NCBI GenBank assembly: GCA_001560915.1
Contig: CP014214.1
Location: 1-64,000, forward strand
Length of the DNA stretch: 64,000 bases
Direction: 5' to 3'
Origin: a methanogenic archaeon ISO4-H5
Lineage (GTDB): Archaea > Thermoplasmatota > Thermoplasmata > Methanomassiliicoccales > Methanomethylophilaceae
Shown: positions 1 through 64,000 of the stretch, piece after piece
How positions within the stretch are numbered: position 1 is the stretch's first letter
Layout of the letters: every line of letters starts with the position of its first letter
Translations under genes and position numbers: made by a program
Notes under the pieces: generated by a model
The model's database searches: none
What the model was told of the DNA's origin: nothing
What the model saw: the letters and a program-made list of their open reading frames with translations, nothing else

Positions 1-1248
1 GTGGCGGGAGATTCCATATTCAAACACTATCTGGAAAAGAAAAATCACCTGATTAAAAACAGAGGAATCCTCCAGACCACCTATGTTCCTGATCAGCTTC
101 TTCACCGTGATGCACAGATACGTGACATTGTCGATATAGTTGCTCCGTCACTGAACAAAGACAAACCTTCGAACATCCTCATCATTGGTAAGACCGGAAC
201 TGGAAAGACAGCTGTTGTAAACTATATCGGAAAAGAATTGATGAAAGCCGATGCCGAGAACAACAACTGCTGCTACATTTATGTAAACTGTGAGGTCATC
301 GATACACCTTACAGTATTCTTTACAACATCTCCAACCAGATCATCACCGATCCAAACAAGAAGATTCCTTTCACCGGATGGAGTCTTGAAAAAATATTCA
401 ATGAATTAATCAAATTCATCGATGAAGAAGATAAAATTTTCTTGATTGTTCTTGATGAAATTGATAAATCTTTCAAAAAGAACGGTGACGACATCTTCTA
501 TTTCCTGACCGACATCAACTCGATGCTCAAAAATTCAAGAGTTGCTATCATCGGTATCACTAACAACAGCAGATTCACTCAGGAATGTCTTTCAACTCAG
601 ACTAAGAGTAGGCTTGGAGAGGAAAAGATTGTCTTCCCTCCCTATACCCCTCAGCAGCTCATCGATATTCTCAATGACAGAGCAAGAGAAGCATTCTATC
701 CTAATGCTCTTGATTCATCGGTTGTGAATTACTGTGCTGCGGTTTCCGCTCAGGATTCTGGAGATGCAAGGAAAGCTTTGGATCTTCTCAGAATCGCTGC
801 AGATATTGCGGAAAGAAACGGAGATACCTGTGTCACTTCCGCACATGTCGATTATGCAAGACAAAAGATCGAACTTGATGCTGTCAGTGAAGTCATTAGG
901 ACACTCACTGATCAATCAAAGATCATTCTAAAGAGTATTATCATCAGTCCGAAGAACGATGAAGGATATCTCACGACAGGAGAGGTTTATGCAACATACA
1001 TGAACATTGCAAATCAGCTTGCATGTCCTGTCATTTCACAGAGAAGGGTTGCAGATCTCATTTCCGAATTGGATATGCTGGGTATTATCAATGCCCGTGT
1101 CAAATCTTTCGGAAGGAAAGGAAGGACTAAGGAAATCGAAATCAATGTTTCCAATGATATCCTCAGTATTCTCGATCGTGATGAATTGTTCGACGGTCTT
1201 GTGATAAAATCCGGAAAACAGATGACTTTCGATTCTCATTTTGAGTGA
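1..1248 (+). CDS. cdc6: Orc1/Cdc6 origin-binding AAA+ ATPase
   Basis: Archaeal initiator that binds origin recognition boxes and helps load MCM. The 415-residue product has an AAA+ core near the N-terminus: Walker A GKTGTGKT (about residues 63-70), Walker B VLDEIDKS (about 150), then a winged-helix DNA-binding domain over the last ~100 residues. The length is normal for the family. The reading frame begins with GTG at base 1; an upstream extension cannot be excluded because the window starts there, but a genome record linearised at the initiator gene would explain it. The gene is followed directly by two ORB-like repeats, the classic cdc6-oriC arrangement. Its base composition is visibly AT-richer than the genes after 3 kb. 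Confidence 0.95.
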   Translation: MAGDSIFKHYLEKKNHLIKNRGILQTTYVPDQLLHRDAQIRDIVDIVAPSLNKDKPSNILIIGKTGTGKTAVVNYIGKELMKADAENNNCCYIYVNCEVIDTPYSILYNISNQIITDPNKKIPFTGWSLEKIFNELIKFIDEEDKIFLIVLDEIDKSFKKNGDDIFYFLTDINSMLKNSRVAIIGITNNSRFTQECLSTQTKSRLGEEKIVFPPYTPQQLIDILNDRAREAFYPNALDSSVVNYCAAVSAQDSGDARKALDLLRIAADIAERNGDTCVTSAHVDYARQKIELDAVSEVIRTLTDQSKIILKSIIISPKNDEGYLTTGEVYATYMNIANQLACPVISQRRVADLISELDMLGIINARVKSFGRKGRTKEIEINVSNDILSILDRDELFDGLVIKSGKQMTFDSHFE

Positions 1249-1286
1249 TTGTCACTTTGAAAAAACAGCCCTGACCCTTTCAGAAG

Positions 1287-1307
1287 TTCCAGTGGAAATG
1301 AAGGGGT
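1287..1307 (+). promoter_or_regulatory. Origin recognition box 1
   Basis: TTCCAGTGGAAATGAAGGGG plus a final T. It matches the archaeal ORB layout: a partial dyad TTCCAGTGGAA followed by a G-run on one side. Orc1/Cdc6 proteins recognise this asymmetric element. A G-tract (GGGGG) follows immediately. Confidence 0.85.
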
Positions 1308-1327
1308 GGGGGTGTTTGTATTCGGTT

Positions 1328-1348
1328 TTCCAGTGGAAATGAAGGGGT
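1328..1348 (+). promoter_or_regulatory. Origin recognition box 2
   Basis: Exact 21-bp copy of box 1 in the same orientation, with starts 41 bp apart (about four helical turns), so both initiator molecules would sit on the same DNA face. It borders the AT-rich stretch at 1349-1411. Confidence 0.85.
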
Positions 1349-1411
1349 AATAATCGTAATTTGCTAATTGTCATATTTTCATTATTAATTCAATGTTATA
1401 ATTTTTGAAAT

Positions 1412-1708
1412 ATGAATAAAAATCACGACAAATATCTCTTGATCTGCGGATTCAGTTTTATCATAATTTTTTCTTTTGCTTTCATGTATAACGGTACAGA
1501 TTCCGATGATGAAGATATAATCGGAGTCGTAACATCCATATCAAAAACAGATAGTGGTTTTTTGTTTGATTTTGAAGATTATTCTGGAAAACAATACCAT
1601 TGTTTTTCAAAAATCGAATTGAACAACAATTCAATCTATAATATTTCCGGAAATTATTCAAAAGACGGGTCGATTTTTTTCGTCGAGCAATCAACTATCA
1701 TCAGATAA
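1412..1708 (+). CDS. Small membrane-anchored protein with possible OB-fold
   Basis: Not recognised as a named family. The 98-residue product has a short basic N-terminus (MNKNHDK), one hydrophobic segment (about residues 8-25, LLICGFSFIIIFSFAFMY) and an extracellular-type acidic linker. A ~65-residue beta-rich domain follows, reading IIGVVTSISKTDSGFLFDF and then a second strand set ending FFVEQST. Its strand-turn pattern resembles OB-fold nucleic-acid-binding modules; that is my inference. It starts at an ATG in an AT-rich context between the origin and tiaS, on the same strand. Codon use is AT-rich like its neighbours. Coding potential is supported by the clean signal-anchor plus domain layout. 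Confidence 0.6.
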   Translation: MNKNHDKYLLICGFSFIIIFSFAFMYNGTDSDDEDIIGVVTSISKTDSGFLFDFEDYSGKQYHCFSKIELNNNSIYNISGNYSKDGSIFFVEQSTIIR

Positions 1709-1738
1709 TGTAAATATCGTTTTTCTATCTTTATTTTG

Positions 1739-3079
1739 ATGTTTGTAGCCGCGGACGATACCGATTCGATGAGGGGTAACTGTACCACCTATCTGGCTAC
1801 GGAGATTATTTTCGATCTTATTCACAATTGTGATCTTGATCTCATCGGCCCTCCTCGTCTCGTCCGTCTCAATCCGGCCATACCATGGAAGACACGCGGT
1901 AACGGATCCCTTGTCATGTGTTTCGGAAAGGGAAAGGGAAAGAAGACATTCATCGGGGAAATTAACGGTGAACCTGTGTATTCCTTTGAGAATATGGAAA
2001 ATTGGGAACCAGATAAAGAAATGATCATAGAACGGATCAAACCTTTGGTCGGAAAATATCATGACCCAGAGTATTCGGATCCTGGTATTGTTGTTTCCGA
2101 GAAAAGACCCTCTAAAGAGTTTTATTTCCTCGGTGTCAGAAGGGTCGTAGAACGCGATATGATTGTTGCGGAACTCGAAAGAATCGGAGCTGTCAGATAT
2201 GAATTGGGTTGCGGCCGCGGTATCATCGGATGTACCTGCGGAATGGCATGGATACCTAACGATTTCACCTATGAATTGTTATCATATCGTCCGCAGGAGA
2301 GATGGGGTACCGAGAGAATATTCGACAGGGACTCTGTATATGTGGCAGATCACACGATTCCTTCTTCATTTAACAGCTGGGAGGACCGTTCGGGAAGGGT
2401 CGCGATTGTTCCTGCCACCCCCTGTCCGGTAATGTACGGTTTTAGAGGAGATGACATTTCCGATCTCATTAGAGGCCACGATATCATCAAGACCGAACCT
2501 CAGAGCAGATGGCTGGTATTCTTAACTAATCAGGGCACTGACGATCATATCATCTACGATTGTCCCAGGGAGGAATTCATCCCCAACAGTTCCTATTCTG
2601 TCAAAGGTATCGTGAAGAAGGTTGAACGCATCCGCGGGGGTCACACTTTCATGACCATCGATTCCGAATACGGGGAGGTCGTGTGTGCCGCATACGAACC
2701 ATCCAGGGAATTCAGGCACGCCATCGATTGGCTCACTCCCGGTGATAAAGTCGAGGTACTCGGTGAGCTGAGGGAAAGTCCCAGATCATTGAATATCGAG
2801 AAACTCCATGTGCTCGAGACCGTCGATGAATACGAGAAGATATCCAATCCGGTATGTCCTTCATGCAATCGTCTTATGGTCTCCGTCGGTAAAGGGAAAG
2901 GATACAGGTGCAGACAATGCAAGACAAAGTCCGACACCCCTATTATGAAGAAGAATACCAGGTGGATCGTTTCGGGCTGGTATGAGCCTCCGGTCGCGGC
3001 GAGGAGACATTTATCCAAACCTCTGAAGAGGATGGGTGAGATACAACCCGTCGAATTCGTCAATTGTCGTAATCAATAA
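1739..3079 (+). CDS. tiaS: tRNA(Ile2) 2-agmatinylcytidine synthetase TiaS
   Basis: Modifies C34 of tRNA-Ile2 (anticodon CAT) with agmatine so that it reads AUA codons; an essential archaeal enzyme. The N-terminal motif DDTDSMRGNCTTYL (about residues 6-19) is the family signature. A middle ferredoxin-like/kinase-like region, an OB-fold (about residues 285-360) and a C-terminal zinc ribbon (CPSCNRL...CRQCKT, about 377-400) follow. The 446-residue length is normal. I start at ATG 1739; a TTG one codon earlier is possible. A CAT-anticodon tRNA that looks like Ile2 is encoded in this window at 51000-51076. Confidence 0.95.
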   Translation: MFVAADDTDSMRGNCTTYLATEIIFDLIHNCDLDLIGPPRLVRLNPAIPWKTRGNGSLVMCFGKGKGKKTFIGEINGEPVYSFENMENWEPDKEMIIERIKPLVGKYHDPEYSDPGIVVSEKRPSKEFYFLGVRRVVERDMIVAELERIGAVRYELGCGRGIIGCTCGMAWIPNDFTYELLSYRPQERWGTERIFDRDSVYVADHTIPSSFNSWEDRSGRVAIVPATPCPVMYGFRGDDISDLIRGHDIIKTEPQSRWLVFLTNQGTDDHIIYDCPREEFIPNSSYSVKGIVKKVERIRGGHTFMTIDSEYGEVVCAAYEPSREFRHAIDWLTPGDKVEVLGELRESPRSLNIEKLHVLETVDEYEKISNPVCPSCNRLMVSVGKGKGYRCRQCKTKSDTPIMKKNTRWIVSGWYEPPVAARRHLSKPLKRMGEIQPVEFVNCRNQ

Positions 3080-3088
3080 CCGACAATA

Positions 3089-3129
3089 ATATATACTCAC
3101 TATTCTAACATCATTCTATCTCTAGGAGG
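3089..3129 (+). promoter_or_regulatory. TATA box and strong Shine-Dalgarno of thiolase gene
   Basis: AATATATA (about 3089-3096) lies about 40 bp upstream of the start, and AGGAGG at 3124-3129 sits 8 nt before the ATG at 3138. The full-consensus Shine-Dalgarno stands out because many genes here have weak or no SD, suggesting high expression. Confidence 0.6.
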
Positions 3130-3137
3130 GATAACTC

Positions 3138-4316
3138 ATGGATGAAGCAGTAATCTTAAGCGCATGCAGGACTGCAATCGGAAAATACGGAAAAGCACTC
3201 ACCGGAATCAAATCCACCGAGCTCGGAGCACACTGTATCAAGGAAGCAGTGAAGAGAGCCGGAATCCAGGCAACCGATGTCGAGGAATGCATCATGGGAA
3301 ACGTCCTTCAGGCCGGACTCGGACAGAACCCTGCCAGGCAGGCAGCCATCGGTGCAGGACTTCCTGTCGAGATCGGATCCTTCACAGTCAACGCCGTCTG
3401 CGGCTCTGCCATGAAAGCTGTCATGTGTGCCGCCGACGCCATCAAAGCAGGCGAATACAACGTCCTCGCAGTAGGAGGTATGGAGAGCATGTCCAACGCC
3501 CCCTACCTCATGAACGGAGCCCGCTGGGGATACAGGATGAACGATCAGACCATGGTGGACTGTATGGTTCACGACGGACTCTGGGACATTTTCAACAACC
3601 AGCATATGGGATTCACCGGAGAGATCGTCGCCGAGAGGTTCAACGTCACCAGGGAGGACGCCGACCAGCTGTCCGTCGAGAGCCACCAGAAGGCCTACAA
3701 GGCACAGCAAAGCGGAAAGTTCGACAAGGAGATCGTTCCTTTCACCATCCCCAACAAGAAAGGGGACATCATCTTTGACAAGGACGAGGGAATCCGCCCC
3801 GATTCCAGCATGGAATCCCTTGCCAAGCTGAAGTCCGTCTTCAAGAAGGACGGAATTGTCACCGCAGGAAACTCCTCCCAGCTCAGCGACGGAGGATCCG
3901 CTCTGATCGTGGCATCCAGGAAATGGGCCGAGGAGCACGGCATCAAACCCCTCGCATCCATTGTTGCCTACGGAGAGTGCGGAGTGCTCCCCGAGAGGAT
4001 CATGGAGGCTCCCATCCCCACCACCAGGCACGTCCTGAAGAAGGCGGGAATGACCATCGATGACATCGACCTCTTCGAGCACAACGAGGCCTTCGCATCC
4101 GCTTCCTGTGCGGTCAAGAAGGAACTCGGAGTTCCTGATGAGATCTTCAACGTCAACGGAGGAGCAGTCGCTCTCGGACACCCCATCGGATGCTCCGGAG
4201 CCCGTGTGCTCACTACCCTCCTCTATGCAATGATGGACAGGCAGAAGGACGTCGGCTGTGCCACCCTCTGTCTCGGAGGCGGAAACGCCGTCACCACCAT
4301 CATCCGCCGCGAGTGA
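3138..4316 (+). CDS. Acetyl-CoA C-acetyltransferase (thiolase)
   Basis: Condenses two acetyl-CoA to acetoacetyl-CoA, or runs the reverse. The 392-residue product is full length. The acylated cysteine is C88 in NAVCGSA; the conserved HNEAFA block is near residue 318; GHPIGCSGARVL and CLGGGNA near the C-terminus supply the second His and the proton-shuttling Cys. The close match to bacterial AtoB/PhaA-type thiolases, rather than the archaeal type clustered with HMG-CoA synthase, suggests acquisition from bacteria (inference). No hydroxyacyl-CoA dehydrogenase or HMG-CoA synthase lies next to it. It has a strong SD, a high-GC codon choice and a hairpin terminator directly downstream. Confidence 0.93.
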   Translation: MDEAVILSACRTAIGKYGKALTGIKSTELGAHCIKEAVKRAGIQATDVEECIMGNVLQAGLGQNPARQAAIGAGLPVEIGSFTVNAVCGSAMKAVMCAADAIKAGEYNVLAVGGMESMSNAPYLMNGARWGYRMNDQTMVDCMVHDGLWDIFNNQHMGFTGEIVAERFNVTREDADQLSVESHQKAYKAQQSGKFDKEIVPFTIPNKKGDIIFDKDEGIRPDSSMESLAKLKSVFKKDGIVTAGNSSQLSDGGSALIVASRKWAEEHGIKPLASIVAYGECGVLPERIMEAPIPTTRHVLKKAGMTIDDIDLFEHNEAFASASCAVKKELGVPDEIFNVNGGAVALGHPIGCSGARVLTTLLYAMMDRQKDVGCATLCLGGGNAVTTIIRRE

Positions 4317-4330
4317 TAAAACCATTCATC

Positions 4331-4360
4331 TGGGTCTGTCCGTTTTCGGGGACAGACCCA
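4331..4360 (+). terminator. Hairpin terminator after thiolase gene
   Basis: Perfect 11-bp stem (TGGGTCTGTCC / GGACAGACCCA) with an 8-nt loop, starting 14 nt after the stop codon and followed by a T-rich stretch. It lies between convergent genes. Confidence 0.7.
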
Positions 4361-4383
4361 CCCTACCTTACTTTATTATTGTA

Positions 4384-4467
4384 TTTTTACTTTCAAAAAC
4401 TAAAGTAAAAAGTTTTACTTTCAAAAACTAAAGTAAAAAGTTTTACTTTCAAAAACTAAAGTAAAAA
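4384..4467. repeat. Triple tandem palindromic repeat (28-bp period)
   Basis: Three tandem copies of a 28-bp unit whose core is ACTTTCAAAAACTAAAGT, starting at 4389, 4417 and 4445. Each unit is a hairpin: arms TTTTACTTT / AAAGTAAAA (the first arm one base longer) around the loop CAAAAACT. A further ACTTTAG half-site follows at about 4484. The array is very AT-rich and lies between the convergent thiolase and adhesin genes. It could act as a bidirectional terminator or a protein-binding array; the sequence does not decide. Confidence 0.85.
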
Positions 4468-4614
4468 GTTTTTTTTGTTCTGCACTTTAGTCAGAAACAT
4501 CGACATCGGGAGTAACCGACAGGGTATAGTCTGGGTCATAGAAGGGAAAGGGTTTCCCCTCCCTAAGGAGGGTAAGTGGTTTCTTCAGACGGGGTCCAAA
4601 TCACATGGATGATT

Positions 4615-7600
4615 TCATTCCCAGTCCCATATGGCATACAGTGTTACCGGGAGTTCGCTGCGTGCCAAATCTTCTGTGGATCCGTTTTCAATATCTCTTC
4701 CCTCATCCGGGTCGTTCAGTCTCCAATTGTAGAACACCTTACCTTCCGGAGGGGTGAGCGTACAGGTGGGGAGAGCCTGACGGTCTCCCATAGTCCTCAC
4801 GACAGGGGACATGGAATGGTCCTCGGGATCTTCGGAATTACAGAAGTTGACGGTATAGGATCCGGAATAGTTCCAGATTGCCCAGAACTCGGTACCCATC
4901 ATGGTCGCATACGGTTCTCCCCCTCCAATGGTATCATTGGGATCAGCATCTGCCGTAGGTCCCCATCCGATGAAGGAGTAGTACTGCTTTGCGAATATAT
5001 CGCCCGAGGGGAAGTAACCGCAGTAGAAATCAGTGTTGGCATAGTTGATAATCTGAACCTGGTCTCCATAGTTGGAGTGGAATGTCACGGCAGCGATATC
5101 CGCAGTCCAGACCAGATAGATTTCGATGGTCTCCCCGGTCAGGGGAGCTACGGTGAGAGATCTAGATACGTTTCCTCCGCCAAAGTCATATTCGAATAGG
5201 TTATAGTACACGTCCTTGTTTCCGAACTTGTAATAGGTATTGCTATCTCCGCCGTACCGGTAGGTTCCGTCACCGTTAGGGGTGAAGGAATAGACGGGTT
5301 CCATGAACATCACAGATTCGAATGCAACATTCAAGGATTCGACCCTGTACGATCCCGTGACCTTGTTGCTGGGTGCGGTAATCTCGGGGAACTCATAGAA
5401 GTATAGAGACATCTCTCCATGGTTCATATCCGAGTACAATACCTCTCTGGTGGCCGATTCGGGAGTTCCGCCCGCATCGGCGATGATGTCGAGGTAGAAT
5501 CCGTCTATCATCCACTGTGCGTAGAGGACAATTCTTCCTTCGACGAGGTCAGCGGGGTTGAATACGTCTCCTTCGACGTAACTCCTGCCGTTACCGTTGG
5601 CCTGTGTGTTCCAGCCGGTCAGCGCATGGTCGTTCCAGCGGGGGGTAGTAGCATCGAAGGTGAACGAGTAGTCACGCACAGTAGTGGGTTCTCCTCCGAA
5701 GGTACCTCCGTTTCCGTCGAGGACGGCCTCGTACTGGGTGACGGATCTCATCTGCGCAGGCTTGCTGGTCAGGGTAACGGTGAAGTGGGCAATCGCATCA
5801 TTGTTGTACTGGTACAGCAGGCCGTTGTCCTTTCCGTAGAATCCCTGGTTGACCATGGTCTCGGTCCGTACAGTCCTCTCAGTGCTCTGGTTCCAGTAGC
5901 GCTGATAGACAGAGTTCTCCATGACATAGCATTCGACCTGACCGTTGAGGAAGGTCTCAGTGCTTATCCTGTGTGTATAGAGTCCGGCACCCTGGTTGTT
6001 AGTGACCTCGCTGTTCAGCAGGTAGACGATGTAGTTGTCCTGGGGGTACATGAACGGGCCGAAGATATACGAGCGGTTGCCGTCGGTCGCGTTGTAACTG
6101 TAGTCGGAGTTCACTTCTTCCACTGTATAGGTAGTCTCTTCCGATAAGAAGGATTCCTCATGGTAAGTGAAAGAATCATTGACCGTGGGCATATATCCGC
6201 CCATGAGCGGGTCATCCATCCAGAAGTAGATGGTGATACTGTACCTCTGTCCGTCTCCGAGGGCATTGAATGCGACACGCATTCTGTCTCCATCGGGGTT
6301 CTCGGTGATGTTGGTGCTGTTACCCTTCTTGATCTGCGCGTGGTACACGGTCTGATCGAGGGTGAAGGTGTAGCAGTACTGTCCGTCATTGACCTCCTCC
6401 TTGGACCAGTTGGTTCCTCCCGTGAAGATGAGGGGGTAGGAAGGCGAACCGTCCGACTCGTATGCATCTTCGCCGTTGATGGTAAGGGTGATGCCTGCGG
6501 GCAGGTTGTGCACCTCCCAGTCGATGTTGGTGGGTGTGAGGACGATCTCCGTGAACACCGCATAGACGGTACGCGCACAGCCTACGGCATGGGCGGTTGT
6601 GAGCATCGGGTTGTCGCCTTCGGGGTCGTAGTCATCGTCCATCAGCATCCAGCCCCTGAATTCCATTCCGTCAGGGATAGCCATACCTATGGCCTCGGGG
6701 GTCTGATAGTTGGCACCGGAGTAGGGAATCGAAGTCTGAGCATTCTGACTGGCCTTGTACTGGACCGCGATGGGGGTGGGAGTGTATTCGTTTCCTGTGC
6801 CAGTTAGGACAGTCTCGATGACCTGCTTGGAGCGAGAGTACTCCATACCTCCTCCACCCATCTCCATTTCCATGTAGAAGCAGGTGAGGTCAGCATCCTC
6901 GGCCATGGTCACAGTTGATCCATTCATGTTGCGCGTGTAACAATCGAGGTATACGGTGTTGGTAACGCCGTTGAATGAGACCTGGACAGGCTCTATGAAA
7001 TGATCTCCCTGGCGCAGATACACTGCGTAGTCCGAATCATTGCTATCGCCATACAGCTGGGGATAGTTGCCCTGGGCGATGGTCATGTAACTGTCAGCAA
7101 TCCAAGTTCCCTGCTCATTGAACATCATCTCGATGTCATATGTCGAGGCATCCGCTCTGATGACCATGGCTCTGAATTCGACAGATCCGATTTGATCACC
7201 GCCCTGATTATAGTAGTAGGTGTGGCCGCCGAAGATATCTCCGAGGGTTGCGGTGTAAAGGCCGTCGACCCAGTTGATGTACAGGGTTACAGTGGTTCCC
7301 TGTGCGAATTCGACGAAAGCATCATCGATGGTGACGTTGCCGACGCTGTAGTTGGTGCCGGTTCCGTCAGCCTTGGTGTTCCATCCGCCGAAGAACTTGG
7401 TGTCCTTGGAGGCAGTGGGCCTTGCAAGGGTGATGGTGTCTCCATAGTGCTTGTTGGTGAGGTCACCGGGGACATTGCCGCTTCCGGTGTTCAGGTTGAA
7501 GGTCACGGTGTAGTTGATCTGCGTCCACTTGGCGTAGAAGGTCACCGTGTTGTTCTCAGCATAATCCAGAACAGCACCGCTCACGTTGAGTTGGCCCTCG

Positions 7601-10377
7601 GCGAAGGGTACGTTCACGCTGCCGTATTCATCGTAGCACCAGGATCCCGCGTTCTCGTAGCCAGCTCTGGTTCCGGTGTACGCGGGCTGGTCGATGGTGT
7701 CTCCGAGTTTCACGTTCTGGATGGATGCGACACTGCCGCTTCCTCCGTTCACGCTGAAGGCGATGGTGAAATTCTGGAGGACATAACTTGCGGTGATGGT
7801 GATTCCCTCGGTTCCAATCGTTCCGGAGTTGGGGGACCAGGCCTCGAAGGTGTAGTACTCCTTGACAGGGGTCACACCGAAATCAGCGATGATGGCGGTC
7901 ACGGCGGTACCGTAGTCGAAGTCCTTCTCATAGCCGGTGAGGGTGATCTGCCATCCCTGTCCGACATTGCCGGATCCTATGGATCCGCCGCCGAGGTTGA
8001 TGGCAGCGGTGTATTGGATGGCTCCCCAGTGGGCAACAAGTTCGGGGCTGGCGGTATCGACGTCCCAAGTCTTGGTTCCCTTACCCTGGTTGGAGATGTA
8101 TTGCACATCGCCGAGGAAGTATCCGAGGAACTGGCTTCCTTCCTTGGCGGGGACGGTGATGTCGGGGAGGGCCGCATCGTAGGTAGCGGTCACACTGTCG
8201 GATCCGCCGGCTCCTTCGGCCTTGTTGAAGGTCACTGTGTATGTTTTGGCGGCCCAGTCGGGGACGAGTTCCAGATGGGCGGTGATGGGGGTGGAGAACA
8301 CCCAGTTGTTGCCGGTGGCCTCATTGCGCCAGCCGTTGCAGGTATAACCTGTCCTGGAGGGGTAGTCTATGGCCACTGCCACATCATCCTTGAGAACGGT
8401 CTGGGTCTCGATGACTCCGTTGTCTCCGCTGAACACGACGGTGTAGTAGTACACGTATCCTGTTCCAGTTCCGCTATCGACTGTAATCTCACAGACGGTG
8501 TCGTTTCCTCTCTTGATGGTGTAGGTCTCGCCATTCACGATGGAGACGTCACCTGTGCTCTCGAAGGTGAATGTGCCAGTGGTGGTCTCGGTCATCACAG
8601 CGCTGTTGGCATCCTTGTGGACTGTAACGGTTCCGACATTGGCCATTGGCGCACCGTTAAGACTGAACGATACGGAGATGTTGTTGTTACCCCATACGGC
8701 GTAAAGGTTGACGTTTCCTTCGTTGACATCGGTGAGGTTCAGGACAGTCTGGCCGTTGGTGTAGGCGACAGCTCCGTCGGCAGAGGTGGCCCATCCTCTG
8801 AAGGCACTTCCTTCCTTGGAGAAGCCGTTGCTGGTGAGAGCCACGGAGGTACCGTAGGTCATGTTCTGGGGAGCCATCGTACCGGTAGCGGCCTGATCGT
8901 TGGCGTTGAAGGTTACGGTGTACGTGTTGGCCGTCCAGTTTGCCATGAACGTCTTGTCCCCATAGCTTCCCTGGGTAATCTGGGTGACTATTTGTGACGG
9001 GTCCATGATGAACCATCCTCCGAAGTGCATACCGGTCTTGGTGGTGTTGGTGGGCAGATCGAAGGTCGGGGTCTCTATGGTATATTCGATGGAATCGACC
9101 AGGGTACCGCCATCGGTATTGAACGCGATGGTGTAGGTCGCGACGTTCCACTTGGCGTACAGGTTGACAGTTCCCTCCTTGACATTGGTGAGGTTCCTGA
9201 CAGTCTGTCCGTCGGTGTAGACGACGGCTCCGTCGGCGGTCGTCGCCCATCCTGCGAAGCTGTAACCGTCGTTGTTGAATGCATTGGCGGTAAGGGCTGC
9301 CTCGGTGTCGTAGGTCATGTCCTGGGCGGCCATTGTGCCGGTAGCTGCGTCGGAGTTCTTGTTGAAGACCACCTGGTAGGTGTAGGCGGTCCACTGGGCC
9401 GTCAGGGTGGCGTCCTCGGTGAACTTGACCGGGGATACCCAGGGATCGAATCCGTACCCGGTCCTGGAGGGGACGGGGAGGACGGGCACGTCGGAGTTGT
9501 AGTTGCCGCCGACGGTGGTGGTGGCGACGGTCTGCTCCGAGATCGTGAACGTTCCGCCGTTACCGTCGAGGGTGAGGGTTATGTACTGGGTGAGGACCCA
9601 GTCGGAACAGTGCGTGATGGTGAAGGTGACATATCCCTCTGCATCCACGGGGAACTGTCCGATGGGTTCGGCCTCGCCAGAGTTCTGGATGCTGATGAGG
9701 GTTCCGGCAGGGAACACGTCGGTTCCGATGAAGTACCTGATGGTGGACTCGTAGGGGAGGGTTCCGTCATATGCGAAGTCCAGGGTGATCTTCTTTTCGG
9801 AAGCGAGGAGACTGGTGTCAGGGGTGACAGTGGTATCCATCGCCTGGTCAGCGTATCCCGTCTGCTTGCTGTCGGATCCGGACATGGTCCAGGTGAGCTT
9901 GTTGACCGTGTCCTCGACCTCCAAGGTCTTTCCTGCCTTGAGCTCATCGACCGCGGCGGCAGGGATGATCTTGTCGGTGGCACCGGAGTCGAAGGTGACC
10001 TTGACATCGGTGTTGGCGGTAATCTGCGCCGCGCTGGGCAGGGTGTTGTTGGCGAGGTCCAGCTGCCACTTGGCGTAGACTGTGATGTTCTTCTCGGTTC
10101 CCTTGGCGACCTGTGTGATCTTGTCACCGGAGAAGTCTGCGTTCAGATACCATCCGAGGAAGGTGTTTCCGTCCTTCGTCGGGGTGGCGAGATCGAATGT
10201 GTCGGTGTTCTTGGTGAACTCCTTGGCGGCGATCTCGTTTCCGCCGTTGGTGTTGTAGGTCACCGTATACTTGGTGTCGCCGGAGGATCCTCCCTTCAGG
10301 AGGAGCACCGCACCGACCGCGGCGGCTGCCACGACGGCGATGACAAGTATGATGGTGATCAGTTGTTTCTGCTGCAT
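4615..10377 (-). CDS. Giant InlB-repeat (Flg_new) surface adhesin-like protein
   Basis: A 1920-residue cell-surface protein. The N-terminus (MQQKQ, then a hydrophobic helix at about residues 6-28) is an uncleaved signal anchor. The rest is built of roughly 13 InlB B-repeats (Listeria-Bacteroides repeats) of 65-75 residues, each opening with strands like YTVTFN and closing with LYAKW-type motifs. About ten are contiguous in the N-terminal 1050 residues and three are at the C-terminus; between them are beta-rich segments of no family I recognise. It ends LYAIWDWE with no C-terminal membrane segment or sortase-like signal. Such proteins are common in host-associated methanogens and presumably mediate contact with partners or mucosa. 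The gene stands alone with a ~440-bp upstream gap. Confidence 0.9.
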   Translation of the reverse strand: MQQKQLITIILVIAVVAAAAVGAVLLLKGGSSGDTKYTVTYNTNGGNEIAAKEFTKNTDTFDLATPTKDGNTFLGWYLNADFSGDKITQVAKGTEKNITVYAKWQLDLANNTLPSAAQITANTDVKVTFDSGATDKIIPAAAVDELKAGKTLEVEDTVNKLTWTMSGSDSKQTGYADQAMDTTVTPDTSLLASEKKITLDFAYDGTLPYESTIRYFIGTDVFPAGTLISIQNSGEAEPIGQFPVDAEGYVTFTITHCSDWVLTQYITLTLDGNGGTFTISEQTVATTTVGGNYNSDVPVLPVPSRTGYGFDPWVSPVKFTEDATLTAQWTAYTYQVVFNKNSDAATGTMAAQDMTYDTEAALTANAFNNDGYSFAGWATTADGAVVYTDGQTVRNLTNVKEGTVNLYAKWNVATYTIAFNTDGGTLVDSIEYTIETPTFDLPTNTTKTGMHFGGWFIMDPSQIVTQITQGSYGDKTFMANWTANTYTVTFNANDQAATGTMAPQNMTYGTSVALTSNGFSKEGSAFRGWATSADGAVAYTNGQTVLNLTDVNEGNVNLYAVWGNNNISVSFSLNGAPMANVGTVTVHKDANSAVMTETTTGTFTFESTGDVSIVNGETYTIKRGNDTVCEITVDSGTGTGYVYYYTVVFSGDNGVIETQTVLKDDVAVAIDYPSRTGYTCNGWRNEATGNNWVFSTPITAHLELVPDWAAKTYTVTFNKAEGAGGSDSVTATYDAALPDITVPAKEGSQFLGYFLGDVQYISNQGKGTKTWDVDTASPELVAHWGAIQYTAAINLGGGSIGSGNVGQGWQITLTGYEKDFDYGTAVTAIIADFGVTPVKEYYTFEAWSPNSGTIGTEGITITASYVLQNFTIAFSVNGGSGSVASIQNVKLGDTIDQPAYTGTRAGYENAGSWCYDEYGSVNVPFAEGQLNVSGAVLDYAENNTVTFYAKWTQINYTVTFNLNTGSGNVPGDLTNKHYGDTITLARPTASKDTKFFGGWNTKADGTGTNYSVGNVTIDDAFVEFAQGTTVTLYINWVDGLYTATLGDIFGGHTYYYNQGGDQIGSVEFRAMVIRADASTYDIEMMFNEQGTWIADSYMTIAQGNYPQLYGDSNDSDYAVYLRQGDHFIEPVQVSFNGVTNTVYLDCYTRNMNGSTVTMAEDADLTCFYMEMEMGGGGMEYSRSKQVIETVLTGTGNEYTPTPIAVQYKASQNAQTSIPYSGANYQTPEAIGMAIPDGMEFRGWMLMDDDYDPEGDNPMLTTAHAVGCARTVYAVFTEIVLTPTNIDWEVHNLPAGITLTINGEDAYESDGSPSYPLIFTGGTNWSKEEVNDGQYCYTFTLDQTVYHAQIKKGNSTNITENPDGDRMRVAFNALGDGQRYSITIYFWMDDPLMGGYMPTVNDSFTYHEESFLSEETTYTVEEVNSDYSYNATDGNRSYIFGPFMYPQDNYIVYLLNSEVTNNQGAGLYTHRISTETFLNGQVECYVMENSVYQRYWNQSTERTVRTETMVNQGFYGKDNGLLYQYNNDAIAHFTVTLTSKPAQMRSVTQYEAVLDGNGGTFGGEPTTVRDYSFTFDATTPRWNDHALTGWNTQANGNGRSYVEGDVFNPADLVEGRIVLYAQWMIDGFYLDIIADAGGTPESATREVLYSDMNHGEMSLYFYEFPEITAPSNKVTGSYRVESLNVAFESVMFMEPVYSFTPNGDGTYRYGGDSNTYYKFGNKDVYYNLFEYDFGGGNVSRSLTVAPLTGETIEIYLVWTADIAAVTFHSNYGDQVQIINYANTDFYCGYFPSGDIFAKQYYSFIGWGPTADADPNDTIGGGEPYATMMGTEFWAIWNYSGSYTVNFCNSEDPEDHSMSPVVRTMGDRQALPTCTLTPPEGKVFYNWRLNDPDEGRDIENGSTEDLARSELPVTLYAIWDWE

Positions 10378-10817
10378 AAAATCACTCTGTGTTTAATTCG
10401 TAAACGGTTTCGGCGAACGCCTCCCTGGGGCGGAGACAAAAGAAAAAACTCCGCAGGAGACACCTTCTTGATCCAATGAAAATCCCGGACGGACGATACC
10501 GTTCGGGGAAATATCCCGGATGACCGTTCCCTGCAAGCGCGGAATAAAATGCACGGCCTATGTCAGCACGCTCTGCGCTTGTGCGGCATACCGGAGTGGG
10601 AGAATTCACGAACCCCCCCCACGTATAGCGGTCGAAGGCCATGGATTAAGAACCCTAATATGGGTTAATAAAACATTATGCGCATTAATATTAATCTTAA
10701 CAATAGTTAATAAATATCCTCGTTCACCGAAATGCCGCAGAAAACGATGTCTGGGTCATCGCATATTCCGGGGGAATACGTTTCGACATCCGTCTGTCGG
10801 TAAGAAAATTCGGGAAA
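10378..10817. other. 440-bp intergenic region: promoter and long leader of adhesin
   Basis: I see no convincing gene here. Going upstream from the adhesin start it contains an A6/T6 tract (10443-10448) next to a small GGAG/CTCC stem, an 8-C run (10613-10620), the hairpin at 10651-10666 and the palindrome at 10684-10695 in an AT-rich promoter-like block (about 10645-10720). If transcription starts there, the adhesin mRNA has a leader of more than 250 nt. An 86-codon frame at 10382-10642 on the minus strand lacks coding character. Confidence 0.5.
10651..10695. promoter_or_regulatory. Palindromes in the adhesin promoter region
   Basis: AACCC-TAATAT-GGGTT (10651-10666) and the perfect 12-bp palindrome ATTAATATTAAT (10684-10695) lie in the AT-rich block likely to hold the adhesin promoter. 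They may be regulator sites or a TATA region on the minus strand. Confidence 0.35.
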
Positions 10818-11999
10818 TCAGGCGGCGACCTGGTCGAAAAGCCTCTCGAGCATCCAGTCGGCATCGAACTTCTCGATGTCCTCGTACTCCTGTCCGTCGC
10901 ACACGAATGCGATGGGTTTGCCGATGGTCTTGGCAATGGAGAGGGCAGCTCCGCCCTTGGCGTCGGTGTCGATCTTGGTGAGGATGATGGCATCGATTCC
11001 CACGGCCTCGTCGAAGACCTTGGCCTGCTCGACGGCATCGTTGCCGGCGAGGGAATCACCCACGAAGATCTTGAGGTCGGGTTTGGCGACCTTGACAATC
11101 TTCTTCATCTCGGCGATGAGGTTGTTGTTGGTCTGCATCCTGCCTGCGGTATCGATGAGGACCACATCCTTCATCTTGGAGCGGGCGTGCTCGATTGCGT
11201 CGTAGGCAACGGAAGCGGGATCCGCATCCTGTACGGATTTGACGATCTTCACGTTGAGCTTGTCGGCGTGGATGCTGAGCTGTTCGATGGCTCCGGCCCT
11301 GAAGGTGTCGCATGCCGCCAGTACGACGCTGCGTCCCTCCTGCTTCAGCCTGTTGGCGATCTTGGCGATGGCGGTGGTTTTGCCGGTGCCGTTGATGCCG
11401 ATGAACATGATGACGGTAGGCTTCTTCTGTTCGGCGAGCCACGCATCGAAATCGAAAACATTGATACGGAGGACGTCGCTGACAGCTTCTTTCACTGCGA
11501 GCTCGACAATCTCCTCCAGGGTGTACTCCCTGCTGTACTTCTTGCCGGCGAGGTTGTTGCGTACACCGACGATGATCTCCTGCACGACGGGATATGCCAC
11601 ATCGGATTCCAGGAGGGTGACCTCCAGCTCGTCGAGGATGTCGTCGAGCGGGTCGTCCTTGATCTTCTTGCTCAGGAAAGAAGAGCTGAGCATCTCGTCG
11701 GATCTCTTGTTCTTGCCCTTGACGGGCTTGCCCTTTCTGTCCTCTTTCTTCTCCTCTTTCTTGGGAGCGGGGGCAGGGGCGGGCTCGGGTTTGACCTCAG
11801 GTGCGGGTTCTTCCCTCTTGGGTTCCGGTACCTGTTCGGGAACGGTCTCCTGGACAGGGGTCTCGGTCTCAGGCACCTCGGGGGCCGCCGTCTCCTGGAC
11901 GGCGGGTGCCTCGGGTTCTTCCTTGTAGACCGATTCGGCGTCGAGCTTCTCGCCTTTCTTGAAAAGGTTCTTCAGCTTCGACTTGAGGGAATCGAACAT
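10818..11999 (-). CDS. ftsY: Signal recognition particle receptor FtsY
   Basis: SRP-receptor GTPase that docks SRP-ribosome complexes at the membrane. The N-terminal ~100 residues are Pro/Glu/Lys-rich and disordered (the A-domain). They are followed by the helical N-domain and the NG GTPase: G1 GINGTGKTT (about 201-209), DTFRAGAIEQL, G3 DTAGRMQ and KIDTDAKGG (G4). I place the start at ATG 11999 (MFDSLKSK), the usual beginning of the family. A GTG at 12008 would overlap the pfdA stop by 4 bp. It is the last gene of the rplX-pfdA-ftsY operon, a conserved archaeal order. Confidence 0.95.
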   Translation of the reverse strand: MFDSLKSKLKNLFKKGEKLDAESVYKEEPEAPAVQETAAPEVPETETPVQETVPEQVPEPKREEPAPEVKPEPAPAPAPKKEEKKEDRKGKPVKGKNKRSDEMLSSSFLSKKIKDDPLDDILDELEVTLLESDVAYPVVQEIIVGVRNNLAGKKYSREYTLEEIVELAVKEAVSDVLRINVFDFDAWLAEQKKPTVIMFIGINGTGKTTAIAKIANRLKQEGRSVVLAACDTFRAGAIEQLSIHADKLNVKIVKSVQDADPASVAYDAIEHARSKMKDVVLIDTAGRMQTNNNLIAEMKKIVKVAKPDLKIFVGDSLAGNDAVEQAKVFDEAVGIDAIILTKIDTDAKGGAALSIAKTIGKPIAFVCDGQEYEDIEKFDADWMLERLFDQVAA

Positions 12000-12004
12000 T
12001 TCAA

Positions 12005-12445
12005 TCACTGGGCGCTGCCTTGAGATCTTCTTGCGGCGTATTCCTGCTGGATGGCCGCGTCGAGCTCTTCGACGTATCCCTGGATCTCCTGCATGGCGGA
12101 GATGGTCTTCTGGATGGCATCGGAGAGTTCATTGGTCGTGCGCTCGAGGTACTCAAGGGCCTCCGGGAAATCCTTCTCCACGGAGATCTTGCTTCCGACC
12201 CCGATAATCGCTTTCTTCTTCTCGGAAACCTGAACGGTGACCAGACAGGAGCCTCCGACGGGAATCAGGATCTCGTCACCGGGCTTGGCGTCCACTAAGG
12301 CCTGCACGGTCCTGCTGGCCCTGGTGGTCTCGTCGCGGGTGTTCTGCAGAATCCTGGCCTGGCGGGTGATGCCTTCGAGCTGCTTGTTGTAGCTCTCGAG
12401 GGCCTGCATCGCCTGGCGGAGTTCCTCGTCGTTCATCTCATGCAC
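12005..12445 (-). CDS. pfdA: Prefoldin alpha subunit
   Basis: Subunit of the hexameric jellyfish-shaped chaperone that hands unfolded proteins to the thermosome. The 146-residue product has two long coiled-coil helices (about residues 5-45 and 95-140) flanking a beta-hairpin region with the alpha-class PVGGSCLVTVQV strand. The length is typical. It overlaps the end of rplX by 8 bp upstream and abuts ftsY downstream, so the three genes are probably co-translated. Confidence 0.93.
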   Translation of the reverse strand: MHEMNDEELRQAMQALESYNKQLEGITRQARILQNTRDETTRASRTVQALVDAKPGDEILIPVGGSCLVTVQVSEKKKAIIGVGSKISVEKDFPEALEYLERTTNELSDAIQKTISAMQEIQGYVEELDAAIQQEYAARRSQGSAQ

Positions 12446-12662
12446 CGATCTGGTATTTCACGAGGTGGCTCTCGACCTTGTCGGCGGGGAGCTCTTCGAC
12501 GGCGGTGATGGTGACCTGCCATCTCTTCATCTTGTGCCTGCTTCCGATGGTGGACAGGACTTTCTCTCTGACTGCGGTTTCGTCTTCGGCAGCCATCTCG
12601 ATGGAGAAGGGCTGCTCTTTCCTGGGGTCAGCGAAGTGACCGGTTACAAGGAATGCCTTCAT
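12438..12662 (-). CDS. rplX: Large-subunit ribosomal protein LX (L18Ae/L20a)
   Basis: Archaeal ribosomal protein of 74 residues, the usual length, beginning MKAFLVTGHFADPRKEQPF and ending KVESHLVKYQIGA, both typical of the family. First gene of the rplX-pfdA-ftsY operon. The upstream gap to priS (12663-12735) is AT-rich and holds a minus-strand TATA-like stretch, TTATTAATATAATA. Confidence 0.92.
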   Translation of the reverse strand: MKAFLVTGHFADPRKEQPFSIEMAAEDETAVREKVLSTIGSRHKMKRWQVTITAVEELPADKVESHLVKYQIGA

Positions 12663-12735
12663 AGATATACCTGGGCGGGGACTATCTGTATTATATTAAT
12701 AAAGGTTGCGGGATTTTTATTTAAAGAAAAGGGGG

Positions 12736-14004
12736 TCAGAACAGTCTTTCCTTCCTTTCGGATTCCCACCCGTAACTGGCATACTTCCTGCCTATCAGAA
12801 GGGGCGCGGCGTATTCCGGGACCTCGGTCTCGCCCTTGAGGGACATGTGTTCGCCCATCATGTACAGGTCCATGGGTTTGCGCATGGTCACTTTTACGGG
12901 GTCGTCGGTGTAGACGTCGGGTACCGCGGACTGCAGGGGATCGTAATCCGTGAGTTCGTCGCGGGTTATGTGCACCACCTTCAGACCCGTCTTGCCATGC
13001 AATGACCCAGGCAGACGGATCAGTCTCTTGATATCGGGGGTGACGGGTTTGTCGACCTCGCTCGAGAGGAGGGGTGCGACATCGTTCAGGGCCTTCATCA
13101 GGATGTCCTGTTCGGGGTTGGTGAGGCCGTTCATGCTGTTATGCTCGAACATGGTTCTGAACATCCCCTTCAGATGGGTGCGGAGGTTCACCAGCGTCTG
13201 CGGGGTGGCCTTCACCGAGGGGTAGATCGCCTTGATGACCTTCGGATCGCTCTCGATGATGTTCAGGCAGATCAGTTTCAGTGCCTCCCTCAGCTTGAGT
13301 TTCCATCCGCCTGAGTCTGCGGGCGGGATGACGCGGTACGAATGGGTGTTGGAACGGGTCAGCCCGTTACCCATGACGCTGACGCTGACCGCATCGGTGT
13401 GGATGGGGAAAACGGTGTCCAGATCCAGTCCGATGCAGGATACGTAGTCGACCAGCTCCCTGCGTTCGTTGGTCCCCAGGGTGTAGATGTCGTTGGTGCG
13501 GATGTGGGCGTGGTAACCCCTTCCGCCGGAGAAGCAGATACGGACCTGTTTCTCCGAGAAGCCCAGGTCGGAACATAGGAAGTCGTCCACCAGGGAGATC
13601 ATCTCCTTGCGGATCTGCACCATCATCTGCGAATAGGTCATCTCCTCCGCACCGGCGAGGTGGTCCGCGTCGAGGTCGAAGATGAGTTCGGCACCCATCC
13701 ATTCCTTCTCCTCCATGACCGGTTTGGCGGGATGGCGGTAGTACGCGGTGGAGTAGTAACTGTGTGCTGGCACTTTCGACATCATGAAGGTCTTCAGATC
13801 ATCGGGACTGGAGAACGCCATATGCCTCTGCATCGTTTTCCCGAAGGGGATGAAACCGTATTCCTTCTTGGTGAAACGGTCGGGCATGTCCGGGGTGAAG
13901 GAGCGGTAGTACCTGCGGAACAGTTTGAAAAGGAAACGGCTGTTGGGGTCCAGTTCGACCTCCGTATAGGGTTTCTGTTGCTGAAAACCGCCCTGCCTTT
14001 CCAT
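12736..14004 (-). CDS. priS: DNA primase small (catalytic) subunit PriS
   Basis: Catalytic subunit of the archaeo-eukaryotic primase that makes primers for replication. The 422-residue product has the acidic catalytic motif IFDLDAD (D110 and D112) and the nucleotide-binding motif FSGGRGYHAHI about 55 residues later. The C-terminal part carries the RLPGSLHGKTG motif of the family. It is a little longer than many archaeal PriS proteins (about 350-400). It is transcribed alone, away from the TnpB gene. The large subunit PriL is not in this window. Confidence 0.94.
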   Translation of the reverse strand: MERQGGFQQQKPYTEVELDPNSRFLFKLFRRYYRSFTPDMPDRFTKKEYGFIPFGKTMQRHMAFSSPDDLKTFMMSKVPAHSYYSTAYYRHPAKPVMEEKEWMGAELIFDLDADHLAGAEEMTYSQMMVQIRKEMISLVDDFLCSDLGFSEKQVRICFSGGRGYHAHIRTNDIYTLGTNERRELVDYVSCIGLDLDTVFPIHTDAVSVSVMGNGLTRSNTHSYRVIPPADSGGWKLKLREALKLICLNIIESDPKVIKAIYPSVKATPQTLVNLRTHLKGMFRTMFEHNSMNGLTNPEQDILMKALNDVAPLLSSEVDKPVTPDIKRLIRLPGSLHGKTGLKVVHITRDELTDYDPLQSAVPDVYTDDPVKVTMRKPMDLYMMGEHMSLKGETEVPEYAAPLLIGRKYASYGWESERKERLF

Positions 14005-14087
14005 TATCCGACCATTGGATTACGCTTTAATAAAGTGTTTCTGCTTCCGTGGCTTTGGGGAAATCATCGAATTCTCGTATTTGTTTC

Positions 14088-14110
14088 ATATAACCTGCAA
14101 GCAGTTATAT
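14088..14110. repeat. Inverted repeat at the left side of the tnpB gene
   Basis: ATATAAC-C-TGC-AA-GCA-GTTATAT: a stem of 7 plus 3 bp with one bulged C. Outer GTTTC (14083-14087) and GAAAC (14116-14120) extend the dyad imperfectly. IS200/IS605-type elements carry subterminal hairpins with bulges, so this may be the left end; it could also be a promoter operator. Confidence 0.5.
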
Positions 14111-14144
14111 AGTGAGAAACCCGATGTTCGTCCCGAGGGTGCAC

Positions 14145-15329
14145 ATGACCGAAATCAGGACGATGGAAATCAGACTCTATCCCAACAAGACCCAGGAGAG
14201 GACCATGTTGGATACCATCGGTCATTGCTGTTTCCTTTACAACCATCTCCTCGAACATTGCAGGAATGCCTTCGCGGAAAGCCTTAGACATCCTACCGAA
14301 TACGATATGAACAAGGAGATAACTGCCTTCAAGAAGGAACGTCCAGAACTTATTACTGTTTACTCTCGGGTGCTAATCAATGTCAGCACCCGCGTATCCC
14401 TGGCGTTCAAGGGGTTCTTCAGACGTCTGGCGACGAAAACGGAACACGCCGGTTTCCCCAGGTTCAGATCCTTCTCCAGATACGATTCCTTCACATACAC
14501 GCAAAGCGGTTTCTCGCTGGAAAACGGGAGACTGAAACTGTCGAAGATCGGCACCATCCGCATCGCCGGTCTCAGGAAGATGTTCGGCAGGCTGAAGACC
14601 TGCACCGTGAAACGCGAAGGTATCGGCCCGCATTACAGATGGAAGGCCTGCCTCACCTACGAGTGCGAGGAGATAAAGACCTCCTTCCTGGAGGATACCA
14701 GGGAGTCCGTAGGTATCGACCTCGGTCTGGAGACCGTGGTGGAGACTTCCTCAGAGTATAGTTTCGTCAACCCCCGTCATCTCAGGAAGGCGGAGAAGAC
14801 CATTGCCGCCATCCAGCGCAGGATGATGGCCTTCGAGAAGGGCTCTCCGGGATGGCTGAAGTACAAACAGAGGCTGTATCACGCCTTCACCCGTCTCAGG
14901 AACATTAGGAAAGCGGAGAGATACGGGATCGTCAACTATCTGATAAGCAAGTTCAGCCTCATCGCCGTCGAGGACATCGATGTGGAGAAGATCCAGGAGA
15001 AGGCCCTCGGAAAGGGGATGAGGAAATCATACAGCGACGCGAGCTGGGCAATGCTCACCGATACCCTGTGCACCAAAGCGGCAGAGGCTGGGTGCACGGT
15101 GGTGAAGGTGAGACCGGAATACACGTCGCAGAGGTGTTCAGCGTGCGGACGGCTGGTTCCGAAGACACTTTCGGAGCGGAGGCACGTCTGCACGTGCGGT
15201 GCAGACATGGGCCGCGACAAGAACGCCGCATTCAATGTCGAGCGCTTGGGCCTGCAAGCGTTGCAGCTGACCCGCTGCAGAATGGAGATACTCGGTCACT
15301 CGGGTAGATCACAGTGGGGAAATCCATGA
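14145..15329 (+). CDS. tnpB: TnpB RNA-guided nuclease (IS605 OrfB)
   Basis: RNA-guided DNA nuclease of IS200/IS605 elements, ancestor of Cas12. The ~394-residue product has the usual compact length. RuvC residues are all present: D192 in GIDLGLET, E276 in AVEDIDVEKI and the aspartates of GADMGRDKNAAFN (354-358). The zinc finger has CSAC (C331, C334) and CTCG (C349, C351). I start at ATG 14145, preceded by GAGGGTG; a GTG at 14112 and an ATG at 14163 are alternatives. Its stop overlaps the ATG of the next gene (ATGA at 15326), so its guide-RNA scaffold would run into that gene. Confidence 0.93.
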   Translation: MTEIRTMEIRLYPNKTQERTMLDTIGHCCFLYNHLLEHCRNAFAESLRHPTEYDMNKEITAFKKERPELITVYSRVLINVSTRVSLAFKGFFRRLATKTEHAGFPRFRSFSRYDSFTYTQSGFSLENGRLKLSKIGTIRIAGLRKMFGRLKTCTVKREGIGPHYRWKACLTYECEEIKTSFLEDTRESVGIDLGLETVVETSSEYSFVNPRHLRKAEKTIAAIQRRMMAFEKGSPGWLKYKQRLYHAFTRLRNIRKAERYGIVNYLISKFSLIAVEDIDVEKIQEKALGKGMRKSYSDASWAMLTDTLCTKAAEAGCTVVKVRPEYTSQRCSACGRLVPKTLSERRHVCTCGADMGRDKNAAFNVERLGLQALQLTRCRMEILGHSGRSQWGNP

Positions 15330-16192
15330 TTTCCTCAAAGCCGCTTCCGTTACCCATGGATAAGCTTCCCGTCTATGACAACCACATCCACATGAGCCCC
15401 CACGGACGCAACGTGGATGCTCTCCGGGAGTACGAGCAGGCCGGAGGCACCGGACTGACACTCGTCACACTGCCGTATCCGGAGGTCAGGATCGCGAACG
15501 GGAAGGATTTTGCTAAATCTTACGAAATCACCTTCGACCTGGCCGCGAGGGCCAGGGAGGCTACCGATTTGGAGATTAACATCGCTGTCGGACCGTATCC
15601 CATCCTGCTGATGTCCCTCGCCGAGGAGTTCGGTCTCGAAAAGGCCGAGGAGATGATGATGCAGGGCATGGAGGATGCGGGGAAAGCGGTACAGGAGGGG
15701 AAGGCCGTCGCCATCGGGGAGATCGGCAGGCCCCACTTCGAATGCTCCCCGGAGATATGGGATGTCTCCAACAGGGTCCTGCAGAGAGGTATGGAAATCG
15801 CCAAGGAGAACGATGTGCCAGTAATCATACATTGCGAGTCCGGGACCACCGATACCAACCGCAGTCTCGCAGACATCGCGAGGAAGGCGGGACTCGATCC
15901 AGGCATGGTCATCAAGCACTCCTCACCGCCGTTCGTGACGGAGGAGGAGACCTTCGGTGTGATGCCCTCCATCCCCGCTTCCAAGACCAACATCAAGGAA
16001 GCCCGCGCCAAGGGTTCCGACCGTTTCATGCTGGAGACCGATTACATCGACGAGCCCTCCAAACCTACGGCCATAATGTCGGTCACCACCGTTCCCAACA
16101 AGGTGAAATGGATGCTTGCCTCAGGCATGGCTGACGAGGAACTCATCTGCCGCATCTGTAGGGACATCCCCGACCGTTACTACCACCGCTGA
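15326..16192 (+). CDS. TatD-like metal-dependent hydrolase
   Basis: Amidohydrolase-superfamily TIM-barrel protein of the TatD type; substrate unknown (the family includes DNases). Metal ligands are visible: DNHIH near the N-terminus, GEIGRPHF, VIIHCESG, VIKHSSPPF and LETDYID near the C-terminus. The length of 289 residues fits. The start is uncertain: ATG 15326 overlaps the tnpB stop, while ATG 15356 (MDKLPVYDNHIH) may be the original start if the transposon landed just upstream. It is followed 40 bp later by an MBL-fold gene on the same strand. Confidence 0.85.
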   Translation: MISSKPLPLPMDKLPVYDNHIHMSPHGRNVDALREYEQAGGTGLTLVTLPYPEVRIANGKDFAKSYEITFDLAARAREATDLEINIAVGPYPILLMSLAEEFGLEKAEEMMMQGMEDAGKAVQEGKAVAIGEIGRPHFECSPEIWDVSNRVLQRGMEIAKENDVPVIIHCESGTTDTNRSLADIARKAGLDPGMVIKHSSPPFVTEEETFGVMPSIPASKTNIKEARAKGSDRFMLETDYIDEPSKPTAIMSVTTVPNKVKWMLASGMADEELICRICRDIPDRYYHR

Positions 16193-16231
16193 CTCGTCAG
16201 TCTTTTTGTATTGGGATGGGGATAAGGACAC

Positions 16232-16999
16232 ATGGACGAGGCGAAGATTACCGTGCTTTACGACGAGGGTGCCGTGGAAGGTACTACCTATATCGGAGGC
16301 AAGGGTCTTTCCATGCTTATCGAGGTCGATGGGGAGAGGACTCTTTTCGGAACCGGACTCAGACCCCGTTATCTGTCCAACAATCTGTACGTTGCTGATG
16401 TGAATCCCGACAGCATCACCCGCGTCGTGGTCTCGCACGGCCATCCCGACCATTGGGCGGGCATCACCGGCCTACTCCGTCAGCGCGACGCACCGCTGAA
16501 GCTCTATGCTACTGCCGATGCCTGGGGAGAGAAGAAGTTCCTGGGTGCCACCGGAATCTACATCCCTTCGGAACACAGCGAGAAGGTCCAGAGAGAGGAT
16601 GTGTCCGGCTGGGTGCAGCTCAGCGAGCATCTGTTCATCTCGCAGCCTATGGCGTTCCACTCCGGAAACGGAAATGAGATTTTCATAGTTCTCAAATCGA
16701 GGAACGGACCTGTCCTCATCTCGGGCTGCTGCCACTGCGGTCTCGACCACATCTTCGAGGCGGTGAAGGAGAAGTTCGGAGCATACCCGGTGGCGCTTTT
16801 GGGTGGACTCCATCTTCTCGAGCGTAAGGACAAGCTCGCCGATCTCTACGCACAGTACCTGCAGACCGTCGGTTGCAGGAACCTCTACCTCAACCACTGC
16901 ACGGGCGTCACCGGCATCAACCGTCTGAGGGTCACTCTGGGACTTAAGGGCGTGAACGATTTCTACACCGGACAGTCAATGACCTTCCAAATCTTCTGA
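16232..16999 (+). CDS. MBL-fold metallo-hydrolase, MptA/RFAP-synthase-like group
   Basis: A 255-residue metallo-beta-lactamase-fold protein with the metal motif SHGHPDHWAG (H69, H71, D73, H74), a further ligand region ISGCCHCGLDH and GGLHLL, and NHCTG near the C-terminus. The CCHCG and NHCTG signatures are those of the archaeal group annotated as 7,8-dihydropterin-6-methyl-aminobenzene-phosphate-synthase related. That annotation is weakly supported and the substrate is not known. It sits between the TatD-like gene and htpX, all on the plus strand. Confidence 0.82.
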   Translation: MDEAKITVLYDEGAVEGTTYIGGKGLSMLIEVDGERTLFGTGLRPRYLSNNLYVADVNPDSITRVVVSHGHPDHWAGITGLLRQRDAPLKLYATADAWGEKKFLGATGIYIPSEHSEKVQREDVSGWVQLSEHLFISQPMAFHSGNGNEIFIVLKSRNGPVLISGCCHCGLDHIFEAVKEKFGAYPVALLGGLHLLERKDKLADLYAQYLQTVGCRNLYLNHCTGVTGINRLRVTLGLKGVNDFYTGQSMTFQIF

Positions 17000-17037
17000 C
17001 CCCCCACCTTAAAGTATGTGAAGGAGATTGTGAACGC

Positions 17038-17982
17038 ATGAGACTAGCGTGGCAGATGAGGACATTGGGCGTCTTCACGATCATGACCCTGTTCCTCATG
17101 GGAATCGGTTATCTGGTGGGTTGGTTCTTCAACTATCATTATCTGGGTCTTATCGTAATGCTGGCCATTTCGCTGCTGATAAGCTTCTATTCCTATTGGT
17201 TTTCGAAGTCCAGCGCACTCAGGGCCAACAAGGTCCATCTGGTCAACCAGTACGAGGAGCCGCGTCTCTACGAGACCGTACAGCGTGTGGCCGCGAAGGC
17301 CGGACTGCCCATGCCTGAGGTAGGCGTGAGCGAATACCCCATGCCCAACGCCTTCGCCACCGGCAGGAATCCCCAGAACGCAGCAGTCGTGGCCACCAGG
17401 GGTCTGCTCCAGCTCCTTGATGACGATGAGCTCGAGGGAGTCATCGCCCACGAGATGTCCCACATCAAGAACAGGGACATCCTGGTGATGTCCGTGGCTT
17501 CTACGGTCGCATCTGTCCTCACTTTTGCATCCCGCATGGTGTTCTACACCGCCCTGTTCGGAGGCGGCAGGAGGGACGAGAATAACGGAGTCATGCTGGC
17601 CATCGGATTAGCAATGATGATCTTCGTACCCATCGCAGCACTCATCATGCAGCTGGCCGTTTCCCGTAACCGTGAGTATCTCGCCGACGAGACCGGAGCG
17701 AGGATCACCGGCAGGCCTCTTGCCCTCGCCAATGCCCTCATGAGACTCGAAGGCGGATGTGCCAGACCCAGCAACAACTACAGCGATACCGCCCACGCGG
17801 ACATGTGGATCTCCAACCCTCTCCGCAACGAAGGCATGTTCAGGAACCTGTTCAGCACCCACCCTTCGACCGAGTCCCGTGTAGAGCGTCTCGAGGCCCT
17901 CGCCAGGAAGATGAAGGACAAAGGGGTTCCCGAATACACGCCAGAAGAGGATTCTTCCAGATCAAAACTGAACTTCCAGTGA
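17038..17982 (+). CDS. htpX: HtpX membrane zinc metalloprotease (M48)
   Basis: Membrane protease for damaged or misfolded membrane proteins. The 314-residue product has two N-terminal transmembrane helices (about residues 11-55), the zinc motif HEMSH (H138, E139, H142), two further membrane segments (about 150-215) and the third-ligand region REYLADETGARITG after them. The family's usual length is 280-320. Starts at ATG 17038 after GAAGGAG. Converges with the HPS-RraA gene. Confidence 0.94.
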   Translation: MRLAWQMRTLGVFTIMTLFLMGIGYLVGWFFNYHYLGLIVMLAISLLISFYSYWFSKSSALRANKVHLVNQYEEPRLYETVQRVAAKAGLPMPEVGVSEYPMPNAFATGRNPQNAAVVATRGLLQLLDDDELEGVIAHEMSHIKNRDILVMSVASTVASVLTFASRMVFYTALFGGGRRDENNGVMLAIGLAMMIFVPIAALIMQLAVSRNREYLADETGARITGRPLALANALMRLEGGCARPSNNYSDTAHADMWISNPLRNEGMFRNLFSTHPSTESRVERLEALARKMKDKGVPEYTPEEDSSRSKLNFQ

Positions 17983-18001
17983 CCCTCAAAAACTCCGAGG
18001 G
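17983..18001. terminator. Hairpin between convergent htpX and HPS-RraA genes
   Basis: CCCTC and GAGGG arms around a 9-nt A-rich loop, directly at the htpX stop. Only 35 bp separate the two genes. Confidence 0.4.
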
Positions 18002-18017
18002 CCACTGGAGGGAAACC

Positions 18018-19310
18018 TCATTTGACGGGTTCCCATTTTGCTAATTCGTTTACTTTGGACAGGGTGGAGCCTTTCCTTATCTCCGCCCTGGTGCGGGTCT
18101 CGCGCTCGTGAACGTCGAGTGCCCTGTTGGCCACTTCGACGGCTTCCTCCTTGGGGACCACGATGAGGCCGCTCTCGTCGCCGATAATCCAGTCGCCGGT
18201 GCGTACCCTCTGTCCTCCGATGAGGATCTCCATGCCTATTCCGCCGTAACCCTTTGCCTCTCCTGCGCAGGGGACAGCGGTCCTGGCGAAGGCCGGGAAG
18301 TCGAGGTCTATGATATCGTCGATATCCCTGATGGCGCCTTCGATGACCACTCCTTTCACGCCGTTGTTCATTGCGGAATTGGAGGCGAGCTCACCCCATA
18401 CCGCGATGGGTGCGCCGCCCACGTCTATGACAATAATATCGCCGGGTTTGGCCAGGTCGATGGCCTCAACAGGCTTGGCCCAGTCTCCGTTGCAGGTCTG
18501 CACGGTGAGGGCACGGCCGACCATCCTGGTCCCGTGCTTGATGTAGGGGTGGAGTCCGAAAATGACGCCCTGTTTGTGGAACGCATCGGAGATGTTGCAG
18601 GTGGATACTTTTGAGAACGCTTCGAAAAGATCATCCTCTGTGTACTTCTTGGCGATGGTCTGATCGACTTTCAGACCTTTCATGGCCTTCTTGATGTCTG
18701 CCGCTGCCTTGCGGATGTCGTCGGTCTTGGTGATGCCGCCTCCGACGATGATGTCGTAAGCTCCGGCCTCGACGTAATCCTTCACGGTCTCGGAGGTGAT
18801 TCCTCCCGCCACTGCGACGGGAACGGAGACCTCGGCGACAATCTTCCTGAGGATCTCCACCGGTGCATCCTCTCCCCTCATCTGGGAATCGATTCCCATG
18901 TGGAGGCAGATGTATGCCACACCGAGTTTTTCGATTTCTTTGGCGCGTTTGACCTTGTCTGGCACATTGATCATGTCCACCATGATCTCGGCACCGTACT
19001 TCCTTCCGCAGAGCACTGCCTCGGAGATGGTTGCATCGTCGGCGAGACCGAGCACAGTGACGATGTCCGCTCCGGCCTTGGCCATGATCTCCACCTCGAA
19101 AGCACCGGTATCCATGGTCTTGGTGTCAGCGATGATCTTGTGTCCGGGGAAGGCCTTCTTGACGGTGCGCACCGCTTCCGCTCCTTCGCTCTTGATGAGG
19201 GGCGTACCGACCTCCACCCAGTCAGCGCCGCCCTCGACCGCTTCGGTCGCAATGCCGATGCTGCGTTTGAGCTGCATCATATCGAGTGCGACTTGCAAAA
19301 CAGGTTCCAT
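18018..19310 (-). CDS. 3-Hexulose-6-phosphate synthase / RraA-like fusion
   Basis: Bifunctional protein of 430 residues. Residues 1 to about 205 are a hexulose-6-phosphate synthase (OMPDC superfamily): LQVALDMM, ADTKTMDTG, and AVAGGIT plus IIVGGGIT phosphate-binding loops. Residues about 215-400 are an RraA-like domain with the EGAIRDIDDI motif. HPS couples formaldehyde with ribulose 5-phosphate; archaea use it in reverse to make ribulose 5-phosphate. The fusion is known in other archaea. The RraA domain keeps the Arg-Asp pair used by HMG/CHA-type aldolases, so it may be an enzyme rather than an RNase regulator (inference). I start at MEPVLQVALD; 26 further in-frame codons upstream look non-coding. 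Confidence 0.9.
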   Translation of the reverse strand: MEPVLQVALDMMQLKRSIGIATEAVEGGADWVEVGTPLIKSEGAEAVRTVKKAFPGHKIIADTKTMDTGAFEVEIMAKAGADIVTVLGLADDATISEAVLCGRKYGAEIMVDMINVPDKVKRAKEIEKLGVAYICLHMGIDSQMRGEDAPVEILRKIVAEVSVPVAVAGGITSETVKDYVEAGAYDIIVGGGITKTDDIRKAAADIKKAMKGLKVDQTIAKKYTEDDLFEAFSKVSTCNISDAFHKQGVIFGLHPYIKHGTRMVGRALTVQTCNGDWAKPVEAIDLAKPGDIIVIDVGGAPIAVWGELASNSAMNNGVKGVVIEGAIRDIDDIIDLDFPAFARTAVPCAGEAKGYGGIGMEILIGGQRVRTGDWIIGDESGLIVVPKEEAVEVANRALDVHERETRTRAEIRKGSTLSKVNELAKWEPVK

Positions 19311-19507
19311 GCTGCGGTGAGTTCGTTCTGCAGTATTATGTCTTTCCATGTACCTGGAAGAAAGAATACTGCTCAGCTCGCCCGTCACTCATCAATGATC
19401 AGCTCGATAAAACGATCATCATCGCAGCGCTTCCCCATGGGCCTGATGTGATATATCGGTATCCCAACATTTATGACGTACAACCCCATGGTTGCCGTAT
19501 GGCCCTG

Positions 19508-19987
19508 ATGAAGAAAGAGAAGAACGTGAGGAAGATGCGCGTCCTTTTTGTGGACAGCAAGAACAACCTCTCGTCCCAGCTTGCTGAGTACTTCGTGAAC
19601 GAACTCTATCCCACCAAGTACGAGGCGTACAGCGCAGGGCCCGAGCACGACATCATCGACTGCGATCTTCTGTCGGTGATGTATCAGCGCGGAATCGATC
19701 TCAGGAGCATGGTCTCCAAGGACTTCCAGGACACCAAGCGCCTCCCCGAGGATGCTCAGTTCGATATCATCGTCTGGACCGAGAAGGAGGTCTTCGACGA
19801 GCTGCACGAGCAGTCCCCCTGGGCCGGTAAGCAGATCCTTGCGGACATGGGCAAACGCAGCGAGTTCACCGCCACCGACGACTTCGAGCTGGCACAGTGC
19901 CTCAACGACCTCGCCGACAAGGTCTGCGCATGGGTCAAGGAGAACATGGCCGACCCCGAGAAACTCAGGTCTCTGGTATCCGCATGA
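19508..19987 (+). CDS. Degenerate low-molecular-weight phosphatase-like protein
   Basis: About 160 residues with the fold signature of LMW protein tyrosine phosphatases/arsenate reductases (VLFVDSKNNLSSQLAEYF, then EAYSAGPEH). The catalytic loop C-x(5)-R-S has become D-SKNNL-S-S: both the nucleophilic Cys and the Arg are missing, and the later Asp-Pro acid loop is replaced by ILADMGK. It is therefore probably not a phosphatase; a binding or regulatory role is my inference. Starts at 19499, 19508 or 19535 (MRVLFVD) are all possible. Its stop overlaps the tsr3 start (ATGA), so the two are translationally coupled. Confidence 0.8.
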   Translation: MKKEKNVRKMRVLFVDSKNNLSSQLAEYFVNELYPTKYEAYSAGPEHDIIDCDLLSVMYQRGIDLRSMVSKDFQDTKRLPEDAQFDIIVWTEKEVFDELHEQSPWAGKQILADMGKRSEFTATDDFELAQCLNDLADKVCAWVKENMADPEKLRSLVSA

Positions 19988-20529
19988 TTCCCATCCTGGT
20001 TTACGACAAGGACCAATGCGACCCCAAGAAATGCACCGCCAAGCGCATGGAGAAGTTCGGTCTCGCCAAGGAGGTTCCCCTCAACAGGATCCCCCCGGGA
20101 TGCATAGTGCTCTCTCCTTTCGGGAAGGAAACGCTGAGTCCTGCAGATCTGAAGTATGCGCACAGAGGCATAGTTGTATTGGATCTCACGTGGACACACA
20201 TCGATGAGATCCCCCACATCCGGGGCGAGAAGGCCCGCAAGTTACCCTATTTCGTCGCTTCCAATCCTGTCAACTGGGGGAAACCCTGGAGACTCAACAG
20301 TGCCGAGGCGGTGTTCGCTTCCTTGCTCATCCTGGGCCAGGACGAGCAGGCCGATCTTTTCAGGCCCCGTTTTAACTGGGCGCCGGAGTTCGAGAGGATA
20401 AACGCAGAGGTCCTTGAGATGTACCGTTCCGCCAAGGACAGCGCCGACATCGAGCGTCTTCAGAACGAATACATCGAAGCTATCACGGCTCTACGCGAAA
20501 AGGAGGACTCATCCCTTCGGGATGAGTGA
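19984..20529 (+). CDS. tsr3: Tsr3 rRNA aminocarboxypropyltransferase
   Basis: SAM-dependent enzyme of the SPOUT-like Tsr3 (DUF367) family that transfers a 3-amino-3-carboxypropyl group to the small-subunit rRNA decoding-site pseudouridine. The 181-residue product has VYDKDQCDPKKCTAKRME at the N-terminus, VLDLTWTH in the middle and LPYFVASNPVNWGKPWRL, all family hallmarks. It overlaps the preceding phosphatase-like gene by 4 bp. Confidence 0.93.
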   Translation: MIPILVYDKDQCDPKKCTAKRMEKFGLAKEVPLNRIPPGCIVLSPFGKETLSPADLKYAHRGIVVLDLTWTHIDEIPHIRGEKARKLPYFVASNPVNWGKPWRLNSAEAVFASLLILGQDEQADLFRPRFNWAPEFERINAEVLEMYRSAKDSADIERLQNEYIEAITALREKEDSSLRDE

Positions 20530-20568
20530 ATACCTTTATTTCGGATGGCCGTATGTATTGAGTTCGCT

Positions 20569-20799
20569 ATGTCGGACGACCTTTTGAAGATGATATGGGA
20601 AGCCTTCGGCGACGACCGCCTTACCACGGCGGAGGCTGCCGAGAGGCTCGAGGAGGCCTTCAAATACAGGTGTCCCGACGACCTCGCCAAGACCCTCAAC
20701 AAGTACAAGAAGGAGGGTCTGGTGAAGGGAAGGATATCCTTCGAAGATGGCGGATGGATCTGGTGGGTGGACGAAGAGTGCCGCTCCAAAGGGGTTTGA
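20569..20799 (+). CDS. Small winged-helix-like protein upstream of mcm
   Basis: Not a named family to me. The 76-residue product begins MSDDLLKMIWEAFGDD, continues with a helix-turn-helix-like segment (LTTAEAAERL, then DLAKTLNKYKKEGLVKGRI) and closes with a wing-like GGWIWWVDEE. This reads as a minimal winged helix. It lies 5 bp upstream of mcm on the same strand, so it is likely co-expressed with the replicative helicase. An in-frame ATG eight codons upstream (20545) is less likely because it falls in the short inter-operon gap. Confidence 0.65.
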   Translation: MSDDLLKMIWEAFGDDRLTTAEAAERLEEAFKYRCPDDLAKTLNKYKKEGLVKGRISFEDGGWIWWVDEECRSKGV

Positions 20800-20804
20800 T
20801 ACGG

Positions 20805-22898
20805 ATGATGCAGTTTGACGAGAATGATGTTACCGAGGTCTGGAACGAGGTCCTGGCCAAGGATGAGTACCGCAGGATGATACAGGAGATAGCTGACACC
20901 TTCCCCGTGATGAGGAGTGTGAACGTCAAGTACAACGACATCGACCTCATCAACACCGATATCGCGACATTCATCCTGGAGGAGCCCGACAAATGTCTGG
21001 AATGGGGAGTGAAGGTCATCCAGGCCGCCATGCCGTCAAGCTGGGATCCCAAGAACCTCATCCATCTCAGAATCATCAACCTCCCCCACGATATGAAGGT
21101 CGACGTCCGCAAACTAAGGGAGAACCATCTGGGCAAACTCGTCGCCATCGAAGGTCTCGCCAAGAAAGTCTCGTCCGTCAAACCCCGTATGACCCTCGCC
21201 AGATTCGTATGTTCCCGCTGCGGTGCCGAGGTATGGGAAACACAGTCCGGAATGTTCCTCCGCGAACCTCTGGCGTGTCCCAACCCCAACGGTACCTGTA
21301 ACAAACAGGGGAACCGCTTCATCCTCGATAACAAGAGGTGCAAATTCATCGATACCCAGAAGATCGAGATTCAGGAGAATCCCGAGGGACTCCGCGGAGG
21401 AGCCCAGCCCGAGAAGATCTCAGGTTATGTGGAAGACGACATCGCCGGTCTCCTGACAGCCGGAAACAGGATTACCCTCAACGGTATCGTCAGACCGGTC
21501 GAGAAGCAGGAACGCGACAAATCCACAATCTTCGAAATCTATCTCGATGTGCTCTCGGTGGAGTTCCAGCAGCACGAATACGATGAGATCAACATCACCG
21601 ATAAGGACGAAGAGGCAATCAAGGAGATGTCGAAGGACCCCCTGCTCTTCGAGCACATCGTGGCCTCCATCGCACCCACCATCTATGGAATGACTGAGGT
21701 CAAGCAGGCCATCGCTCTGCAGCTCTTCGGAGGATGCCACAAGGTCTACGACGACGGTTCCACCACCAGGGGAGACACCCACATCCTGCTCGTCGGAGAC
21801 CCCGGTGTGGCAAAGTCCCAGATCCTGCGTTACATGAGTAATCTCGCTCCCAGGGGAATCTTCGCTTCCGGTAAATCCGCATCCGCGGCAGGACTGACCG
21901 CAGCCGCCGTGAAGGATGATTTCGGAGGCGACGGATACACCCTCGAGGCAGGAGCCCTGGTCCTGGCGGACAAAGGTCTCGCCTGTATCGACGAGTTAGA
22001 TAAGATGTCCGAGCAGGACAGGTCATCTCTCCACGAGGCCATGGAATCGCAGAAGATCTCCGTCGCCAAAGCGGGAATCACCGCCACCCTGCAGTGCAGG
22101 TGCTCCATGCTGGCGGCTGCCAACCCCAAGGAGGGTAGGTTCAATAAGGAGGCGGACACATTGGCCTCGCAGATTGACCTGCCTCCTGCGCTGATCTCCC
22201 GTTTCGATCTGATCTTCGCACTCACCGACACGCCCAACGAGAGGCATGATCGTGAAATCACACAGTTCATTCTCAATGTCCATCGCCGCGGACAGGCACT
22301 CCAGCACGGCGATAATGAGAAGATTGAAGGCATCGACCTCAAGAAGATCAAGGAACAGTCCTCCAATGTGAAACCCTACTACAAGCAGGAGGACCTCAGG
22401 AAATACGTAGCGTATTCCAAGCGTCTTACCCCCGTCATGACCGAGAAGGCCCTCAAGATGATCGAGGACGCCTTCATGCAGATCAGGATGGATGGTATGA
22501 AGCACAACACGATCTCCATCACCGCCAGGCAACTGGAGGCTTATGTGCGTCTCTCTGAGGCTTCCGCCAAGATGAGGCTGAGTCCCCGTGTGGAAGAGGT
22601 CGATGCGGAGCGTGCCATCAAGCTCATTTACTACTATCTCAGCAAACTCGCACCCAATGACGGCGGAAGCTTTGACATGGACCGTGTGATATCCACCAGT
22701 TCCAACAAGAGCCGCAACGTGATGAAGGTCATCCAGGGAATCATCAGTACCCAACCCAACGGAATGACCATCAAAGAGATCAAGATGACCGCTGAAAGCG
22801 AAGGCATTTCGGCAGAAGAGGTCAACACCGCCATGGAGAAACTGAACAACAGCGGATCGGTTTACCGTGATAGCAACGGTGCCTACAAGATGGTGTGA
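20805..22898 (+). CDS. mcm: Replicative helicase MCM
   Basis: Homohexameric replicative DNA helicase. The 697-residue product has an N-terminal OB/zinc domain (CSRCGAEVWE then CPNPNGTCNKQ), Walker A GDPGVAKSQ (about 331-339), Walker B ACIDELDKM, the arginine finger SRFDLIF and a C-terminal winged helix (last ~80 residues). The length is typical of archaeal MCM. ATG 20805 follows the small winged-helix gene by 5 bp; ATG 20808 is equivalent. It is followed by a DUF424 gene with a 2-bp gap and then nmd3, forming one operon. Confidence 0.97.
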   Translation: MMQFDENDVTEVWNEVLAKDEYRRMIQEIADTFPVMRSVNVKYNDIDLINTDIATFILEEPDKCLEWGVKVIQAAMPSSWDPKNLIHLRIINLPHDMKVDVRKLRENHLGKLVAIEGLAKKVSSVKPRMTLARFVCSRCGAEVWETQSGMFLREPLACPNPNGTCNKQGNRFILDNKRCKFIDTQKIEIQENPEGLRGGAQPEKISGYVEDDIAGLLTAGNRITLNGIVRPVEKQERDKSTIFEIYLDVLSVEFQQHEYDEINITDKDEEAIKEMSKDPLLFEHIVASIAPTIYGMTEVKQAIALQLFGGCHKVYDDGSTTRGDTHILLVGDPGVAKSQILRYMSNLAPRGIFASGKSASAAGLTAAAVKDDFGGDGYTLEAGALVLADKGLACIDELDKMSEQDRSSLHEAMESQKISVAKAGITATLQCRCSMLAAANPKEGRFNKEADTLASQIDLPPALISRFDLIFALTDTPNERHDREITQFILNVHRRGQALQHGDNEKIEGIDLKKIKEQSSNVKPYYKQEDLRKYVAYSKRLTPVMTEKALKMIEDAFMQIRMDGMKHNTISITARQLEAYVRLSEASAKMRLSPRVEEVDAERAIKLIYYYLSKLAPNDGGSFDMDRVISTSSNKSRNVMKVIQGIISTQPNGMTIKEIKMTAESEGISAEEVNTAMEKLNNSGSVYRDSNGAYKMV

Positions 22899-22900
22899 TC

Positions 22901-23203
22901 ATGTCCGAAAAGTTCTATTTCAAAGTGCACAAGCACCCCACCGAGACCGTCGTCGCCATCTGCGACGAGGAGATACTCGGTCAGACCTTCAAAGGGGACG
23001 GGATGACTTTCAACGTCACCGAACCCTTCTACAAAGGCGTGCTGGCGGATGAGCAGTTCATCCTGGATAACATCGGTCAGTTCACCATCCTGAACATCGT
23101 GGGCAACCGTATCGTAGAACTCGCTCTCCGCGAGGGATTCATCAGCGGTGCCCGTATCCTCACCATCGGTGAGGTGAAGCACGCCCAGGCGGTGAGGATG
23201 TGA
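22901..23203 (+). CDS. DUF424 family protein
   Basis: A 100-residue archaeal protein of the DUF424 family (MSEKFYFKVHKHPTETVVAI, then CDEEILGQTF, DNIGQFTILNIVGNRIVELA). Its function is not established. It is tightly packed: 2 bp after mcm, and its stop overlaps the nmd3 GTG start (GTGA). The pairing with nmd3 suggests a link to ribosomes or translation. Confidence 0.85.
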   Translation: MSEKFYFKVHKHPTETVVAICDEEILGQTFKGDGMTFNVTEPFYKGVLADEQFILDNIGQFTILNIVGNRIVELALREGFISGARILTIGEVKHAQAVRM

Positions 23204-24234
23204 ACGGTTTCTGCGTCGAGTGCGGCATCCCCGCTGAGCATACCGTCAACGGTCTCTGCATGACTTGTTTCCTCAAGGACCGCATGCTCGTATCCCTCCC
23301 AGATCATGTCGATTTATTCGTTTGCACCAGCTGCGGGCAGTTCCTTTGGAGGGGAGAGTATCAGTCAATGGCGCCCGAGAAGGCAATCTCCCTCTCGGCC
23401 AAGTTCGCTCTCAACATTATCAAGGAAGCAAAGCTGATCAGCAGCACTTCCACCATCGTTCCCCGCGACAATTACAACTTCGCGGTCACGGTGAACTGCA
23501 AACTCGCCATCGCGGACTTTGAGGCAGATGCATCCGCATCCACAATCGTCCGTGTGAAGAACACCGTCTGCAAGATATGCTCCCGCAGGACCGGTAACTA
23601 TTACGAGGCGATCCTGCAGATCCGTACTTCCGAGAAGACACTGTCCCAGGATATGCAGGACGAGGTCCTGGAGAAGGTCGAACGTTTCGTCGACGATGCC
23701 GCCACGACCAACCCCAACGCATTCATCACTAAGATGGAGATCGTCCCCGGCGGGGTCGATGTCTATCTTTCCATGATCGCCCTCGGCAGGGAGCTTACCA
23801 AGGAGCTCGGAGACATCTACTGCGCCGAGACCGACGAGTCCTCCAAGCTGGTGGGACAGACCCGTGACGGACAGGATATGTACCGTGTATCCTACCTGGT
23901 CCGTCTTCCCGAGTTCCACCTCGGTGATGTGGTCCGTTACGGTAAGAAATACTACCTTCTCACCCGTGTCTCCAATTCCGGCGGCAAGATCAAGTCGCTC
24001 ACCAATTTCGCTGATATGACCGTCAGACGCCCCAACATGCCCGAACTCAAGGTCTACGCCAAGGCCACCGAGCTGGAGACCGCTGACGTCATCTCCCAAT
24101 CATCCGGCGAGATCCAGGTCATGGATCCCACCAACTACTCCGTCAAGGATATCCTGGTCCCCCGCGACGCCGTCATCGGCGATTCCGTCAAGGTGGTCAG
24201 GATCGACGGGATTCTCTACTATGTGCCTCAGTGA
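23200..24234 (+). CDS. nmd3: NMD3-related ribosome-associated protein
   Basis: Archaeal homologue of the eukaryotic 60S export adaptor NMD3, thought to act on the large subunit. The 344-residue product has the multi-zinc N-terminus CVECGIP...CMTC, CTSCGQ and CKICSRR, followed by the eIF5A/SH3-like domains near DVVRYGKKYYL and a C-terminal OB-like segment. It starts with GTG overlapping the DUF424 stop. Confidence 0.93.
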   Translation: MNGFCVECGIPAEHTVNGLCMTCFLKDRMLVSLPDHVDLFVCTSCGQFLWRGEYQSMAPEKAISLSAKFALNIIKEAKLISSTSTIVPRDNYNFAVTVNCKLAIADFEADASASTIVRVKNTVCKICSRRTGNYYEAILQIRTSEKTLSQDMQDEVLEKVERFVDDAATTNPNAFITKMEIVPGGVDVYLSMIALGRELTKELGDIYCAETDESSKLVGQTRDGQDMYRVSYLVRLPEFHLGDVVRYGKKYYLLTRVSNSGGKIKSLTNFADMTVRRPNMPELKVYAKATELETADVISQSSGEIQVMDPTNYSVKDILVPRDAVIGDSVKVVRIDGILYYVPQ

Positions 24235-24243
24235 GGAATGAAT

Positions 24244-25116
24244 ATGGTCGTAAAACTTCCTGAACCCAGAGAAAAGATCATCGAGAACCTGCTTCGTCTG
24301 GCCAACACCAGGCTGCCCGCCGACATCGGATGGGCCCTGGAAGCGGCGGCGGGCTGGGAGTCCAACCCCGCTGCGGCCACCCAGCTGGCAGCTATCATGG
24401 AGAACGTCCGCAAGGCGGAGCACCTCTCCAAGCCCATGTGCCAGGATACAGGTATCCCCATCTTCTATGTCAGGGGGAAGTTCGACAGTTCCATCGTGAA
24501 GGACATCCGCGAGGCGGTGGAGAACTCCACCAAGGCCATCCCTATGAGGCCCAACACCGTCGACCCCATCGTCCGCACCAATTACGGCAACAACCTCGGA
24601 GAGGGTATGCCCTGCGTACACTTCATCCCTACCGACGACGATTTCACAGAGATCTCACTGCTCTTGAAAGGCGCCGGTTCGGAGAACATGACCCGCCTGA
24701 AGATGCTGAACCCCTCCGACGGAATGGAAGGTGTGAAGAGGTTCATCATCGAATCCGTCATCGATGCCGGAGGACGTCCCTGTCCTCCAGGAATCGTCGG
24801 AGTGGGTATCGGCGGTACCGCCGACGAGTGCGTGGCCATGGCCAAGCGCGCTCTTCTCGAACCCCTCGATGAGGAAGACCCAGATCCCGAGATACAGGCC
24901 CTCGAGGAGGAGCTCTTCGTGAAGATCAACCAGAGCGGTCTCGGACCCATGGGTCTCGGAGGGGACACCACTGTCCTTGGTGTCAAAGTAAGGAAATCAG
25001 CCTGCCACACCGCAAGTCTCCCCGTGGCCGTCAACATCGGCTGCTGGGCCACCAGGAGGGCATCCGTGAGGATCACCGAGAGCGACGTCGTCTACTCCCA
25101 GGGGGCCAGGATATGA
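24244..25116 (+). CDS. Fumarate hydratase class I, alpha (N-terminal) subunit
   Basis: Catalytic [4Fe-4S] half of a two-subunit class I fumarase (the tartrate dehydratase family is close). The 290-residue product shows MCQDTGIPIFYV with the first cluster cysteine, GGTADECVAMAKRAL, and GLGGDTTVLGVKV before the C-terminal block. I start at ATG 24244, 7 nt after GAGG; ATG 24238 is the alternative. Its stop overlaps the beta subunit start (ATGA). It feeds malate/fumarate interconversion in the incomplete TCA cycle of methanogens. Confidence 0.94.
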   Translation: MVVKLPEPREKIIENLLRLANTRLPADIGWALEAAAGWESNPAAATQLAAIMENVRKAEHLSKPMCQDTGIPIFYVRGKFDSSIVKDIREAVENSTKAIPMRPNTVDPIVRTNYGNNLGEGMPCVHFIPTDDDFTEISLLLKGAGSENMTRLKMLNPSDGMEGVKRFIIESVIDAGGRPCPPGIVGVGIGGTADECVAMAKRALLEPLDEEDPDPEIQALEEELFVKINQSGLGPMGLGGDTTVLGVKVRKSACHTASLPVAVNIGCWATRRASVRITESDVVYSQGARI

Positions 25117-25694
25117 AGAACCTGTACACTCCTCTGGATGAGAAGACCGTCAGGTCCCTCAAGCTCGGCGAGATTGTCAACATCACAGGCCCGGTCGTCA
25201 CCGGGCGCGACGAGGTCCACATCCGTGCCCTCGAGTATCTCGATGAGGGGAAGGAGGTCCCTGTCTGTCTGAACGAGGCTGCACTTTATCATTGCGGACC
25301 CATCATGAAGCAGAATCAGGACGGTACCTGGAGCGTCGTCGCCGCAGGCCCCACCACAAGTGCCAGGATGAACGCTCTCGAACCCCGTTTCATCAGGGAG
25401 TTCAAGATCAGGGCGATCATCGGAAAGGGCGGCATGTCCAAAGAGGTCGCCGAGGCTATGAAGGAGGTAGGCTGCGTTTATCTGGCAGCTACCGGAGGTG
25501 TCGCCGTCACTTACGCGGAAGGACTGGCCAGGGTGACCGGTCACGACTGGGCCGACCTGGGGATGCCCGAAGCGCTGTGGCAGTTCCAGACCAAGTCGCT
25601 GGGCCCGCTCATAGTGGCCATCGATGCCAACGGCAACAGTCTTTACGAAGCCGTGAAGGAAAAGGTCGCCGAGAACCTCAGCAAGATGCAGTGA
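25113..25694 (+). CDS. Fumarate hydratase class I, beta (C-terminal) subunit
   Basis: Partner of the preceding gene, 193 residues. Family motifs: GEIVNITGPVVTGRDEVH near the N-terminus, YHCGPIM, AAGPTTSARMNALEP, IGKGGMS, and YLAATGGVAVTYAEG. It binds substrate with the alpha subunit. Overlap of 4 bp with the alpha gene indicates coupled translation. The next gene, on the other strand, ends 2 bp downstream. Confidence 0.94.
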   Translation: MKNLYTPLDEKTVRSLKLGEIVNITGPVVTGRDEVHIRALEYLDEGKEVPVCLNEAALYHCGPIMKQNQDGTWSVVAAGPTTSARMNALEPRFIREFKIRAIIGKGGMSKEVAEAMKEVGCVYLAATGGVAVTYAEGLARVTGHDWADLGMPEALWQFQTKSLGPLIVAIDANGNSLYEAVKEKVAENLSKMQ

Positions 25695-25696
25695 GT

Positions 25697-26557
25697 TCAC
25701 TCGCTGCTGTCGACACCCTTCCAGGTCCTGGTGCAGAGGACGTACGCTACACTGACCAGTATCACTCCGATAACGACTCCGAAGAGCATCAGGATGTGGT
25801 ATAGGGTCATGCCCAGATAGGTGGGCATCTCCTTCTTGACCAGGGTCACGGGAATCTGACCGGCTGTCTTCGAGATGTTCACGGTGCCGGTATACATCTC
25901 GTATCCGTCGCAGTTTATGCGGATGGTGTAGTCTCCGACAAGGACCTTGCTGATGGTGCAGACTCCCTCGTAGTTGGTGATACCCTTGTAGGTACTGGTG
26001 CTGCTGGTGAGGGTGATCTGCGCGTTGAAGAGACCCTTGTCGTTCGCTCCGGAGATAGTGAATGCTGCGGGAACCCTCGTGTCAGAGACGACGATGGCAT
26101 GACTGAGGTCATTCGTTTTGACGAGAGTGTAGACCGTCCTGGAATCAACGGTGGTATGAGTGACAGAGGAATCAGTAAGGGTCAGTTCCAGCTTCTTGGT
26201 GGTCTCGTTCTCCGATATCGAAGTCGGGTAGTAGAATGCGGAGTACCCTTCTTTGTAGAAAGTGCACTCAATGGCACGGGCAGGATCCACTCCGTCCATA
26301 TCCACAGAGAACTCTCCGGTGGCGGAGGTAAGGCCTTCACCGGTTATCGCAGGATCTCCGGGTGTCGCCGCTTCCTGTTTGAAGGTAACCTTAACAGCCT
26401 TGACTGCGATGGGGCCGGATTCACCGCTTTCCACGACGATTCCTTTGAGGGTTATGTCCTCTGTGGCGGCATCCGAGGAGTCATTCAGAACGAAAGGTAC
26501 AGCCATAGCTGAAAAGAACACGGCAAGTGCGAATGCTACGGCGATTCCGCTCTTCAT
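25697..26557 (-). CDS. Secreted membrane-anchored protein with Ig-like/CarboxypepD-type domains
   Basis: About 286 residues: a signal peptide (MKSGIAVAFALAVFFSAMAV), two or three beta-sandwich repeats of the carboxypeptidase-regulatory/PEGA type (for example ITLKGIVVESGES, then GLFNAQITLTSS...YKGITNYEGVCTI, VLVGDYTIRINCDGYEMY), and one C-terminal transmembrane helix (ILMLFGVVIGVILVSVAY, about residues 253-271) with a short basic tail. Probably a cell-envelope protein of unknown role. I start at ATG 26557; 22 codons upstream in the same frame are arginine-rich and not a signal sequence. It diverges from the large lhr gene. Confidence 0.75.
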   Translation of the reverse strand: MKSGIAVAFALAVFFSAMAVPFVLNDSSDAATEDITLKGIVVESGESGPIAVKAVKVTFKQEAATPGDPAITGEGLTSATGEFSVDMDGVDPARAIECTFYKEGYSAFYYPTSISENETTKKLELTLTDSSVTHTTVDSRTVYTLVKTNDLSHAIVVSDTRVPAAFTISGANDKGLFNAQITLTSSTSTYKGITNYEGVCTISKVLVGDYTIRINCDGYEMYTGTVNISKTAGQIPVTLVKKEMPTYLGMTLYHILMLFGVVIGVILVSVAYVLCTRTWKGVDSSE

Positions 26558-26682
26558 CGTCCCCTCATCCCATTTTATTGTTTTATTTTTTACGCGCCCG
26601 CGGGCGGGTGCCCGCCCACACACATAACACTAAAATACAAGCGCTGTTTAGTGCACACGATTCCATACTTGGCTGGTGAACC

Positions 26683-29600
26683 ATGGAGAAAGTAAACAAG
26701 GTATATTCCACCGAAGAGGTGCTCGGACTGATGGAACCGCTGGTTTCAAAGTGGTTCAAGGAACGCTTCACATCCCTGACTGAACCCCAGTCGATGGCCA
26801 TTCCCGTCATTCACGAAAGGAAGAACGTTTTGATCTCGTCGCCCACCGGTTCTGGAAAGACCCTTACCGCTTTCACCAGCATCCTGAACCAGCTCATCAA
26901 GTACTCCAACGAGGACACTCTGGAGGAGAAGATTTACTGTGTTTACATCTCCCCGCTCAAAGCCCTCGCCAACGATGTCAAGAGGAACCTCAGCGACCCT
27001 CTCGAACAGATGAGGGAACTGGCCGCCCGCGAGGGCATGAAGGTACCGGACATTCGTGTCGCCGTCCGTTCCGGAGACACCCCTCAGAACGAGAGGCAGA
27101 AGATGGTCAGGCACCCGCCGCACATCCTCATCACCACTCCCGAGTCCATGGCGCTCATTCTCGCCTCCCCCAAGTTCAAGGAGAAGCTGATGGGTGTCGA
27201 ATGGCTGATCCTCGACGAGATCCACGACATCTGCGATTCCAAGAGGGGTGCATTCCTCTCGCTGACCATCGAGATGCTCAGGAACTACTGCGAACACGAT
27301 TTCACCCGCATCGGACTCTCCGCCACCGTCGCACCCATCGAGGAGGTCGCCAGATACCTGGTGGGATTCAATCCGGACGGATCCGACAGGGATGTCATTC
27401 TCATACAGTCGAGTTCCAAGAAGGTCCTCGACCTGAAGGTCATCTGCCCCACCGAGGACATGACCGCTCTGCCCACCGACGTGGTCAGTTCCATGATGTA
27501 CGACCGCCTCAAGGAGCTGGTCGATCAGCACGAGACCACCCTCATCTTCACCAACACCCGTTCAGGAGCCGAGGCCGTCGTCTACAAGCTGAAGGAGAGG
27601 GGACTCGAGAACATCGAGGTCCATCACAGCTCCCTCGGCAAGGACACCCGTCTTGACGTCGAGGAGCGTCTCAAGAAGGGTGAGATCAAGTGCGTCGTAT
27701 CCTCCACATCCCTGGAGCTGGGTATAGACATCGGTTCAGTCGATTTGGTATGTCAGATCGGTTCCCCCAAATCGGTTGCGAAGGGACTGCAGAGGATCGG
27801 ACGCAGCGGACACAGCTTCGGTAAGATCGCCAAAGGAAGGCTCATCGTCTTCGACCCCGACGACCTCTCTGAGTGTGCCGTCATGTGCAGGGCCGCCCAC
27901 CGTCACGACATCGACCGCGTAGGTATCCCGCAGAACTGTCTCGATGTATTGTCCCAGGCGGTCGTCGGAATGAGTCTCGACCGCAGGTGGGACGTGGAGG
28001 AGGCCTATGCCCTGGTGAAGTCCTCCTATTGCTATCACAACCTCTCTCACGAGAAGTTCCTGAATGTCTTGGGTTATCTGGGCAGTAAGGAGGAGCACGA
28101 GGGAGTGTACTCCAAAATCTGGTACGACACCGATAACAACCAGTTCGGAAAGAAGAAGGGCGCCCGCATGATCTACTTCATGAACCTGGGTACCATCCCC
28201 GAGGAGGCCAACTACCGTGTCATAACCAGTTACGGTTCCGTGGCGGGAGAGCTCTCCGAGAAGTTCGTGGAGAGGCTGTCTCCCGGAGACGTCTTCGTGC
28301 TCGGAGGCCGCAGTCTCGAGTTCGTGCGCTCTAAGGGTATGACCGCTTTCGTCAAGGAGGCCAACGGCAGGAAGCCCACGGTGCCCTCCTGGGCCGGAGA
28401 GATGCTGCCCCGTTCCTTCGACCTCTCCATGGATGTCGCACGTTTCAGGAAGGAGATGTCCCAGCTGATTTCCGGCGGCCGTCCCGACAAGATCGACTGG
28501 CTCTGCAAGGAGTTCGACATCGACGAGGGTTCTGCCCGTTCCCTCATCTCATATTTCAGCGAGCAGGAGGCCACCGCAGGCTTCGTTCCCGATATCGATA
28601 GGCTCGCCATCGAGGAGTACATCGACCCCTCCGGCAACCAGAGGCTGATCTTCCATTATCCCTTCGGCAGGCGCGTGAACGATGCGCTTTCCAGAGGATA
28701 TGCTTACCGTATCACCACCCTCACCGGTGCCAACGTCTCGGTCACCATCACCGATGACAATTTCATGATCGGGACCACCCACAAGATCGACATCAATCAG
28801 GTACCCTCGATGCTGAACACCGTCGACCTCGAGCCTGTGCTGAGGAAGGCGGTCAAGGATTCAGAGATCTTCAAGCTCCGTTTCAGGCACACCGCCTCCC
28901 GCAGCTTCATGATCCTCCGCAACTACATGGGCCGCTCCATCTCGGTCAACCGTCAGCAGATCCGCTCCACATATCTGCTGGAGATGCTCAGGGACATGGA
29001 GAACGAGCCTGTCATCGAGGAGACCTACAGGGAGATCCTGGAAGACGACATGGATATCAACAACGCCCGCGTGGTTCTGCAGCTGATCGAGTCCGGTAAG
29101 ATGGGCATTACCACGGTCCCCTTCAACGGAACCCCCTCGCCCTTCGCCCACAGCGTCATCCTGTCCGGATTCTCCGACATCGTTCTCATGGAGGACCGTA
29201 CCGCACTCCTGAAAGAGCTTCACCGGAAGGTCTTGGAGAGGGCTCTCGGAGACAATATCAAGGACTTCGAGTTCGACGCCGACAAGGTAACTCAGTACTT
29301 TAGGCAGAAGATCGGCAGGGTCACGTCCAAGGACGACATTCCCGATCTGCTCATGCGCACCGGTCCCCTGCAGGCCTTCAGGGAGCGCGGAAGGAGCATC
29401 TATCCTTACTGCGACCCCGACAAGAAGACCGTCGACGGATGGATCCGCGAGCTCATCCGCGAGGGCAAGATAGGTACAGTCTTCCTTGACGAAGTGCACA
29501 TCATGACCAAATCCGAGGTCCCGGAGTATGCCGCGGCCACCGTTCGTGACCGTACCCTCAACGAGGTCGATCAGCAGGTCTACGACCTGATATCCCAGGA

Positions 29601-32046
29601 TACGCTTCTGAGCGATGTTCACTCCCAGGTGGAGGTCTCCGAGGATGTCGTATTCAGGTCGGTCAGGAAACTGGAATCCATGTACCTCATCACCCGTACC
29701 GGCATCACCGAGAACAACCGCTGGTACTTCTCCAGATGCACCCCGCCCGCCGGTGTCCATTCCGCAGCGGTGGATTCCGTGGTCCTCAGGCACCTCGGCT
29801 GTTTCGCACCGGTGACCGTGGAGGAGACCGCCTTCGCACTCAACATCCCCGAGGATACCGTACATGCCTCCCTGGAGTCCCTCACCGCCAGCGGCGAGGT
29901 GGCCAAGGGAAGGTTCCTGATCTCCGAGAACGACCAGTACATGCTCTCATCCGACCGCAAGAAGCTGCGTACCGGAAAGAGCAACGTCTATGATTTCGAG
30001 ACCGTCGAGAATTACCGTCTCACCAAGGGTGAAAGCTTCGATTCCATAGAGGACTTCTTCAAGTTTTACGTAACCTCCGGCAGCGAGATCGATGTGTTCA
30101 ACAGAGTGAAGAACTTCAGTCTCGACGAATGGCAGCAGATGCGCCGCGACGGAAAGATCCTGTTGGGCAGATTCTGCCGCGGAAAGGTCCGTTTCATGCT
30201 CGCGGAGGATGCCGCGAAATACGCATATTTCAGAGTGGATTCCACAGAGTCCCAGGATGCCGAATTGCTGCGCAGGATCGAAGGCAGCGGAAGCGGTATT
30301 ACACTGAGGGAGCTGGTGGCAGCCACCGGCATGGACAAGGAGCGTGCCAAGGAGGCCGTGATGCGTCTCGACAGGTCGCTCAAGATCATCCGTGCCTTCG
30401 GCGACAGGGAGGACTGGGGAACAGAGAACTACTATGTGGGCTACGAACCCGAGGTCCCTGAGGAGAATCCCTGTGACGAGATCGTCGAGAAGGCCATCCG
30501 CGCTTACGGACCCATTCCCACCATGGCGGTCAGATATCTCGTCAGCATTCCTGACGAGGAGATAGTCTCCGCAGTGAACAGGATCGGTGCCGTCCAGATC
30601 CTGGTGGGTCCCGGACAGGCCCCCATGTACATCATGCCCGACGAACTCCCTGCACTCAACTCGATCTCCGAGCCTTCGTCCGAGGTCCGTGTGCTCTCGC
30701 TCTTCGACCCCGACCTCGGTTCGAAATGGGCCGAGATCTCGGCCAGATACGGCGACAGGTGGATATTCCCCGTGACCAAGGGCTCCCGCATCATCGGTGC
30801 CATGGAGATCTGGGAGATGTCGGGATGCATTGAGGTCAGATCCGTCGACCTGGATTCTCCCGAGATGCTTTCAGATGTCCTGACCGCCCTTGATAAGTTC
30901 ATGGAGTTCTACCGCCAGAAGGGCATCGCCATCGTCAGGATCCGCGAGGTCCTGACCGTCGACGCCGCCGAACTCGAGGATCCCGTGAAATCCACTCTCA
31001 CAGAATTCGGTTATGTGTTCGTCAACGGTTTCTACGCCAAAGGAAAGTTCATCACCAGGGTGATGACCCACGAGGAGGCTCTCAGCTATGTCTTCCGCAA
31101 GCAGAAGCTCGAGAAGACCTCCCGTTTCGGCACCTTCGACGAACTCATCGCCGAGAGGGGATACGTCCGCAGCGACCAGGAACTGCCCTGCCGTCTGGCC
31201 GGACGCACCAGTCTCAAGAAGCAGATGGAACTGGGCACCGTGGTGAAATCCATCCTGTGTCCGTCATATGTGGGTTACATCGATCCGGCCCGTCTCCCGG
31301 TGCTCCGTGCCGCGAAGAAGGTCCCCCTTACCGGAGAGCAGGTCGCACTGCAGAAGATCATCGCCGCCAAGCAACCCATCAGCAAGAAGAACCTCATGTT
31401 CCAGTCTCCTTATTCATACAAGGTCACCACCGAAACCATCTCGGAGATGACCCACATGTCCCTGATCTATCAGGACGGGGATTCCGCATACTGCCTCACG
31501 GAAGCCTCCGATCTGACTCAGGAGGAGGCCCTGAAGCAGATCGCAAAGTGGCACTTCAAGGATTTCGGACTCTTCTCCGCAGAGCGTCTGGCACAGTTCC
31601 TCAACTGCAGGATGGCTGTCACCAGGAAGATACTTTCAGAACTAGAGGACGAGGGCTACATAAGCAAGGGATTCCTGCTCGAAGGCGATCCTTCCCTGTA
31701 CTGGATGCTGACCGAGGATGTAGGGTCCAAGGTACGTCCCTTCACCGGTATGTTCCTGCTCAACACGCAGGACAACCTGAGCCTGTATCTCAGGGATTAC
31801 ATCAAGAAGGAATGCGGTTCGAGTGTTTCCGCTATCTTCTCCGGAACCAAGATCATCGGACATTTCAAAGGAAAGGTTACCCCCACTGCAGCCAAGATGG
31901 ATGAGTTCGAGGGTTCCGATCTCGCCCGCAAGTATTTGGAGGATACCGCGAGAATCTTCGGAGTATCTCTGAGCAAAGGATGCGATCAGGCGGATGACGA
32001 TTGGGAAGCCTCCGAATTCTACAGCAAGACCAACCCCGGATTGTGA
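26683..32046 (+). CDS. lhr: Giant Lhr-type DNA/RNA helicase
   Basis: Superfamily 2 helicase of 1787 residues. Residues 1 to about 850 are an Lhr core: Walker A SPTGSGKT (53-60), DEIH box LILDEIHD, SATV motif, and GRSGHSFG motif VI, followed by winged-helix and beta-bundle domains. The remaining ~900 residues carry several winged-helix segments. Archaeal Lhr proteins are usually ~900 residues and bacterial long Lhr ~1500, so this is a long-form enzyme. A C-terminal region (about 1480-1690) recalls the AlkZ/HTH_42-like part of long bacterial Lhr, though I could not verify this. OGG1-type glycosylase and endonuclease IV genes follow nearby. Confidence 0.9.
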   Translation: MEKVNKVYSTEEVLGLMEPLVSKWFKERFTSLTEPQSMAIPVIHERKNVLISSPTGSGKTLTAFTSILNQLIKYSNEDTLEEKIYCVYISPLKALANDVKRNLSDPLEQMRELAAREGMKVPDIRVAVRSGDTPQNERQKMVRHPPHILITTPESMALILASPKFKEKLMGVEWLILDEIHDICDSKRGAFLSLTIEMLRNYCEHDFTRIGLSATVAPIEEVARYLVGFNPDGSDRDVILIQSSSKKVLDLKVICPTEDMTALPTDVVSSMMYDRLKELVDQHETTLIFTNTRSGAEAVVYKLKERGLENIEVHHSSLGKDTRLDVEERLKKGEIKCVVSSTSLELGIDIGSVDLVCQIGSPKSVAKGLQRIGRSGHSFGKIAKGRLIVFDPDDLSECAVMCRAAHRHDIDRVGIPQNCLDVLSQAVVGMSLDRRWDVEEAYALVKSSYCYHNLSHEKFLNVLGYLGSKEEHEGVYSKIWYDTDNNQFGKKKGARMIYFMNLGTIPEEANYRVITSYGSVAGELSEKFVERLSPGDVFVLGGRSLEFVRSKGMTAFVKEANGRKPTVPSWAGEMLPRSFDLSMDVARFRKEMSQLISGGRPDKIDWLCKEFDIDEGSARSLISYFSEQEATAGFVPDIDRLAIEEYIDPSGNQRLIFHYPFGRRVNDALSRGYAYRITTLTGANVSVTITDDNFMIGTTHKIDINQVPSMLNTVDLEPVLRKAVKDSEIFKLRFRHTASRSFMILRNYMGRSISVNRQQIRSTYLLEMLRDMENEPVIEETYREILEDDMDINNARVVLQLIESGKMGITTVPFNGTPSPFAHSVILSGFSDIVLMEDRTALLKELHRKVLERALGDNIKDFEFDADKVTQYFRQKIGRVTSKDDIPDLLMRTGPLQAFRERGRSIYPYCDPDKKTVDGWIRELIREGKIGTVFLDEVHIMTKSEVPEYAAATVRDRTLNEVDQQVYDLISQDTLLSDVHSQVEVSEDVVFRSVRKLESMYLITRTGITENNRWYFSRCTPPAGVHSAAVDSVVLRHLGCFAPVTVEETAFALNIPEDTVHASLESLTASGEVAKGRFLISENDQYMLSSDRKKLRTGKSNVYDFETVENYRLTKGESFDSIEDFFKFYVTSGSEIDVFNRVKNFSLDEWQQMRRDGKILLGRFCRGKVRFMLAEDAAKYAYFRVDSTESQDAELLRRIEGSGSGITLRELVAATGMDKERAKEAVMRLDRSLKIIRAFGDREDWGTENYYVGYEPEVPEENPCDEIVEKAIRAYGPIPTMAVRYLVSIPDEEIVSAVNRIGAVQILVGPGQAPMYIMPDELPALNSISEPSSEVRVLSLFDPDLGSKWAEISARYGDRWIFPVTKGSRIIGAMEIWEMSGCIEVRSVDLDSPEMLSDVLTALDKFMEFYRQKGIAIVRIREVLTVDAAELEDPVKSTLTEFGYVFVNGFYAKGKFITRVMTHEEALSYVFRKQKLEKTSRFGTFDELIAERGYVRSDQELPCRLAGRTSLKKQMELGTVVKSILCPSYVGYIDPARLPVLRAAKKVPLTGEQVALQKIIAAKQPISKKNLMFQSPYSYKVTTETISEMTHMSLIYQDGDSAYCLTEASDLTQEEALKQIAKWHFKDFGLFSAERLAQFLNCRMAVTRKILSELEDEGYISKGFLLEGDPSLYWMLTEDVGSKVRPFTGMFLLNTQDNLSLYLRDYIKKECGSSVSAIFSGTKIIGHFKGKVTPTAAKMDEFEGSDLARKYLEDTARIFGVSLSKGCDQADDDWEASEFYSKTNPGL

Positions 32047-32074
32047 GCTGGCTCGGATCAGGTCTGGACGGACG

Positions 32075-32096
32075 GGGGACGCGGGTCGTCGTCCCC
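32075..32096 (+). terminator. Hairpin terminator after lhr
   Basis: GGGGACG / CGTCCCC stem with an 8-nt loop, 28 bp after the lhr stop. The downstream sequence turns AT-rich, typical of an archaeal terminator region. Confidence 0.55.
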
Positions 32097-32162
32097 TTAC
32101 GTCCATTTTCTCAAATAATGTCGAATCTAAGCGCCTATTATCCTATTTGTAATAAACATACT

Positions 32163-32190
32163 TTATAGTTGGATATACATATGTCTATAA
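32163..32190. promoter_or_regulatory. Inverted repeat upstream of HTH regulator
   Basis: TTATAG (32163-32168) and CTATAA (32185-32190) arms with inner ATAT repeats, in the 217-bp AT-rich gap 32047-32263. A TATA-like TTTATTAATAAAAT lies nearer the gene (about 32234-32247). It may be a site for the regulator's own product. The rest of the gap shows no gene. Confidence 0.35.
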
Positions 32191-32263
32191 TTACCAAAAA
32201 TCTGGCATCAAATGAATTAAGAATAATGTAAAGATTTATTAATAAAATAGTTGATGCTTACAT

Positions 32264-32650
32264 ATGAAGACCCCATGCGAGATTGTGGTGTGGTACGTTC
32301 TTCCCACGATTAGGAGAGAGCTGGCTAAGGAGCTGGTTGACACCTACCATATGAAACAGGCAGATGTGGGTCGTCTTTTCGGAGTCACTGACGCAGCAAT
32401 TTCTCAGTATCTGAAAAAGAAGAGAGGGGGAAGCGCACTCATCGAGAGCAGCCCCCATTACCCTCCTTTCGTCAGTGAGATCAAGAAGAGTGCCAAGGAA
32501 ATCCACGATAAGAACGGCGCCACGGTCATCGAACTCTGTCGCATCTGTTCATTTGTCCGCCAGTGCGGACTGCTGGCCGACATCTACGCCCAGACCACCG
32601 GCTACGAAGTCCCCAACTGCGTCCTCGGTTCCAACGTCGAGTTCAGATGA
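32264..32650 (+). CDS. HTH transcriptional regulator with C-terminal Cys cluster
   Basis: A 128-residue predicted transcription factor of the archaeal COG2522-type. The N-terminal helix-turn-helix is at about residues 20-52 (KELVDTYHMKQADVGRLFGV, then TDAAISQYLKKKRG). The C-terminal part has CRICSFVRQC and a later PNC, four cysteines that could hold a metal or Fe-S cluster and make it a redox or metal sensor (inference). Its last 8 bp overlap the convergent glycosylase gene. Confidence 0.85.
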   Translation: MKTPCEIVVWYVLPTIRRELAKELVDTYHMKQADVGRLFGVTDAAISQYLKKKRGGSALIESSPHYPPFVSEIKKSAKEIHDKNGATVIELCRICSFVRQCGLLADIYAQTTGYEVPNCVLGSNVEFR

Positions 32651-33437
32651 ACTCCGCGTGGTAAAGGAATTCCTGTGCATATCCAGCGTAAGCGCCGAAT
32701 CTCTCCATTCCGAAGCGGGATACCTTCTCGTAGCTCCCCGTCACGCCGTAGATGTTCTCCACGACCTTCTGGATGCGCACGTCCACGGGGAACGCTTCGA
32801 GCCTTCCGAAACCGAAGAGGGCCACGCAGTCGGCCACCTTGGGTCCCACCCCTTTGATGCCCTGGAGTTCCGACACCAGTCCGGAGTAATCGAGCTCCTT
32901 CATGCGCTCGAGGTCGATATCGCCCGATTCCATCCTCTCGGCGAGCTCGATGAAGCGGGATTCCCTGAACCCCAGCCTGCATTCGCCGATGCACTCCCTG
33001 CCGTCGAGAATCTGCTTCGGGGTGGGGAATGCTCTCCTTTCGCCGAGGTCGGTACCGAAATGGTCGCACACGGATTCCACCATCTTCGCTATGCGCTTGA
33101 CGTTGACGTTGGTCGCCAGGAGATAGGTTCCGAGGCACTCCCACTCAGGCTGCTTGAGGATGCGGAGGCCGGGGCATTTCGAAGACAGTTCCGCCACGTA
33201 AGGGTCGGCTCTGCTGATGCATCTTATGATCATTTCGAGATCGTCATCCGCACGGAGATACTCTTTCACATCCTCCAGACTGCCCCCGGCGAAAGATACT
33301 CCTTGGGGTGTCTGGCACATGGTGATCACACTGTTCTTGATGACTCCCTGCCATGAACCGTCCGCCTGCTTTCTCCAGCGGTGGGCCTGCCCGCATCCGA
33401 GGGTGGGATCCAGTGCAATCTCCATCTTGAGTTCCAT
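32643..33437 (-). CDS. 8-oxoguanine DNA glycosylase (OGG1 type)
   Basis: Base-excision repair glycosylase/AP lyase. The 264-residue product has an N-terminal OGG_N-like domain (CGQAHRWRK) and an HhH-GPD domain with GIKGVGPKVADCVALF. The catalytic lysine is K200 and the conserved Asp is D219 in FPVDV. The C-terminal AGYAQEFLYH is typical of OGG1 proteins. Full length. It is divergent from the endonuclease IV gene, which would process its AP products. Confidence 0.93.
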   Translation of the reverse strand: MELKMEIALDPTLGCGQAHRWRKQADGSWQGVIKNSVITMCQTPQGVSFAGGSLEDVKEYLRADDDLEMIIRCISRADPYVAELSSKCPGLRILKQPEWECLGTYLLATNVNVKRIAKMVESVCDHFGTDLGERRAFPTPKQILDGRECIGECRLGFRESRFIELAERMESGDIDLERMKELDYSGLVSELQGIKGVGPKVADCVALFGFGRLEAFPVDVRIQKVVENIYGVTGSYEKVSRFGMERFGAYAGYAQEFLYHAEFI

Positions 33438-33511
33438 GCATTCTCGATTGCTCGAGGATACAAATAATTTTCAACGCATCTCTAAAATAACTGCGCGCCC
33501 ATCTACTCGGC

Positions 33512-34330
33512 ATGAGATTCGGCCCGGCAGGATATCCCGCAGTAGGAACCAAGAGCGACCCGGAGAAATCACTCCAGTACACCCGCGATCTGGGACTCGA
33601 CGCCCTCGAGGTGGAGTTCGTGCGCGGAGCACGCATCACCGAGGAGCGCGCCAGGAAAATCGGCGAGTGCGCCAAATCCCTGGACATCCGTCTCAGCTGC
33701 CATGCACCGTATTTCATCAGCTTCAACTCCGAGACCCCCGAGACCATCGAGAAGAGCGTCGAGTGGGTGATGGACACCGTGAAAGCGGCCCACAACCTTG
33801 GGGCTTATCTCATCGTGATCCATGCAGCGTCTTACGGGAAGCATCCAGAGACCGCCACCGAGAACGTCATCAAGGGGCTGACCGAGTGCAGGAACAGGAT
33901 GGACGACCTCGGGATAAAGGACGTCATCCTCGGGGTGGAGACCATGGGCAAGAAGGGCCAGTTCGGCACCCTGAAGGAGATCGCGCAGGTCATGGATTCT
34001 GTGGACGGGGTCAGACCCGTACTCGATGTCGCACATGTCCATGCCAGGGGGGTCGGCTGCCTGAAGACCAAGCAGGACATGCAGGACCTCATCGACGAGT
34101 ACTTCGGATTGGTCGGACCGATAGCCCACTTCCATATCAGCTGCATCAAGTACGGGGACAAGGGGGAGATCTCCCACCTGCCTCTCTCGGAGAAGGAGCC
34201 AGATATGCAGTATTTGGCGGATATCCTGAACGATTCCAAGCAGGACTGCACGTTCATCTGCGAGTCGCCGCTCATTGAGAAGGATGCTGTGGTGTTCAGA
34301 GATATGTTCCCCGCGTACCGCAGGGCCTAA
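33512..34330 (+). CDS. Endonuclease IV-like TIM-barrel protein (AP endonuclease)
   Basis: A 272-residue AP_endonuc_2-family TIM barrel. Zinc-ligand motifs in order: SCHAPYFISF, IVIHAASYGK, GVETMGKKGQFG, PVLDVAHVHARG, HFHISCIKY and a late ICESPLIE. The length fits Nfo. It would cut at AP sites left by the adjacent divergent OGG1-type glycosylase. Other members of the superfamily are sugar isomerases, but the motifs favour the nuclease. Confidence 0.88.
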   Translation: MRFGPAGYPAVGTKSDPEKSLQYTRDLGLDALEVEFVRGARITEERARKIGECAKSLDIRLSCHAPYFISFNSETPETIEKSVEWVMDTVKAAHNLGAYLIVIHAASYGKHPETATENVIKGLTECRNRMDDLGIKDVILGVETMGKKGQFGTLKEIAQVMDSVDGVRPVLDVAHVHARGVGCLKTKQDMQDLIDEYFGLVGPIAHFHISCIKYGDKGEISHLPLSEKEPDMQYLADILNDSKQDCTFICESPLIEKDAVVFRDMFPAYRRA

Positions 34331-34363
34331 ATCTTATACTAAAACCTATTACCTGGTAACAAT

Positions 34364-34435
34364 GCCACTGTGGCTCAGCGGTAGAGCATCGGTTTCGTAA
34401 ACCGGTGGCCGGGGGTTCGAATCCCTCCAGTGGCT
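34364..34435 (+). tRNA. tRNA-Thr (CGT)
   Basis: Complete cloverleaf of 72 nt: acceptor GCCACTG/CAGTGGC, D-stem GCTC/GAGC, anticodon stem TCGGT/ACCGG with loop TTCGTAA (anticodon CGT), T-arm with TTCGAAT. Discriminator T; CCA is not encoded. Confidence 0.95.
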
Positions 34436-34530
34436 CTTCTTTTTCTTATCATTTTATCAAGATTCTTCGCTTCCGAAAAACGGGATTTTTTGTTTATTGC
34501 AAAACATTAGTTTTCATACTGCTGGCACAT

Positions 34531-34554
34531 ATGCTGATAACACGAAATCAGCAT
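34531..34554. promoter_or_regulatory. Inverted repeat upstream of ABC importer operon
   Basis: Perfect 8-bp arms ATGCTGAT / ATCAGCAT with an 8-bp spacer, about 110 bp before the binding-protein gene. A TATA-like AATATACATATA (about 34602) lies between. The position fits an operator for iron- or cobalamin-responsive control. The remainder of 34436-34663 is AT-rich with no gene. Confidence 0.45.
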
Positions 34555-34663
34555 TTGTTATAACCCCCGTTAACAGATTGGATTTATTACATATTCTGAC
34601 AATATACATATACGTCCAATATTTACAAATTAACAGAACTTAATGGTTCTAGATGGTTTTACT

Positions 34664-36064
34664 ATGAACAAAAACATGATTATCGCCATCGTCGCAGTCG
34701 CGGCGATAGCGGTCGTAGGTGTATCCGCCTTCGTATTCCTGGGAGGTAACCACTCCAGCAGCGAAGACTATGCAGCCACCTACACCAGTGATATCTCCAC
34801 GGATTCCAGCAAGACCTATGCCGCCGTGGACACCCCCATGAGGGTTTTCGGAAACGTTAACGGAGACATGTATCTCAATGAGGCCGATGTGACCGCACTG
34901 AAGGCACTCATCGATGCAGGCACATGGAACAGTTCCACCCAGCCCCTCGCTGATACCAACCTCGACGGTGTCCTCGATCAGAAGGACGTCGACCGTCTGA
35001 ACAAGTTCATCAAGGGCGAGAAGACCACCATGGCCTACCTCGATTGGAACAACAAGGCCGCAACCGCCCCCTACCCCCTGACCGACTACCTCGGCTCCAA
35101 CTACGGAATCTATACCGAGTTCAGCACCGGCCTGGACATGGGAATCATCCTCGGCATCTACAACAAGTTCACCTACATGGCCAACGGAGACATCGGACCT
35201 TCCGACCTCGACACCGCCATGTACCCCGATGCAGGCAACATCAAGCAGGTCTCCATCAAGACTCCCGGCCTGGAGGCACTGTACTCCGGCAAGGTCCGCG
35301 TCATGATGGGCGACCCCAAGTTCCTCGGAGGATACGTCGCAGATGCGGAGAGCCTCGGATTCACCGTCATCAAGCTCCCCGAGAACCGTTTCATCAACGA
35401 CATCGGCTGCGGTGACACTCTCGTCACCATGGGTGCCCTGTGCAACGCGCAGGACAAGACCAAGGCCTACATCGACTTCTGCGATAAGGTCGAAGCGAAG
35501 ATCCTTGCCGCCAATGCCGCCGTCTCCACGCCTCTGAGCTACGTCATCCCCTACACGGCGCCCGGCTATCTGCCCGAGATCTACGTCGACGGCCGCGGAA
35601 CCGGTACCATGGTCACCTCCGACGTCGAGACAGTGGATATGCTGCCTGTGACCTCCAAGATGTCCACCACCGCCATCGACGGTTTCGACAAGGTCGACGC
35701 AGAGTCCATCGTCGCTCTCGATCCCGACACCTTCATCGTATCGATGTTCGGATACTCGAGCAGCAAGTCCTACACCGTCGACCAGATCAAGAAGGTGTTC
35801 ACCGACTTCGTCGAACTCGGATTCGATGCCTCCACCGCCGGAACCAACGACAGGGTTTTCGCAATGCCCTTCGAGAACTGTTCCCTGGCAGGAATCGCAT
35901 GCGTCCTCGTTCTCGGATCTATGCTCTATCCCTCCGAAATCAACGCCGACGAGGCTTGGGCACTCATGAACGAGTACTATCACACCTTCACGAACTTCGA
36001 CGACAGCAAGGATGTCAAGGACTCCAAGTTCGCGCCTCTGAGCTACGCCGCTCTCAAGAGCTGA
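34664..36064 (+). CDS. ABC importer substrate-binding protein with dockerin-like module
   Basis: A 466-residue extracellular binding protein for an iron-siderophore/cobalamin-type importer. A signal anchor (residues 1-28) is followed by a dockerin type I-like pair of EF-hand repeats: N64-x-N66-x-D68 in GNVNGDMYLNEADVTALK, and D97-x-N99-x-D101-G...D108 in DTNLDGVLDQKDVDRLNKF. A periplasmic-binding fold (about 125-466) follows, with NDIGCGDTLVTMGALC and ESIVALDPDTFIVSMFG. I start at ATG 34664. The permease and ATPase genes follow. A dockerin fold fused to a transporter binding protein is unusual. Confidence 0.88.
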   Translation: MNKNMIIAIVAVAAIAVVGVSAFVFLGGNHSSSEDYAATYTSDISTDSSKTYAAVDTPMRVFGNVNGDMYLNEADVTALKALIDAGTWNSSTQPLADTNLDGVLDQKDVDRLNKFIKGEKTTMAYLDWNNKAATAPYPLTDYLGSNYGIYTEFSTGLDMGIILGIYNKFTYMANGDIGPSDLDTAMYPDAGNIKQVSIKTPGLEALYSGKVRVMMGDPKFLGGYVADAESLGFTVIKLPENRFINDIGCGDTLVTMGALCNAQDKTKAYIDFCDKVEAKILAANAAVSTPLSYVIPYTAPGYLPEIYVDGRGTGTMVTSDVETVDMLPVTSKMSTTAIDGFDKVDAESIVALDPDTFIVSMFGYSSSKSYTVDQIKKVFTDFVELGFDASTAGTNDRVFAMPFENCSLAGIACVLVLGSMLYPSEINADEAWALMNEYYHTFTNFDDSKDVKDSKFAPLSYAALKS

Positions 36065-36076
36065 ACATAAACCCCA

Positions 36077-36111
36077 GTGCCCCCGGGAGGGGGCACACCC
36101 CTTTTCGGGGT
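36077..36111 (+). terminator. Tandem hairpins between binding-protein and permease genes
   Basis: GTGCCCCC-GGGA-GGGGGCAC (36077-36096), followed at once by ACCCC-TTTTC-GGGGT (36097-36111), in the 54-bp gap. No T-run follows, so they more likely stabilise the upstream mRNA 3' end or attenuate read-through than fully terminate. Confidence 0.6.
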
Positions 36112-36118
36112 ATGGAAC

Positions 36119-37276
36119 ATGCAATTCACAAGCGACATTGAAAAGGACATCCTGCTCTGCGACGACGTGCGCGCATCCGTGGACACATGGACGGCGGACG
36201 TATCCTCGGACGGCCGCTTCTCCGACACACTGGACAAGTACCAGCGCAACACCCGCAAGAAGATCCTGGTCATCCTGGGTCTTCTGGTCGCAGCATGTCT
36301 GATAACCGTTTTCTCATTGCAGTACGGTGAGATCAGCACAGGCGTCGCAGGTACCCTCCAGATCATATGGAACGAGATAACCGGTGCCGGCAACCCGAAC
36401 AACGCGATCACCAAATGGACCCTCTACAGGGCGCCGCCCGTGCTAGGTGCGGTCATCGGAGGCGCGGGTCTCGCGGTCTGCGGAGCGGTCATGCAGAGCA
36501 TCCTCCGCAACCCCATGGCCGATCCCTACACGACCGGTATCTCCTCCGGCGCATCGTTCGGTGCGGCGATAGGCATCACCGCCCCCGTGCTCCTTTCGGG
36601 CCTTGCGCTCACGGAGACGCAGGGACTGACCGTGATGCTCGCTTTCATCTTCTCGATGGTGCCGGTCCTGGTGATCCTGGCCATATCGAAGATAACCAAC
36701 GCCTCGCCCGTGACCATCATCATGACCGGTATCGGTATCATGTACATCTTCAACGCCGGCACCAGCATCATCCAGCTGAAGGTGGGCAGCTATTACACCG
36801 CCGCCCTCGAGAACTGGCTGATGGGAAACGTCCAGCTCGTCGGCTGGGACGATCTCCTGCCGATGTTCGTCATCGTGCTGACCGGAGTCATCATAACGAT
36901 GTTCCTGGCGAGCAAGATCAACGTCCTCTCCACCGGCGACGAGAACGCCAAGGCCATGGGAATCAACGCCGACAGGCTCCGTATCATCTGCATGGTCCTG
37001 ACCGCCATCGTCAGCGCGGGGGTCATCAGTTTCACGGGTCTCATCGGATTCGTGGGTCTGGTCTGTCCCCACATCGTGAGGATGTTCGTGGGCGCGGACA
37101 ACAGGTATCTCATTCCTGCCTCCGCCGCCTTCGGAGCGGCACTCATGGTGGCCGCGCACCTGATCGGAAAGAACATCATCTCCCCGACGCTGATCCCTGT
37201 GGGAATAATCATGTCCTGCATCGGCGGACCGGTCTTCATCTGGCTGGTCGTCAGGAAGAACAACAGCACGTGGTGA
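36119..37276 (+). CDS. FecCD/BtuC-type ABC importer permease
   Basis: Membrane subunit of the importer, 385 residues with a ~60-residue cytosolic N-terminus and about 9-10 transmembrane helices starting near residue 60. Family motifs: YRAPPVLGAVIGGAGLAVCG, then QSILRNPMADPYTTGISSGA, GLIGFVGLVCPHIVRMFVG and GGPVFIWLV. The predicted start, ATG 36119 (MQFTSDIE), follows the hairpins. The N-terminal extension is longer than usual for the family. The ATPase gene begins 4 bp after its stop. Confidence 0.93.
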   Translation: MQFTSDIEKDILLCDDVRASVDTWTADVSSDGRFSDTLDKYQRNTRKKILVILGLLVAACLITVFSLQYGEISTGVAGTLQIIWNEITGAGNPNNAITKWTLYRAPPVLGAVIGGAGLAVCGAVMQSILRNPMADPYTTGISSGASFGAAIGITAPVLLSGLALTETQGLTVMLAFIFSMVPVLVILAISKITNASPVTIIMTGIGIMYIFNAGTSIIQLKVGSYYTAALENWLMGNVQLVGWDDLLPMFVIVLTGVIITMFLASKINVLSTGDENAKAMGINADRLRIICMVLTAIVSAGVISFTGLIGFVGLVCPHIVRMFVGADNRYLIPASAAFGAALMVAAHLIGKNIISPTLIPVGIIMSCIGGPVFIWLVVRKNNSTW

Positions 37277-37280
37277 TCCC

Positions 37281-38135
37281 ATGACAGAAACAGATATACT
37301 GGATATAGGGATCGAAGCCAAGAAGCACCGTACCGTACTGGAGCTCAGGGACGTGGATTTCGGTTACGACGAGGGACACATAGTCCTGCACGACATCAAC
37401 CTGAAGATCGACGAACCCGGGCTGTACTGCATCATCGGACCCAACGGAGTGGGCAAGTCCACCATGGCGAAGTGCGTCAGCAAGATCGTCAACCCCCTGA
37501 AGGGGGAGGTCCTCATCAACGGCAGGAACATCTCCGAGATGTCTCACAAGGAGGTGTCGAAGGTGGTCGGGTACGTGCCGGCCTTCTCGCAGGACGTGTT
37601 CTCCATGTCGGTCGTCGACACCATCATGGTCGGCAGGCACAACCACCGCCGCTGGGGTTCCGTTTCCAAGGACCTCGAGATGGTGTACAAGGCCATGCGC
37701 ATTCTGCGCATAACCGACCTGGCGGACAAGCAGTTCAACTCCCTCTCGTCCGGTCAGCATCAGAAGGTCTCCATCGCCAGAGGATTGGTCCAGGAGACCG
37801 ACGTACTGATCCTGGACGAGCCCACCGCCAACCTGGATGTGAAATTCCAGGTGTACGTGATGGAACTGCTGAGAGGTATCGCCGAGAAACTGGGGATCAT
37901 CATCCTGACGATCTGCCACGACTTAAACGTCACCGCGAAGTACTCCCACAAGGTCATCATGCTGGAGCGCCCGGGCAGGATCTACGCCTACGGCACCCCG
38001 GAGGAGGTCCTCACCTCGGAGAACATCGAGAAGGTCTACGGTATCCGCTGCAGGGTCGTCAACGAGGGCGAGTTCGGGGTACCCCTGGTGATACTCGGAG
38101 CGCCCATAATGAGCGACGAGATCGACGGGACCTGA
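37281..38135 (+). CDS. FecE/BtuD-type ABC importer ATPase
   Basis: ATP-binding subunit of 284 residues: Walker A GPNGVGKST (about 54-62), Q-loop PAFSQDVF, signature LSSGQHQKVSIARGL, Walker B LILDEPTANLD and H-loop CHDLN. The N-terminal ~25 residues extend beyond the usual start. With the preceding permease and binding protein it forms a complete iron-complex/cobalamin importer; the substrate cannot be told from sequence. Confidence 0.94.
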   Translation: MTETDILDIGIEAKKHRTVLELRDVDFGYDEGHIVLHDINLKIDEPGLYCIIGPNGVGKSTMAKCVSKIVNPLKGEVLINGRNISEMSHKEVSKVVGYVPAFSQDVFSMSVVDTIMVGRHNHRRWGSVSKDLEMVYKAMRILRITDLADKQFNSLSSGQHQKVSIARGLVQETDVLILDEPTANLDVKFQVYVMELLRGIAEKLGIIILTICHDLNVTAKYSHKVIMLERPGRIYAYGTPEEVLTSENIEKVYGIRCRVVNEGEFGVPLVILGAPIMSDEIDGT

Positions 38136-38167
38136 ACGGTAAAACGAGTTCCTTAACAAACCATTTA

Positions 38168-38189
38168 CAGACGGGGTTATCCCCGTCTG
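38168..38189. terminator. Hairpin between ABC operon and thiC
   Basis: Perfect 9-bp stem CAGACGGGG / CCCCGTCTG with a TTAT loop, between convergent genes. Confidence 0.65.
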
Positions 38190-38202
38190 GCACTTCTCGA
38201 AA

Positions 38203-39516
38203 TCAGCAGTCGTGCTTCTTATCGGGGTCGGCGATGTCCCCTTCTTTTATCAGGTACTGGTTGACAATCTTCACCGCGCAGAGGTCGCCGCACATGGAGC
38301 AGCCGTCCTTCTCCTCGGTGCAGCCGCGGGCGCGGTATCTCCTGGCGGTCTCCTCGTCGAGGCAGACGTCGTACATCTCGTCCCAGTCAAGTGCCTTCCT
38401 GGCCCTGGCCATGCGGTCGTCCAGCTCCTTGCCCCTTCCCTTGGCCAGGTCGGCGGCGTGGGCGGCGATCTTGGATGCGATGACTCCCTGTTTCACATCC
38501 TCCTCGTCCGGGAGGGAGAGGTGCTCGGCGGGGGTCACGTAGCAGAGGAAGTCGGCTCCGTTCTGTGCCGCAATCGCTCCGCCGATGGCGCTGGTGATGT
38601 GGTCGTAGCCCGGCGCGATGTCGGTCACGAGGGGGCCGAGAACGTAGAAGGGAGCCCCGTCGCAGAGGGTCTTCTGCATCTTCATGTTGGCGGCGATCTC
38701 ATCCATCTTCATGTGTCCGGGACCCTCGACCATGGCCTGAACACCTGCCTCGCGGGCCCTCTTGACGAGATGACCCAGAGTCATCAATTCGGAGATCTGT
38801 GCCTGGTCGGATGCGTCGTTGATGCAGCCGGGTCTGAAGCCGTCCCCGAGGGACAGGGTGAACTCGTATTTCCTAGCGAGCTCGAGCAGGTAGTCGTAGT
38901 TCCTGAAGAGCGGGTTCTCCTCGTCGTTGTGGAGGATCCATGCCGTCAGGAATGATCCTCCCCTGGAGACGACGTCCATGAGCCTGTCGGATTTCTTGAT
39001 CCACCTGACGGTCTCCTTGGTGATGCCGCAGTGGACGGTCATGAAATCCATACCGTCCTTGGCGTGCATCTCGATGCCCTTGAAGATGTCGTCCTCGGTG
39101 AGCTCCACGATGGCGTTCTTCCTTGCGGCGGTGAGTCCCGTCTCGTAGATGGGCACGGAGCCCATCATACGGTCGCAGCGGGAGAGGAGGGTCTTCCTGA
39201 TGGCGTCGATGTCCCCGCCGGTGCTGAGGTCCATGATGGCGTCGGCGCCGTACTTCAGGGCGATGTCCATCTTGTGGATCTCCGGCTCGATGTCGGGCAT
39301 GTCGCGGGAGGTCCCGATGTTGGCGTTGATCTTCACGGAGAGACCCTCGCCGATGGCGGCGGGGACCGGATTATGTACGGGGTTGCAGGGCATGCAGATG
39401 CGCCCCGATGCGATACCGTCGCGTACGAACCTCTCGGTGACGCCTTCGGTCTCCGCGATCTTCCTGAACCTCTCGTCCGAGTCCCCTCTCCTGGCCAGCT
39501 CCATGATGGTGCCCAT
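38203..39516 (-). CDS. thiC: Phosphomethylpyrimidine synthase ThiC
   Basis: Radical-SAM enzyme converting aminoimidazole ribotide to the HMP-phosphate precursor of thiamine. The 437-residue product has KINANIGTSRD, DAIMDLSTGGD, VEGPGHMKMDEI and the C-terminal cluster motif CSMCGDLCAVK (three cysteines binding the [4Fe-4S] cluster). The length is that of the archaeal/short bacterial form without the N-terminal extension. I see no TPP riboswitch upstream (no CTGAGA core). It is divergent from gyrB across 145 bp. Confidence 0.95.
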   Translation of the reverse strand: MGTIMELARRGDSDERFRKIAETEGVTERFVRDGIASGRICMPCNPVHNPVPAAIGEGLSVKINANIGTSRDMPDIEPEIHKMDIALKYGADAIMDLSTGGDIDAIRKTLLSRCDRMMGSVPIYETGLTAARKNAIVELTEDDIFKGIEMHAKDGMDFMTVHCGITKETVRWIKKSDRLMDVVSRGGSFLTAWILHNDEENPLFRNYDYLLELARKYEFTLSLGDGFRPGCINDASDQAQISELMTLGHLVKRAREAGVQAMVEGPGHMKMDEIAANMKMQKTLCDGAPFYVLGPLVTDIAPGYDHITSAIGGAIAAQNGADFLCYVTPAEHLSLPDEEDVKQGVIASKIAAHAADLAKGRGKELDDRMARARKALDWDEMYDVCLDEETARRYRARGCTEEKDGCSMCGDLCAVKIVNQYLIKEGDIADPDKKHDC

Positions 39517-39577
39517 ATCAATCGTTATAGTATCGCCGTTCCGTATTTCATCCTTATCTAAACGGACGCAGACTACT

Positions 39578-39610
39578 CGCGTGCGAGCGCACGCGTGCGC
39601 GCGTATGCGT
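39578..39610. other. Alternating purine-pyrimidine (Z-DNA-prone) tract
   Basis: Bases 39587-39610 alternate strictly purine/pyrimidine for 24 nt (mostly GC/CG steps with a few GT/AC and one TA), preceded by an 8-nt alternating block at 39578-39585. Such sequence adopts left-handed Z-DNA under negative supercoiling. It lies in the divergent thiC/gyrB promoter region, directly upstream of the gyrB TATA box. Confidence 0.75.
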
Positions 39611-39618
39611 TATATAAG
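39610..39618 (+). promoter_or_regulatory. gyrB TATA box
   Basis: TTATATAAG about 45-50 bp before the gyrB ATG, which would place the transcription start near 39640 and give a ~20-nt leader. It abuts the Z-DNA-prone tract. Confidence 0.6.
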
Positions 39619-39661
39619 AGTACTGCATACCCGGAAACAGTAATTTTTCGGAAGGGAAGTT

Positions 39662-41596
39662 ATGGGAAGCGAAGAAGAATACAGGAAGACTGAGGTCTAC
39701 GATGCGGACAGCATCAAGGCCCTCAAGGGTCTCGAAGCGGTACGCAAGAGGCCCGGTATGTACATCGGGAGCACGGATACCCGCGGTCTCCACCACCTCG
39801 TGTACGAGGTCGTGGACAACTCCATCGACGAGGTCATGGCCGGTTTCGCCACCAAGATCAACGTCACTGTCAACAGCGACGGTTCCATCTCCGTGGTCGA
39901 CGACGGAAGGGGTATCCCCACCGGTGTCCCCAAGGGAGAGACCAAATCCGCCATGGAGCTCTGTCTGACCGACCTGCATGCCGGAGGTAAGTTCGACCAG
40001 AACGCCTACAAGGTCTCCGGAGGTCTGCACGGAGTCGGAGTGTCCGTGGTCAACGCTCTCTCCGAGTGGCTCGTTGCCACCGTCAAGAGGGAGGGAAAGA
40101 TCCACAGGCAGAGCTACAAGTACGGAGTGCCCGACGGACCCATCGAGGTCATCGGCGAGACGCAGGAGACCGGTACCACCATCACCTTCCTGCCCGACAA
40201 GACCATGTTCGAGACTGTGGTCTTCGATTTCGACACCCTGCAGAACAGGTTCAGGAACCAGGCTTTCCTCAACACCAAGGTCACCATCGACTTCGAGGAC
40301 GCCCGTGTTGGAAAGAAGGAGGTCTACCACTACGACGGAGGAGTCAGTGCTTTCGTAAAGTTCCTCAACAAGGCCAAGACCCCCCTTCACCCTGAGCCAA
40401 TCGTCATCCAGGGAATGAAGACCTTCAACGACCTCAAGGGAAAGCCCGTGGCGGTCGACGTGGACATCGCCATGCAGTACACCGACGGATATTCCGAGGC
40501 AGTCGATTCCTTCGTGAACACCGTCTCTACCCCTGACGGAGGAACCCACCTCACCGGATTCAGGACCGCACTCACCAAGACCCTCAACGACTACGGAAAG
40601 GAGAACAACCTTCTGAAGGACATCGTCCTCGAGGGAAGCGATACCCGTGAGGGACTGACCGCCATCATCAGCATCAGGATGCCCGACCCCCAGTTCGAGA
40701 GTCAGACCAAGGAGAAACTGGGAAGCAGCGTGGCACAGAACGCGGTCTCCACCGTTGTTGCAGAGAAACTCAAGCAGTACTTGGAGGAGAACCCCTCCGT
40801 GGCCAAGACCATCCTCGCCAAGGCGGTGCAGTCCTATCAGGGCCGTGAGGCCGCCAGGAAGGCCAGGGACGCCACCAGGAGGAAATCCCTCCTCGAGAGC
40901 ACCAGTCTGCCCGGCAAGCTCGCCGACTGTTCCGAGAAGGACCCCACCAAGTGCGAACTGTACATCGTCGAGGGAGAGTCTGCAGGAGGCAGCGCCAAGA
41001 TGGGAAGGGACCGTGCCTTCCAGGCCATCCTGCCCATCAGGGGAAAGATCCTCAACGTCGAGAAGGCCCGTACCGACAAGCTCCTCGACCACGATGAGAT
41101 CAGGAACCTGACCATCGCCATCGGAGGAGGCATCGGTAAGGAGTTCGACATCTCCAAGATCCGTTACCACAAGATCGTCATCATGACTGATGCCGATGTC
41201 GACGGAGCCCACATCGCAACCCTGCTTCTTACCCTGTTCTACAGGCAGATGAGGCCCCTGGTGGACGAGGGATATGTTTACCTAGCCATGCCTCCTCTCT
41301 ACAGGGTATACAAGGGCAAGACCCAGAAGTACGCCTACAACGATGAGGAGATGCAGAAGTACATGGCCGAGATGCCCGGTGCCAACGTCAGCAGGTACAA
41401 GGGTCTCGGAGAGATGAACCCCCAGCAGCTCTGGGAGACCACCATGGACCCCGACCAGAGGATGATGAAGAGGATCCAGATCGCCGATGCGATCATGGCC
41501 GACCAGCTGTTCTCCACCCTCATGGGAGACGATGTCGAGCCCAGGAGGGAATTCATCATCGAGCATGCGAACGAAGTCGTGAACCTGGATGTGTGA
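39662..41596 (+). CDS. gyrB: DNA gyrase subunit B
   Basis: ATPase subunit of bacterial-type gyrase, which adds negative supercoils. The 644-residue product has the GHKL ATPase ([34 protein letters not shown]), the transducer domain, the Toprim motif [14 protein letters not shown] with DADVDGAHI, and a C-terminal [17 protein letters not shown] block. Lineages such as Thermoplasmata and Archaeoglobus acquired gyrase from bacteria. gyrA follows 4 bp later. Confidence 0.97.
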
Positions 41597-41600
41597 TAGC

Positions 41601-44063
41601 ATGGAAGGAGAAGAGAGGATTATCAACCAGACAGTCGAGAAGGAGATGCAGCGCTCCTACATCGATTACTCCATGTCCGTCATCGTCAGTAGGGCACTGC
41701 CTGATGTCCGTGACGGTCTGAAACCCGTACACAGGAAGATCATGTTCGCCATGAGCGAACTCGGCCTCAACTATAACAGGCCCCACAAGAAGTCCGCCAC
41801 CGTGGTCGGAGAGGTGCTCGGTAAGTACCACCCCCACGGAGACTCCGCAGCCTACGACGCCATGGTGAGGATGGGACAGCCCTTCTCGCTGAGGTACCCC
41901 CTCGTCGACGGACAGGGTAACTTCGGATCTGTGGACGGCGACCCGCCTGCAGCCATGCGTTACACCGAGGCCAGGCTGTCCAAGATGGCATCCGACCTGC
42001 TGCTGGACCTGGACAAGGACACCGTGGACTTCATGGACAACTTCGACGGCTCCCTGAAGGAGCCTACGGTCCTGCCTTCCAAGTTCCCTAACCTCTTGGT
42101 GAACGGTTCCGACGGTATCGCCGTCGGTATGGCCACCAAGATGCCCCCTCACAACCTCAAAGAGGTCTGCGACGCCATCATCTACACCATCGACAACCCC
42201 GACACGGACGTAGCAAAACTCATGGAGTTCGTCCCCGGTCCCGACTTCCCCACCGGAGGTATCATCAACGGAATCTCCGGAATCGTGGAGGCCTATAACA
42301 CCGGAAGGGGCAGGATGAAGGTCAGGTCCAAGACCCACTTCGAGGAGCTCAAGAGTGGCAAGACCTCCATCATCGTCGACGAGATCCCCTATCAGGTCAA
42401 CAAGGCCGAACTGGTCAAGGCCATCGCGGACCTCGTCAAGAACAAGGAAATCACCGGTATCACCGATCTCCGCGATGAGTCCGACAGGAGGGGTATGCGC
42501 ATCGTCATCGAGCTCCACAAGGACGCCATCCCTGATGTGGTCCTGGAGAACCTGATGAAGAAGACCCAGATGGAGATCACCTACGGTATCATCAATCTGG
42601 CACTGGTCAACAACAAGCCAACCCTGCTCGGTCTGAAGCAGCTCATCGAACACTATATCAACCACCGCCGCAACGTGGTCACCCGCAGGGTCAGGTTCGA
42701 ACTCAACGAGGCCGAGAAGAGGTTCCACATCCTGGACGGTCTCATCAAGGCCCTGAACATGCTGGACAAGACCATCGAGCTCATCCGCGCATCCAAGACC
42801 GGAGCCGAGGCCAACGAGGGACTGCAGCAGCTGCTGTCCATCGACCAGGTCCAGGCCCAGGCCATCCTCGACATGAGGCTGCAGAGACTGACCGGACTCG
42901 AGATCACCACCATCCGCGAGGAGTACGACGCACTCATCGTCAAGATGAACGATCTCAAGGACATCCTCGCCAACCCCGTCAGGATCGACGCCATCATCAA
43001 GGACGAGCTCAAGCAGATGTCCGACACCTACGGCGACGCCCGCAGGACCGCCATCAACGCCCAGGCCGTCGACGTCAACGCCGAGGACCTCATCCCCAAG
43101 GAGGACATGGTCTACACCCTCTCCGATGACAACTACATCAAGAGGATCCCGCTGAGGACCTACAGGCAGCAGGGACGCGGCGGAGTTGGTATGACCGGTA
43201 TGCAGACCAAGGAGAGCGACTTCATGAAGAACATGCTCGTCGCTTCCTCGCACACCTACCTGCTGTTCATCACCAACACCGGACGTATCCTGTGGCTGAA
43301 GGGTTACAACATCCCCGAGGGAAGCAGGCAGTCCAAGGGTAAGCCCATCATCAACATGCTGCCCGACCTGCAGCCCGGAGAGTCCATCACGAACATCATC
43401 CCCACCAACGAGTTCCCCGACGACAAGTACATGGTGTTCTGCACCAAGAACGGACTCCTCAAGAAGACCGTGATGAGCCAGTACGGCAATATCCGCGCCA
43501 AGGGAATCAAGGCTATCAAGCTGGATGAGGACGATCAGCTCATCGAGACCTGGATGACCGACGGAAAGGATGAGATCATCCTCGCCACCTCCGGCGGTCT
43601 CGCCTGCAGGTTCGACGAGGAGGATGTCCGCCCCACCGGAAGGGACACCATGGGTGTCAGGGGAATGAATGTGGCCCTCCATGACCAGGTCGTTTCCATG
43701 GCCGTGGTGAAGGCCGAGGATCTCCTGCTGACCGTCACCGAGAACGGATTCGGAAAGATCTCCACCGTGGACGACTACCGCAAGACGCACCGCGGAGGAA
43801 AGGGAGTCATCACCATCAAGACCACCAAGAAGAACGGTGCAGTCGTCAGTGTCCGCAGGGTCAACGATGACGATGAGCTGATGGTCATCTCCAAGTCCGG
43901 AAAGGTCATCCGCATCGCCGTGGACACCATCCGCAAGACCGGACGCAATGCCCAGGGCGTCAAGATCATGGAGCTCAAGGACGACGATGTCGTAGTCTCC
44001 ATGGTGCCCGTGGTAAAGACCGATTCCGAGGCTTCCGGAGCAGAGACCCAGACCAAGCAGTAA
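41601..44063 (+). CDS. gyrA: DNA gyrase subunit A
   Basis: Breakage-reunion subunit of gyrase, 820 residues. The catalytic tyrosine is Y121 in [10 protein letters not shown]. The N-terminal winged-helix/tower region is followed by six beta-pinwheel repeats from about residue 495. The GyrA box on the first blade reads QGRGGVG (about 524-530): the basic last-but-one residue of the canonical QRRGGKG is a valine, which may weaken DNA wrapping. The C-terminus ([12 protein letters not shown]) is a short tail. It forms an operon with gyrB and is followed by a GAAA-loop hairpin and tRNA-Phe. Confidence 0.97.
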
Positions 44064-44071
44064 ACCCAAAA

Positions 44072-44091
44072 GGAGGGGTGAAAACCCCTCC
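44072..44091 (+). terminator. gyrA hairpin terminator
   Basis: GGAGGGGT-GAAA-ACCCCTCC: an 8-bp stem capped by a GNRA tetraloop, 8 bp after the gyrA stop. A TATA-like TTTATAATGG for the tRNA-Phe gene follows. Confidence 0.65.
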
Positions 44092-44130
44092 CACAACTTT
44101 ATAATGGTTGAGCAGATAAGGGAGATACAA

Positions 44131-44206
44131 GCCGCCGTAGCTCAGTTGGGAGAGCGCGTGACTGAAGATCACGAGGTCGCTGGTTCGAGCCCGGCTGGCG
44201 GCACCA
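44131..44206 (+). tRNA. tRNA-Phe (GAA), CCA encoded
   Basis: Cloverleaf with acceptor GCCGCCG/TGGCGGC, D-stem GCTC/GAGC, anticodon stem CGTGA/TCACG with loop CTGAAGA (anticodon GAA) and T-arm GCTGG/CCGGC. Discriminator A and the CCA end are encoded. Confidence 0.96.
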
Positions 44207-44258
44207 TACTTTTCAACAACGATTCGGCGGATGGCCGCAGGCATAAAGGGAGAGCTGC

Positions 44259-44444
44259 ATGGAAGACGAAAGCCTCGATGAGATCCTCATCGATATCAAG
44301 AGCACCGACCTCACTCTTATGGAGGTCCTTTCACGCATCGACCAGTACAAGCAGGATCCCCGCTACCAGAATTACGAGATCTTCCTGGACGGCGACCGCT
44401 ATGCCATCGTGGCACGTCCCAAGGTGAGGAACAATGGTCTATGA
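44259..44444 (+). CDS. Small acidic protein upstream of DUF531 gene
   Basis: Unrecognised 61-residue protein, MEDESLDEILIDIKSTDLTL, then EVLSRIDQYKQDPRYQNYEIFLDGDRYAIVARPK. An acidic helix-rich first half is followed by a beta-hairpin-like second half. Its end overlaps the start of the DUF531 gene by 11 bp, which supports real coupled translation. Confidence 0.65.
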   Translation: MEDESLDEILIDIKSTDLTLMEVLSRIDQYKQDPRYQNYEIFLDGDRYAIVARPKVRNNGL

Positions 44445-44994
44445 GAAGAGCGGCCGCAGAGGCCGGATGACGATCGGCATCTACAACGCCTACGACCCCA
44501 AGACCTTCAGGGAGCCCCACCGCCGCGTAATCGCCCGCGCAGGCGATCTCGCTATGGCATTCAACATGAATCTGGCACTATTCGGTTTCCCCATCCCGGA
44601 GGACCGCCGGACGCCCCTCGAGATAGCCAATTTCATAGCCGGTACCACCAGCATCGGGGCCCACGGGGACAACTTCGTGCAGCTGGCCGAACTGGGCCGT
44701 TTCCAGACCTTCCCGTTCCCTGTCAAAGGCTTCCCGCCGCAGCTGGGAAAGGTCGTTCTCACCACCTGCAAACCCGACACCAAGAAGCAGCTGAGCACCG
44801 CCCAGCTGGCTGAACTGGTGGACAACGGACAGAGTATCCTCCTGATATTCGGTATCGGTCCTCACGGCACTCCCAAAGAGGTTCACGGTATGTCGGATAT
44901 CGATTTCGAGGTCACCGGCGGCAACTTCTCGCTGGAGACCTGTACCGCCCTCGGCGCGGTATGCGGTGCCCTGGACTGCAAACTTAACAAGTGA
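44434..44994 (+). CDS. DUF531 family protein (SPOUT-like fold)
   Basis: A 186-residue archaeal protein of the DUF531 family. Its layout resembles SPOUT RNA methyltransferases: LLIFGIGPHGTPKEV and the C-terminal GGNFSLETCTALGAVCGAL loop, which could be a SAM-binding knot. Substrate unknown. It overlaps the small upstream gene by 11 bp, and a hairpin terminator follows. An RNA-modification role is inference. Confidence 0.82.
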   Translation: MVYEKSGRRGRMTIGIYNAYDPKTFREPHRRVIARAGDLAMAFNMNLALFGFPIPEDRRTPLEIANFIAGTTSIGAHGDNFVQLAELGRFQTFPFPVKGFPPQLGKVVLTTCKPDTKKQLSTAQLAELVDNGQSILLIFGIGPHGTPKEVHGMSDIDFEVTGGNFSLETCTALGAVCGALDCKLNK

Positions 44995-44995
44995 G

Positions 44996-45013
44996 ACGGG
45001 GCCGAAGCCCCGT
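44996..45013. terminator. Hairpin between DUF531 gene and purM
   Basis: ACGGGGC-CGAA-GCCCCGT, a perfect 7-bp stem right after the stop codon, between convergent genes. Confidence 0.6.
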
Positions 45014-45024
45014 GTTGAAAACGA

Positions 45025-46044
45025 TCAGTAGTGGTCGTAAGTGAATTTTCCGGGTGCGAAGTAGACTCCGTTACCCTCTTCGACGCGGCCGACGATCTTC
45101 GCGTTGGGGTTCTCCTTGGCGATGGCCTCGGCGTCAGCCTCGGGTGCGATGATGGTGAATCCCATACCCATGTTGAAGGTCTGGTAGATCTCTTGGTCGT
45201 CGATGTTTCCGAGCTCCTGGAGGATGTTGAAGATGGCGTTGGGTTTGACGGGGTCGTCGATGGTGTACTTCAGTCCCTTCCTCATACGGAGGATGTTCCT
45301 GAGTCCGCCTCCGGTGATGTCGACTAGTCCGTGGACGGTGTGCTTGGAGGTGATTCCGAGCACCTGTTTCACATAGATCTCGGTAGGGGTCAGGAGTTCC
45401 TTTCCGATGCTCTGGGTCAGTCCGGGTACGGAGTCGGTGAGCTTGATGTTGTTGGCTTCCACGACCTTCCTTGCGAGGGTGAGTCCGTTGGAGTGGAGAC
45501 CGGATGCCTGTAGGGCGACGATGAGGTCCCCTTTCTCGCAGGTATCGCCGGTAATAATCTTGTCCTTGTCGACGACTCCCATACAGGTTCCGGACAGGTC
45601 CAGTCCGTTGACCATCTCGGGGAGGACGGCGATCTCTCCGCCGACGATCTCCATGTCGGAGAGCTCGGCACCTTTGTTGAGACCGATTCCGACCTGCTGG
45701 GTAAGTGCATCGTCGGGTTTGTCGATGGCGATGTAATCCACGAAGGAGATCGGCTGGGCGTTGACACAGATGGTGTCGTTGACGTTCATGGCGATACAGT
45801 CGATTCCGATGGTGTTCCAGATGCCGAGTTCCTCCGCGATGAGGATCTTGGTTCCCACACCGTCGGTGGCCAGGGTGACGTACCTGTCACCGAAGTCGAT
45901 GAGACTTGCGAAAAGACCGGATTTCTGGACCATCTGCCCGAATCCCTTCCTCCTGTAGGTGAGCTCGCCCACCAGAGAGCCGATGGAACTCGATTTTTTG
46001 TCAATATTTACTCCTGCTTTTGAGTAGGTCCAGCCTGTCGCCAT
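45025..46044 (-). CDS. purM: Phosphoribosylformylglycinamidine cyclo-ligase (AIR synthase)
   Basis: Fifth step of purine synthesis: closes FGAM to AIR with ATP. The 339-residue product has TYSKAGVNIDKKSSS at the N-terminus, ATDGVGTKILIAEE, the CVNDTICVNAQPISFVDYIA-like block (here MNVNDTICV), VGGEIAVLPEM and the C-terminal DITGGGLRNILRM. Length standard. Transcribed alone, diverging from rlmE. Confidence 0.95.
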   Translation of the reverse strand: MATGWTYSKAGVNIDKKSSSIGSLVGELTYRRKGFGQMVQKSGLFASLIDFGDRYVTLATDGVGTKILIAEELGIWNTIGIDCIAMNVNDTICVNAQPISFVDYIAIDKPDDALTQQVGIGLNKGAELSDMEIVGGEIAVLPEMVNGLDLSGTCMGVVDKDKIITGDTCEKGDLIVALQASGLHSNGLTLARKVVEANNIKLTDSVPGLTQSIGKELLTPTEIYVKQVLGITSKHTVHGLVDITGGGLRNILRMRKGLKYTIDDPVKPNAIFNILQELGNIDDQEIYQTFNMGMGFTIIAPEADAEAIAKENPNAKIVGRVEEGNGVYFAPGKFTYDHY

Positions 46045-46137
46045 GTTATCGAAAAAGAATATGGCCTTCGCTTATAAGTTAACTGCTACGGAGGGCCTCG
46101 GCGGGTAGGAGGTTACTTATGAGAGGAGCGGATAGCA

Positions 46138-46830
46138 ATGAATGTGTCCGATTTGCATGACCGTTGGGTCGCGGAGCGCCGCAGGGAATACTACTATCGT
46201 CTGGCGAAGAAGCTGGACTACCGTTCCAGGGCATCCTTCAAACTTCTGCAGATCGATGACCGTTTCAGCATCTTCCGCGAGGGAGATTCCGTGGTCGACC
46301 TAGGTGCCTGTCCCGGCGGATGGTCGCAGGTCGCCAAGGAACGCGTCGGCGAGGCCGGTCAGGTCATCGGCGTGGACCTCAGGTACATCCATCCTCTCGA
46401 GGGAGTGCAGTTCATCATCGGAGACATCACCGACGACAATACCATGATCCGTCTCTTGGACATGGTCGGAGGAAAGGTCGACGTCGTCCTTTCCGACATG
46501 GCCCCCAACATAGCCGGTGCTTATTCCATGGATCATGCCCGTTCCATCGAGCTGTGCATGTATGCAGTGGACGTGTGCGACCGTATCCTCAAGAAGAACG
46601 GAAAGCTGGTTACTAAGGTCTTCCAGGGCGATCTTTTCGACGGTTACATCAAGGAATTGGAGAAGAGATTCGAGAAGGTCACCATCCATTCACCCAAGGC
46701 ATCCCGCCCCACATCCTCGGAGGTTTATGTCATCTCCACCGGGTTCCTGGGACTTCATAATGTGAAGCCCAAGAAGCTCGAGAAGGAGGAGTCCAAACCG
46801 GAATTCTCCGCCAAAGGAAGCAACTTCTGA
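46138..46830 (+). CDS. rlmE: RlmE/FtsJ-type rRNA 2'-O-methyltransferase
   Basis: SAM-dependent 2'-O-ribose methyltransferase of the RrmJ/FtsJ family (23S rRNA or tRNA as substrate). The 230-residue product has the K-D-K-E tetrad context: YRSRASFKLLQID, the SAM loop LGACPGGWSQVAKE, VLSDMAPNIAG and GKLVTKVFQGD, plus SSEVYVISTGF. The last ~25 residues are Lys/Glu-rich. Its stop codon abuts the stop of the convergent helicase gene with no gap. Confidence 0.93.
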   Translation: MNVSDLHDRWVAERRREYYYRLAKKLDYRSRASFKLLQIDDRFSIFREGDSVVDLGACPGGWSQVAKERVGEAGQVIGVDLRYIHPLEGVQFIIGDITDDNTMIRLLDMVGGKVDVVLSDMAPNIAGAYSMDHARSIELCMYAVDVCDRILKKNGKLVTKVFQGDLFDGYIKELEKRFEKVTIHSPKASRPTSSEVYVISTGFLGLHNVKPKKLEKEESKPEFSAKGSNF

Positions 46831-49581
46831 TCAGTCCCAGAACTGTTTGGTGCGGGCGTAGTTGATCTCCGATGCCATGATGTCCCTCAGCAGACTGTCT
46901 TCGTCGGCGTGCATCTTCGCCAGGATCCTGGCCGCCACTTCGGGACCGATTCCCCTTCCAGCCAGCACGAGGGCGGCACCGGCACCGTATGAATTGACCA
47001 GGTTGGCGTTCTTCAGGATGCGTTTTTCCATGTTCTTATGGATCGGATCCTTCTTTCCGTTGCCGTACTCCTTGATGGAATCCCTCTCATAATCCTTCAG
47101 AAGCGCGATCATGAATCCTCCGCACTGGGGGCATGTGAATTTTCTGGGGGCGGTTCCGACCCTGACACGGCGCTGATTCTTGCAGCGGATGCAGGATGCG
47201 AACAGGACTTCGTCCTCCAGGCGTTTCTTCATGGCTGCGAGGATGGCATGGTCGGCACGGGCCGGCTGCATCAGTTCCCTGGTGGCGGTGATTCCTTCGA
47301 GGCCGATATGGGAGATGCCTCCGCTGACGACCTTGATCTTCCCTTCGGAGATCATCCTCAGAACGAGCTCGGTGTTCTCAATATCCAGATCCTCTGAGAG
47401 TACCTTGTTGACGGCATCCCTGTAGGCAGGGGTGTCGCGGTGGATCTCGAACAGTTTTCCGTAGTTGATGTAGCGGCGGTCGGCACCCTTCTCGATGATT
47501 CCGAACTTTTTCGCCACGTTCATGAATCTCCATTTCAGATAGGATGAATTCAAAACGGTCAGTCTGCAGTACGCCTCGACGGTACCGGGTTTCAGGCTGT
47601 TGAAGGTCTCCAGGATGAGACCTTTATCCAGATTCCGGGGGAGTTCGATGATTATACGGTACGGGTCGGTACTTATCCCCACGCTTTCTCCGATACGGGC
47701 CATCAGTAGAACTGATATGATCTTGGAGAGGGTGTCGTTGACCCTGCTGCCGAAACAGCAGTTGATGATGGCCAACCGGTCCCCGGTCTCCACGGTGATC
47801 GTGGTGTCGGTAGGCATGACCCATTTCTCTTCCTGGTCGCTGAGGTATCCGGACAGCGTACGGATGGCGGCAGCGTCCGCAGGGTATCTGGTGTAATCCT
47901 TGATGCGGCGCAGTCTGCCCACCTCCATGGCCACCTCGAAAGGTACGGGGATATCCGAACCCACCCATGCTGGCACATTGCCGATACTGCGGGCCTCCTC
48001 CACCAGGAGCTCATCCTCTCTCTGTTCCACAACCCTCCATGTGCGGCCCTTGGCGATGAACATCGCCATGTCACCGTCGTTCTCCAGGGTGGCCACGAAG
48101 TTCTCGTCCAGTGTTCCGATGATCCCTCTGGAACCGATGTCCCTGACGAGGTAGGTCTTCTCATCGGGGATCATTGAGATGTTGTTGTAGAAATAGTCCA
48201 TTCCTTTGCGGGACCGTCTGAGGACACCTTCGTACTCCAATACCATGCGGATGGATTTCAGCTGCTCCAGGGTCCCGTCGAAATCCTCCCTTGACAGTGT
48301 CCTGAAGGGATGAGCGCGGCACACCAGCGCATATGCGGCATCGCGTTCGATGCCTCCCGCCATGGTCATGGCCACAATCTGGTTCGCCAGGACGGAGAGG
48401 GGATTCCTCCTGCCTGCGTTGTATTCCATAATCTTCGCTTCGCATCTGCGGGCGATGACCATCGCCTCGGCGATCTCGTCGGGATTGGTCGCGAGTATCA
48501 CAGCCCTGATCTTCCGGCCGACGCTGTGACCTGCTCTTCCGGCACGCTGGGTCATCCTCGATACCTGCCTCGGGGAATTGTACTGGATGACCAGGTCAGT
48601 ACTTCCGATGTCGATACCCAATTCCAGGGAAGAGGTGCAGATGAGTGCCTTGAGGCGCTGGTTCTTGAAAGCGTCCTCCGTCTCCATCCTGATCTCCTTG
48701 GAAAGCGATCCGTGATGCACTTCGATCGGGTATTTGTTATCCCACATGTGGTATCTGGAACCCAGCCATTCGGCGGTTTCCCTGGTGTTGACGAAGAACA
48801 GACTGGAGGTGACGCTGTCGATAAGGGCCCTGGCACGGATCATGACCGCCAGAATATCGCCGTCGCTCTGGAGTTTATCCTTGAGAACTTCCTCATTATC
48901 CTTCAGAACGGGACGTTCCACGTTGATGGAGAACTCCCTGAACGTGTCGTGTTTGCAGAGGATCACCTTCCTGCCGGCCCCGGACAGATATTCTATCACC
49001 TCTTTCAGGTTGCCCACGGTAGCGGACAGTCCGATCCTCTGGAATTCCCCTGTCAGGTGGACCAGTCTCTCCAGCCCGACGGCCAGCTGGGCACCTCTTT
49101 CGTTCCCCGCGAGTTCGTGGATCTCGTCGATGACGACCCACTTTATCCTCTTCATGTGCTCGCGAAGGTTCTTCCCGGTGAACAGTACCTGCAGGGTCTC
49201 GGGGGTGGTGATGAGGATCCTCGGGGGTTTGCGGGATTGGCTCTGACGTTCCGACTGCGGAGTGTCGCCGTGCCTTACCCCGACGGTGATGCCCAGTTCG
49301 GAACCGAGGTCCTGCATCCTCTTGAGCATGTCCCTGTTGAGTGCCCTCAGCGGTGTGATGTACAGGCATTCGACTCCGGGCTGTTCCCCTTCTACATATA
49401 GAGAATGGAAGATGGGGAGCATGGCGGATTCGGTCTTGCCGATTCCGGTGGGGGCGACGACCAGGACGTTCTGTCCCGCCAAAATCTTCGGGATGGCATC
49501 CTTCTGGGGGTCGGTGGGTTCGGTTATGCCTCTTTTCGACAGGGCCTCGACGAGTTCGGGGCACAGATGTTCGAAGGGCAT
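46831..49581 (-). CDS. Archaeal Lhr-type helicase (short form)
   Basis: Superfamily 2 helicase of 916 residues, the normal size of archaeal aLhr proteins. Walker A APTGIGKTE (43-51), DEIH box VVIDEIHEL, SATVG, motif VI QRAGRAGHS, then winged-helix and Lhr C-terminal domains. A zinc ribbon (CIRCKNQ, then CPQCGGF, about residues 790-815) and a helix-hairpin-helix-like C-terminus (GRGIGPEVAARILAKM) are additions. It is a paralogue of the giant lhr at 26683-32046. Confidence 0.9.
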   Translation of the reverse strand: MPFEHLCPELVEALSKRGITEPTDPQKDAIPKILAGQNVLVVAPTGIGKTESAMLPIFHSLYVEGEQPGVECLYITPLRALNRDMLKRMQDLGSELGITVGVRHGDTPQSERQSQSRKPPRILITTPETLQVLFTGKNLREHMKRIKWVVIDEIHELAGNERGAQLAVGLERLVHLTGEFQRIGLSATVGNLKEVIEYLSGAGRKVILCKHDTFREFSINVERPVLKDNEEVLKDKLQSDGDILAVMIRARALIDSVTSSLFFVNTRETAEWLGSRYHMWDNKYPIEVHHGSLSKEIRMETEDAFKNQRLKALICTSSLELGIDIGSTDLVIQYNSPRQVSRMTQRAGRAGHSVGRKIRAVILATNPDEIAEAMVIARRCEAKIMEYNAGRRNPLSVLANQIVAMTMAGGIERDAAYALVCRAHPFRTLSREDFDGTLEQLKSIRMVLEYEGVLRRSRKGMDYFYNNISMIPDEKTYLVRDIGSRGIIGTLDENFVATLENDGDMAMFIAKGRTWRVVEQREDELLVEEARSIGNVPAWVGSDIPVPFEVAMEVGRLRRIKDYTRYPADAAAIRTLSGYLSDQEEKWVMPTDTTITVETGDRLAIINCCFGSRVNDTLSKIISVLLMARIGESVGISTDPYRIIIELPRNLDKGLILETFNSLKPGTVEAYCRLTVLNSSYLKWRFMNVAKKFGIIEKGADRRYINYGKLFEIHRDTPAYRDAVNKVLSEDLDIENTELVLRMISEGKIKVVSGGISHIGLEGITATRELMQPARADHAILAAMKKRLEDEVLFASCIRCKNQRRVRVGTAPRKFTCPQCGGFMIALLKDYERDSIKEYGNGKKDPIHKNMEKRILKNANLVNSYGAGAALVLAGRGIGPEVAARILAKMHADEDSLLRDIMASEINYARTKQFWD

Positions 49582-49634
49582 GTTTTTGAAAAGTTATGCC
49601 GGCCGGGAGAATGGGCCCGGCCGGCTTTGGAGTT

Positions 49635-50828
49635 TCACTCTGCCTTAGGTTCTTCTTTGGGGGCTTCGGTGACCTGGAGCAGGATATCGGAGACGTCGAC
49701 CACCTTGATCTTGGATTTGATGGCGGCTGCTCCCTGGCTGAGGTTGGTGACGCAGAAGGGACAGCTGGTGACGAGGTACTCGGCTCCGGTAGCCTCTGCC
49801 TCCCTGACCCTGTCGGCTGCGATCCTGACAGCGAAGTTGTTGAACTGGCTCTTGTAACCTCCGCCTGCACCGCAGCACATGGAGTTGGCCCTGTTCCTGG
49901 GCATCTCGATGAGTTCGAGGCCCTTGATTGCCTTGAGGATGTCCCTGGGTGCGTCGTAGACTCCCATGTGCCTTCCGAGGTGGCAGGGGTCGTGGTAGGT
50001 GACCTTGTGCTCGAAGGGCTGGAGGATTGTGAGCTTCTTCTCCTTGATGAGCTTGGCTGCGTACTGGGTGAAGTGGTAGCACTGCTGTCCCATCTGGGAG
50101 TAGTACTTTCCGAAGTCGGTGGCGATGGTCTTGTAGCATCCGGAACAGGCCATGACGATGTCCTTGGCTCCCATTCCGTCGGCTTTCTCGACGACGTGCT
50201 CAGCGGCCTCGAGGGTGAGGGTGGTGGTTCCGGTCCTGAGGAGAGGCGAGGTGCAGCACCATTCGTCCTTTCCGAGGATGTTCATCTTGACGCCGGCCCT
50301 GTTCAGAACGAGGGCTGCGGTCCTGGGGACCTGCTGCTGCCTGAAGGATCCGGTACATCCTGCGTAGAGGATGACGTCGGGGACGTCGTATTTGGGAACC
50401 TCCTCAGGCCACCAGTCACCCCTGTGGTTCTGGTCTCCGCCGTAGGGGTTGTGGTTCTTCTCGATGCCGAGCTTCATGGCCTGGTGGGCGCTGAGAGGTC
50501 CGACACCGTTCTCGACGAGCCAGGTTCTGACGGTCTCCCAAAGCTCGACGAGGGGGATCTTGGCGTGGCAAACTGCTTCGCAGTTTCCGCATCCGGTACA
50601 TTTGTAGATGGCGTCAACGAAGTAGGGGTTGAGTCCGACTTCCCTTTTCATGGGTTTGTCGAGAGGTCCTCCGACGTTGATCTGGTTGAGATAGTAGATT
50701 TTTCCCCTGGGGGTAACGGATTCCCAAGGAGTCTGAACGTGTGCCTGGCAGACGGAGATGCAGTAGCCGCACTGTACGCAGGCAGTCAGTTCCTGTTCGA
50801 TGTGTGGGAGCTTGTTAAGTATGTCCAT
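49635..50828 (-). CDS. hdrD: Heterodisulfide reductase subunit D (HdrD)
   Basis: Iron-sulfur enzyme reducing the CoM-S-S-CoB heterodisulfide, the final step of methanogenesis. The 397-residue product has two N-terminal [4Fe-4S] motifs (CVQCGYCISVC at about 17-27 and CTGCGNCEAVC near 73-83) and two CCG domains (YAGCTGS, EWCCTSP, ACSGC; then HDPCHLG, MCCGAGG, SCPFC) that bind the catalytic clusters. No hdrE is adjacent; Methanomassiliicoccales are known to use HdrD with a reduced Fpo-like complex. Starts at ATG 50828 preceded by GGTG; the promoter is inside an inverted repeat. Confidence 0.93.
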   Translation of the reverse strand: MDILNKLPHIEQELTACVQCGYCISVCQAHVQTPWESVTPRGKIYYLNQINVGGPLDKPMKREVGLNPYFVDAIYKCTGCGNCEAVCHAKIPLVELWETVRTWLVENGVGPLSAHQAMKLGIEKNHNPYGGDQNHRGDWWPEEVPKYDVPDVILYAGCTGSFRQQQVPRTAALVLNRAGVKMNILGKDEWCCTSPLLRTGTTTLTLEAAEHVVEKADGMGAKDIVMACSGCYKTIATDFGKYYSQMGQQCYHFTQYAAKLIKEKKLTILQPFEHKVTYHDPCHLGRHMGVYDAPRDILKAIKGLELIEMPRNRANSMCCGAGGGYKSQFNNFAVRIAADRVREAEATGAEYLVTSCPFCVTNLSQGAAAIKSKIKVVDVSDILLQVTEAPKEEPKAE

Positions 50829-50864
50829 TCTAACACCTTTTTTCCCCAAAAGCAGAGACGGGTG

Positions 50865-50910
50865 ACAACCATCTCTCCTTTATAGATAAAAAGGACAAGA
50901 GGATGGTTGT
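50865..50910. promoter_or_regulatory. Inverted repeat bracketing the hdrD TATA box
   Basis: ACAACCATC (50865-50873) and GATGGTTGT (50902-50910) are perfect 9-bp arms. Between them lies a minus-strand TATA-like stretch (about 50879-50892, TTTATCTATAAA as read on that strand). A factor binding both arms could block or loop the hdrD promoter. Confidence 0.55.
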
Positions 50911-50999
50911 TTTAAACCTTTCTTGTATTCAAGCCAATCTGGACATACCTAAACCAGGGTTTTGCGCGTTTATCCTCTGAAATTGCGAAAAAGGCACGA

Positions 51000-51076
51000 T
51001 GGTGGGCCCAGCCGGATTTGAACCGGCGGCCACCCGATTATGAGTCGGGCGCTCTACCTAGCTAAGCTATGAGCCC
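51000..51076 (-). tRNA. tRNA with CAT anticodon, probably Ile2; CCA encoded
   Basis: Cloverleaf: acceptor GGGCTCA/TGGGCCC, D-stem GCTT/GAGC-type, anticodon stem CCCGA/TCGGG with loop CTCATAA (anticodon CAT), T-arm GCCGG/CCGGC. Discriminator A and CCA are encoded. The GGG acceptor start and CCCGA stem resemble archaeal Ile2 (the TiaS substrate) more than initiator Met; elongator Met cannot be excluded. Confidence 0.9.
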
Positions 51077-51235
51077 TCGTCCCCTCGTTACACCGACATC
51101 GGATAAAAACGTATCCGACCTGCCGTTAATCCGTAATCCGGGACCTCTGCGGATATGGAAAATGCATGTGCCAGCAACCCAGAATTAGGAACACAGTACG
51201 TGACCAGACAGCAACGAAATCGGAGAAGAAAGGTA

Positions 51236-51311
51236 TGGCGCCGTCGCACGGGATCGAACCGTGGACCTTGTGATTAACAGTCACACGCTCTACCGACTGA
51301 GCTACAACGGC
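51236..51311 (-). tRNA. tRNA-Asn (GTT), CCA encoded
   Basis: Cloverleaf: acceptor GCCGTTG/CGACGGC, D-stem GCTC/GAGC, anticodon stem TGTGA/TCACA with loop CTGTTAA (anticodon GTT), T-arm CACGG/CCGTG. Discriminator G followed by encoded CCA. The 159 bp between this and the next tRNA hold no gene. Confidence 0.96.
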
Positions 51312-51342
51312 TTGAACTCAGCCATTGAACACACGTATTTAA

Positions 51343-51648
51343 TCATTGCGAGACTTCGTCGCGGATCTTGTTCACGCGGTCGATTATGCCGTCCAGCTTC
51401 TCGGAGAGGTCGGCCATGAACTCATCGTACTTTTCGGTGACTCTGGCACCTTCCTGTGTGGCGACGATGAGACCGTCCCTTTCGAGCAGTCTCAGAGAAT
51501 AGCGGACTTTGTGTTTCGGGATGCCGAGGAGTTCTGAAAGCCTGATGATGCCTACCGGCTGGTTCTCTTTGGTGGCCTTCAGCATTAGGATATGGCGCTC
51601 CACCAGGTCCATCTCTCCGATTGTTCCGGAGAACATCTCGCCGCTCAT
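51343..51648 (-). CDS. Winged-helix DNA-binding protein
   Basis: A 101-residue probable transcription factor: MSGEMFSGTIGEMDLVERHI, then a winged helix (IIRLSELLGIPKHKVRYSLR, LLERDGLIVATQEGARVTEK) and a C-terminal amphipathic helix (about residues 75-101) suited to dimerisation. The ATG at 51648 is chosen over the upstream TTG. It lies between tRNA-Asn and the Cys-rich gene on the same strand. Confidence 0.78.
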   Translation of the reverse strand: MSGEMFSGTIGEMDLVERHILMLKATKENQPVGIIRLSELLGIPKHKVRYSLRLLERDGLIVATQEGARVTEKYDEFMADLSEKLDGIIDRVNKIRDEVSQ

Positions 51649-51768
51649 TGGCCACAATATGGGTGTTTTCGTTCATAACCTCTTCGTGCCGGGAACGCTG
51701 AAAATGATGGTAAAAAGTGTAGATGGGGCTACAGATGCCTGTAGCCCAAGTGGAGAGAGGTTGTGCGG

Positions 51769-51966
51769 TCAGCGACCGTACCACTTCTGGACTCCCCACC
51801 TTCTGTAGTTTACGTAGAATCCCTGGATAAAGGATCCACAGCAATCCAGAGCCTTCTGCTCGGCCTGATCCTGCTCCTCTTTGGAGGGACCTTTGGCTTT
51901 GTAGGTTTTGTAGCAGTTGAGACACTGGAAACATGCAGTCAGGGGTGCCTTCCTGTCTAGTTTCAT
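51769..51966 (-). CDS. Small cysteine-rich protein
   Basis: Unrecognised 65-residue protein. It carries C12-x2-C15-x2-C18 (CFQCLNC) and a CCG pair (C42, C43 in LDCCGSF), five cysteines that could bind zinc or an Fe-S cluster, and ends in an aromatic/basic segment (YVNYRRWGVQKWYGR) suggestive of nucleic-acid or surface binding. The middle is a charged helix (KEEQDQAEQKAL). ATG 51966 is chosen; 43 further in-frame codons upstream run through the AT-rich promoter region and are unlikely. It diverges from the regulator gene at 52248. Confidence 0.6.
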   Translation of the reverse strand: MKLDRKAPLTACFQCLNCYKTYKAKGPSKEEQDQAEQKALDCCGSFIQGFYVNYRRWGVQKWYGR

Positions 51967-52066
51967 TGCGTGGTTATTACCGCGCCCATTTAAAGATATT
52001 GTGCTGTCCTTTTTCTCCAGACAGGCCGCTATCAATGCTGTATCGGTCCTGCATTGTTGGAAAAAT

Positions 52067-52086
52067 AATATTCTTATGAGAATATT
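52067..52086. promoter_or_regulatory. Palindrome in divergent promoter region
   Basis: AATATTCT-TATG-AGAATATT: perfect 8-bp arms around a 4-bp spacer, upstream of the Cys-rich gene on the minus strand and the regulator gene on the plus strand. The whole gap 51967-52247 is AT-rich and holds no gene that I can support. Confidence 0.5.
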
Positions 52087-52111
52087 TTTGTCCAAATTTA
52101 TATAAAATTAT

Positions 52112-52147
52112 AACAGTTGGAACGTAGGTATATTACATCCAACTGTT
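52112..52147. promoter_or_regulatory. Long inverted repeat upstream of regulator gene
   Basis: AACAGTTGGA (52112-52121) and TCCAACTGTT (52138-52147): perfect 10-bp arms with a 16-bp spacer, right after a TATA-like ATTTATATAAAATTATAA (52096-52110). The two-turn spacing suits a dimeric repressor, possibly the product of the gene at 52248. Confidence 0.6.
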
Positions 52148-52247
52148 TTGTTCGAAGTTTATAAAGTAAAGTTATGTGGCCATCTAAAACGCTTTTAAAA
52201 CTTTTCTATACTTAACAATTATATTGGAGTAGTTCCATAGGTATGTT

Positions 52248-52745
52248 ATGAACAGAATAAAGGTCATCAATGAGCCCTCTGAGCTTGTTCCCATGCTCAG
52301 GGCGGTGGACACACCCGTCAAAAGGGAGGTCCTCAAAGAGGTGACCCTCGAGTGGAAAACTGCTGATGAGATCGAACAGAAGTTCGGTCCCGAGGGTAGG
52401 GAGGCTACCATCTTCTTCGAGAAGATGAAACTGGTGGAGACCCGTTGGATGTCCACCAATGGCAATTATCCCGAAAAGTCCTATCACACCTACTATACCG
52501 CATTCAACATCAACGCACAGTGGCCTGTATACGAGATTAGTGATGTATTGGCCGCAGCGATGATGAGTGAAGAAGAGTACGCCATCATCGAGGCGAAGAT
52601 CCTGGAACAGGTCGGCACCGGAAAGTTCTCCGGTGACGTTGCGGAGGCCCTCGGGCTCTCCTCTACCATGCTCAAGAGCCTGGTCCGCAGGTCTGTCAAG
52701 ATGGATTATCGCGGTCATAGGATCGAGCCCATCAAAGATGAGTGA
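52248..52745 (+). CDS. ArsR/MarR-like transcriptional regulator
   Basis: A 165-residue probable DNA-binding protein. Residues ~10-65 form a winged helix in the archaeal style (MLRAVDTPVKREVLKEVTLE, then WKTADEIEQKFGPEG), and a second HTH-like segment is near the C-terminus (GDVAEALGLSSTMLKSLVRR). The middle has an effector or dimerisation part (EKSYHTYYTAFNINAQWPVY). It lies 2 bp upstream of the aTrm56 gene on the same strand, and palindromes sit in its own promoter region. Confidence 0.8.
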   Translation: MNRIKVINEPSELVPMLRAVDTPVKREVLKEVTLEWKTADEIEQKFGPEGREATIFFEKMKLVETRWMSTNGNYPEKSYHTYYTAFNINAQWPVYEISDVLAAAMMSEEEYAIIEAKILEQVGTGKFSGDVAEALGLSSTMLKSLVRRSVKMDYRGHRIEPIKDE

Positions 52746-52747
52746 CC

Positions 52748-53266
52748 ATGTCCGACATCTGGATTATGCGTATCGGGCACCGTCCCGAGAGAGATAAGCG
52801 CGTGACTACCCATGTCGCGCTCTCGTCCCGGGCATTGGGAGCCAAGGGTATATACGTCGACACGGAAGACCCAGTACTGGAGGAGAACATCTCCAGTGTC
52901 GTCGACCGTTTCGGCGGGGACTACTCCATCAAGACCGGTGTGACCTGGCAGCAGGCCACCGAGGGATTCAAGGGAAAGATCGTCCATCTGACCATGTACG
53001 GACAGAGGGTGGACGAGGCTCTGCCCAAGATCCCCACGGACGAAGACATCATGATCATCGTAGGCGCGGAGAAAGTGCCAGCAGAGGTTTATCAGAGGGC
53101 GGATTTCAACGTCTCCGTGGGCAACCAGCCCCATTCTGAGATCGCGGCACTGGCCATCTTCCTGTATCTTTACACTGGCGGGAAGCATCTTTACGAAGAC
53201 CGTGACGGAAAGATGACCGTCATACCCAACGAGCGGGGGAAGACCGTTGTCAACAAGGATGACTGA
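52748..53266 (+). CDS. trm56: tRNA (cytidine-56-2'-O)-methyltransferase aTrm56
   Basis: Archaeal SPOUT methyltransferase that methylates C56 in the tRNA T-loop. The 172-residue product has MRIGHRPERDKRVTTHVALS, then ARALGAKGIYV-like (here SRALGAKGIYVD), IVHLTMYGQ, IIVGAEKVP and SVGNQPHSEIAALAIFL, all family signatures. Starts at ATG 52748, 2 bp after the regulator's stop; its last 8 bp overlap the HD-domain gene. Confidence 0.95.
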   Translation: MSDIWIMRIGHRPERDKRVTTHVALSSRALGAKGIYVDTEDPVLEENISSVVDRFGGDYSIKTGVTWQQATEGFKGKIVHLTMYGQRVDEALPKIPTDEDIMIIVGAEKVPAEVYQRADFNVSVGNQPHSEIAALAIFLYLYTGGKHLYEDRDGKMTVIPNERGKTVVNKDD

Positions 53267-53828
53267 CATCCCTTCGGACAAGGAATGCATCAATCTCCTG
53301 TGGGAAGCCGGCTGCAAGAAGCGCGTTGTCGTCCACTGTGCGACCGTGCGTGCCGTGGCCGAGGTCATCGCGGCGGGAATCCCCGGAGCGGACATGGATG
53401 TCGTCATCGCCGGAGCACTTCTGCACGACATCGGCAGGTCCGTGGACCATTCCATCATGCATGCCTACCTCGGAGCTCAGATCGCCGAGAAGAAGGGACT
53501 GCCCAAATGCCTGGTCGAGATTATCCGCAAGCACACCGGTGCCGGACTCGACGATGAGGACGTCAGGGAGATGGGGCTTCCGCCGGGAGACTACATGCCC
53601 GCGACTCTGGAGGAGAAGATCGTCGCCCACGCTGACAACATGGTCAGCGATAACAGGGTCGTATCCTACAGGCACTCGGTCGACAAGCTGATGTTCAAGG
53701 GAGCCGAGAGGGGCGCACTCCGTGTCGAGATGCTCCACAAGGAACTTTCGAACCTTTTCGGAAGGGACTTGGACACCATCATCGATGAGATCGGGGAATA
53801 CCCGAAACTCAAGCATGTCAAGCCGTGA
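53259..53828 (+). CDS. HD-domain (HDIG) hydrolase
   Basis: A 189-residue HD-superfamily metal-dependent phosphohydrolase of the archaeal HDIG type. HCATV supplies the first His, ALLHDIGRS the HD pair, and EKIVAHADNM the late Asp. Substrate unknown; the aTrm56 linkage suggests a nucleotide or RNA context. Start ATG 53259 overlaps aTrm56 by 8 bp; TTG 53247 is the alternative. Confidence 0.87.
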   Translation: MTDIPSDKECINLLWEAGCKKRVVVHCATVRAVAEVIAAGIPGADMDVVIAGALLHDIGRSVDHSIMHAYLGAQIAEKKGLPKCLVEIIRKHTGAGLDDEDVREMGLPPGDYMPATLEEKIVAHADNMVSDNRVVSYRHSVDKLMFKGAERGALRVEMLHKELSNLFGRDLDTIIDEIGEYPKLKHVKP

Positions 53829-53879
53829 AACCGTTTAACACACCTTACTTTTCATTATCACAATTGTGCCAAGTCACAT

Positions 53880-53892
53880 ACAATTATAATCC
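53880..53892 (+). promoter_or_regulatory. Thioredoxin operon TATA box
   Basis: ACAATTATAATCC, about 30-40 bp upstream of the thioredoxin ATG, in a 94-bp gap after the HD gene. It likely drives trx, the reductase and the HTH gene together. Confidence 0.45.
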
Positions 53893-53922
53893 CGGACCGG
53901 AATTCGAATCAAGGTGTGACTT

Positions 53923-54234
53923 ATGGTTACAGAACTCAACGAAGCACAGTTCAACGAATTTGTGAAGCAGAGCGGAATCGTCATGGTAGACTGCTGGGCC
54001 CCTTGGTGCGGACCCTGCAGGAGGATGGGCCCCATCGTAGAGGAGCTCGCCAACGACCTCGCAGGAAAGGTCGCGGTCGCCAAGCTCAACACCGACGAGA
54101 ACCAGGGCGTCGCCATGAAATTCGGCATCAACGCCATCCCCACCCTGCTCTTCTTCAAGGACGGTGTCCAGCAGGAGTCCCTCGTCGGACTCAGGCCCAA
54201 GGAGGACATCATCTCCTACATCAACTCCCTGTGA
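53923..54234 (+). CDS. trxA: Thioredoxin
   Basis: Disulfide reductant of 103 residues with the classic active site WCGPC (W28-C29-G30-P31-C32), the cis-Pro region NAIPTLLFFKDG and GLRPKEDIISYI. The length is standard. The thioredoxin reductase-like gene follows 9 bp later, so both halves of the system are co-expressed. Confidence 0.97.
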   Translation: MVTELNEAQFNEFVKQSGIVMVDCWAPWCGPCRRMGPIVEELANDLAGKVAVAKLNTDENQGVAMKFGINAIPTLLFFKDGVQQESLVGLRPKEDIISYINSL

Positions 54235-54243
54235 GGCAGTCAC

Positions 54244-55137
54244 ATGGAATCCGACGTGGTGATCATCGGTGCAGGTCCGGCAGGTCTGCAGGCAGGCATA
54301 TACGCTGCCCGCAAGAAGGTCCGTACCGTCGTGGTCGGCAGGATGAACAACAGTGCGGCCTACGGCATCAGTCTTGAGAACTATTTCGGATTCCAGGGAG
54401 TACAATCCGGGACCGATCTGCTCTGCAACGGTGCGGAACAGGTCCGTTCCTTCGGAGGGGAGGTCATCGATATGAACGTCCTCTCTCTGGCACGCGACGG
54501 CAGCCTCTTCTCGGTGAAGCTCGAGAACGGCGAGGTCATAAGTGCCAGATCGTTAATCTTCGCTACCGGCATCAGCAGGAAGAAGCTGGGAGTTCCCGGC
54601 GAGACGGCCTTCGCTAACGGCAAGGGTGTCAGCTACTGTGCCGTCTGCGACTGCAATTTCTACAAGGGGAAGGTCGTGGCACTGGTGGGCGGACAGTCGG
54701 AGGCCGCGGTCTCTGCCGAATTCATGACCCGCTATGCCTCCAAGGTATACTGGATCTCGCCCGAGTTCGAGGCGGACAAGAGTCTCATCGATGCGGCCGA
54801 CAAGGCCTCGGTGGAGAGGATTCAAGCTTCCGTTACCTCAATCAACGGCGATGCTAAGGTGACCTCAGTGACCCTTTCCGACGGTAGGGAAGTCTCCCTC
54901 GACGGGGTTTTCATCGAACTCGGAGGCAAGTCCTCCGCCGATCTCGCGATGGACATCGACCTCATGCCCGAGATGGACGACACCCTCAAGATCGACTCTT
55001 CAGGTGCCACCTCCGTACCCGGCGTTTTCGCCTGCGGCGACATCACCGGACGCCCCTGGCAGGTGGCCAAGGCCGTAGGGGAGGGAGCCGTCGCAGGACT
55101 CTCCGCAGCGGATTATGCAAAGAAGGTAACCGAATGA
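54244..55137 (+). CDS. trxB: Thioredoxin reductase-like flavoprotein
   Basis: FAD-dependent reductase of 297 residues: FAD loop GAGPAGLQAGIYAA (9-22), active-site pair C132-AV-C135 in CAVCDC, and GVFACGDITGRPWQV at the C-terminus. The NADPH-binding loop, usually GGGDSA, reads GGQSEAAV, and the HRRxxxR motif is replaced by SPEFEAD. It therefore probably does not use NADPH; methanogen enzymes of this kind are known to accept F420H2 instead. It is coupled to trx upstream and overlaps the HTH gene by 4 bp (ATGA). Confidence 0.92.
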   Translation: MESDVVIIGAGPAGLQAGIYAARKKVRTVVVGRMNNSAAYGISLENYFGFQGVQSGTDLLCNGAEQVRSFGGEVIDMNVLSLARDGSLFSVKLENGEVISARSLIFATGISRKKLGVPGETAFANGKGVSYCAVCDCNFYKGKVVALVGGQSEAAVSAEFMTRYASKVYWISPEFEADKSLIDAADKASVERIQASVTSINGDAKVTSVTLSDGREVSLDGVFIELGGKSSADLAMDIDLMPEMDDTLKIDSSGATSVPGVFACGDITGRPWQVAKAVGEGAVAGLSAADYAKKVTE

Positions 55138-55649
55138 CCGTACAGGACCTGATCTCCAGCATGCTGAGGGACGAAGGCGGATTCCAGACCGCTTTCAGGG
55201 AAATCCTCGACAACGAACTGAAGATGTCGCTCAACGAGTTCTGCCAGGTGGCAGAGATATCGCAGAGCACCATGTATAAGATCCTGGAGGAACGCCGCGA
55301 ACCCAATCTCCGCACCATCAGGCAGATCATCAAAGCAATCAACAGGATCAACCGCCGTGATTCCGAGAAGTTCGTGGCGGTCATCGCATCGCCCAGGTTC
55401 ATGGAGGGTCTTCCCAGGTCCCTGGAGACCGGCGCCAACGGGCCCGTCGCCATCCGCGAGTATCCCGTATCCACCGTGGAGGATGCCATAATCGCCGCCG
55501 TCCGTGCCGAGCGCGACAACGCTCTGGGTATAGTGTGTGCACCGATTGTCGCCAACACCGTGGAGAAGATCATCTCCATCAAGGTGTACACCGTTTTCCC
55601 GCTTGACAGTGTCATCAATATCCTCGACAACATCAAGGGCAGCCTCTGA
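55134..55649 (+). CDS. HTH transcriptional regulator (COG1709-like)
   Basis: A 171-residue predicted regulator. A cro/XRE-type HTH lies at about residues 28-60 (KMSLNEFCQVAEISQSTMYK, then EERREPNLRTIRQIIKAI), followed by a ~100-residue ligand-type domain (FVAVIASPRFMEG, then YPVSTVEDAIIAAVRAERDN). It is translationally coupled to the thioredoxin reductase gene, suggesting redox-linked regulation (inference). Confidence 0.83.
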   Translation: MTVQDLISSMLRDEGGFQTAFREILDNELKMSLNEFCQVAEISQSTMYKILEERREPNLRTIRQIIKAINRINRRDSEKFVAVIASPRFMEGLPRSLETGANGPVAIREYPVSTVEDAIIAAVRAERDNALGIVCAPIVANTVEKIISIKVYTVFPLDSVINILDNIKGSL

Positions 55650-55661
55650 AGCAAATGAGAA

Positions 55662-55684
55662 AAGTTAAGTATTCTGCTTAACTT
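55662..55684. promoter_or_regulatory. Inverted repeat between two HTH genes
   Basis: AAGTTAAG (55662-55669) and CTTAACTT (55677-55684), 8-bp arms with a 7-bp spacer, about 25 bp before the next gene's ATG at 55709. An operator for autoregulation, or a weak terminator, is possible. Confidence 0.5.
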
Positions 55685-55708
55685 ATTACCCATATAGTAG
55701 GCCTGATT

Positions 55709-56176
55709 ATGTTCGAATTACAGGTTGTATCAAACACCCCTATGACCGGAGAGGATAATCTCGACATCCTCGCAGAGACCTTCCTCGTGCAGATCGGATA
55801 TCTCCCCAAGGGATACGATCCCCGCTCTGCCGGAGCTCTCACCGTCAGGGATAGCATTCCTTACCGTCTTTTCATGGATTTCTTCATGAAGAATCCTTCC
55901 AAAGCGTGGACCGCCGAGGAACTGGCAGCCCTTCTGGACACTTCCAAGCCCACCATCTACCGCCATATCAACAAGCTCCGTTCCATGGACCTCCTGGAGA
56001 ACGCCGACGTCCTCTCCGAGGACGGACAGATGAGGAAGGGATTCCGCATCAGGTACGGGGACCTGGTTAAGGCATGGAGTTTTACCGAGGCCAACGTGAA
56101 CCTCGCCATGGAGAACTACAAGAAGACCGTCCTCCGCTTCCAGGAACTTATCAAGGAAAGAGCGGAGCAAAGCTGA
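55709..56176 (+). CDS. HTH transcriptional regulator upstream of elp3
   Basis: A 155-residue winged-helix protein. The DNA-binding part is in the middle (AWTAEELAALLDTSKPTIYR, then HINKLRSMDLLENADV, about 70-108), preceded by an N-terminal region (DILAETFLVQIGYLPKGYD) and followed by a C-terminal helix (ANVNLAMENYKKTVLRFQEL). Its stop codon is immediately followed by the elp3 ATG, so the two are co-transcribed. Confidence 0.82.
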   Translation: MFELQVVSNTPMTGEDNLDILAETFLVQIGYLPKGYDPRSAGALTVRDSIPYRLFMDFFMKNPSKAWTAEELAALLDTSKPTIYRHINKLRSMDLLENADVLSEDGQMRKGFRIRYGDLVKAWSFTEANVNLAMENYKKTVLRFQELIKERAEQS

Positions 56177-57712
56177 ATGGCAGGCATCGTAGCCGAGCGC
56201 ATCCTAGAAGCACTGCGCTCAGGAGAGGTCACCGACCGCGAGGACCTACAGCGTCTCAAGATGAAGCTCTGTGCCAGGTACGGGGCTGAGAAGGTACCTT
56301 CCAATTCGGAGGTGCTGGCACTTGTGAACGAGGAGGAGAAGAAGAGGTTCCTCCCGCTATTGGTGAAGAAGCCCATGCGCACCGCCAGCGGTGTCGCCGT
56401 AGTGGCTGTGATGACCTCCCCCTATCCCTGTCCCCACGGGAAATGCGCCTACTGTCCCGGAGGGGTCTCTAACGATTCTCCCCAGTCATACACAGGTAAG
56501 GAGCCGGCAGCAAGAAGAGCTGCCATGAACCGCTTCGATCCTTACGATCAGGTCGAGAGCAGGCTCACCCAGCTGGAGGAGATCGGCCATGATACAGACA
56601 AGATTGATCTCATAATCATGGGCGGCACCTTCACCTCCCGCAACCCCCAATACCAGGAGTGGTTCGTCCAGAGGTGTCTGGAAGCGATGAACGGGCACCC
56701 GTCCCCGAATCTCCTGGCTGCCCAGGAGGAGAATTCCCGGTCATCCCGCAGATGCATTGGACTCACCGTAGAAACGCGTCCCGATTATTTCCGTACTGAT
56801 GCTCAAATCGAGCGCATGATGGCGCTAGGCGCCACCCGTGTGGAACTGGGCGTCCAGATTCTGGACGACGATATCCTGAAGGGTGTGGAGCGCGGGCATG
56901 GGGTCAAGGAGGTCATCGAGGCCACCAGAGCCTGCCGTGCACACGGGCTCAAGGTTTGCTATCATCTCATGCCCGGACTTCCCGGAGCCACCCCCGAGAA
57001 GGATCTCGAATGTTTCCGGGAGTGCTTTGCCAATCCCGACTTCCGTCCCGACATGCTGAAGTTCTATCCGACCCTGGTAATCCCTGGTACCCGTCTTCAC
57101 GAGATGTGGGAGAACGGGGAGTATCAGCCCTACACAGTTGAGCAGGCCGTGAGCCTCCTCTCCGAGATGAAATCGATTGTGCCAGACTATGTAAGGATAC
57201 AGCGCATTCAGAGGGATATCCCGGTGCCCGAGATCGCCTGCGGAATCCTCAAGAGCAACCTCCGTCAGCTGGTTCAGAAGAACATGGATGAACACGGTAT
57301 GAAGTGCAGGTGCATCCGCTGCCGCGAGGTCGGCCATACCGGTGCGGTGCTGGAGGACGAATCGAAGCTGAAACTCGAAACCATCGAATATGAGGCGGCC
57401 GGAGGAACCGAACGTTTCATTTCATTCACTTACGATGATTCCCTGGTGGGTTATGTGCGTCTCCGTACCGATGATACCGACACAGCCTCAATCCGCGAGC
57501 TGAAGGTCTTCGGGAACGAGACTGCCATCGGAGCCGCCGCGGAGAGCTGGCAGCACCGCGGTTTCGGTAAGAAACTGGTGGCGGAAGCCGAGCGGATCGC
57601 CCGCTCCGAGAAAAAGACCCAGATACGCATAACCAGCGGTATCGGTGTCAGGGAGTACTATGCGTCCCTGGGCTACCATTTAGAGCATCCGTATATGGTT
57701 AAGGATCTATGA
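56177..57712 (+). CDS. elp3: Elp3-type tRNA U34 modification enzyme
   Basis: Radical-SAM plus GNAT enzyme that starts carboxymethyl-type modification at wobble U34. The 511-residue product has the cluster motif CPHGKCAYCPGG (C85, C90, C93), MGGTFTSRNPQYQ, LTVETRPDYF, a zinc-ligand HGMKCRCIRCREVG block and a C-terminal acetyltransferase domain (QHRGFGKKLVAEAERIA). Single-subunit Elp3 is normal in archaea. It converges with cdc48; the stops are adjacent. Confidence 0.96.
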   Translation: MAGIVAERILEALRSGEVTDREDLQRLKMKLCARYGAEKVPSNSEVLALVNEEEKKRFLPLLVKKPMRTASGVAVVAVMTSPYPCPHGKCAYCPGGVSNDSPQSYTGKEPAARRAAMNRFDPYDQVESRLTQLEEIGHDTDKIDLIIMGGTFTSRNPQYQEWFVQRCLEAMNGHPSPNLLAAQEENSRSSRRCIGLTVETRPDYFRTDAQIERMMALGATRVELGVQILDDDILKGVERGHGVKEVIEATRACRAHGLKVCYHLMPGLPGATPEKDLECFRECFANPDFRPDMLKFYPTLVIPGTRLHEMWENGEYQPYTVEQAVSLLSEMKSIVPDYVRIQRIQRDIPVPEIACGILKSNLRQLVQKNMDEHGMKCRCIRCREVGHTGAVLEDESKLKLETIEYEAAGGTERFISFTYDDSLVGYVRLRTDDTDTASIRELKVFGNETAIGAAAESWQHRGFGKKLVAEAERIARSEKKTQIRITSGIGVREYYASLGYHLEHPYMVKDL

Positions 57713-59938
57713 TCAGGAATAGAACGGGACGTCGTTCCAGCGGTCCTTCCTCTTCTTGATCTCGGTGCCCATCTTCTCGTAGGCCTTGAAGACGTTGTCA
57801 TCCACCGAGGGTTTGATGATCTTCAATGCGGCCTCGAAGTCCTCGGCCGACACGGTCTTCGTATCGTGGTTCTTGCGGTAAGCATGCAGTCCCGCTTCGC
57901 GGCACAGTGCGAAAAGGTCGGCACCGACATAACCCGAAGTCGCGTCGGCGATTGCTTCCAGGTCCACATTGTCCGCCAGGGGCATGTTCTTGGTGTGGAT
58001 CTTCAGGATACTGACCCTTCCCTTGGTGTCCGGTTTGCCGATGAGCACCAGACGGTCGATGCGTCCCGGCCTGAGGAGCGCCGGGTCCAGCATGTCTGGA
58101 CGGTTCGTCGCGGCCATGACCAGCACGTGGTTGAGCTGTTCGACACCGTCGAGCGAGGTAAGCAGCTGCGCGACCACACGCTCCCACGCCTCGTTGTCTT
58201 CCGAACCCCTCTTGGGTGCGATGGAGTCGATCTCATCGAAGAATATGATGGACGGAGCCATCTGTTTGGCGCGTTTGAAGATCTTGCGGATGGCCTGCTC
58301 GCTCTCTCCCATCCATTTGCTGGCTATCTCGGGACCGTTGACAAGGATGAAATTGGCACCCGATTCGTTGGCCACCGCTTTGGCGATGAGCGTCTTTCCG
58401 GTCCCGGGAGGGCCGTAGAGCAGGACTCCCTTGCCGGGAGTGATGCCGAGCCTCTCGAAATCCTTCTTATCCTCCTCGGGCAGGAGGGTCTCCTGGATCT
58501 CCCTGCGGACGCTGTCGAGTCCTCCGATGTCGGCCCAGGTAACCTTGGGTACCTCGATGGAGACCTCGCGCATACCGCTGGGTTCCACCTCACTGAGGGC
58601 GTCGACGAAATCCTTCATGTTGACCTTGATGGTCTCGAGCAGCTCGCTGGGGACGGGTTTGTCAAGGTCGAGTTTGAGCATCTGCCTGCTCAGGCATTTC
58701 ATGGCCGCTTCGCGGGCGAGGGCGGCAAGGTCTGCACCTACGAATCCCTGGGTCATGCGGGCGAGGGCCGCCAGGTCCACATCGTCTGCCAGAGGCATGT
58801 TGCGGGTGTGAACCCCGAGGATGGTCTCCCTGCCCTGTTTGTTGGGGACACCGATCTCTATTTCCCTGTCGAAACGGCCGGGTCTTCTGAGTGCTGGGTC
58901 TATCGAATCCTCGCGGTTGGTGGCACCGATGACGATGACGTTCCCCCTTCCTCCCATGCCGTCCATCAGGGACAGCAGTTGTGCGACCACGCGGCGTTCC
59001 TGCTCCCCGTAGGCGCTGTCGCGGTTGGGGGCGATGGAGTCGATCTCGTCGAGGAAGATGATGCTGGGGGAGTTCTTCTCGGCTGTCTGGAACAGTGTAC
59101 GGAGCTTGCTCTCCGATTCACCGTAGTACTTGCTCATGATCTCCGGTCCGCGGATCGAGAAGAAGTTCGCTCCGGATTCGTTGGCCAGGGATTCGGCGAT
59201 GAGCGTCTTTCCGGTTCCGGGAGGGCCGTAGAGCAGGAGTCCCTTGGGGGCGGAGATACCCATCCTCTCGAACAGTTCGGGATGTTTCAGGGGGAGTTCG
59301 CTCATCTCCCTGATGCGGCGCAGTTCGTCGTTGAGTCCTCCGATATCGTCGTAGGTGGTGTTCTTGTTGTCCCTGCCGATGCCGCCCTCTTCGGGTTTGG
59401 CGGTGCTCTTGCGCTTCTTGGGCTCCTCCAAGATGACCAGGTCGGTGATGGACGAGACCACCACGGCCCCCTGGGGGACGGTGGAGACCACGTTGAAGAT
59501 GGATCTGTTGCCCATCAGCGAGATGTTCTGGACGGTGATGTCCATGCCCGCCACGACGGGACGGCTGATGAGGTTGTTCTTGAAAATCTCGGTGAAGCCC
59601 TTGTCGACGTTGATGCGTGAACCCTCAGGAATCTTGGGCTCGAGGATGATCTTCTCGGCCCTCTGGGGGTCGCATTTGCGGACTTTGACATTCTCCCCGA
59701 GGGAGACCTCCGCGCTGGTCCTGGTAAGTCCGTCAATCCTGATGACGTTGGTCCCCTCGTCCTCGTTGTCGCTCCTGAACACCTTGGCGACCACGGTCTT
59801 CTTGCCGGTGATCTCGATGATGTTCCCTATCGAGAGGCCCAGTTTGGTGTAGGCTTCCGGATCTAGACGCGCACGTCCGTAACCGGCCTCGGTGATGCGT
59901 TTGGGGATGTCCACTTTCATCGTCAGAACTTCGACCAT
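57713..59938 (-). CDS. cdc48: Cdc48/VCP AAA+ ATPase
   Basis: Hexameric unfoldase that extracts and unfolds proteins for the proteasome. The 741-residue product has an N-domain (about 1-180), D1 (Walker [10 protein letters not shown], Walker [10 protein letters not shown]) and D2 (Walker [10 protein letters not shown], Walker [10 protein letters not shown]). It ends NDVPFYS. I take ATG 59938 because a minus-strand TATA stretch (ATAAAATA, 59961-59968) lies about 25 bp upstream, implying a leaderless mRNA; ATG 59920 (MKVDIPKR) is the alternative. Confidence 0.95.
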
Positions 59939-60075
59939 CAGGCAGGTGATGGCATTTCACTATTTTATGGGAGTAGATGGCCCTCGAAAAACGGCCTTTT
60001 TGACCCACTAACCTATATATGCGCGGTGTATATACTGTATTGAGTCAGGCAAAACTGACATACTATTATATAGGA

Positions 60076-60099
60076 CTAGTAAATGCAAGTTTTTACTAG
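60076..60099. promoter_or_regulatory. Inverted repeat upstream of tRNA-Lys
   Basis: CTAGTAAA (60076-60083) and TTTACTAG (60092-60099) with an 8-bp spacer, in the AT-rich promoter region shared by cdc48 (minus) and tRNA-Lys (plus). A TATA-like TATTATATAGG precedes it (about 60064-60074). Confidence 0.45.
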
Positions 60100-60112
60100 C
60101 TTAAGACACAAT

Positions 60113-60186
60113 GGGCCTGTAGCTCAGCTAGGTAGAGCATCTGACTTTTAATCAGGTGGTCGGGGGTTCGAATCCCTCCAGGCCCG
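60113..60186 (+). tRNA. tRNA-Lys (TTT)
   Basis: Cloverleaf: acceptor GGGCCTG/CAGGCCC, D-stem GCTC/GAGC, anticodon stem CTGA-type with loop CTTTTAA (anticodon TTT), T-arm GGGGG/CCCTC with TTCGAAT. Discriminator G; CCA is not encoded. Confidence 0.95.
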
Positions 60187-60299
60187 CTGGGACTTCATGA
60201 GCGATCAACGGCGGATCAAGTATGAGGAACGGATGCAGGAAAATGTTTTGTGAGTGTCTTTCCCGTTGACCGGTACGGGACCAAAGGAATGGTGAAAAT

Positions 60300-60563
60300 T
60301 TGGCAGCAACTACCAACTCGTTTAATCCAGCGCACAGGCTCGTGCCTGAGCACCACCTTCTCACTGAGGAGCAGGCCGCCGAAGTTCTCAAAGAACTTCA
60401 GGTAGAGAAGGACAAGCTTCCCAAAATCAGGATGGATGACCCCGCTGTGGTCTACCTCGAGCAGATCCACGGCAAGATTCAGGAAGGAAGCATTATCAAG
60501 ATAATCAGGAAGAGCGAGACCGCAGGCGAGTTCATCGCCTACAGACTCGTCATCAATGGGTGA
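60300..60563 (+). CDS. rpoH: RNA polymerase subunit H (Rpb5-type)
   Basis: Small archaeal RNA polymerase subunit matching the C-terminal part of eukaryotic Rpb5. The 87-residue product contains [17 protein letters not shown] and the characteristic [14 protein letters not shown]. The start appears to be TTG at 60300 with GGTG 6 nt upstream; no in-frame ATG fits. Its stop overlaps the rpoB GTG start (GTGA). The order rpoH-rpoB is the conserved archaeal RNAP operon. The 113 bp after tRNA-Lys hold only an 18-codon frame at 60198. Confidence 0.94.
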
Positions 60564-63500
60564 TATTTTTGAGGGATTTAGTCAAGTTATACTTCAAGGA
60601 CAAAGACATCGTCAACCACCATGTCGAGTCCTTCAACGACTTCCTCGCCAACGTCCACGACTCGGACAAGGCAGGCACCGACAAGATCGTCTCCGAGAAC
60701 CTCAACAGCAGGATGCAGAGGATCGTCGACGACATCAGGGTCCCCACCGACGACGCAGAGAGGGGTATCATCAGGCTCGACCCCGAGCGTACCAACGGAA
60801 AGGACATCGAGATCCACATCGGAAGGAAGAGGGACAAGAACGGAAACATCATCGCCCAGAGCGAGTCCACCATCAGGATCCACCCTCCGGAGGTCACCGA
60901 GGCCAACGGATACAAGCACAAGCTCTCCCCCATGGAGGCCAGACTCAGGAACCTCAACTACATGTCCAGCGTCGAGGTCCACTTCGAGGTCTACGAGGAC
61001 GGAGTGAAGAAGGATCTGCCAGACGAGTGGATCCACATCGGAGAGATCCCCATGATGGTCAGGTCCAACGGATGCAACCTGAACAGGGAGATCGTCAACC
61101 AGTCCCAGGACCGCACCCTCACCGAGGAGGAGTACAAGCAGTACCTCATCGCTCAGAAGGAGGACCCCCGTGAGCCCGGAGGATACTTCATCATCGGAGG
61201 AACCGAGAGGGTTCTCATCACCCTCGAGGATCTCGCCCCCAACAGGGTCATGGTCGAGTACAGCGAGAGGTACGGTGCCGCCGTGGAGACTGCCAAGGTC
61301 TTCTCCCAGAAAGAGGGATACCGTGCACTGACCCAGGTGGAGAAAAAGAAGGACGGAACCCTGATGGTTTCCGTCCCCGTCGTCCCCCAGGAGATCCCCC
61401 TCGTCGCCCTTATGAAAGCACTCGGAATGGAATCCGATAAAGAGATCCATGACACCATCTGTTCCGACGACGCCATGGAGCTCACCGTCATGGCCAACAT
61501 CGAGAACTCCTTCAACACCAAGGACTGGCTGCCCAACGGATTCCACACCCAGGAGGATGCCATCGCATACCTCGAGAGGAACTTTGCCGCCGGTCAGGCA
61601 AAGGAATACAGGACCAAGAAGGTCGAGTCCATCCTGGACCGCTCCCTGCTCCCCCACCTGGGTGACACCAAGGACGCCAGGAAGAAGAAGGCCATCTTCC
61701 TCGGCCGTATCGCCAAGTCCGTCCTCGAGCTCTCCCTCAAGAACAGGAAAGAGGACGACAAGGACCACTACGCCAACAAGAGGCTCAAGCTGTCCGGAGA
61801 CCTCATGGAGGATCTCTTCAGGACCAGTTTCACCTCTCTCATCAAGGATCTGAAGTACCAGCTTGAGAGGAACTTCGGCAGGAAGAAGTACGATTACAAC
61901 ATCGCATCCGCCATCCGCCCCGACCTCTTCACCCACAAGCTAATCCACGCCCTTGCAACCGGTAACTGGGTCGGAGGACGTGCCGGAGTGTCCCAGCTTC
62001 TCGACAGGACCTCCAACATGTCCGCCATGTCCCACCTCAGGAGGATTACCTCCTCCCTGACCAGGAGCCAGCCTCACTTCGAGGCCCGTGACCTTCACCC
62101 TACCCAGTGGGGAAGGCTGTGCCCCTCCGAGACCCCCGAGGGTCAGAACTGCGGTCTGGTGAAGAACGCCGCCCTCATCATCGACGTCTCTCACGCCTGC
62201 AACGAGCGCGACGTATTCAAGCTCCTGAAGGAGCTGGGACTTGACACCGTCAACGAGGAGGAGACCCGTGTGTTCCTCAACGGTGACCTGGTCGGAACCT
62301 CCCGCGATCCCCAGAGGCTCGTCGACGAGCTCAGGAACCGCAGGAGGTACGGACTCATCGCCAACACCATCAACGTGCACTACGACACCGCGATGGAAGA
62401 GATCATCATCAACTGCGACGAGGGCCGTCTCAGAAGGCCCCTGCTCGTTCTCAAGGACGGAAAGACCGTCCTCACCAGGAAGCACCTGGAGGCCATCCGC
62501 GAGAGTCTCGCCGACGAGAACCACACCGGATTCACCTGGGACGACCTCTTCGGAGAGGGAATCATCGAGTGGCTTGACGCAGAGGAAGAGGAGGACGCAT
62601 ACGTTCTTGTCTCCCCCTACGACCTGCCCCACAGGTGTCCCTGCTGCGGTCACGCACTGTCCGAGACCGACGTCGACTGGATGAACCCCGGAAAAGCCGA
62701 GGACTGCGAGCTCACCTGCAGGTGGTGCAACGGCAAGTTCACCCTGCCCTCCAACATCACCCCCGAGCACACCCACCTCGAGGTCGACCCCATGATCATC
62801 CTGGGAGTCGCCGCCGGTATCGTCCCCTACCCCGAGCACAACTCCGCACCCCGTATCACCATGGGTGCAGGAATGGCTAAGCAGGCCCTCGGAATCGCTA
62901 CCGCCAACTACCGTATCAGGCCCGACACCCGCGGACACCTGATGCACTACCCCCAGGTCCCTCTGGTACAGACCCAGACCATGGACTTCATGGGCTACAA
63001 GTACAGGCCCGCAGGACAGAACTTCTGTATCGCGGTCATGTGCTACCACGGATACAACATCGAGGATGCTATCGTTATGAACAGGTCCTCCGTGCAGAGG
63101 GGTCTCGGAAGGTCCACCTTCATGAGGTCCTACCGTGCCGAGGAGCGTCTCTACCCCGGAGGAACCGCCGATAAGTTCCAGATCCCCTCGCCCGATGTGG
63201 TCGGCGTCCGCGCCGACGAGGCATACGCACACCTCGGAGAGGACGGTCTCATCTCCCCCGAGTCCTACGTCGAGGGATCCGATGTCCTCATCGGAAAGAC
63301 CTCTCCCCCCAGGTTCCTCGAGGAGGATACCGGAAGCATGCTGTCCACCCAGAAGGACAGGGAGACCTCCGTCACCGTCAGGCCCGGAGAGAAAGGATAC
63401 GTCGACTCTGTCATCGTCACCGCCAGCGAGAACGGCTCCAGGCTCGTTCGCGTAAAGGTCAGGGACGAGAGGATCCCCGAGCTCGGTGACAAGTTCTGTT

Positions 63501-64000
63501 CCAGGTTCGGACAGAAGGGAGTCGTCGGAAGGCTCGTCGACCAGTGCGACATGCCCTTCACCTCCGACGGTATCACCCCTGATATCATCGTCAACCCCCA
63601 CGGTATTCCTTCCCGTATGACCGTCGGACACGTCCTTGAGATGATCGCCGGTAAGGTCGGATCCATGGAGGCACGCACCATCGACGGTACCGCCTTCTCC
63701 GGAGAGTCCGAGGACTCCATCCGTGACGGACTCGTCAGGAACGGTTTCGCAAGGTCCGGAAAAGAGATCATGTACGACGGAAGGACCGGACACATGGTCG
63801 AGGCCGACATCTACACCGGAGTCATCTTCTACGAGAAGCTGCACCACATGGTTTCCGGAAAGCTGCACTACAGGTCCAGGGGACCCGTGCAGATCCTCAC
63901 TAGGCAGCCTACCGAGGGACGTTCCAGGCAGGGAGGTCTCAGGTTCGGAGAGATGGAGCGTGACTGTCTGATTGGTCACGGTGTATCCATGGTCATCAAG
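60560..64000 (+). CDS. rpoB: RNA polymerase subunit B (partial, 3' end beyond window)
   Basis: Second-largest RNA polymerase subunit. An unbroken frame of 1147 codons runs to the window edge, so the gene is unsplit (archaeal B is ~1190-1200 residues). Motifs seen: [28 protein letters not shown] (about residue 524), the zinc-type CPCCGHAL...[23 protein letters not shown]-like (here [14 protein letters not shown]), [17 protein letters not shown] and near the edge [14 protein letters not shown]. About 50 codons remain outside. It starts with GTG overlapping rpoH. Confidence 0.96.

Follow-up and report, generated by a model that had tools for sequence, protein, structure and literature searches.

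The substrate-binding protein (SBP) described here carries a pair of EF-hands that, judged by Pfam, by a sequence profile matched against the PDB, and by the predicted fold, is a real homologue of the type I dockerins. We consider it probable that this module is a permanent N-terminal subdomain of one large archaeal family of FecB/BtuF-type SBPs, stabilized by calcium, and does not dock to cohesins. The modules as a whole form an archaeal, importer-dedicated subfamily of the dockerin fold, most likely providing a rigid, calcium-stabilized N-terminal subdomain of the SBP.

The window, i.e., the whole stretch of DNA that was analyzed, comprises bases 1–64000 of the 1,937,883-base single-contig genome of ISO4-H5, a rumen member of the order Methanomassiliicoccales whose published genome is numbered from the Cdc6-1 start (PMC5011839). 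A Cdc6-like gene, named from its sequence, lies at the start of the window. The binding-protein ORF of 466 aa runs from the ATG at 34664 to the stop at 36064, and a second in-frame ATG is located upstream, at 34643. An Rfam search placed a tRNA gene (34364–34435) upstream of this gene; no riboswitch or other RNA was found upstream of the operon, the Rfam matches being tRNAs only. The features of the locus are as follows.

34664..36064, + strand: 466-aa SBP belonging to a FecCD-type ABC importer; from the N terminus: anchor, linker, dockerin-fold module, and class III binding domain
34670..34741, + strand: hydrophobic N-terminal segment, residues 3–26, a putative membrane anchor or uncleaved signal (from the sequence; model helices H3–20 and H23–26, low confidence)
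34742..34813, + strand: predicted flexible linker from anchor to module, residues 27–50 (pLDDT <50 at residues 27–47)
34838..35029, + strand: predicted dockerin-fold EF-hand pair, the module (Pfam, profile searches, AlphaFold2, Foldseek)
34853..34888, + strand: EF-hand loop 1, NVNGDMYLNEAD; position 1 is the importer-specific Asn (module alignment)
34952..34987, + strand: EF-hand loop 2, DTNLDGVLDQKD, with the full set of calcium-ligand positions (module alignment)
35024..36061, + strand: FecB/BtuF-type class III ligand-binding domain, immediately after the module; first strand at residues 121–126 (profile search, model, Foldseek)
36116..37276, + strand: FecCD-family permease gene (PF01032, E 6.5e-79), with a possible earlier GTG start at 36077
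37281..38135, + strand: importer ABC ATPase gene (PF00005, E 1.1e-29)

The class III fold of the binding domain was indicated by Foldseek (4hn9_A, E 1.8e-11, TMt 0.71), with which the profile search agrees; the Pfam family PF01497 gave 17 bits on this protein, below its cut-off. With regard to the ligand class (corrinoid, heme, siderophore), no NCBIfam equivalog above cut-off was found for the binding protein. The operon is kept in G054, from a different genus within the family, with identities of 45% for the SBP, 62% for the permease, and 82% for the ATPase. In several archaea, genes for CobN and for CbiX/CfbA-like chelatases were observed near module-bearing binding proteins (L174, L006, L150, L151, L182); because these genes adjoin them, tetrapyrroles or metal chelates are hinted at as the ligands of those relatives.

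The first-pass annotation had recognized two type I dockerin EF-hand repeats in the protein, and Pfam, the PDB dockerin profile matches, and the predicted fold agree in upholding this. In the whole-genome search, Pfam Dockerin_1 (PF00404) matches the module with an E-value of 3.3e-5, above the curated cut-off, while a search with the binding protein alone gave 21.5 bits, slightly short of the 22.9 required. A profile built from 31 modules (the window copy included) matches the window module at 5e-21, and the same profile recovers solved type I dockerins in the PDB: 1daq at 3.9e-9 and 1ohz at 3.8e-8. Loop 1 reads N-V-N-G-D-M-Y-L-N-E-A-D (residues 64–75) and loop 2 reads D-T-N-L-D-G-V-L-D-Q-K-D (residues 97–108), and the calcium-ligand positions are invariant or nearly so among the modules. 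These E-values, together with the conservation, rule out a chance dockerin match. The annotation had also staked its reading on the dockerin helix pattern appearing in a structure prediction. This pattern is present: the AlphaFold2 model of the full protein (pTM 0.86) has helices at residues 73–85 and 106–117 with pLDDT 90–98 across the module, the three-helix dockerin fold is seen in the predicted module, and the module modeled in isolation reaches a pLDDT of 91.9. In a Foldseek search with the isolated module, type I dockerins rank first with a probability of 1.00 (best 2vn5_D, TMt 0.85, rmsd 1.3 Å); their E-values of 0.07 or more are weak, as is expected because the module has only 65 residues. 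Calcium binding by the two loops is plausible from their ligand residues.

A close association is seen between the module and the binding domain. In 94 of the 96 distinct modules, the SBP domain begins 0–12 residues after the module; both exceptions are found in one protein (L112), where the sequence behind the first of the two likewise looks like an SBP. The placement between the membrane anchor and the binding domain, as the first-pass annotation had described it, is confirmed in the window protein; the anchor side of it turned out to be incidental, since relatives with the anchor elsewhere keep the module directly N-terminal to the SBP. One such relative is a paralogue in the same genome (L148, a 566-aa ORF at about 305 kb), in which an N-terminal signal-like segment precedes the module and the SBP, and the membrane anchor lies at the C terminus. 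In the Methanothrix-type proteins, the module starts shortly after a signal-like peptide. Other proteins (L106, L082, L109, L110, L111) contain two or three tandem module–SBP units, and there an Ig-like sequence or the preceding SBP takes the place of the anchor in front of the module. The 1324-residue ORF of L106 (G070:C40:76500-82000) contains three such units, and several further G070 and G077 proteins were seen to have two, some of them behind Ig-like sequence. A simple spacer role beside the anchor was considered and is rejected because the module stays with the SBP where the anchor is C-terminal or replaced. In the AlphaFold2 model, confidence remains high without a break from the module into the first SBP strand, and the anchor linker is predicted to be disordered. 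Moreover, among 50 proteins the pairwise module distances correlate with the SBP distances (Mantel r 0.50; 0 of 2000 permutations), the mean identity being 42% for the module versus 20% for the SBP.

The occurrence of the module was surveyed in the same genome, in the order, and beyond it. In ISO4-H5, 18 FecCD permease matches were counted, and nine of its binding proteins carry the module. Among its other FecCD-linked binding proteins, four (L026–L029) have a different N-terminal region instead; a transcobalamin-like (DUF4430) domain was considered for this region, and Pfam gave no support for it on the two proteins checked (L026, L027). L146, a protein encoded next to a permease at about 411 kb, lacks an N-terminal module, and a 770-aa ORF at about 511 kb (L147) appears to be a binding protein and a FecCD permease fused in one frame. 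Within the order, 42 of 81 genomes gave strong matches to the module profile, and a single genome may have as many as 19 copies; the figure of 42 is the 43 genomes at the search threshold minus G011, where the best match (34 bits) falls on a D-type dockerin within a 3236-residue ORF. One module-bearing ORF (G010:C22:203510-203692) contains one in-frame TAG, possibly read as pyrrolysine or possibly marking a disrupted gene. The phylum search had suggested that the module is confined to Methanomassiliicoccales, and a scan of named-genome contigs overturned this: the module–SBP fusion was found at least in Methanosaeta/Methanothrix, Methanocrinis, Methanosarcina, Methanocellaceae, Bathyarchaeota, and Nitrososphaeria. 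The window protein, used as a single query against the named-genome contigs, gave no match.

A clear difference is seen at position 1 of loop 1. This residue is Asn in all 94 importer module pairs scored with D or N allowed, and Asn was also found in importer modules at loci chosen by a Pfam search, a set independent of the module profile. The same position is Asp in the cohesin-linked and other surface-protein dockerins of the order, and in the bacterial dockerins among the matches listed. Type I dockerins are defined by Asp at position 1 of both loops; the importer modules have Asn in loop 1 and Asp in loop 2. Known dockerins contact the cohesin through helix positions, and the corresponding positions here are among the most variable: in the nine copies of the ISO4-H5 genome, loop positions 10, 11, 17, 18, and 22 vary and give no common recognition motif.

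The first-pass annotation had proposed a genome-wide search for cohesins and further dockerins. In the ISO4-H5 genome, the one Pfam Cohesin match above cut-off lies at 1.676 Mb; it belongs to a surface protein (L001) with its own C-terminal, canonical D-type dockerin. The neighbor of L001 is a 2475-residue ORF with BspA-type leucine-rich repeats (LRR) and a possible N-terminal cohesin (L001/L009, 1,668–1,677 kb). This second cohesin is weak (hhalign probability 36%), and its high profile score was discounted as circular because the sequence was in the query alignment. The two proteins may form a cohesin–dockerin pair in this rumen methanogen. Among the 81 genomes, cohesins above cut-off were found only in G000, G029, G070, and G077, and a profile made from the order's own cohesins yielded no additional genome with a convincing match. 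Detectable cohesin is thus absent from 38 of the 42 module genomes, the four with cohesin including that of ISO4-H5; very divergent cohesins may escape the profiles, and many of the genomes are drafts. Outside the order, no cohesin match was obtained in 13 of the 14 module-bearing archaeal genomes, among the matches listed. The presence of the module shows no significant association with cohesins (p 0.12), whereas non-importer dockerins, among the matches listed, occur in five genomes (G000, G011, G029, G070, G077), and in four of these five a cohesin scores above cut-off (p 3e-6). The list of these dockerins was obtained by comparing hit tables by eye, with a 43-residue scrap in G074 left unplaced.

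These observations bear on the suggestion of the first-pass annotation that the module attaches the importer to a cohesin-bearing surface. A working dockerin would plug the SBP into a surface cohesin (L001 or the neighboring LRR giant) and cluster the importers on a scaffold. True dockerin homology and fold, the cohesin in the same genome, and the report from ANME archaea of ABC binding proteins that bear dockerins, alongside multi-cohesin scaffoldin-like proteins (PMC9012536), speak for it, and the cohesins in four module genomes, that of ISO4-H5 included, count against the reading that we favor. However, most module genomes have no detectable cohesin, the L001 protein already has a D-type dockerin of its own, the nine copies do not share recognition residues, and the module is joined to the SBP without a flexible linker. 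The docking reading is unsupported because of the cohesin-free genomes, the fusion and co-divergence of the module with the SBP from which it is inseparable, and the variable exposed helix positions, and we regard it as very improbable.

Docking to a conserved partner other than cohesin is a different matter: the dockerin fold might now be a cohesin-independent part of the importer that docks the SBP onto, e.g., the FecCD permease, at one of its outer loops, or onto the cell surface layer. The module is about twice as conserved as the SBP, a difference that an external partner, itself conserved, might also explain, and the tandem proteins retain one module per binding domain. Against this, no candidate partner was identified, and the extra conservation sits at the calcium ligands and the core while the exposed helix positions vary; this explanation is therefore judged unlikely, and if true, it would represent a new class of dockerin interaction. 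A calcium sensor, with Ca2+ as the switch for ligand affinity or transport, would be consistent with the nearly invariant ligand positions, and the Asn-type loop 1 could be a second, weaker, tunable site. Yet many divergent paralogues use the same module, extracellular calcium is seldom low enough to signal, and the EF-hand Ca2+ of the FusA binding protein, which is structural, lies away from the ligand cleft (PMC8938411). We hold a sensor to be improbable.

A stabilizing or positioning role is probable because the module forms an inseparable part of the binding protein and is widespread in archaea without detectable cohesin. In this calcium-stabilized subdomain, extracellular Ca2+ would fill loop 2 and, more weakly or perhaps, loop 1; Asn at loop 1 position 1 is unusual in a tight calcium site, which counts against this best explanation. 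The bound Ca2+ would fold and rigidify the module. The module may then pack as a rigid cap against the beginning of the binding domain, as the confidence values of the model suggest, and so stabilize or orient the binding domain above the FecCD permease. The flexible anchor linker would let the module–SBP unit reach the permease.

Dockerins are calcium-binding plugs by which enzymes that digest cellulose are attached to a scaffold, and the database label "dockerin" on importer proteins implies cellulosome-like scaffolding. Asn at loop 1 position 1 and direct fusion to the binding domain provide a simple rule for separating the importer modules from the cohesin-binding dockerins, and the question is raised as to why a calcium-loop domain lies directly before the ligand-binding domain in so many archaeal importers. 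In the literature on dockerins of Methanomassiliicoccales and Methanomethylophilus, in which few subscription papers were covered, no title or abstract concerned importer modules.

Several known systems can be compared with the module. Like the type I dockerins (PF00404; Xyn10B and CelS of C. thermocellum, CelA of C. cellulolyticum), it has two F-hand calcium loops with a helix each; unlike them, it begins loop 1 with Asn instead of Asp, lacks a shared recognition motif, is fused almost without a linker to a binding domain, and is found without cohesins. Archaeoglobus fulgidus reportedly has paired cohesin and cohesin–dockerin proteins. L001 (cohesin and dockerin) and the LRR protein (possible cohesin) of ISO4-H5 resemble that pair and are separate from the importer modules, their dockerin being D-type. 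With the FecB/BtuF/TroA-like class III SBPs (PF01497), the window protein shares the common fold and the operon with a FecCD permease and an ATPase; the solved class III SBPs listed align only with the part of the protein after the module. FusA has one EF-hand motif inside a cluster G SBP, in contrast to the separate two-loop domain found here. In ANME archaea, dockerins are known on the substrate-binding components of ABC importers, TroA-type included, alongside scaffoldin-like multi-cohesin proteins, and were read as possible docking (PMC9012536). Dockerins on ABC binding proteins were thus already known; what appears to be new is that the modules are separate from cohesins and bear the Asn signature.
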